24,287 nucleotides of DNA, taken from a virus. Position 1 is the stretch's first letter. Each line of letters starts with the position of its first letter. Location: IMG/VR virus record IMGVR_UViG_3300029448_006926, positions 1 to 24,287 of that record; one strand, 5' to 3'. Below are positions 1-24,287 of this stretch, piece after piece. The position numbers and the translations under genes are program-made. A model generated the notes under the pieces. The model made no database searches, was not told the origin of the DNA, and saw nothing but the letters and a program-made list of their open reading frames with translations.

Positions 1-165
1 CTTTCTGCCTCTATCCGAAGTGTTCAGAGAGCAGTGAGGTCATGGTATAATGGAGCAAGTGTGGTTACAATGCCACCTAAAATTTTTGAAGATATGTACA
101 ATCATATCCTTACAGATAAAGGATTGGAAATCTTTGACAAAGACTGGCAGTCTGTTGTACAATAG
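1..165 (+). CDS. C-terminal end of an unidentified phage protein (partial)
   Basis: An open frame runs from the first base to a TAG at 163-165 and encodes the last 54 residues of a protein that begins outside the window. The visible part is mixed hydrophilic, with aromatic residues (RSWYNG near residue 17, DWQSVVQ at the end), and shows no membrane segment, cysteines or catalytic motif. It ends 15 nt before tRNA-Gly. I do not recognise the family. Its position upstream of a tRNA and a late promoter fits a phage gene, but no function can be given. Confidence 0.6.
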   Translation, partial: LSASIRSVQRAVRSWYNGASVVTMPPKIFEDMYNHILTDKGLEIFDKDWQSVVQ

Positions 166-180
166 GCATATGCCTTTCTT

Positions 181-251
181 GCGAATGTGGTGTAGCGGTA
201 ACATGCGAGCCTTCCAAGCTCTTGTCACGGGTTCGATCCCCGTCATTCGCT
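181..251 (+). tRNA. tRNA-Gly (anticodon TCC)
   Basis: A full cloverleaf can be drawn. The acceptor GCGAATG (181-187) pairs with CATTCGC (244-250), with discriminator T251. There is a short D arm, and the anticodon loop CTTCCAA has TCC at 213-215. The T arm contains the GGTTCGATCCC signature. CCA is not encoded. It would read GGA and GGG codons; GGA is used often in the genes of this window. Confidence 0.93.
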
Positions 252-284
252 TCGGATAACCGAAATGTCCGATACTCTTATGAG

Positions 285-292
285 TATAAATA
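285..292 (+). promoter_or_regulatory. T4-type late promoter TATAAATA
   Basis: An exact match to the T4-like phage late-promoter core TATAAATA lies 107 nt upstream of the 399 start. The transcript would carry a leader of about 95 nt. That leader contains an imperfect hairpin (ACCTTTGTT at 297-305 against AACAAAAGGT at 313-322), and a good ribosome site (AAGAGGT) sits before the ATG. Late expression of the following barrel gene is inferred. Confidence 0.65.
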
Positions 293-398
293 TTATACCT
301 TTGTTTTGTCGTAACAAAAGGTAACAAACGAAGACATGTCGAGTCTTCTCACATCTGTGGGTAATCATTCCACAAGTAAAAATTAAGAGGTACAAACA

Positions 399-767
399 AT
401 GATCAAATCTGTATTCGCAGCAACTGCTGCTCTGTCCATGTCCGCTGGTGCTGCCCTTGCAGGTCCCTACGTAAATGTAGAAACAAATGCGGGATGGACG
501 GGAGACAACGATTACACCGGGGCAACGACAGACGTTCACGTAGGATATGAAGGAAGTATTGGTGCTGCTGGGTATTATGTCCAGGCTGGTCCAGCGATCA
601 TCGCTGTGGACGGTGCTGACACTGAAACTGAATTCTCTGGTAAAGCAGGAATCGGTCTTCCTGTGACCGATGCTCTTGGAGTCTATGGAGAGGTTTCCTT
701 CCTGACTGCCGAAGATGATGATGACTTTGGTGTTGGTGGTAAACTGGGTATGAAGTATAACTTCTGA
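399..767 (+). CDS. Small secreted outer-membrane beta-barrel-like protein, copy 1
   Basis: The product is 122 aa. A classic Sec signal peptide (residues 1-22, ending ALA before GPYVN) is followed by alternating Gly/aromatic beta-strand sequence. The protein ends in KYNF, the terminal aromatic typical of outer-membrane barrels inserted by BAM. It is paralogous to the product of 957-1322: both mature proteins start GPYV and share VGYE, DTET and TDAL in order, and both end in F. At this length a barrel of about 8 strands is the natural reading, either a small porin or an OmpW/OmpX-like channel. It has its own late promoter (285) and terminator (791), so it is regulated apart from its copy. Alternative: a non-barrel secreted beta protein. 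Confidence 0.72.
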   Translation: MIKSVFAATAALSMSAGAALAGPYVNVETNAGWTGDNDYTGATTDVHVGYEGSIGAAGYYVQAGPAIIAVDGADTETEFSGKAGIGLPVTDALGVYGEVSFLTAEDDDDFGVGGKLGMKYNF

Positions 768-790
768 TACCTTTATTTTTAGATTTTTTA

Positions 791-817
791 GGACTCTCTA
801 ACGAGAGTCCTTTTTTT
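791..817 (+). terminator. Intrinsic terminator after the first barrel gene
   Basis: A perfect 8-bp stem (GGACTCTC 791-798 with GAGAGTCC 803-810) has a TAAC loop and is followed by seven T (811-817). It closes the unit driven from the late promoter at 285 and insulates the Pho-box region downstream. Confidence 0.93.
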
Positions 818-820
818 ATG

Positions 821-881
821 GTTAAATTAAGATTAACCTCTATTAAATATTGAGGTTTGTTCTTTAACTTTGTTTTAACGA
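821..881 (+). promoter_or_regulatory. Pho-box array (PhoB/SphR-type binding sites)
   Basis: TTAA cores sit at 822, 833, 843, 864 and 875, spaced 11, 10, 21 and 11 nt, so all face roughly the same side of the helix. The proximal pair, TTTAACTT (863-870), a 3-nt gap and TTTAACGA (874-881), closely follows the cyanobacterial Pho-box rule of 8-nt repeats with 3-nt spacers. The last repeat overlaps where a -35 element would lie for the -10 at 901-906. This is the arrangement expected of a PhoB-activated promoter that lacks its own -35. It stands directly upstream of the barrel, pstS and phosphatase genes, so host phosphate control is strongly suggested. Confidence 0.8.
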
Positions 882-900
882 CAAAAATTTACACTTGTCG

Positions 901-906
901 TATAAT
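901..906 (+). promoter_or_regulatory. -10 element of the Pho-controlled promoter
   Basis: A perfect TATAAT at 901-906. Seventeen bases upstream is AACGAC (878-883), not a -35 consensus but the end of the proximal Pho box. An activator-dependent promoter is the likely reading. Transcription would start near 913, leaving a leader of about 44 nt with a good AGAGGT ribosome site before the 957 start. Confidence 0.75.
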
Positions 907-956
907 GTAAAAGTCTTTAGAGGACACTCAAAATAAAAATTACTAGAGGTATAGAA

Positions 957-1322
957 ATGAAACAAGCATTCGCTCTCTCCGCATTAGCACTCCTGGGATT
1001 TGCTACCGCAGCACCTGCTTTTGCTGGTCCTTATGTCGGCGGCAAGGCTGTCATCAAAGGAACTGATGAAGATCTCGATAAGTCTGCTCTCGAAATGCGT
1101 GTAGGATATGAGACTAAGGTTGGTAACCTGAAGCCTTACATCGAAGTTGGTCCTAACTGGGAAACTCCTGATGGTGAGGACACCGAAACTTCCACTGCTC
1201 TGGAAATTGGAACCAAGATCAAAATGACTGATGCCCTCGGTGCAAAAGTTAAGGCAGAATACGTCTTCGTCGATGATGAAATGGATTGGAAGTATGAGGC
1301 ATCCGTCTCTTACGAATTCTGA
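957..1322 (+). CDS. Small secreted outer-membrane beta-barrel-like protein, copy 2 (Pho-controlled)
   Basis: The product is 121 aa. The signal peptide (residues 1-23, ending AFA) precedes GPYVGGKA and a beta-rich body ending SYEF. It aligns along most of its length with the 399-767 protein (VGYE, GP, DTET, TDALG, terminal F), so the two arose by duplication. This copy is more charged (many K, D and E) and sits behind the Pho-box promoter. It is 36 nt upstream of pstS with no terminator between, so co-transcription is expected. A phosphate- or organophosphate-permeable porin would fit the context, but no substrate-selecting residues can be named. A non-porin secreted protein remains possible. 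Confidence 0.75.
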   Translation: MKQAFALSALALLGFATAAPAFAGPYVGGKAVIKGTDEDLDKSALEMRVGYETKVGNLKPYIEVGPNWETPDGEDTETSTALEIGTKIKMTDALGAKVKAEYVFVDDEMDWKYEASVSYEF

Positions 1323-1358
1323 TCTAGAAAAAAGTAAACAATATACTAAAAAATACAA

Positions 1359-2321
1359 ATGAAAATTGCTGCTCTTACTCTTGGCATTCTTGCCATTGCT
1401 GCTCCTGCTGTTGAAGCAGGTGAAAGACTGAATGGTGCCGGTGCATCATTTCCTGCTCCAATCTATCAAAAGTGGTTTCAAGACTACGCAACCAAAACTG
1501 GCAATCAAGTAAACTACCAAGCAGTAGGATCTGGTGCCGGTGTTCGTCAGTATAAGGCAGGTACTACTGACTTTGGTGCATCCGATAAAGCAGTTTCTGA
1601 TAGCAAACTTGCTGGCATCTCCCGTCCTATGGTACAAATCCCTATGACTGGTGGTGCAATCGCAGTTGCATATAACAAGCCTGGTTGCGATCTCAAACTG
1701 TCCCAGATTGAACTTACAAAGGTCTTCTATGGACGTATTGATAACTGGTCGCAGCTCGGTTGTGCTGCAGGTCCTATCACTGTTGCTGTTCGCTCTGATG
1801 GTTCGGGCACGACAGCTGGTTTTACTAATTCACTCTCTGCTTTCTCCCCTTACTGGGCATACAAAGTAGGACGTGGTAAGGCAGTTCAGTGGCCTGCTGC
1901 TGGAACAGTTGGTGGTAAAGGCAACTCTGGTGTTGCCGGTGTCATTAAGAACACCGAAGGTGCTATTGGATACCTGAACTATGGTTATGTTGTTGGTGAT
2001 AAGTTTCAACAAGCTGCTATTCAAAATCGTGCCGGTAACTATGTGAAGGCAAATGGTGAGACCTCTGCTGCTGGTCTGGCACAGATTAAACTGGATAGCA
2101 AACTGCGTGGAACTGATGCTAACCCTGCTGGTGCTAATGCATTCCCCATCGTTTCTTTGACTTGGATCCTTGCCGAACCTGGTCATAAAACTGATGCGGT
2201 TAAATCTGCTCTTCGTTACATGCTGAGTGAAGAAGCACAAGGAGCTTCAGATTCTCTGGGATATGTACCTCTCCCCGAGTCTCTTCGACAGAAGTCTCTT
2301 TCTGCTGTTGACTCTCTTTGA
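1359..2321 (+). CDS. pstS: PstS, periplasmic phosphate-binding protein
   Basis: The product is 320 aa, typical for PstS. A 20-residue signal peptide (ending VEA) is followed by LNGAGASFPAP (24-34), the family N-terminal phosphate-binding segment. Next come the GSGAGVRQ and TTDFGASDKAV segments (57-79) and RSDGSGTT (145-152), which contacts phosphate in the family. No lipobox cysteine is present, so it is a soluble periplasmic protein, as in other cyanophage PstS. It supplies phosphate to the host PstCAB transporter, which the window does not encode. It is the second gene of the Pho-box operon and is followed 17 nt later by an intrinsic terminator, so the downstream phosphatase genes depend on read-through or another promoter. 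Confidence 0.95.
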   Translation: MKIAALTLGILAIAAPAVEAGERLNGAGASFPAPIYQKWFQDYATKTGNQVNYQAVGSGAGVRQYKAGTTDFGASDKAVSDSKLAGISRPMVQIPMTGGAIAVAYNKPGCDLKLSQIELTKVFYGRIDNWSQLGCAAGPITVAVRSDGSGTTAGFTNSLSAFSPYWAYKVGRGKAVQWPAAGTVGGKGNSGVAGVIKNTEGAIGYLNYGYVVGDKFQQAAIQNRAGNYVKANGETSAAGLAQIKLDSKLRGTDANPAGANAFPIVSLTWILAEPGHKTDAVKSALRYMLSEEAQGASDSLGYVPLPESLRQKSLSAVDSL

Positions 2322-2337
2322 TATTTGATTATTATTC

Positions 2338-2365
2338 TCCCTCCCTTCGGGGAGGGATTTTTTTT
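2338..2365 (+). terminator. UUCG-loop intrinsic terminator between pstS and the phosphatase gene
   Basis: A perfect 8-bp GC-rich stem (TCCCTCCC 2338-2345 with GGGAGGGA 2350-2357) closed by a TTCG tetraloop is followed by eight T (2358-2365). It is one of the strongest terminators in the window. No promoter is obvious between it and the 2389 start, so it probably sets the ratio of PstS to the downstream genes rather than fully isolating them. Confidence 0.93.
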
Positions 2366-2388
2366 GTTCCTCTACTCCGTATAAAGAA

Positions 2389-4431
2389 ATGAATAGAAAA
2401 CTTTTCTCTGCTATGATTGCGGGCACTTTATTTGTAGCACCTGCAGCATCTATCGCAGAAACAATTCGTATTGGTGAGACTACTGCTTTGATTCCTGAAG
2501 CAGGTCTTGCTACAGAAAAAGTCGTAGATGGTGGTAACGGAAACGTTAACTTCCCATACGCAAATTTTAAAGCAATTGCTACTGTTGGTGAAGTTGGTGA
2601 TAATGGACTTGCACTGACTGGATATCCAGATGGTCAGGCAGCATATCTGCTTGATAACGATACCATTCGTGTTATCTATCAGTCTGAATCCTATGCCACT
2701 ATGGGTAAGGCACCTGTTCCTGAGACCTACAATTGGGTTATGGAAAATGGTGTAACCTTCTCTGGTTCTCACGTTCACACGATTGATTATGATCGTGCCA
2801 AGTTTGCTAATTTCCTGAATACTGGTGAGTCTGCAGAAGGAATGGTTAAGGGTTCTGGTAAACTCTTCAACCGTATTTACAATGTATTTGGAGATGAAGT
2901 TGTAAAGGGTGGAGTCTGGGGTAACCAAGCACTTCCCGATCAAACAATTGTACCTTTCCTTCCCAAGTACCAACTGTCTGAAGCTGACTTCTTCCTGCAA
3001 TCCTTCTGTGGTGCATGGTATGAGCAAGCAAATAAGTATGGTGATGGTATTGGACTTGCTGATGATGTATGGTTAACTGCTGAAGAGTGGGAAATTGGAC
3101 GCATGTTCACTGGTTCTAAGAAGACTGGTGGTAAGGAGTCTGCTAAGACTATGGGTCTTGCATCCGTGGTTGTTGATGTCAAGAACCAAGTTGCATATAC
3201 CGCACCTGCTCTGGGTCAGACTGGTTATGAGAAACTGATGCCAATCAACCCACAACATGAAGACTATGTTGTTATCGTTGGTGCTGGATATAACCATAAT
3301 CAGGAACCTGCTCCTCTGAAGGTTTATGTTGGTATGAAGGATCGTCTTGCTGATGGTTCTGAGATTGACTACTCTACTGCTAATGAGCGTGATGCATTCC
3401 TTGCTCGCAATGGTATGCTTTATGGTCGCATTTATGGATTTGCGATGCCTACCGAATCTTATGCTGCACTGGGTCTGGAAGCAAACCCTGCTGCCAAGAT
3501 GATGGATGAGTATTTGCAGAATGCCGATGCACCTAATACATTTGAAGGTCGTTTCTATCCTACTTCTTATCAGTGGAGTGGTTGGGACAATCCAGTCGCA
3601 GTCAAAGATACTGAGATGATGTTGTGGGAACAGGCAGGTGAGCAACCAGAAGGATATACTTTCTTCAATGGTGACTCCAAAGCTGAGCATCCTGCAGTTG
3701 ATCCTGATATCACCCGCACTCGTTATGTTCAGAACATGACCAACAAGGGTGGTATTCTTGGTTTTGATTTTGGTAACATTGGTGCTGCTCTGGATGCTGC
3801 TAATGGTGATCTTCCTGAGTTCCTGCCTGCTTCTGGTATTCGTGTTGTTGCTGCCGTTGATGGTGCTCTTACTCTGAAGACTGGTGGTGAAGGTGCCGTG
3901 AAGGGTGGTTCTGCCGCAATTCATGTGGAGAAGAACAAGGCAGCAATGGTTGCTCCTGATGGACTGTACTGGACTAAGCACAAGGATGGTTCTTTCCTGA
4001 TTGTTGATGAAGATTCAGGTAATGATTTTGGTGAGCGTAAGTATGTGCTCCCAATCAATGAGTCTGATATGACTCTGAGTGAAGCAAACACTGGTTACCT
4101 GTTAGGTCTTGCTGGTGGTAAGCACTCTTCCCGTTATCAAGCAGGTGCATCTGCTCTTGGTGGTGCATTCTCCAAAGCAACAACTTCTGAGTTCTCCGGT
4201 TCTTGGAACGTAACTGCTCTGACTGCTAAGAAGGGTCCATTCGGTATGTTTGGATTCTATTCAGCAGATGAAATTGCTGGAACTGGTGAACAGAAAATCA
4301 TTCAGGGTATCGATACTAAGGATCAACTCTTCATTGGTGTTGTCCAAGCAAGAGGTGAGTCTGGTGGTGCAGTTGCCGAACAAGGTGCTGATGCCGGTGG
4401 ACAAATCTTCCAATTCAACTTCAAATTCTAA
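2389..4431 (+). CDS. Secreted alkaline-phosphatase-like protein (PhoX/DUF839-type)
   Basis: The product is 680 aa with a 23-residue signal peptide (ending SIA before ETIRIG). Segments reminiscent of PhoX/DUF839 calcium-dependent phosphatases include SHVHTIDYD (127-135), an acidic region before EGRFYP, and PDGLYW (523-528) followed by an acidic metal-type stretch, VDEDSGND (538-545). The frame is intact and the protein ends FNFKF. It lies between pstS and a secreted beta-propeller in a Pho-linked block, the place where cyanophage genomes carry a gene labelled phoA or alkaline phosphatase. Expected role: hydrolysis of organic phosphate esters outside the cytoplasm. Context supports this more than motifs do; the exact phosphatase family and activity are inferred. 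It is separated from pstS by the 2338 terminator. Confidence 0.65.
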   Translation: MNRKLFSAMIAGTLFVAPAASIAETIRIGETTALIPEAGLATEKVVDGGNGNVNFPYANFKAIATVGEVGDNGLALTGYPDGQAAYLLDNDTIRVIYQSESYATMGKAPVPETYNWVMENGVTFSGSHVHTIDYDRAKFANFLNTGESAEGMVKGSGKLFNRIYNVFGDEVVKGGVWGNQALPDQTIVPFLPKYQLSEADFFLQSFCGAWYEQANKYGDGIGLADDVWLTAEEWEIGRMFTGSKKTGGKESAKTMGLASVVVDVKNQVAYTAPALGQTGYEKLMPINPQHEDYVVIVGAGYNHNQEPAPLKVYVGMKDRLADGSEIDYSTANERDAFLARNGMLYGRIYGFAMPTESYAALGLEANPAAKMMDEYLQNADAPNTFEGRFYPTSYQWSGWDNPVAVKDTEMMLWEQAGEQPEGYTFFNGDSKAEHPAVDPDITRTRYVQNMTNKGGILGFDFGNIGAALDAANGDLPEFLPASGIRVVAAVDGALTLKTGGEGAVKGGSAAIHVEKNKAAMVAPDGLYWTKHKDGSFLIVDEDSGNDFGERKYVLPINESDMTLSEANTGYLLGLAGGKHSSRYQAGASALGGAFSKATTSEFSGSWNVTALTAKKGPFGMFGFYSADEIAGTGEQKIIQGIDTKDQLFIGVVQARGESGGAVAEQGADAGGQIFQFNFKF

Positions 4432-4442
4432 GGTAAAAATAA

Positions 4443-5702
4443 ATGTATCTAGAACTTATTAAACTGGTAAGTTTACCAGTAATTGCTCTGGGTGCTATCG
4501 TTGGGGCAGATGTTTCTGCCCTTTCCGGTGCATTCGCAGCTCCTACTTTTGAGCAGGTTGGTCAGTATGGTGTTGGTGAAGATTCTGCTGCCGAGATTAT
4601 TGCTTCCGATGGACAAATTCTTGCATACTCCAACTCCGATAAAGGATCTATCGACTTTGTGTCTATTATTGATCCTTCCAACCCTACCTCTATCACTTCT
4701 GTGGATGTTGGTGGTGAACCAACCAGTGTTGCAATCCACAATGGATATGCGATTGCGGCTATTAACACCTCTGAATCCTTCACAAATCCATCGGGTTATG
4801 TTGCGGTGATTGATTTGTGGGACTATCAAGTAGTAAAAGAGATTGTTCTTGCCGGTCAACCAGATGCTGTTGCTATTAGTCCTAATGGTAAGTTTGCTGC
4901 CGTTGCCATTGAAAATGAGAGAGATGAAGATCTTAATGATGGACTGATTCCTCAGTATCCTGCCGGTAATGTTGCTATTATTAATTTGGAAGGTGAGGTA
5001 ACTTATGCAGATGTTCGTGGTCTTGCTGGCATTGCTCCTAGTGATCCTGAACCTGAGTTTGTTGATATCAATGACAAAGGTGAAATTGTTGTTACTCTTC
5101 AAGAGAATAATCATTTGGTTGTTCTTGATTCCAGTGGTAATGTCATCTCCCATTTCTCTGCTGGCAAGGTAGACCTTTATGACATCGACGACACAAAAGA
5201 TGGTTACTATATGCCTGTCGGTTCTCGTCAGGGTGTACGTCGTGAGCCCGATGCTGTTGCTTGGATTGATAATGATCACTTCGCAACTGCCAATGAGGGT
5301 GATTATAAACTGAAGCGTCGTGGTGAGCACAAGCGTGGTGGTTCCAGAGGATTTACAATTTGGAACAAGAATGGCACGATAGTGTATGATTCCGGTAACA
5401 CTTTTGAGAATACTCTTGCCAGAGCAGGTTATTGGAATGATAAACGTGCCGAGAAGAAGGGTGTTGAACCTGAGTCTGTTGCGGTCGGAACTTATAATGG
5501 CGTTCCTATGCTGTTTGTGGGTGCCGAGAGAGCAAATGCAGTTGGTGTTTATAATATCTCTGATTTGTCTTCTCCAGTCATGACTCAAATTCTTCCTACA
5601 GGTAAAGCACCTGAAGGACTTCTTGCTTTAGAAAATGAAGGACTCTTCATTACTTCTAATGAAAAAGATGCGGTAAATAGTATCAGTATCTTTAAGTTCT
5701 GA
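4443..5702 (+). CDS. Secreted beta-propeller, choice-of-anchor-I / phytase-esterase-like protein
   Basis: The product is 419 aa. The N-terminal hydrophobic segment (about residues 8-32, ending AFA) reads as a signal peptide. The rest consists of repeated blade-like units (VAIHNGYAIAAIN, DAVAISPNGKFAAVAIEN, PESVAVGTYNG, KAPEGLLALENEGLFITSNE), the pattern of propellers in the choice-of-anchor-I family. Bacterial relatives are often annotated as phytase- or alkaline-phosphatase-like. Conserved acidic loops (ENERDED near 152, NEGDYK near 283) could bind metal. The start lies 12 nt after the preceding stop with an AAGGT ribosome site, so it is translated together with the phosphatase-like gene. 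A second phosphoester-releasing enzyme, or an accessory to it, is the likely role. No catalytic residue can be assigned with certainty. Confidence 0.7.
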   Translation: MYLELIKLVSLPVIALGAIVGADVSALSGAFAAPTFEQVGQYGVGEDSAAEIIASDGQILAYSNSDKGSIDFVSIIDPSNPTSITSVDVGGEPTSVAIHNGYAIAAINTSESFTNPSGYVAVIDLWDYQVVKEIVLAGQPDAVAISPNGKFAAVAIENERDEDLNDGLIPQYPAGNVAIINLEGEVTYADVRGLAGIAPSDPEPEFVDINDKGEIVVTLQENNHLVVLDSSGNVISHFSAGKVDLYDIDDTKDGYYMPVGSRQGVRREPDAVAWIDNDHFATANEGDYKLKRRGEHKRGGSRGFTIWNKNGTIVYDSGNTFENTLARAGYWNDKRAEKKGVEPESVAVGTYNGVPMLFVGAERANAVGVYNISDLSSPVMTQILPTGKAPEGLLALENEGLFITSNEKDAVNSISIFKF

Positions 5703-5854
5703 TGAAATTACTAAAAACTCTGGGTAAGGGCAATATTTTTTTGATATTGCTTATTGCCCAGTTATTTGTTATAATGAGCATGTTGACTCAAAAGACGAAA
5801 TTTACTTGCATGATGAATCCGATGTCTGGAGTAATACACTGTGTCCAAAAATAA
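5702..5854 (+). CDS. Small single-span membrane protein, unidentified
   Basis: The product is 50 aa. The ATG overlaps the preceding stop (TGATG at 5700-5704), suggesting coupled translation. Residues 11-28 (NIFLILLIAQLFVIMSML) form a membrane span. The tail contains CMMNPMSGVIHC, two cysteines that could pair or bind a metal. The 3' end overlaps the next GTG start by 14 nt. The reading frame also contains a pair of inverted repeats and a promoter-like element, so part of this stretch may be regulatory. I know no function. Confidence 0.55.
   Translation: MKLLKTLGKGNIFLILLIAQLFVIMSMLTQKTKFTCMMNPMSGVIHCVQK
5728..5759 (+). repeat. Competing inverted repeats (possible weak terminator/attenuator)
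   Basis: GGGCAATA (5728-5735) pairs perfectly with TATTGCCC (5752-5759). The inner GCAATAT (5730-5736) also pairs perfectly with ATATTGC (5744-5750). The two helices share the same left arm, so only one can form at a time. No long T run follows, so ordinary termination would be weak. The element sits just inside the small gene that follows the phosphatase block. Confidence 0.55.
5747..5775 (+). promoter_or_regulatory. Vegetative promoter TTGCTT-N17-TATAAT
   Basis: TTGCTT (5747-5752) and a perfect TATAAT (5770-5775) are separated by 17 nt. The predicted start near 5782 is 59 nt upstream of the GTG at 5841, which has GGAG at 5828-5831. It would drive the small membrane and secreted genes 5841-6455 independently of phosphate control. 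It lies inside the 5702-5854 frame and overlaps the inverted repeats. Confidence 0.55.
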
Positions 5855-6059
5855 TATCTGCGATCCCAAGTGGAAACGATGGTGCATTGCCTGTTGCTCT
5901 TCGCAATTATGGTTACTTCCTGCTGCTCTGCTTGGGATTCTTATTTTAATTGAGGGAGTTCATACGAGTGCTCATCTTAAGATGGAAATGGATGTTCATG
6001 GATATTGTAAACAAAATGCAGAGCATCAAGAAAATTTAAAATTTGAGGATGAATGGTGA
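5841..6059 (+). CDS. Small cysteine-rich membrane protein, unidentified (GTG start)
   Basis: The product is 72 aa, starting at GTG with GGAG nine bases upstream. A Trp/Cys-rich N-terminus (C7, C15, C18, C19) precedes one hydrophobic span at about residues 22-40 (QLWLLPAALLGILILIEGV) and a charged, His-containing tail (HLKMEMDVHGYCKQ). It overlaps the preceding gene by 14 nt and the following one by 7 nt. No family is recognised. A host-membrane-directed accessory protein is possible. Confidence 0.6.
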   Translation: MSKNNICDPKWKRWCIACCSSQLWLLPAALLGILILIEGVHTSAHLKMEMDVHGYCKQNAEHQENLKFEDEW

Positions 6060-6259
6060 AAAAATTTTTTCTTATTTTTGTTTTTTTGTTTGCATCTCCT
6101 GTGTATGCACAAGATAAGGGTATGGAACTTTTCCAGAAGGCATTGGAAAATGTGAGAGAATATCACATGAGACAGACAATGACTGATCCTAAGGATGCCT
6201 TGGATGAAGCATTATTACAGTTTTATCATGAAACAGAAAATCATGATACAATAAAATGA
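6053..6259 (+). CDS. Small secreted/periplasmic protein, unidentified
   Basis: The product is 68 aa with a clear signal peptide (KK, then FFLIFVFLFASPVYA, cleavage before QDKG near residue 20). The mature protein of about 48 residues is charged and probably helical (ELFQKALENVREYHMRQT). The start overlaps the upstream stop by 7 nt, so translation is likely coupled. The small size and secretion fit the nearby envelope-directed genes. Function unknown. Confidence 0.65.
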   Translation: MVKKFFLIFVFLFASPVYAQDKGMELFQKALENVREYHMRQTMTDPKDALDEALLQFYHETENHDTIK

Positions 6260-6272
6260 TTTAATTTATCTA

Positions 6273-6455
6273 ATGAAAATTAATCTTTGGTATTCAAAAA
6301 GTATGGGGCAATGGAGATGGACTTTATCAGAAGAATTTAAAAATGGCATTACAAAGTTAGAGCAACACTCTGGGCAACAACCTATGCTTCGTGATGCCAT
6401 GGAAGATGTTGCCAATACCGTAGAGTATATGCTACAATCTAAAGTGTCTGAATAA
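6273..6455 (+). CDS. Conserved cyanophage hypothetical protein
   Basis: The product is 60 aa and soluble, with LWYSKSMGQWRWTL near the N-terminus and a helical C-terminal half (LRDAMEDVANTVEYML). It resembles a short family common in T4-like cyanophages, recognised by eye only. No catalytic residues or membrane segments are present. It starts 13 nt after the upstream stop and lies 4 nt before the next small gene. No function is known to me. Confidence 0.65.
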   Translation: MKINLWYSKSMGQWRWTLSEEFKNGITKLEQHSGQQPMLRDAMEDVANTVEYMLQSKVSE

Positions 6456-6459
6456 ATAA

Positions 6460-6624
6460 ATGAATCCTGTTGATATTTTATTATTGATTGGAGAACTTGA
6501 AGGTAGTTCTGCACAATGTAGAAAACTTAAATTTATAGAAGACTCTCTCGTTTTAGATGAAATGAAGAAAAGATATTATAAACTTTACTTTAAATTAAAA
6601 CGAGAACAAAATAATCCTCAGTAG
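6460..6624 (+). CDS. Small basic protein overlapping tRNA-Asn, unidentified
   Basis: The product is 54 aa: a hydrophobic start (MNPVDILLLIGELEG) followed by a Lys/Tyr-rich helical C-terminus (DEMKKRYYKLYFKLKRE). The start is 4 nt after the previous stop. The last 10 nt overlap the acceptor and following bases of tRNA-Asn, and the TAG stop is formed by tRNA positions 8-10. Codon use matches its neighbours. Unknown function. It could be a chance frame, though its spacing in the gene string favours a real gene. Confidence 0.5.
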   Translation: MNPVDILLLIGELEGSSAQCRKLKFIEDSLVLDEMKKRYYKLYFKLKREQNNPQ

Positions 6625-6686
6625 CTCAGCGGCAGAGCCGACGACTGTTAATCGTCTGGTCGTAGGTTCAAATCCTACCTGGGGAG
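6615..6686 (+). tRNA. tRNA-Asn (anticodon GTT)
   Basis: The acceptor TCCTCAG (6615-6621) pairs with CTGGGGA (6679-6685), including one G-T pair, with discriminator G6686. The anticodon stem GACGA/TCGTC encloses a loop with GTT at 6647-6649. The T arm carries GGTTCAAATCC. No CCA is encoded. It lies 3 nt before tRNA-Val and overlaps the end of a small gene. Confidence 0.95.
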
Positions 6687-6689
6687 TTT

Positions 6690-6761
6690 GGGAGATTAGC
6701 TCAGCGGTAGAGCAACTCGTTTACACCGAGTGGGTCACTGGTTCGATCCCGGTATCTCCCA
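6690..6761 (+). tRNA. tRNA-Val (anticodon TAC)
   Basis: The acceptor GGGAGAT (6690-6696) pairs with ATCTCCC (6754-6760), with discriminator A6761. The anticodon stem ACTCG/CGAGT encloses TAC at 6722-6724. The T loop is GGTTCGATCCC. It forms a pair with tRNA-Asn and is likely cut from a shared transcript. Confidence 0.95.
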
Positions 6762-6769
6762 TATAAATA
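6762..6769 (+). promoter_or_regulatory. T4-type late promoter TATAAATA
   Basis: An exact TATAAATA begins one base after the tRNA-Val discriminator and 35 nt before the 6804 ATG, giving a short leader of about 22 nt. The match and spacing suit a late promoter for 6804-7058 and the following tRNA-Ser. Confidence 0.65.
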
Positions 6770-6803
6770 ATGAAAAAATGAAGAAGTAAGAAAACATTAT
6801 CAA

Positions 6804-7058
6804 ATGGATAATATAAAGGTAAGGTGCCTCTCCTGTAATGTGGAGTTAGTGAGCACTAGTAAAGTTCAGTGTTGTGGATGTCCAAACATGATGAGAGTTG
6901 TAGACAACAAAGTTAGTGCAGTTGACTTAACGAAGGTAGTTATGTTAAACTCTATCAGTGTTAAAAACAACAAAACCTTCTTAACACAAGAAGATGTTAT
7001 GTGGCAAGAAGCAAGAAAACAACGTAAAGTTCGTAAATTGAACTTTGAAGTTCGATAG
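6804..7058 (+). CDS. Small zinc-ribbon-like protein, cyanophage hypothetical
   Basis: The product is 84 aa. The N-terminal 30 residues hold CLSC (8-11) and CCGCP (23-27), two cysteine pairs 12 residues apart, as in a zinc ribbon or rubredoxin-like knuckle. The C-terminal part is hydrophilic and basic (EARKQRKVRKLNF), suggesting nucleic-acid or protein contact. It is preceded by a late promoter. Its TAG stop abuts the first base of tRNA-Ser, with no gap. The family is not named with confidence. A DNA- or RNA-binding accessory role is an inference. Confidence 0.7.
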   Translation: MDNIKVRCLSCNVELVSTSKVQCCGCPNMMRVVDNKVSAVDLTKVVMLNSISVKNNKTFLTQEDVMWQEARKQRKVRKLNFEVR

Positions 7059-7141
7059 GGAGAGAGTCCGGTTGGTCGAGGACACCGCCTTGAAAGCGGC
7101 TGGAGGTAATACTTTCGCAGGTTCGATTCCTGTTCTCTCCG
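7059..7141 (+). tRNA. tRNA-Ser (anticodon TGA)
   Basis: The acceptor GGAGAGA (7059-7065) pairs with TCTCTCC (7134-7140), with discriminator G. The anticodon loop CTTGAAA has TGA at 7091-7093. A long variable arm (about 7101-7118) marks a class II tRNA, as expected for serine. It starts at the base after the preceding stop codon. Confidence 0.94.
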
Positions 7142-7160
7142 TTAGAGAATAAACACTTAC

Positions 7161-7189
7161 TTGACAATAGTGTAGTGTATCGCTACATT
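7161..7189 (+). promoter_or_regulatory. Early-type promoter TTGACA-N17-TACATT with internal inverted repeat
   Basis: A perfect -35, TTGACA (7161-7166), lies 17 nt from TACATT (7184-7189). The spacer and -10 contain the inverted repeat TGTAG-N7-CTACA (7171-7187), an operator-like arrangement. A start near 7196 would lie 25 nt before the ATG at 7221. Confidence 0.7.
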
Positions 7190-7220
7190 AAATAGTACTG
7201 TAGGCAATCTTTCCACTATT

Positions 7221-7376
7221 ATGCATCCCGACGAATTACAAAATTGGAAAATTATCAAGGAGAAATTTGAGGAAAACGGTACAACAGATAACTTCTTTTA
7301 TAAGAGAGCTTGTGCTATAGTAAGTGGACAACCGGACCCGATGAGTAACTTACCCAATGTCTCACAGGATGGATGA
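7221..7376 (+). CDS. Small conserved cyanophage hypothetical protein
   Basis: The product is 51 aa and soluble (MHPDELQNWKIIKEKFEE at the start, then DNFFYKRACAIVSGQPDPM). The pattern of an amphipathic helix followed by FYKRACAIVSG and PDPM resembles a short protein seen repeatedly in T4-like cyanophages, recalled by eye. It sits just behind an early-type promoter and overlaps the next gene by 20 nt. No known function. Confidence 0.65.
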   Translation: MHPDELQNWKIIKEKFEENGTTDNFFYKRACAIVSGQPDPMSNLPNVSQDG

Positions 7377-7539
7377 AATCAAACCTGAGCACTATGTCAC
7401 TGAAAAACAGTGCCAGGAAATGATTGATAAAGCTATTGACAAACACAATAAAACTGCTACAATAATAAGTGCCATTCTTGGTTGTACTCTTCTTGCCTTT
7501 TACTCTCATGGAGTTTTGGCACTAGTGGGTCGCACATGA
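7357..7539 (+). CDS. Small tail-anchored membrane protein, unidentified
   Basis: The product is 60 aa. A hydrophilic N-terminal half (HYVTEKQCQEMIDKAIDKHNK) is followed by one hydrophobic span at residues 36-55 (IISAILGCTLLAFYSHGVLA) and a very short tail (LVGRT). The start lies 20 nt inside the preceding gene, so the two are translated from one message. Function unknown. Confidence 0.62.
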   Translation: MSHRMDEIKPEHYVTEKQCQEMIDKAIDKHNKTATIISAILGCTLLAFYSHGVLALVGRT

Positions 7540-7560
7540 TGGCTGCGGCAACCTCCTTTG

Positions 7561-7593
7561 GTAGGTTCAGGGTTGGCGGCGATAGGAACCTAC
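7561..7593 (+). repeat. Perfect inverted repeat just upstream of tRNA-Pro
   Basis: GTAGGTTC (7561-7568) and GAACCTAC (7586-7593) are perfect complements separated by 17 nt, ending 3 nt before tRNA-Pro. The left arm equals T-arm sequence present in tRNA-Asn and tRNA-Pro (GTAGGTTCAAATCCTA). It may be a processing hairpin or a remnant of a lost tRNA. No T run follows, so it is not a standard terminator. Confidence 0.55.
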
Positions 7594-7596
7594 TTT

Positions 7597-7670
7597 CGGG
7601 ACGTAGCTCAGTTTGGTAGAGCACCCGCTTTGGGAGCGGGCGGCCGTAGGTTCAAATCCTATCGTCCCGA
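7597..7670 (+). tRNA. tRNA-Pro (anticodon TGG)
   Basis: The acceptor CGGGACG (7597-7603) pairs with CGTCCCG (7663-7669), with discriminator A. The strong anticodon stem CCCGC/GCGGG has TGG at 7631-7633. The T arm is GTAGGTTCAAATCCTAT. It reads CCA and CCG codons. Confidence 0.95.
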
Positions 7671-7694
7671 CTTGCCAGTTCATTCACTGGCATC

Positions 7695-7723
7695 TTGACT
7701 ACATACTTCAAATACTTTATAAT
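7695..7723 (+). promoter_or_regulatory. Vegetative promoter TTGACT-N17-TATAAT
   Basis: TTGACT (7695-7700) and a perfect TATAAT (7718-7723) are 17 nt apart, 22 nt before the 7746 ATG. A 7-bp hairpin (TGCCAGT 7673-7679 with ACTGGCA 7686-7692) ends 2 nt upstream of the -35. It could be the 3' hairpin of the tRNA transcript or an operator. Confidence 0.75.
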
Positions 7724-7745
7724 AGACAGGTAAACAAAACAAACA

Positions 7746-7961
7746 ATGGAACTGACTGAAAAATTCAAGAAAGACATTAGCACTCTTCGTGCTGCTGCTA
7801 ATGGAGAAATCTTTCTCGATGTAAAGAATCCCAAACTCTTTAAAAAAGTTCGTCGTTTTTATGAAAATTGTGGAATTGTATTCTCGGGTGATCCGGGAGA
7901 TGATTATGAAATTTTGATGGATTATTTGTATTCTGATCTTGAACTTGTAGAAACTGTATGA
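7746..7961 (+). CDS. Conserved cyanophage hypothetical protein (71 aa)
   Basis: The product is 71 aa and soluble, with EKFKKDISTLRAAANGEIFLDV, then PKLFKKVRRFYENCGIVFSGDPGDDYE and an acidic tail. It resembles a short family common in T4-like cyanophages (by-eye recognition). It has its own strong promoter and is followed 9 nt later by the structured RNA upstream of the sugar epimerase gene, so the two may share a transcript. No functional residues can be named. Confidence 0.65.
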   Translation: MELTEKFKKDISTLRAAANGEIFLDVKNPKLFKKVRRFYENCGIVFSGDPGDDYEILMDYLYSDLELVETV

Positions 7962-7970
7962 TGAATTAGT

Positions 7971-8058
7971 CACGGATGGACTATAACAGCACTGGTCGGG
8001 AAATCCCTTTGAGTTTCTTGTTTCTCAAAAAAACAAGTGGCGAGCCTGAGTCCTATAA
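7971..8058 (+). ncRNA. Structured leader RNA, candidate wcaG RNA motif
   Basis: The outer helix GGACT (7978-7982) / AGTCC (8049-8053) encloses several elements: GGG/CCC (7998-8000 / 8005-8007), CACT/AGTG (7990-7993 / 8036-8039), and interleaved helices TTTGAG/CTCAAA (8008-8013 / 8024-8029) and CTTGTTT/AAACAAG (8017-8023 / 8031-8037). The last two can form a pseudoknot only if shortened, because one loop is a single base. Otherwise they are alternatives. Known: the wcaG RNA motif is found in cyanophages and marine metagenomes upstream of exopolysaccharide genes such as wcaG-type epimerases. This RNA sits before such a gene and 2 nt before a terminator. Assignment to that family is inferred from context and fold, not from a covariance-model match. 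Confidence 0.55.
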
Positions 8059-8059
8059 A

Positions 8060-8087
8060 GCAGGGTTGCATAAACTCTGCTTTTTTT
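8060..8087 (+). terminator. Intrinsic terminator at the entry of the glycan cluster
   Basis: The stem GCAGGGTT (8060-8067) / AACTCTGC (8073-8080), with one G-T pair and a GCATA loop, is followed by seven T (8081-8087). It lies directly after the structured RNA and 32 nt before the epimerase start, the right geometry for transcription attenuation. Confidence 0.85.
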
Positions 8088-8094
8088 GTATAAT
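8066..8094 (+). promoter_or_regulatory. Vegetative promoter TTGCAT-N17-TATAAT overlapping the terminator
   Basis: TTGCAT (8066-8071) falls in the terminator loop, and a perfect TATAAT (8089-8094) follows after 17 nt. A start near 8101 would give an 18-nt leader with a weak ribosome site before the 8119 ATG. It would allow the epimerase operon to be transcribed without the upstream RNA element. Confidence 0.65.
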
Positions 8095-8118
8095 ACATAC
8101 TAAAGATATTAAATTATA

Positions 8119-9165
8119 ATGACACAATATGTAAAAACAGCACTTGTTCTTGGTGCTGGTGGTTTTATTGGAAGTCACATGGTTAAACGTCTACGTTCAG
8201 AAGGTTATTGGGTGCGTGGGGTAGATCTGAAGTATCCAGAGTTTTCTAAGACAGAAGCAAACGAGTTTGTGCAGGGTGATCTAACAGATCGTAATTTTGT
8301 AGATAGAGTAATTAGATTCAAGGGATATCTTGGAAATTTCTACGCTTCTGTTCCTCAGCAGTATCATCAAACTTTTGATGAAATCTATCAGTTTGCTGCT
8401 GATATGGGTGGGGCTGGTTTCGTCTTTACTGGCGAAAACGATGCAGATATTATGCATAACTCTGTCAGTATCAATCTGAATGTTCTTGAAGCACAAAAAG
8501 AGTTTAATGATTACACAGTAACAAATACGACTAAAATCTTTTACTCTGGGTCTGCTTGTATGTATCCAGAGCATAATCAACTCGATCCAGAAAATCCTGA
8601 TTGCCGTGAAGAATCCGCATACCCCGCAGACCCAGACTCCGAATACGGATGGGAAAAACTTTTTTCAGAAAGACTTTATCTTGCATATCACCGTAATCAT
8701 GATATGCCTGTTAGGATTGCTAGATATCACAATATCTTTGGTCCCGAAGGAACCTGGGAAGGAGGAAGAGAGAAGGCACCAGCTGCAATCTGTCGTAAAA
8801 TTGCATACCTCCCCGAAACAGGAGGAGCAATCGAGGTGTGGGGAGATGGCCTACAGACTCGTTCCTTCCTGTTCATTGACGAATGCATTGAAGCGACTCG
8901 AAGGTTGATGGATTCGGAATTCATTGGACCTGTAAACATTGGTTCCGAAGAGATGGTTACCATCAACGAACTGGTAGACACTGCTGCTAAGGTAGCAGGT
9001 AAAGATGTTCAGAAGATTCATATTGATGGACCTCTTGGTGTTCGAGGGCGTAATTCAAACAATAATCTCATCCGTGAGAAACTTGGTTGGGATTATTCAC
9101 AGACTCTTGAAGAAGGTATTCGTAAAACTTACAATTGGATTTGTCAACAAATTGATAGGAATTGA
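8119..9165 (+). CDS. GDP-mannose 3,5-epimerase-like extended SDR
   Basis: The product is 348 aa. The NAD-binding motif GAGGFIGSH (12-20) begins the fold. AADMGGAGF (93-101), SGSACMYPE (143-151) with the GME catalytic cysteine C147, and YGWEK with Y176 and K180 follow. Then come GTWEGGREKAPAA (211-223), WGDGLQTRSF, VNIGSEEMV and GVRGRNSNNNLI. This string matches plant GDP-mannose 3,5-epimerase nearly word for word, much better than GalE or RmlB families. The reaction is GDP-D-mannose to GDP-L-galactose (and GDP-L-gulose) in the cytoplasm. It heads the glycan cluster behind a structured leader RNA. The window holds no GDP-mannose synthesis gene, so the substrate would come from the host. Confidence 0.9.
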   Translation: MTQYVKTALVLGAGGFIGSHMVKRLRSEGYWVRGVDLKYPEFSKTEANEFVQGDLTDRNFVDRVIRFKGYLGNFYASVPQQYHQTFDEIYQFAADMGGAGFVFTGENDADIMHNSVSINLNVLEAQKEFNDYTVTNTTKIFYSGSACMYPEHNQLDPENPDCREESAYPADPDSEYGWEKLFSERLYLAYHRNHDMPVRIARYHNIFGPEGTWEGGREKAPAAICRKIAYLPETGGAIEVWGDGLQTRSFLFIDECIEATRRLMDSEFIGPVNIGSEEMVTINELVDTAAKVAGKDVQKIHIDGPLGVRGRNSNNNLIREKLGWDYSQTLEEGIRKTYNWICQQIDRN

Positions 9166-9169
9166 CCTT

Positions 9170-9883
9170 ATGAATAAAATACCTCTATTTGGGACACAAT
9201 CTTTAAATTCAATAACAAATTTAAAAAACCTAATTAAATCAATTGATTATCCTGTAGAAATTTTGTCCATTATTATCAACAATGAAAATGTAAATTTCTT
9301 TTTGGACATGTTAGATTACTCTAAAAATAAAATTGATAAAGAACTCATTGAGAAAGTTGATATCAGTTTTCATCCTACAAATTTAGGATGTCCAGGATCC
9401 TGGAATTATCACTTTACATCTTATCCTCAGTGTGATTATTTTGTTAAATCTGATGATGATGTGGTTTTCCATCCAGGGGGGTTGGAAAAGATGGTTAAAG
9501 GATTAGAAGAATGTGATATTATTTTTCATGATAGGTCAAATACAAAATATGCTTGTTTTGCTTTGAACAAGAAAGTTCTTAAAGAGGTTGGATTGTTTGA
9601 TACTAATCATTATCCCTGTAACTATGAAGACGATGATTATGAAAAACGTTTGAGGGGAGTAAATGTAGGAATGTTCCATGATGCAATAACACACCATCAA
9701 CCATGTGGGACTAGTAGAAATATGTCACCAGAAGATCATGAAAAATATCTTCAAAAGTACATAGTCACCACAGAAGAATATCACAAGAAAAAGTGGAATG
9801 GTGAATTTGGAGATCCATTAGAGTGGAGTTATAATTTTGATTATAGAGAAAATAAAGTTCTTAGATTTGGTGATTACAAATGA
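9170..9883 (+). CDS. GT-A (family 2-like) glycosyltransferase
   Basis: The product is 237 aa from the ATG 4 nt after the epimerase stop. An in-frame extension upstream would overlap the epimerase gene and is not used. After a short N-terminus, the segment CPGSWNYHFTSY (74-85) precedes FVKSDDDVVF (91-100), whose DDD is the nucleotide-sugar/metal site of GT-A enzymes. Then come an acceptor-side stretch GLFDTNHYPCNYEDDDYEKRL and a His-rich HDAITHHQP. No membrane span is present. Donor and acceptor are unknown. Its ATGA overlap with the next gene shows tight coupling. Confidence 0.8.
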   Translation: MNKIPLFGTQSLNSITNLKNLIKSIDYPVEILSIIINNENVNFFLDMLDYSKNKIDKELIEKVDISFHPTNLGCPGSWNYHFTSYPQCDYFVKSDDDVVFHPGGLEKMVKGLEECDIIFHDRSNTKYACFALNKKVLKEVGLFDTNHYPCNYEDDDYEKRLRGVNVGMFHDAITHHQPCGTSRNMSPEDHEKYLQKYIVTTEEYHKKKWNGEFGDPLEWSYNFDYRENKVLRFGDYK

Positions 9884-10455
9884 AAACATTACAGGAAATC
9901 CTAAAGGAACACAACCTAAATATCACAACTAATCCAAGATACGGGACAGATAAAGGAAATCCAAAGTCATTCATTGATGGATTTTATCAGGAGAATTTTG
10001 AACCACTGAGAAATAAGAAACTCACTCTGGTTGAGATTGGTGTCCGTTCTGGAGCTTCTCTGAAGTTGTGGAAGGAGTTCTTTTCTGAGAGAGCAACGAT
10101 CATCGGTATCGACAACTTCCAAGATTTCAATGATAATCAGACACCATATAATGAAGAATGGTTGTCTGATGGTGTTCAGTTCATTGATGCTGATGGATAC
10201 ACTCAGGAAACTGTAGATAAAATCGATGGTGGAATTGATATTCTTATCGATGACGGTCCCCATACTCCTCAGAGTCACCAGAAACTTCTGGAATTGTATC
10301 TTCCCAAGATGAACAAGGGTGGATATGTCATCATTGAAGACATCTCATACAATCCAGATGTTATCTTTCCTTGTGTTTCAGAGGAACTTCAAGACGATTC
10401 ATATGTCTGTGACTTTGGTGGATATGACGATAGATTGATCATTATTCCCACATAA
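9880..10455 (+). CDS. SAM-dependent methyltransferase (class I)
   Basis: The product is 191 aa. RYGTDKG (20-26) and the glycine-rich motif I VEIGVRSGASLKLW (51-64) are followed by IIGID (motif II acid) and IDILIDDGPHTPQSH. That last stretch is typical of small Rossmann methyltransferases in antibiotic and glycan clusters (Methyltransf_24-like). The ATG overlaps the upstream stop by 4 nt, and the next gene starts 5 nt after its stop. O-methylation of a sugar hydroxyl is the likely reaction given the neighbours. The target is not determined. Confidence 0.8.
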   Translation: MKTLQEILKEHNLNITTNPRYGTDKGNPKSFIDGFYQENFEPLRNKKLTLVEIGVRSGASLKLWKEFFSERATIIGIDNFQDFNDNQTPYNEEWLSDGVQFIDADGYTQETVDKIDGGIDILIDDGPHTPQSHQKLLELYLPKMNKGGYVIIEDISYNPDVIFPCVSEELQDDSYVCDFGGYDDRLIIIPT

Positions 10456-10459
10456 TCCC

Positions 10460-11347
10460 ATGAAAGTATTTGATGTATTCTTGTTTTTTAATGAACTAGA
10501 TCTTCTTGAAGTTAGATTAAATTTACTTTATCCCTTTGTTGATCACTTTGTTATCAATGAAGCGACAAAGACATTTTCAGGTTTAGATAAACCACTCTAC
10601 TATCTTGAGAATAAAGATAGGTTTGAGAAGTTCCAAGATAAAATTATTCACAATGTTGTACCACTTCCTACAGATCAACAACTAGATGATTTGGGAAAAC
10701 GATACAACACATCTGTAAGGTGTCATCAGAATGATGCTTTCCAGAAGAATAGTATTGCAGACTTTCTTGATACTGTCTGTGACTCTGAGAATGTCATCAT
10801 TTGGAGTGATCTTGATGAGATTCCAAACCCAGAAGTCATTGAAAACGTGACTGACTTTTATATTCCTGGTAAAGTTTATAACTTTGCTCAAGAGTATTGT
10901 ATGTGTTATCTAAACTATGTTGAAAAGACAGGTGTATATGGATCACAAACTCATGATTTTGATTATGAAGATTATCCAAAATGGATAGGCACAAAGATGT
11001 TTGACTTCTCTTTTCTGGAGAAGTATGCTCTTACTGATATGAAGAGGGATTTGCCTGATGAAGAAAACTTTAGATTATCTCCAGGAGGATGGCACTGGAC
11101 ATATGTTGGTAGTGAAGGCCTTTCAGTTGAAGACAGGGTTATTACCAAAATTGAAAGTGCGGCACACCAGGAACACAACAATGATTCTGTGAAGAAAGCG
11201 ATCATTGATCGTTTAAATAACAACCAGGATCCGCTGGGTCGTGGTCAAGGTAAATATGAAACCGTTGAGGTTGATGATAGTTACCCTGATTTTATTCTGA
11301 AAAACAAAGAACACTATTCTTATTTGATTAAAGATGTTAGCAACTGA
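10460..11347 (+). CDS. Glycosyltransferase family 17-like
   Basis: The product is 295 aa. It starts with the GT17 signature VFLFFNELDLLEVRLNLLY (6-24), followed by VDHFVINEATKTFSG (27-41) and KPLYY. SDLDEIP (116-122) is the DxD-type nucleotide-sugar site. GGWHWTYVG near residue 210 and a charged C-terminus complete the family pattern. GT17 members include beta-1,4-N-acetylglucosaminyltransferases, but donor specificity in phage relatives is unknown. It overlaps the next gene by 14 nt. Confidence 0.88.
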   Translation: MKVFDVFLFFNELDLLEVRLNLLYPFVDHFVINEATKTFSGLDKPLYYLENKDRFEKFQDKIIHNVVPLPTDQQLDDLGKRYNTSVRCHQNDAFQKNSIADFLDTVCDSENVIIWSDLDEIPNPEVIENVTDFYIPGKVYNFAQEYCMCYLNYVEKTGVYGSQTHDFDYEDYPKWIGTKMFDFSFLEKYALTDMKRDLPDEENFRLSPGGWHWTYVGSEGLSVEDRVITKIESAAHQEHNNDSVKKAIIDRLNNNQDPLGRGQGKYETVEVDDSYPDFILKNKEHYSYLIKDVSN

Positions 11348-12209
11348 GATTATTAAGGGTCAGGGTATTGGTAATCAACTATTCTGTTATGTAACTACGA
11401 GGTCTATCGCTCACACTAGAGGACTTGACTTTGGTGTTAAGGACACTGGTTGGAGTGGAGATAAGAGATACAATCAGAGTGGTTTTTACTGGTTTGATCT
11501 TGATTGGGGACAGGAAGTTCCAGATGGTTTGGATGTTTATTATGAAAAAGAGGTAAGAAAGAAGCTCAATACCTGCCATCATGACATGACTATTGGGTGT
11601 GATGTCAGAGGATATGACCAAGGACTAGTTAATGTTCTTGATAATACTATCATTTTTGGTAATATGCAGGATGAAAAGTACTTTGACCACAACAAAGAGC
11701 TGGTCAAAAAGTGGTTGAAGGTCAAGGAAGAGTATGACACATATGAATACATTGATGATGATGTCTGTGTATTGAACTACAGAGGTGGTGAGTATGTTGG
11801 ATTCTATGAACTATATTTGACCAGAGAATACTGGTTGAATGCTATGGAAAACATGACAAAGATCAATCCAAACATGAAATTTGTAACTATTACTGATGAT
11901 GTGAAGGCATCACAGGATGTATTGCCAGAAATTCCAGCTTATCATTTCACTGTTGATAAGGATTACGCCATCATCAAGAACTCAAAACATGTGATTCTGT
12001 CTAATTCTAGCTTCCCATTCTTCGCTGTGTATACCAGTGATACGATTGAGAATATCATTGCTCCTAAGTATTGGGCTAGACACAACGTATCTGACGGATA
12101 TTGGGCAACATCACAGAATATCTACAGTGGATGGACATATCAAGATAGAGATGGTAACCTATCAACATCTGAGGAGTGTTTGGAGGAATTGGAGGAGTAC
12201 AATGGATAA
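11334..12209 (+). CDS. Divergent GT11-like (fucosyltransferase-type) glycosyltransferase
   Basis: The product is 291 aa. GQGIGNQLF (9-17) matches the N-terminal GxGNQ(L/M)F motif of alpha-1,2-fucosyltransferases. NYRGGEY (148-154) occupies the place of the usual HxRRxD donor site but has lost the first His and second Arg. LSNSSFPFFAVY (222-233) corresponds to NSSFSWW. The protein therefore looks like a diverged member that may use another GDP-sugar. Comparison with the 19098 gene, which keeps the canonical residues, supports this. It overlaps its neighbours on both sides (14 nt and 8 nt). Confidence 0.72.
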   Translation: MLATEIIKGQGIGNQLFCYVTTRSIAHTRGLDFGVKDTGWSGDKRYNQSGFYWFDLDWGQEVPDGLDVYYEKEVRKKLNTCHHDMTIGCDVRGYDQGLVNVLDNTIIFGNMQDEKYFDHNKELVKKWLKVKEEYDTYEYIDDDVCVLNYRGGEYVGFYELYLTREYWLNAMENMTKINPNMKFVTITDDVKASQDVLPEIPAYHFTVDKDYAIIKNSKHVILSNSSFPFFAVYTSDTIENIIAPKYWARHNVSDGYWATSQNIYSGWTYQDRDGNLSTSEECLEELEEYNG

Positions 12210-12924
12210 AGCTTTGGTAGTATCGAATTATAACTCTGATCTTAAATGGTTGAAAGAGACATATTCTCATGGGTTTTCCTATGAGAATACCTTCATCTAT
12301 GATAAAAGTGACAAAGAAATAGATTTCAATCGTCTTGGATGGATTACCAGAGTCTCAAATTATGGTGCAAATCAATATGATTATATTTCATTCATCATTG
12401 ATCACTATGATAACCTCCCAAAGATGTCATATTTCATCAAAGGGAACATGTTTTCCAAAGATGAAAACTATTACACAACCAGAGAAAGGTTTGCTCAGAT
12501 GTTAGATTCCGAAGAACTCTTCAGTGGTTGGCAGGACAAACAATTGTTGGTTGGCAATCAATGTCATACTAATACGACTCCTCTTGAAGTTCTTCAGGGT
12601 GGTAGACTTAGACAACCGATTGGTTGGTGTAGTTTTGGTAGCAATAATGCTATGGAAAGTAGATATTATTCAGACCATACGTCACTTGTTAATGATTTCT
12701 TTGTAGATCCTCCAGATACAAGCACAATTGAGTTTGTTCCTGGATCAATTATGGCAGTACCAAAGGTGAATATCTTAAGGTATAGTAAGAAACTCTATCA
12801 AAAACTGAAAGATATTCTATCTTATACACCAGAACCACCTAAGAATCCAACATGCACTGAGGCTTATGTAATCGAAAGAATCTTCTGGTTCATGTGGACT
12901 AATAACTTAGTCGAATCCGACTAA
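12202..12924 (+). CDS. DUF3431-like protein, probable glycan enzyme
   Basis: The product is 240 aa from the ATG 8 nt before the preceding stop. A longer in-frame start would run far into that gene and is rejected. LVVSNYNSDLKWLK (5-18), YENTFIYDKSD, RVSNYGANQYDYISFIIDHYDNLP and YFIKGNMFSK form a pattern I associate with DUF3431. That family is often found beside glycosyltransferases and resembles GT-A folds. No clear DxD is visible. It is the last intact gene before the frameshifted methyltransferase. Function not established. Confidence 0.65.
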   Translation: MDKALVVSNYNSDLKWLKETYSHGFSYENTFIYDKSDKEIDFNRLGWITRVSNYGANQYDYISFIIDHYDNLPKMSYFIKGNMFSKDENYYTTRERFAQMLDSEELFSGWQDKQLLVGNQCHTNTTPLEVLQGGRLRQPIGWCSFGSNNAMESRYYSDHTSLVNDFFVDPPDTSTIEFVPGSIMAVPKVNILRYSKKLYQKLKDILSYTPEPPKNPTCTEAYVIERIFWFMWTNNLVESD

Positions 12925-12958
12925 TAAAATTAATAAACATAATCAAAATTTTCTAAAA

Positions 12959-13686
12959 ATGAAAAATCAACACGGATATTCCTATACGGATATTCCTATT
13001 CAAAAGTATCACCAATCGCAAATTACTCTCCTTGGATTGATGATGAACAGTTTAAATCGATATACAGCATTGTGAGAAGACCCTCACCTTTTGGTCATTG
13101 GACAATGACTCAGGTTGATGAGTATAGGGCTTATGAACTGTGGAAACTGGTAGAAGAAATCTCAAAATTAAAAGAAGGTAGTCTCATTGAGATTGGGACA
13201 TGGTGTGGTGGATCTGGTGGGTTAATTGGATCAATGGCTAGAAGTGCTGGCATAACAGATACTCTTTATATGTGTGATACATTTAAGGGTATTGTGAAGG
13301 TAGATGAAAAACAAGATTCCCATATGGAAGATGGAATGCTTGATGATGCAACTTATGAATCTGTCGATTATATCATCAATAAAGTATTGGGTATCGAAAA
13401 TGTAAAAATTTTAGAGGGCACTTTTCCAGAGGACACTTCACATTATATTCCTGATGATGAAAAATTTAGATTTTGTCATATGGATGTGGATGTTTATCAA
13501 GGATCTGAAGATATCCTTGAATGGTTATGGGATAGATTAGTTCCTGGTGGAATTATTGTTTATGATGATTATGGATTTGATACTGCTGATGGAGTTACCA
13601 AACATGTTGAGCAACAAAGAAAATGTGAAGATAGACTCGTTATTCACAATTTGAATGGACATGCTATTATTATTAAACTTTTTTGA
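12959..13686 (+). pseudogene. TylF-type macrocin O-methyltransferase family gene, frameshifted by a 14-bp tandem duplication
   Basis: From ATG 12959 the frame reads MKNQHGYSY and then shifts. Removing one copy of the tandem 14-mer (12972-12999) restores SKVSPIANYSPWIDDEQF and joins in frame to the rest, giving 237 aa. The remainder carries EYRAYELWKL, LIEIGTWCGGSGG (SAM motif I), FCHMDVDVYQG and PGGIIVYDDYG, the TylF family hallmarks. As written, translation from 12959 stops at 13075 after 38 residues. The body could be made only from the GTG at 13072 (204 aa), which lacks the conserved N-terminal cap. The likely original role is O-methylation of a sugar. It could be a true inactivating mutation, a reversible switch or an assembly error. 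Confidence 0.82.
12972..12999 (+). repeat. Perfect 14-bp tandem duplication inside a coding gene
   Basis: Two adjacent exact copies of ACGGATATTCCTAT (12972-12985 and 12986-12999). The length is not a multiple of three, so the duplication shifts the frame. Collapsing to one copy restores a continuous gene from ATG 12959 to the stop at 13686. Confidence 0.95.
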
Positions 13687-13691
13687 TTGGT

Positions 13692-13699
13692 GATAAATA
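13692..13699 (+). promoter_or_regulatory. Near-consensus late promoter GATAAATA
   Basis: One mismatch from TATAAATA, placed 37 nt upstream of the 13736 start in the longest gap between intact frames of this part of the cluster. A ribosome site CTGGAGTGAG precedes the ATG. It may let the second half of the cluster be expressed late, independently of the epimerase promoter. Confidence 0.45.
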
Positions 13700-13735
13700 C
13701 AACGAAAACTAACAAATTTTACCCTGGAGTGAGTT

Positions 13736-14869
13736 ATGACTGCTGTGCCTTATAAGGGTGTTAATATTTTTAATGAAGACGGAAGTTTCAAAAAAGAAGA
13801 TGACAAAGTACAAGGAAGAAGTTATAGTAGTAACCTCACTAAACTTGTAAAACACCTAGACAAGTTAGAAAACATTCAACAGGGTAAACCACCATCACCT
13901 GTGATGGCTCACATTTCTCTGACCAATGCTTGTAACCTGACTTGTTCTTTCTGTTGTTTTGCAAACAGAGACATCTCAGAAAAGATGCCTACGGAAAAGG
14001 TATTCCAAGCACTTGAGAGTTTCAAAGCTATTGGTGTCACTGGTGTTGAGTTCACTGGTGGTGGTGAACCAAGTATTCACCCACACTTCAAAGAAATTGT
14101 TCAGTATGCCAAAGACTTAGGATTTAGTCTGGGTATCTGTACCAATGGTGCTCGTTTTGGTGCTGATAGACCCATTGGAAAGGACATTGTAGAACTATTT
14201 GACTGGGTTCGTCTCGGTATGTACGGGTTCTATGAGGGTTATGATTATGACCTGAGTGTCTTTGAGGGTACAGACTGTAAGCCATCAGCTGCATATGTCT
14301 GGGATGAGAACCTAGAGACCTCTAAGAACCCTAACATCACGGGTGAATGGTCTGATGTGAAGAACAAACGTGTCCTCTCTAAGAAGTTCCAGACCACTGA
14401 GAACTTCATTCGTATGTTAGACTGGGTAGAAGAGAATCAGATTCCTTGTCGTATTGCTTTCAATGCAATCAAGGATGTGAAGGAGACGGAGAAAGACATT
14501 GAGACCATCCGTGGTATCATTGAGGAGTATGAGAAGGACAGAGGTAGGAAACTGAAGTCTGCATTCCTGTCTGACTTCAACTTCAAGGGTGAACGTAGGA
14601 ATGACCACTGTTACATGCACATGGTCAAACCATTCCTGTTCACTGACGGATACATTTACGCCTGTCCATCAGCCGAATTATCCATTGAAAACAATTACAA
14701 CTACGTTCCTGAGTCACAATTTGCTGTGTGTGACATCGATGGAATCGAAGAATTTTATGCTCAAGGTCCAACTCTGAGACATCATGCATGTCATTACTGC
14801 AAATACGCTATGCAGAATGAACTGGTTGATGATATACTGACTGATACGATCCACAATGACTTTGCTTGA
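13736..14869 (+). CDS. Radical SAM protein with C-terminal SPASM-like cysteines
   Basis: The product is 377 aa. The [4Fe-4S]/SAM motif C66-x3-C70-x2-C73 (ACNLTCSFCC) lies after a 60-residue N-terminal extension. GGGEP (108-112) binds SAM, and GICTNGARFG is a further family segment. The C-terminal third has additional cysteines in CYMHMV, YACPSAEL, VCDIDG and CHYCKYA, the spread expected of auxiliary Fe-S clusters in SPASM/twitch enzymes. No small precursor peptide is visible nearby. Placement among methyltransferases and sugar-nucleotide enzymes suggests radical modification of a sugar or glycan rather than a peptide, but this is inference. It overlaps the next gene by 14 nt if that gene starts at 14856. 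Confidence 0.85.
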   Translation: MTAVPYKGVNIFNEDGSFKKEDDKVQGRSYSSNLTKLVKHLDKLENIQQGKPPSPVMAHISLTNACNLTCSFCCFANRDISEKMPTEKVFQALESFKAIGVTGVEFTGGGEPSIHPHFKEIVQYAKDLGFSLGICTNGARFGADRPIGKDIVELFDWVRLGMYGFYEGYDYDLSVFEGTDCKPSAAYVWDENLETSKNPNITGEWSDVKNKRVLSKKFQTTENFIRMLDWVEENQIPCRIAFNAIKDVKETEKDIETIRGIIEEYEKDRGRKLKSAFLSDFNFKGERRNDHCYMHMVKPFLFTDGYIYACPSAELSIENNYNYVPESQFAVCDIDGIEEFYAQGPTLRHHACHYCKYAMQNELVDDILTDTIHNDFA

Positions 14870-15470
14870 GATGCATCAATTTACCAAAGATTATTATGAG
14901 GACGGCATCCGAAAACACATCTCTGGTTATGAAAACTATAGTTGGATGCCGACCAGATCAATTCCAGAAGCTATAGATATTAAACAGAATTTTGAGTTTG
15001 AGACCTGTGTTGACTATGGATGTGCTAAGGGTTTCCTAGTTCATGCTCTTAGAATCATTGGTTGTGATGCATATGGAGAGGACATTAGTGAATATGCAGT
15101 TGAGAACTGTCATCCAGGTGTGAAATCTTATGTTACACTACCCAATGACAAGAATTATGACCTCTTGATCTGTAAGGATGTATTGGAACATGTCGAGGTT
15201 GAGGACATCCCTGGTGTCCTTGATATTTTTAGAGAGAAATCTGATCAGTTTTTCTTTGTAATTCCTCTAGGTGATGATGACAGATTTAGAATTAGAGAAT
15301 ATGAAGTTGATGTTACTCACGTCACAAAGAAAGACGAGGAGTGGTGGATTAATATGTTTGAATCTCATGGATTGAAACTAGAAAAGTTCTCTTATAGTTT
15401 CGGATCTATCAAGGAAAAGTGGATAGGTCCATACCCATATGGAAATGGGTTCTTCGTTCTTTCAAAGTAG
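14856..15470 (+). CDS. SAM-dependent methyltransferase (Methyltransf_23-like)
   Basis: The product is 204 aa from ATG 14856, or 199 aa from ATG 14871, which lies just after the upstream stop; both are plausible. CVDYGCAKGFLVHAL is motif I, followed by AYGEDIS (acidic motif II) and LLICKDVLEHV (motif IV with the DVLEH typical of ubiE/Methyltransf_23-type enzymes). The C-terminal part holds VTHVTKKDEEWW and FESHGL, common in sugar and small-molecule methyltransferases. It follows the radical SAM gene and precedes an SDR. Substrate unknown; sugar methylation is likely from context. Confidence 0.82.
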   Translation: MTLLEMHQFTKDYYEDGIRKHISGYENYSWMPTRSIPEAIDIKQNFEFETCVDYGCAKGFLVHALRIIGCDAYGEDISEYAVENCHPGVKSYVTLPNDKNYDLLICKDVLEHVEVEDIPGVLDIFREKSDQFFFVIPLGDDDRFRIREYEVDVTHVTKKDEEWWINMFESHGLKLEKFSYSFGSIKEKWIGPYPYGNGFFVLSK

Positions 15471-15475
15471 TTGAC

Positions 15476-16294
15476 ATGATATCTGTTTTTGGTGGTACTG
15501 GATTTATTGGTGGAGTATTTTGTGACTTGTATCCAGATGAAGTTATAAAGATTCCCAGAGAGTCTAGAAAACCTGAGTCAAAAGACATACTATATCTTAT
15601 CAGTACAACTTCAAACTATAATATACTTGAAGACTTACATGTAGATATCAATACTAATTTGAATGTGTTGATGGAGACTCTTCAACACTGTAAGAACAAT
15701 GATATTGTCATTAACTTCATCAGTACTGGATTTGTTTATGGTCTAGATGTTATTGATTCTAAAGAGACAGATCTCCCAGATCCCAGAGGACTGTACTCAA
15801 TCACAAAGAGAACGGCAGAAGAGATTTTAATCTGTTTCTGTGAGAACTTTGGGTGCAAATATCGTATCATTAGACTCTCTAATGTATATGGGACCGATAA
15901 GACTATCTCCATGAAGAAGAATGTCCTCGGTTTCATGGTGAACAAGTTGAAGAATAACGAAGATGTGTGTCTATATGAGGGAGGAATGGTCTATAGAGAC
16001 TATATGCACGTCGATGATGTGTGTCGAGCTATAAAATTCCTGATGGAACACGGAGAAGAAAACGAAATATATAACGTTGGTACTGGACAACCCATGTATT
16101 ACTATGATATTATAAGCATGGTTAGGGATGCCATCCCAGGGTGTACCAGTGAAATTACTTCTATGGAGACGCCAGAGTTTTACGCAAAGAATCAACCTAA
16201 GAACTTCTATTTGAATTGTGAAAAACTAATTCAATTGGGTTTCAAACAAAACATTTTACTACAGACTGGAATCGAGAAATTATGTACCAACTGA
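15476..16294 (+). CDS. Extended SDR, nucleotide-sugar epimerase/4-ketoreductase
   Basis: The product is 272 aa from the ATG 6 nt after the upstream stop. An in-frame extension upstream would overlap the methyltransferase gene and is not used. GGTGFIGG (6-13) binds NAD(P). FISTGFVYG (81-89) gives the catalytic Ser/Thr, and YSITK gives Y107 and K111. YRDYMHVDDV and IYNVGTGQP are the usual substrate-domain segments. The length (272 against about 300-340) suggests a compact member. It overlaps the E1-like dehydratase gene by 13 nt. In 3,6-dideoxyhexose pathways such an SDR (RfbJ/RfbS type) reduces the C4 ketone after the dehydratase, so that role is the favoured inference. An ordinary epimerase is the alternative. 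Confidence 0.8.
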   Translation: MISVFGGTGFIGGVFCDLYPDEVIKIPRESRKPESKDILYLISTTSNYNILEDLHVDINTNLNVLMETLQHCKNNDIVINFISTGFVYGLDVIDSKETDLPDPRGLYSITKRTAEEILICFCENFGCKYRIIRLSNVYGTDKTISMKKNVLGFMVNKLKNNEDVCLYEGGMVYRDYMHVDDVCRAIKFLMEHGEENEIYNVGTGQPMYYYDIISMVRDAIPGCTSEITSMETPEFYAKNQPKNFYLNCEKLIQLGFKQNILLQTGIEKLCTN

Positions 16295-17577
16295 TTGAGA
16301 AGTTCATTCAAGACGCCAAGGAGATGGATGACAATGTGTTTCCATTCATGGCTAATAAGGATTGGAAACCTGGAAAGAATGTCTACTACTCTGGTCCCTA
16401 CTGGGATGACCTAGAGGCACAGGAACTCATCTATGGTGTCATGAAGGGTAAGTGGTTATCCTCTGGTGAGAAGGTGAATAAGTTTGAGAAGGAGTTCTCT
16501 CAGAGATTTGGGTTTGATCACTCAGTCATGGTGAACTCTGGATCATCAGCAAACCTGGTGATGATTGCCGCACTCAAGAAATACTTTGGATGGGAAGATG
16601 GTGACGAGATCATCGTCTGTTCCTGTGGATTTGCTACAACTATTGCACCCGTTGTTCAGTCTGGTTTGAAACCAGTGTTCGTTGACATCAACTGGCAAGA
16701 CCTGAACTGGGACATGGAACAGGTATTCAAAAAGGTTACACCTAGAACTCGTGCTGTATTCTCTTCCCCTGTTCTGGGTAATGCATATGACCTTGACAGA
16801 CTAGTAAAGTTCTGTAAGTCAAAGGGCATTGAGATTATCGCTGACAACTGTGACAGTCTCGGCAGTAAGTACAAGGGTGACTACCTGACCAAACATGCAG
16901 TGGCTGCATCTTGTTCTTTCTATCCTGCACACCACATCTGTACCATCGAAGGTGGTATGGTATCATCCAATGTCAAAGCAATTGTAGATCTAGCTCGTAG
17001 TTTTGCTTGGTGGGGTCGTGGTTGTTATTGTGTTGGACAACAGAATCTGTTGACTAATGGTGTCTGTGGTCGTCGTTTTGACAAGTGGTTGGAGGGATAC
17101 GATGACATCGTTGACCACAAGTATGTGTTCGGTCAGATGGGTTACAATCTCAAACCACTGGATATGCAAGGTGGTGTTGGTTCAGTTCAACTCCTGAAGT
17201 TTGATGAGATTCATAGACTGAGAAGGAAGAATAAAGAGAATATTCAGAAGATCATTGAGACTATCCCTGGTTGTCGTGTTGTGAATGAACGTGACGATAG
17301 TGAGACAAGTTGGTTTGGTGTTCCTATCATTTGTGATGATGGCAAACTGAAGCATTCTTTGGTTGCTTTCCTGGAAGAGAACAAGATCCAAACTAGAAAC
17401 TATTTTGCTGGTAATATTCTTCTACATCCTGGTTATTCATATCTTGATGATGCCAAGAAGTATCCAGAAGCCAACAAGGTTCTTAACAAAGTATTCTTCT
17501 TGGGTTGTTCTCCCGTCATCACTGATGATATGATTGGATATATTGCTGACACTGTGAGTAAATTTAAGAATGATTGA
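16282..17577 (+). CDS. PLP sugar 3-dehydratase of the E1/RfbH/ColD type
   Basis: The product is 431 aa, in the DegT/DnrJ/EryC1 fold. VNSGSSANL (84-92) and DNCDSLGSK (188-196) bind PLP. The usual catalytic lysine is replaced: SFYPAHHICTIEGG (212-225) has H217-H218 where aminotransferases have K. This is the hallmark of CDP-4-keto-6-deoxyglucose 3-dehydrase (E1) and ColD. Cysteines C190-x57-C248-x1-C250-x11-C262 repeat the E1 [2Fe-2S] pattern, with a longer final spacer than the x7 known for E1. The expected reaction is C3 deoxygenation of a 4-keto-6-deoxy sugar nucleotide. Its reductase partner (E3) is not in the window, so reducing power must come from elsewhere, perhaps ferredoxin. It overlaps both neighbours. 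Confidence 0.88.
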   Translation: MYQLIEKFIQDAKEMDDNVFPFMANKDWKPGKNVYYSGPYWDDLEAQELIYGVMKGKWLSSGEKVNKFEKEFSQRFGFDHSVMVNSGSSANLVMIAALKKYFGWEDGDEIIVCSCGFATTIAPVVQSGLKPVFVDINWQDLNWDMEQVFKKVTPRTRAVFSSPVLGNAYDLDRLVKFCKSKGIEIIADNCDSLGSKYKGDYLTKHAVAASCSFYPAHHICTIEGGMVSSNVKAIVDLARSFAWWGRGCYCVGQQNLLTNGVCGRRFDKWLEGYDDIVDHKYVFGQMGYNLKPLDMQGGVGSVQLLKFDEIHRLRRKNKENIQKIIETIPGCRVVNERDDSETSWFGVPIICDDGKLKHSLVAFLEENKIQTRNYFAGNILLHPGYSYLDDAKKYPEANKVLNKVFFLGCSPVITDDMIGYIADTVSKFKND

Positions 17578-18238
17578 TCTACCTGAAGTAACACTCTTTA
17601 CTGTATCCAGTATTGATATTGATAAACACATCTATGCTCTGAGAAAGAGTATGGAGGGTATCAACTTTGGATCTGTTAAGTTTGTGACCCATGAGGACTT
17701 GGAACTTGATGGTATCCAGGTGGATAAGTGTGAAAAGATTGACTCTATTGATAAGTTCAATCACTATATGATCTATGATCTACATAAACATGTAGATACC
17801 TCACATGTTCTCACTATTCATGATGATGGTTTTGTTATCAATCCTGAGAAGTGGGATCCCTTTTGGTTAGAATTTGATTACATCGGAGCTCCATGGGAGT
17901 ACTCTGAGAACTCCTTCATTGACCCCTGGGGGAATCATGTTAGAGTTGGTAACGGAGGGTTCAGTTTGAGATCTAAGAAACTCTTAGAGGTTCCTTTGAG
18001 AGCTGATGTTCCATTTGATATCAACCACGGAGATTTCTATAAACATATGAATGCGGATTTGTGTTCTGAAGATGGAAATATCTGTGTCCACAATAGACAT
18101 ATATATGAAGTATTGGGTTGTAAGTTTGCCCCTGTAAATGTTGCAGCTAGGTTCTCACATGAACGACCCACACCAGAGACCAAGGATATTACTCCCTTTG
18201 GATTTCATTATTTTTTACCTGAAGGAACAGTTTTATGA
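17570..18238 (+). CDS. DUF5672 glycosyltransferase-like protein
   Basis: The product is 222 aa. HDDGFVINPEKW (84-95), FDYIGAPWEY (102-111) and VGNGGFSLRSKKLL (126-139) are the conserved core of DUF5672, which resembles a GT-A fold with an acidic donor site at DD (85-86). The C-terminus (FSHERPTP, FGFHYF) is also typical. The start lies 8 nt inside the preceding gene and the end overlaps the next start as ATGA. Transfer of a sugar onto a surface glycan is the likely role; donor and acceptor are unknown. Confidence 0.82.
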   Translation: MIDLPEVTLFTVSSIDIDKHIYALRKSMEGINFGSVKFVTHEDLELDGIQVDKCEKIDSIDKFNHYMIYDLHKHVDTSHVLTIHDDGFVINPEKWDPFWLEFDYIGAPWEYSENSFIDPWGNHVRVGNGGFSLRSKKLLEVPLRADVPFDINHGDFYKHMNADLCSEDGNICVHNRHIYEVLGCKFAPVNVAARFSHERPTPETKDITPFGFHYFLPEGTVL

Positions 18239-19101
18239 AGATTATCATTTGGGGACATCACCCCATTCATACATCTACACACGGATACATTCATGACACA
18301 TATTATAAAGCGTTCACTAGTTTAGGTCATGACGTAACCTGGGTATCTAATGAACCACACAATCTGGATTACACTGACTCTATATTCTTTGTAGAGGACT
18401 CGCAGAAGTCCCACATGCCCATCAGAAAAGACTGTAAGTATATTACTCATCATGTCCCTACAGAGTATCTGACTGACCGTGGAGTTCCTTATGAGAATGT
18501 ATTGAAACTGGGTAATTGCATCCGTGATACTGTCCATTTTGAAAAGATTGAGGATCTGTGTCACTGGGATGAATCGACTAGGACATTGTATCAAACTTGG
18601 GGAACTGATCTTCTTCCTGAAGAAATAAATGTTGATGACTATGTAGGGTTTGATGCATCGAAGAAAGACATCCATTATGTCGGTATGTTGTATGAACAGG
18701 GTCAATATTGGATTCAATCCTTTGCATATTGTGCCGAACAAGAGGGTAAGGAAGTTCAACTATATACTCAATCAATTGAACATTCGGAGAATCGTAAATT
18801 GATTCGTGACTCCTATATCTGTCCAGATTTCAGGAGTGACTGGCATCTTCAATGTGGTTATATCCCTTGTCGTATCCAAAAGAACATCAGTTATGGTAGA
18901 ATTACGGGGACAAATTCACCATTCATCAAGGAAGCTTTCGGTGACTATGTTGTTTTTGGTGGAACCCCAGAAACTCTCTACAATAACCTTGTTAAGGCAG
19001 AGAAGGGTATAGGTGGTGTCAACATGAGAGAAGCCATGCAATTCATCAAGGACAAACACACCTACATCAATCGTATTAATAATATATTTAAATTCTTATG
19101 A
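18235..19101 (+). CDS. Putative GT-B-type glycosyltransferase
   Basis: The product is 288 aa. The start MKIIIWGHHPIHTSTHGYIHDTYYKAF... resembles the glycine/histidine loop of GT-B enzymes (first Rossmann half), followed by LGHDVTWVSNEP. The second half begins near IHYVGMLYEQG (155-165) and contains PCRIQKNISYGRITGTNSPFIKEAFG, where a donor phosphate-binding loop would lie, then VNMREAMQFI. The fold is by-eye only and the family is not assigned. Four-nt overlaps with both neighbours place it in the same translational unit. Confidence 0.6.
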   Translation: MKIIIWGHHPIHTSTHGYIHDTYYKAFTSLGHDVTWVSNEPHNLDYTDSIFFVEDSQKSHMPIRKDCKYITHHVPTEYLTDRGVPYENVLKLGNCIRDTVHFEKIEDLCHWDESTRTLYQTWGTDLLPEEINVDDYVGFDASKKDIHYVGMLYEQGQYWIQSFAYCAEQEGKEVQLYTQSIEHSENRKLIRDSYICPDFRSDWHLQCGYIPCRIQKNISYGRITGTNSPFIKEAFGDYVVFGGTPETLYNNLVKAEKGIGGVNMREAMQFIKDKHTYINRINNIFKFL

Positions 19102-19889
19102 TCGGATTCAATCACTTAGGTATCGTTGGTCGTTTGGGAAACCAGATGTTCCAGTACGCAACTCTTAGATCTATTGCCGATAAACACGGTTATGATTTTA
19201 CCATTCCTGAGAGCGATTTCTTGGATGAGTGGAGTGATCATCAACTATTTGAGGCTTTCAAACTTCCCAACCTCAAAAGTAGAGGGAAAGTAGTTGATAG
19301 ATATATTCAAGAACGTCAATTTCACTTTGATCAGGAACTAGTTGATCAGTGTCCTGATGATGTAAGTCTCTATGGATACTTCCAGACAGAAAAATACTTC
19401 TCTAGTATTGCTGATTCCATCAAAGAGGATTTCAGATTCCATGATGAGATTTATAACAACTGTAAAGAAGTCATGAACGAGATGGACAATCCCATTGCTC
19501 TTCATGTTCGTCGTACAGACTATGTGGAGAAATCTCAGGACCATCCACCATGTAGTGTGAATTACTATAAGCAGGCATTGAAACAGTTTCCTGAGGATCA
19601 ACAGGTGATCATTTTCTCTGATGATGTCCGTTGGTGTAAGGAACAGGATCTCTTCAAGAATGATAGGTTCCTTGTCTCTGAAACAGATGACAATCTGTAT
19701 GATTTGTGTATGATGACCATGTGTAAGGGTTACATCATTGCTAATAGTTCATTCTCTTGGTGGGGTGCATGGTTGAGTGAAACAGAGAATCCCAAAGTAA
19801 TCGCACCTTCTAGGTGGTTTGGTGAGACTGGTTACACGGCTAAGAACAATACTCAAGACATTGTACCTGATCGTTGGATTAAAATATGA
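19098..19889 (+). CDS. Alpha-1,2-fucosyltransferase family protein (GT11)
   Basis: The product is 263 aa. GRLGNQMFQYA (11-21), LYGYFQTEKYF (91-101), HVRRTDYV (136-143) and ANSSFSWWGAW (215-225) are the four conserved GT11 blocks, all intact including the HxRRxD donor site. No membrane segment is present. Family members transfer L-fucose from GDP-L-fucose. No GDP-fucose synthesis gene lies in this window, whereas the first gene of the cluster would make GDP-L-galactose, which differs only at C6. The donor could therefore be GDP-L-galactose or host GDP-fucose. ATGA overlaps lie at both ends. Confidence 0.92.
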   Translation: MIGFNHLGIVGRLGNQMFQYATLRSIADKHGYDFTIPESDFLDEWSDHQLFEAFKLPNLKSRGKVVDRYIQERQFHFDQELVDQCPDDVSLYGYFQTEKYFSSIADSIKEDFRFHDEIYNNCKEVMNEMDNPIALHVRRTDYVEKSQDHPPCSVNYYKQALKQFPEDQQVIIFSDDVRWCKEQDLFKNDRFLVSETDDNLYDLCMMTMCKGYIIANSSFSWWGAWLSETENPKVIAPSRWFGETGYTAKNNTQDIVPDRWIKI

Positions 19890-20641
19890 GTCCTACTATT
19901 TCAATTGGAATACCAACATATGAGATGAAAGGGTCTGGTCCCCTTTATCTTAGTCACTTGCTTGAGACTATCAGAGATCAGAAGTTCACTAACTTTGAGG
20001 TTTGTATTTCGGACCATTCAAAGAATGATAAGATTCTTGATCTTTGTGGTGAGTATGCAAACCATTTCACTGTAAAGTATTTCAAGAATGAGGAGAACAG
20101 AGGTAATTGTTCTAGTAATATCAACTCTGTAGTTGAGATGTGTGAGGGTAGGATTACTAAACTTATCTTCATGGATGATATGTTCATTGACCCACATGCA
20201 TTTACTAAAATAAATCACACATATGAGACAGCAAAATGTAATTGGTGTTTCAACGGATTTGCACACACTAGTAATGGTATCACTCATGAAAGGATGAAAG
20301 TTCCACAGTGGACTGACATGATGTTAGAGGGTAGAAACCTATTGGGTAATCCATCTGGTGTTTCTTTCTTAACAGATAAGTTTGAGGGTTTCGATGACAA
20401 ACTAGATCTTCTTCTGGATACTGACTTTTATCATAGGATGCGGTATAATCATGGAATGCCATATATTCTTAAGGATATTTTGACATCGAATCGGGAACAT
20501 GGTGATCGTATGAGTTCTTCTGCTATCAATTACAATGCTCGAATCGAACATCCTGAAGGTGGATGGCTGGTGAACCAAGAAGAATTGGAGTACGTTTTGG
20601 AGAAGAATAAAGACACACGGGAGTATCCAGATGAAGCATGA
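19886..20641 (+). CDS. Family 2 glycosyltransferase
   Basis: The product is 251 aa. ISIGIPTYE (5-13) opens the GT-A fold, DQKFTNFEVCISDHSKND gives the uridine-binding region, and NRGNCSSNIN (71-80) is the usual NxGxxxxxN motif. FMDDMF (95-100) is the DxD-type metal site. The C-terminal half includes LDTDFYHRM and is otherwise divergent. No transmembrane span is present. The start overlaps the GT11 stop as ATGA, and the end overlaps the next gene by 11 nt. Substrate unknown. Confidence 0.88.
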   Translation: MSPTISIGIPTYEMKGSGPLYLSHLLETIRDQKFTNFEVCISDHSKNDKILDLCGEYANHFTVKYFKNEENRGNCSSNINSVVEMCEGRITKLIFMDDMFIDPHAFTKINHTYETAKCNWCFNGFAHTSNGITHERMKVPQWTDMMLEGRNLLGNPSGVSFLTDKFEGFDDKLDLLLDTDFYHRMRYNHGMPYILKDILTSNREHGDRMSSSAINYNARIEHPEGGWLVNQEELEYVLEKNKDTREYPDEA

Positions 20642-21455
20642 TTTAAGTAAAGCAACTTTTATTATTCCAATCAAGATTGAATCAGATGATAGACTAAGAA
20701 ATGTCATTACCACAGTTTGCTTTTTATTGGACAACTTTGATACCACTGTAATGGTCAAAGAGGTTGATGACCAGTCTAGATTTGTAATGGAAGCTCTACC
20801 ACAGATTATTGAGTTCTGTGATACTATCGATGGTTTGATTCATTTTTTTGAACACACCACAACCCCCACATTTCATCGTCAGAGAGTTCTTAATGACATG
20901 ATTATGGAGGCTAAGACTGAGATTGTGGTCAACTATGACTGTGACATCCTCCTCCCTGTGGAGTCTTATTTGAGTGCATATAATAGTATCCTTGATAATG
21001 AATCTGATGTTGTCTATCCATATGGTGATGGTGAGTATCAGTATCGTGTGATGGCTGATGATGAACTTGTGTCTGAGTTCTTGAGTAACGACTTTGATTT
21101 CTCTATCCTAGAGAAGAAGTCTACTAAGTATGATGCAAAGTATGGATTCTGTCAGTTTTTCAACCGTGAGGTTTATATTGAAGGTGGTCTAGAAAATGAA
21201 AACTTTGTGGCATATGCCCCTGAAGATGTTGAAAGATTTTACAGGTTTGGTACTCTGGGGTATAGTGTTGGGAGGTTGAACTCTATGGTCTATCACTTAG
21301 AGCATGAGAGGACACCTAACTCCTGGTTCACTAATCCCCACATGGCTGAGAACAATGTTGAATGGGAAAAGATTCAGAGGATGGACAAAGAAACTCTAAA
21401 GGAATATATCACTAGTCAAGATTATTATAATGTGAGAATTGATGGACAAAAATAA
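20631..21455 (+). CDS. GT-A glycosyltransferase, galactosyltransferase-like C-terminus
   Basis: The product is 274 aa. TFIIPIKIESDDRLRN (9-24) is a GT2 opening, FHRQRVLNDMI (81-91) precedes VVNYDCDILLP (99-109) with the DxD site, and FCQFFNREVYIEGG with APEDVERFYRFGTLGY matches the acceptor/donor lid of the galactosyltransferase C-terminal domain found in chondroitin-synthase-type enzymes. The frame overlaps the previous gene by 11 nt and the next by 14 nt. The hexose donor is a guess. Confidence 0.82.
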   Translation: MKHDLSKATFIIPIKIESDDRLRNVITTVCFLLDNFDTTVMVKEVDDQSRFVMEALPQIIEFCDTIDGLIHFFEHTTTPTFHRQRVLNDMIMEAKTEIVVNYDCDILLPVESYLSAYNSILDNESDVVYPYGDGEYQYRVMADDELVSEFLSNDFDFSILEKKSTKYDAKYGFCQFFNREVYIEGGLENENFVAYAPEDVERFYRFGTLGYSVGRLNSMVYHLEHERTPNSWFTNPHMAENNVEWEKIQRMDKETLKEYITSQDYYNVRIDGQK

Positions 21456-22233
21456 ATCAGCATATAAACTTAAAGGATTACCTCCTGTTTATTACATCAA
21501 TCTTGATGGAGAACCAGAAAGAAAGATGTATATGGAGGCACAATTAAAATATTGGGAGATAGAAGACTATACTCGTATTACTGCTTATGACGGTCGTGAA
21601 GACGATCTGAGTGATATCCTTAAAGGTAAATACCCTGACATGGTTTCGTCTGGTGAGATTGGATGTGTGACCTCTCATCTTAAGGCAATCAAGTATTGGT
21701 ATGATACGAGTGATACTCCTTATGCAATTATCATGGAAGATGATTGTAGTTTAGATACAGTCAAGTGTTGGAACTTTACATGGAAAGATTTTATCGCAAA
21801 AGTTCCATATGCCTGGGATGTAATTCAACTTGCAATTATTTCTACCGGTGATATACATGTTCCTATTCATAATAGATTTGTGAATGATTTTTCGACAGCT
21901 TGTTATATTATTACAAGACACCATGCTAAGAAGTTAATAGATTTTCATATTCGGGGTGACAAATATAAACTTGATTGTGGAGTTAAACCACGACCTGTTG
22001 CAGATGACTTGGTTTATAATTCTGGATTAACATTTGCGACACCACTCTTATTGTATCGTATTGAATTGGGTTCATCTATTCATCCAGAGCATGTAGATGC
22101 TTTTCATAAAAATAGTCATGATGGTATTCTGAATTTCTGGCAGCAGCAAGGTCCTAATATGACTGTAGAAGACATTACAAATTTTGATCCTTACTTTAAT
22201 AAAATTAGTAATCCGTCAGGAAATCCTGGTTAG
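21442..22233 (+). CDS. Glycosyltransferase family 25 (LPS-type)
   Basis: The product is 263 aa from ATG 21442; a TTG one codon upstream is less likely. VYYINLDGEPERK (16-28), FRITAYDG-like RITAYDG (45-51), GEIGCVTSHL (71-80) and YAIIMEDDCSL (94-104) are the GT25 signatures. EDD is the metal site. TACYIITRHHAKKLI (about 152-166) follows as in LPS glycosyltransferases. Family members add sugars to lipooligosaccharide or collagen hydroxylysine. It is the last gene of the glycan cluster, ending 5 nt before the next promoter. No terminator is visible in the short gap. Confidence 0.9.
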   Translation: MDKNKSAYKLKGLPPVYYINLDGEPERKMYMEAQLKYWEIEDYTRITAYDGREDDLSDILKGKYPDMVSSGEIGCVTSHLKAIKYWYDTSDTPYAIIMEDDCSLDTVKCWNFTWKDFIAKVPYAWDVIQLAIISTGDIHVPIHNRFVNDFSTACYIITRHHAKKLIDFHIRGDKYKLDCGVKPRPVADDLVYNSGLTFATPLLLYRIELGSSIHPEHVDAFHKNSHDGILNFWQQQGPNMTVEDITNFDPYFNKISNPSGNPG

Positions 22234-22238
22234 AGGGC

Positions 22239-22276
22239 TTGACAGGTTTGTTACATTACTATATACTATTGTAACA
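22239..22276 (+). promoter_or_regulatory. Early-type promoter TTGACA-N17-TATACT with flanking inverted repeat
   Basis: A perfect TTGACA (22239-22244) and TATACT (22262-22267) are 17 nt apart. The perfect inverted repeat TGTTACA (22249-22255) / TGTAACA (22270-22276) brackets the -10, as an operator would. It drives the hli operon; the predicted start near 22274 lies 20 nt before the 22294 ATG. Confidence 0.8.
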
Positions 22277-22293
22277 GTTCTTTACACAAGACA

Positions 22294-22503
22294 ATGACCG
22301 TAACAACGAATGAACGTGGGCAACAAAATATGTTTGCCAAAGAGCCTCAGATGTACATCTCTAAGTCTGATGCCGAGCGTTATGGATATGAGACCTATGC
22401 AGAACGTGCCGAAAAAATGAATGGTCGTTTTGCTATGGTTGGAATCGTTTTTGGTTTCTTTTCGTATGCCATCACTGGTAACTTCTTCTTCGGACTTCTC
22501 TGA
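22294..22503 (+). CDS. hli: High-light-inducible protein (Hli), longer form
   Basis: The product is 69 aa. The C-terminal half is AERAEKMNGRFAMVG (36-50), the chlorophyll-binding ExxNGR motif of the Hli/LHC family, followed by a single membrane helix (IVFGFFSYAITG). The N-terminal 30 residues are a hydrophilic stromal-side extension. Hli proteins bind chlorophyll and carotenoids and protect photosystem II assembly during stress; cyanophages carry them to keep the host photosystems working during infection. It is the first gene behind the 22239 promoter and overlaps the next start (TGATGG). Confidence 0.92.
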   Translation: MTVTTNERGQQNMFAKEPQMYISKSDAERYGYETYAERAEKMNGRFAMVGIVFGFFSYAITGNFFFGLL

Positions 22504-22709
22504 TGGCTGAACTTCTGACATATTATGTAATCACTGCGCTTCTTATTATTGGAGCACCAGGAGTATTCTTTTTTATCGTGTTCATGCCTGCCCTTCAAAA
22601 TACTAAGGGTCGTATGGTAGGATACAAAGACCATAAAACATATGGAGATTCCTCTATCTATGAGAATACTCCTAGTGATCAGACTAAGTTTTATCTTGAA
22701 TTACTATGA
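22503..22709 (+). CDS. Small membrane protein in the hli operon, unidentified
   Basis: The product is 68 aa. One long N-terminal hydrophobic span (residues 6-29, YYVITALLIIGAPGVFFFIVFMPA) is followed by a conserved-looking hydrophilic tail, GRMVGYKDHKTYGDSS. One-base overlap with hli and 4-nt overlap with the thioredoxin-like gene indicate coupling. It is not PsbN by sequence. A thylakoid location is plausible from the company it keeps, not from any motif. Confidence 0.6.
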   Translation: MAELLTYYVITALLIIGAPGVFFFIVFMPALQNTKGRMVGYKDHKTYGDSSIYENTPSDQTKFYLELL

Positions 22710-22999
22710 ACAAATTTTATCTTTTTTCTAAAAAATCTTGTGGTCCTTGTGGTCTGGTGGACAAATATTTTGAGTCCATTAAACAAGATACAAGTTTTAT
22801 TGAAAAGATTGATCTTGAAGATTTTTCTGATGAACCTATTCCACAAAAAAATATTAATCTTGCAAAGAAATATAGTATAACTGCAACACCAGTTCTTATT
22901 ATTGTTAAAGGGAGTGATGAAGATTGTGTTCTTGAGGAATTTATTGGCGGATTAAATATTACACAGAACATTCGCCGTTCACTTGAAAAATATGCCTAA
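22706..22999 (+). CDS. Thioredoxin-fold protein with CGPC active site
   Basis: The product is 97 aa. FSKKSCGPCGLVDKYF has the redox motif C12-G-P-C15, and the cis-proline loop is ATPVLII (T61-P62). A final GGLNITQNIRRSLEKY helix completes a minimal thioredoxin/glutaredoxin fold. CGPC is the thioredoxin dithiol, so disulfide reduction is expected, either for phage ribonucleotide reductase or for redox control of host photosynthetic enzymes. It sits between small membrane protein genes of the hli operon. Confidence 0.85.
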   Translation: MNKFYLFSKKSCGPCGLVDKYFESIKQDTSFIEKIDLEDFSDEPIPQKNINLAKKYSITATPVLIIVKGSDEDCVLEEFIGGLNITQNIRRSLEKYA

Positions 23000-23141
23000 T
23001 TCAAATGCCTTATGGGAAGACATGCAGAAACTCGATGACTTGTATAACGAGCTACTGTGGCATCCTGATGATGAGTTACAATTTACACACGATGGTCAGA
23101 AGATCATCATTACAAACAAAACTTTGGAGGAAAACAAATGA
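22992..23141 (+). CDS. Small acidic protein linking thioredoxin and hli genes
   Basis: The product is 49 aa and soluble and acidic (ALWEDMQKLDDLYNELLWHPDDELQFTHDG region), with a KIIITNKTLEENK end. It overlaps the thioredoxin-like stop by 8 nt and the next hli start by 4 nt (ATGA), so it is translated as part of the chain. The ribosome site for hli (TTTGGAGG) lies inside its 3' end. No homology is recognised. Confidence 0.55.
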   Translation: MPNSNALWEDMQKLDDLYNELLWHPDDELQFTHDGQKIIITNKTLEENK

Positions 23142-23245
23142 ACGAAAGAGCAGAACGTATTAATGGTTGGGCAGCAATGATCGGTGTGATCGCTGCCATG
23201 GGATCTTATGCCCTTACTGGAGACCTGATTCCAGGTATCTGGTGA
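23138..23245 (+). CDS. hli: High-light-inducible protein (Hli), minimal form
   Basis: Only 35 aa. ERAERINGWAAMIGVIAAMGSYALTG contains the Hli core with ExxNG, followed by a single membrane helix and DLIPGIW. The usual Arg after NG is Trp here, a variant also common in marine picocyanobacterial Hli proteins. Almost nothing but the pigment-binding helix remains. It has a strong GGAGG ribosome site 8 nt upstream. Single-helix Hli proteins dimerise to bind chlorophyll. Its stop overlaps the next start (TGATG). Confidence 0.92.
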   Translation: MNERAERINGWAAMIGVIAAMGSYALTGDLIPGIW

Positions 23246-23307
23246 TGGGATTTATAGTGGCAGCTGTGCTGTTGCTGATTCCACTTGCCGCAGCTAAAAG
23301 ATCATGA
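23245..23307 (+). CDS. Very short hydrophobic peptide, tentative
   Basis: A 20-residue frame (MGFIVAAVLLLIPLAAAKRS) starts on the last base of the hli stop (TGATG), and its stop overlaps the next start (ATGA). It would be a single membrane helix with a basic tail, the size of small photosystem or cytochrome subunits, but no specific family can be named. The double overlap argues for translation; the length argues for caution. Confidence 0.4.
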   Translation: MGFIVAAVLLLIPLAAAKRS

Positions 23308-23441
23308 GTTTAGAGTGGGCACAAACTATTATATTTTGTTTGACACCTTTATTTTTTATGTTACTTTTGGCAAATGCAGATGATGACGATGATGGTCCAG
23401 ATGGTGGTTTGCTGACACCAGTATGTATTCCCACATCTTGA
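23304..23441 (+). CDS. Small membrane protein with acidic DDDDDGPDGG tail
   Basis: The product is 45 aa. A membrane helix (IIFCLTPLFFMLLLANA, about residues 9-25) is followed by DDDDDGPDGG and LLTPV. This layout recurs in small proteins of T4-like cyanophages and picocyanobacteria, recalled by eye. The ATGA overlap with the preceding frame and the terminator 28 nt beyond its stop make it the last gene of the hli operon. Function unknown. Confidence 0.65.
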   Translation: MSLEWAQTIIFCLTPLFFMLLLANADDDDDGPDGGLLTPVCIPTS

Positions 23442-23469
23442 CAAACTAAATATGTTTACTTTATTATAA

Positions 23470-23495
23470 TAGAGCATTTTTGCTCTATTTTTTTT
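23470..23495 (+). terminator. Intrinsic terminator of the hli operon
   Basis: The 7-bp stem TAGAGCA (23470-23476) / TGCTCTA (23481-23487) with a TTTT loop is followed by eight T (23488-23495). A TATAAT at 23465-23470 ends on its first base and could start transcription into the next gene; the nearest -35-like TTGACA (23438) is 21 nt away, longer than usual. Confidence 0.9.
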
Positions 23496-23499
23496 ATAT

Positions 23500-23886
23500 A
23501 TGATTTTAGAAACTATTTTAGCACTTACTGCAGTTGATTATGATCATCTTGCAAGGGCAGTGCAAGTTGAAGCAGCACCTAAAACTATGGATGAATACTG
23601 TGTGGCAGTGTCCATTCTCAATCGTCTTAAATCTCCTCTATATCCCAATACAGTTGCGGATGTAGTTTATTCTCCTGGTCAATATGAGGGTTTTCGATAT
23701 TGGAGGCCGGTTGCAAAGCAATCAGTAGTTAATCGTTTGAGTAATACTGATAAACTTCTTGAAGCATACTCAATTATTGGAGATCGAACTGATTTCAAAG
23801 GTCAGAGAATGCTCAGATACAGGGTTGCATCTCAAGACCCTATGTGCCATAATAAAGGAAATTTTTATCACTATCACTGGCAATGA
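23500..23886 (+). CDS. Cell-wall hydrolase, SleB/hydrolase_2-like
   Basis: The product is 128 aa. LARAVQVEAAPKT (18-29) contains the E24 that is the catalytic glutamate in SleB-type lytic enzymes, followed by YCVAVSILNRLKSPLYPNT, ADVVYSPGQYEGF and a C-terminal GNFYHYHW. The protein is shorter than bacterial SleB (catalytic domain only) and lacks a clear signal peptide, so export would need a holin or the virion. Likely role: peptidoglycan cleavage at lysis or entry. It starts only 5 nt after the terminator T run with no visible Shine-Dalgarno, and it shares an ATGA overlap with the next gene. Confidence 0.82.
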   Translation: MILETILALTAVDYDHLARAVQVEAAPKTMDEYCVAVSILNRLKSPLYPNTVADVVYSPGQYEGFRYWRPVAKQSVVNRLSNTDKLLEAYSIIGDRTDFKGQRMLRYRVASQDPMCHNKGNFYHYHWQ

Positions 23887-24287
23887 TCATCAAAGATATT
23901 AAACAAAAACTTAACATATTCAAACGAGAGCAAGTAACCAGTATTAATTGGCCTGATGTTATTGATGAATCTGAAATTGAATGTGCTATTAATGAAAATG
24001 TAGTTGATTGTGAAGGTGAAGCATTCAAACAGGATGCACTAAATTACTATACCGGAGTTCCGGCACCTGTATATCTAGAAGATGATGAGTGGTTTGGACC
24101 TGCTCCTATCAGATCTCAAAAACAGATTGATTATATGGAGAAAGAAATTGAAATGAAACGTCAGGAAAGAAAAGAAAGTTTTTCTGTCGAACCTGATGAT
24201 ATTCATCAAAAGATGTATGAAATTGCCACTAAAAATCATAACACTACACTAGATCTTGATCCTCCTGGTGGATCAGAAAACTTTCAT
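23883..24287 (+). CDS. Unidentified phage protein (3' end beyond window)
   Basis: The frame is open from ATG 23883 to the last base (135 codons, no stop). The protein is hydrophilic and acidic, with YYTGVPAPVYLEDDEWFGPAPI (about 59-80), then a charged coiled region (KQIDYMEKEIEMKRQERKE) and DLDPPGGS near the edge. No membrane segment is present. The start overlaps the hydrolase stop as ATGA. The family is not recognised. A structural or hydrolase-associated protein is possible from position only. Confidence 0.65.
   Translation, partial: MIIKDIKQKLNIFKREQVTSINWPDVIDESEIECAINENVVDCEGEAFKQDALNYYTGVPAPVYLEDDEWFGPAPIRSQKQIDYMEKEIEMKRQERKESFSVEPDDIHQKMYEIATKNHNTTLDLDPPGGSENFH

Follow-up and report, generated by a model that had tools for sequence, protein, structure and literature searches.

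The wcaG RNA of T4-like cyanophages as a candidate 3′-end non-coding RNA rather than a glycan riboswitch

Introduction

Does a structured RNA that lies directly in front of a glycan gene cluster regulate that cluster, or does it belong to the gene before it? This question is raised by a stretch of a T4-like cyanophage (the window, 24,287 nucleotides, from a record, G000, of 27,080 bases) in which an RNA resembling the wcaG motif is followed by an intrinsic terminator and a sugar-nucleotide gene. The wcaG RNA was put forward as a possible riboswitch by Weinberg et al. 2010 (PMC2864571), and phage genome papers have repeated the idea for exopolysaccharide and high-light genes (PMC9964418, PMC9602691). 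These statements in print are predictions (PMC2864571, PMC9964418, PMC9602691), and no mapped transcript ends for the wcaG RNA were found in the cyanophage transcript papers covered here. An earlier reading of the window, made from its letters only (the sequence-only reading), also proposed a riboswitch that attenuates glycan synthesis. What is new here is a reinterpretation of the wcaG family, more than the window copy itself.

Results and Discussion

Identity of the RNA

The RNA lies between the following features of the window.

7695–7723, + strand: sigma-70-type promoter-like site, TTGACT, 17-nt spacer, TATAAT (11/12 in a consensus scan), preceding the phrog_552 gene
7746–7961, + strand: phrog_552 gene, 71 aa, function unassigned (PHROG E 2.5e-27)
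7959–7961, + strand: TGA stop codon of the phrog_552 gene, 5 nt ahead of the first helix of the RNA
8119–9165, + strand: NAD-dependent epimerase/dehydratase, first gene of the glycan cluster (PF01370 E 1.6e-36; phrog_540 nucleotide-sugar epimerase)

The consensus-scan match at 7695–7723 is in itself no proof of promoter function. The domain and PHROG matches of the 8119–9165 product agree with the earlier description of this epimerase as the gene that opens the cluster.

A default Rfam search of the window returned tRNAs only, with no match to wcaG or to manA (RF01745). The wcaG family (RF01761) was missed because the window copy scores below the curated cut-off: cmscan at a relaxed threshold aligns the full model (positions 1–98) to 7965–8051 (+ strand) with 38.7 bits, compared to a gathering score of 42 bits. 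The E-value of this match is 3.2e-6 against all of Rfam and 1.1e-7 within the 27,080-base record. The covariance search that the sequence-only reading had recommended thus yields a full-length match that falls short of the gathering score. Close relatives of the window RNA score 69–104 bits with the same model. The signature of the wcaG 3′ half is present (GUUUC at 8013–8017 and GUGGCGAGCCUGA at 8037–8049) and is invariant in relatives. In the cmscan alignment, the first helix of RF01761 (positions 9–15 with 24–30) has several pairs that are non-standard; its place is taken by a D-type hairpin (7967–7971/7979–7983) that covaries among the window's own relatives. We conclude from these comparisons that the window RNA is a divergent wcaG relative and not a curated-threshold member of the family. 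The claim of a structured wcaG-family RNA holds in this form.

The likeness to RF01761 thus covers the full-length alignment, the order of hairpins, GUUUC and the GUGGCGAGCCUGA tail, the occurrence in T4-like cyanophages and the glycan-type neighbour, whereas the score and the D-type first module set the window copy apart. The Rfam entry itself (98 positions, type 'Cis-reg') does not include the arrays of up to 5 modules or the 3′-end position seen in relatives. The manA RNA is likewise a structured RNA of T4-like cyanophages, and in S-CREM1 it too lies among tRNA genes, but it forms a separate Rfam family.

A modular RNA with a terminal pseudoknot

The window copy consists of two modules, a D module followed by a terminal pseudoknot.

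7967–7997, + strand: wcaG module 1 (D type), the hairpin 7967–7971/7979–7983, an A-rich stretch and a conserved CUGGUCGGG from 7992
7998–8007, + strand: linker hairpin between the modules, GGG 7998–8000 with CCC 8005–8007, seen in the sequence and aligned to the middle hairpin of RF01761
8009–8037, + strand: wcaG module 2 (C type, terminal), an H-type pseudoknot indicated by covariation in 76 relatives and by the RF01761 match
8038–8049, + strand: conserved terminal tail UGGCGAGCCUGA, which marks the last module of arrays; GUGGCG is invariant in 76 aligned relatives

In module 2, helix S1 (8009–8013/8024–8028, 5 pairs) crosses helix S2 (8017–8023/8031–8037, 7 pairs), with the loop L1 (UUU, 8014–8016) between them. 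Model R1, whose training set includes the window, matches positions 8003–8043 with an E-value of 4.4e-11. The case for structure is a comparative one, since the folding energy of the window RNA alone is unremarkable (z −1.87).

Relatives were gathered via the epimerase (80 loci) and, regardless of genes, by the RNA pattern AAGTGGCGAGCCTGA, which picks out one tail type (120 loci); annotated phages were added. The terminal tail served as the anchor for finding array instances. A typical module opens with S1 and a UUU loop, continues with S2 and the second strand of S1, and closes, after an A-rich stretch, with the second strand of S2 and UGG. Short G/C hairpins join the modules, and the last one closes with GUGGCGAGCC or GUGGCGUGCA. 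A script counted 1–5 modules per array, mostly 3; a narrower anchor list gave 1–4.

Both crossing helices are conserved among 76 distinct terminal modules. In an unguided alignment (A1), which lacks a few unplaceable rows and is thereby slightly biased toward structure, 98.7% of the cells are paired. Double-changed cells number 153, compared to 41 ± 8 after shuffling, a control that is weakened by the kinship of the rows. When the partner strand is slid out of register, pairing drops to 31–56%. The helices are built from varied pairs (CUGG/CCAG, CCUG/CAGG, CCAG/CUGG, UUAG/CUAA and GAG/CUC), and this variety, together with the slid control, makes a convincing comparative case for the crossing helices. 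The S1 hairpin of the D type (4 pairs) is paired in 98.3% of cells among 75 relatives, with 33 double changes against a shuffle maximum of 11. The compensatory changes that the sequence-only reading asked of homologs are therefore found in both crossing helices of the terminal module, and the interleaved inner helices that it described are borne out for the second half of the RNA. We do not accept its outer helix (7979–7983/8049–8053). This helix appears in the minimum free energy fold, excludes the covarying module-1 hairpin, and, judged by eye, lacks conservation among the closest relatives.

Likeness between modules of the same array (48%) does not exceed that between modules from separate arrays (49%), whereas modules that occupy the same position share 60% and 73%. 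Because likeness follows module position and not array membership, the array reads as an old RNA with differentiated parts rather than as a recent repeat amplification.

D modules often stand ~250 nt ahead of the remaining array, with a small ORF of ~75 aa between that starts just behind the D linker (L014, L019, L030, L084, L085, L119 and others). Two of these loci, L084 and L085, carry two D modules, then the small gene and then B–C modules.

Distribution

A blastn search with the two-module consensus located 119 sites in 116 phage records. All R1 matches of a genome cluster at one locus in 20 of 25 records, which suggests that wcaG arrays occupy one locus per phage genome. RF01761, which does match phage records, gave no match in 386 cyanobacterial genomes under stricter filters and with no cellular positive control, and four pattern matches in genome contigs are attributable to chance. 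A host origin of the RNA was rejected on the basis of this absence.

The RNA begins at the stop codon of the preceding gene

Of 127 arrays at which an upstream ORF of 50 aa or more ends, 118 have the stop codon of that ORF within their first module. The upstream ORFs represent more than a dozen unrelated families, and homologues of phrog_552 end at arrays in other loci as well. As the D module runs across their stop codons, unrelated proteins (halogenase, oxygenase-like and others) have the C-terminus TDGL in common; examples are the halogenase of S-RIM44 (L083) and loci L025, L035 and L105. Since the RNA begins at the upstream stop codon, there is little space in between for a separate promoter; the wcaG RNA is most naturally read as transcribed from upstream, and would then belong to the transcript of the preceding gene. 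In genomes as compact as those of cyanophages, proximity to a stop codon is to be expected in part and, alone, is unremarkable. Pseudoknot-driven read-through or frameshifting, considered in view of the stop codons within the first module, was rejected, as reading on in frame would add few codons (median 17).

The RNA ends at a terminator or a tRNA

8057–8087, + strand: intrinsic terminator, stem 8057–8067/8073–8083 (11 pairs, 5-nt loop) and T tract 8081–8087
8066–8094, + strand: promoter inside the terminator, identified from the sequence, −35 TTGCAT 8066–8071, 17-nt spacer, −10 TATAAT 8089–8094

A G+C-rich hairpin followed by a T tract places an intrinsic terminator directly behind the RNA, as the sequence-only reading had recognized. 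A script found a terminator behind 120 of 132 instances. The other 12 comprise four chance matches in unrelated sequences, two arrays cut by contig ends, two with mismatched hairpins, two that run into a tRNA, one that runs into an ORF and one without a hairpin. By inspection, the arrays of S-RIM44, S-SZBM1 and S-H38 run directly into an ORF with no evident terminator.

In ten cases a tRNA lies behind the array. Nine of these tRNAs begin 38–44 nt past GUGGCG, approximately where the terminator would end. The loci with a tRNA in place of the terminator are L229, L230, L234, L248, L253 and L254 (tRNA-Gly), L082 and L172 (tRNA-Asn) and L247 (tRNA-Pro), and in those cases inspected a hairpin is found between array and tRNA. 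In the tenth case, S-CREM1, the tRNA stands at 63 nt, behind a promoter-like sequence. At such loci, the RNA could gain its 3′ end when the 5′ end of the tRNA is processed.

The promoter is folded into the terminator, with the −35 element within the hairpin, the T tract in the spacer and the −10 element right behind the T tract; its predicted start is at ~8101. Described earlier as a good promoter, it does overlap the terminator and the same composite recurs in relatives, but its −35 element agrees with consensus at just 3/6 positions and the site falls under the threshold of a generic scan. A promoter embedded as in the window, and hence downstream of the RNA, is found in 100 of 123 array terminators. 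In L137, L156, L170 and L191 the next gene is convergent; here the terminator lacks the embedded promoter and the RNA is intact.

Composites of the 8057–8094 type (L031, L053, L056, L210 and others) number 155 unique occurrences in 1.44 Mb, with and without wcaG. Of those in the fetched loci, 52/155 lie outside wcaG, compared to none in 231 kb of shuffled sequence. As it is found without wcaG too, the terminator–promoter composite appears to be a cyanophage element in its own right, one that would provide a compact separator of two operons. In L059 (901–1000), the array terminator has a UUCG loop; the sequence behind it, CATAAATA, is reminiscent of a T4-type late promoter and not of the sigma-70 composite.

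Relation to the glycan genes

If the RNA were an attenuating riboswitch, it would sense a sugar nucleotide and set termination, and hence read-through into the glycan cluster; the Rfam type 'Cis-reg' implies likewise. The terminator directly behind the RNA is what such a mechanism would use, glycan genes are frequent neighbours, and wcaG is among the candidates listed by Weinberg et al. 2010 (PMC2864571). Among 79 downstream ORFs of the loci gathered by RNA pattern, 41 belong to the same epimerase family and most of the others look like glycan or sugar-nucleotide genes; among annotated phages, glycan genes follow the RNA in Bellamy, SynMITS9220M01, S-SM2, DSL-LC03, S-SRM01 and S-SKS1. Elsewhere, however, the RNA precedes tRNA-Gly, -Pro, -Asn, -Leu or -Met, hli, 2OG-oxygenase or hypothetical genes (S-CAM1, S-RSM4, S-H9-1, S-H9-2, Sf-CH11, S-IOM18, S-BM3, S-H35, S-CREM1, syn9, S-H38, S-RIM2, S-RIM4, Syn1 and others). 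A riboswitch is expected in the 5′ leader of the gene that it regulates, whereas the embedded promoter and its predicted start lie downstream of the RNA here, as the promoter does in most arrays; in four loci, moreover, the next gene is convergent. The sequence-only reading had itself held that transcription always starting at about 8101 would speak against attenuation, and this is the start that the sequence predicts. We also looked for an alternative pairing between the terminator arms and the RNA and detected none: complementarity of an arm to its own RNA is no higher than in swapped controls, in which arms were scored against the RNAs of other phages (5′ arm, 14.37 versus 14.20 ± 0.16; 3′ arm, 11.74 versus 12.05 ± 0.16). 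This comparison bears on alternative pairing, as opposed to other riboswitch mechanisms. Structured RNA immediately before an intrinsic terminator is shared with known terminator attenuators and riboswitches, but the wcaG RNA differs from them in showing no antiterminator pairing and in having the promoter of the next operon inside the terminator.

Taken together, these observations make an attenuating riboswitch unlikely, and the proposal that the window RNA attenuates glycan synthesis is not supported. Glycan-specific regulation was rejected, as glycan genes are a frequent but not a constant neighbour. The RNA is retained without adjoining glycan genes and is, by sequence comparison, independent of the downstream gene, and the epimerase at 8119–9165 is probably not the target of the window RNA. 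Some link to glycan genes may exist, for example by indirect regulation of read-through.

Proposed function

On balance, we consider it somewhat probable that the RNA is a phage non-coding RNA that ends the transcript of the upstream gene, is released at its 3′ end and acts, probably, in trans. Structure, position, the 3′ terminator or tRNA and independence from the downstream gene come from sequence comparison; from these we infer that the RNA is transcribed from upstream, released and active in trans. In the window, polymerase starting at the promoter-like site 7695–7723 would transcribe the phrog_552 gene and then the wcaG RNA, and would stop at the terminator 8057–8087, leaving an RNA with a defined 3′ end that carries the chain of pseudoknots. 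Transcription of the glycan cluster would restart from the embedded promoter at ~8101, and the glycan mRNA would therefore lack the wcaG RNA. The released RNA may then bind a protein or other ligand and act in trans, apart from its neighbours. We favour an RNA that works independently of its neighbours because it has one locus per genome, unrelated adjoining genes and a variable number of modules, and was not found in hosts. A single copy at varying places is compatible with action in trans without proving it.

The main rival is protection of the upstream mRNA, in which the pseudoknots and terminator would form a 3′-UTR element that acts in cis, shielding the message from exonucleases or sharpening termination, with no trans role. 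Stable pseudoknots are plausible exonuclease blocks, and an array that abuts the stop codon at nearly all loci and ends in a terminator or tRNA is well placed for this role. Yet the array has one locus per genome, though many genes would gain from a general stabilizer; the genes that it follows are unrelated; and modules differentiated by position exceed the needs of a mere roadblock. We therefore regard such a cis element as possible but rather less probable than the released RNA. H-type pseudoknots in tandem, with an intrinsic terminator and a gene behind them, also recall the type III antitoxin RNAs ToxI, CptI and antiQ (PMC5086642), and a pseudo-ToxI can be phage-borne (PMC5086642), so that the array might mimic an antitoxin and neutralize a ToxN-like ribonuclease of the host. 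In contrast to these systems, wcaG modules are position-specific and not homogenized, the downstream gene is variable and no toxin, and the distribution seen here is restricted to phages. Moreover, a ToxN family match above the cut-off was present in only 1 of 386 cyanobacterial genomes, and no antitoxin family was matched. Near-identical repeats with a cognate ToxN, which define type III antitoxins, are thus not what we find (48% likeness within arrays; ToxN nearly absent). Type III antitoxin identity was rejected, and we consider antitoxin mimicry very improbable.

For the family as a whole, we tentatively extend the proposal of a released RNA, with less confidence than for its core. The wcaG RNA would be a phage-specific non-coding RNA of position-differentiated pseudoknots, present at one locus per cyanomyovirus genome, made from the 3′ end of any preceding gene and freed by the terminator or by processing of the adjoining tRNA. 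During infection it would act in trans on some factor of the host or the phage. Should the RNA indeed be part of the upstream transcript and function separately from the genes around it, assays with sugar nucleotides would be misdirected, and an RNA conserved in >100 genomes of abundant ocean viruses would await its partner.

Other features of the window

Five tRNA genes (Gly, Asn, Val, Ser and Pro) are present in the window, four of them at most 1.4 kb upstream of the wcaG RNA.

181–251, 6615–6762, 7056–7142 and 7597–7671: tRNA gene regions

Positions 1359–5702 encode a PBP_like_2 phosphate-binding-type protein, a 680-aa protein that matches no Pfam family and a choice-of-anchor I protein. 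Two cyanophage outer-membrane-barrel genes (399–767 and 957–1322) precede these genes, and together they possibly form a phosphate-acquisition block.
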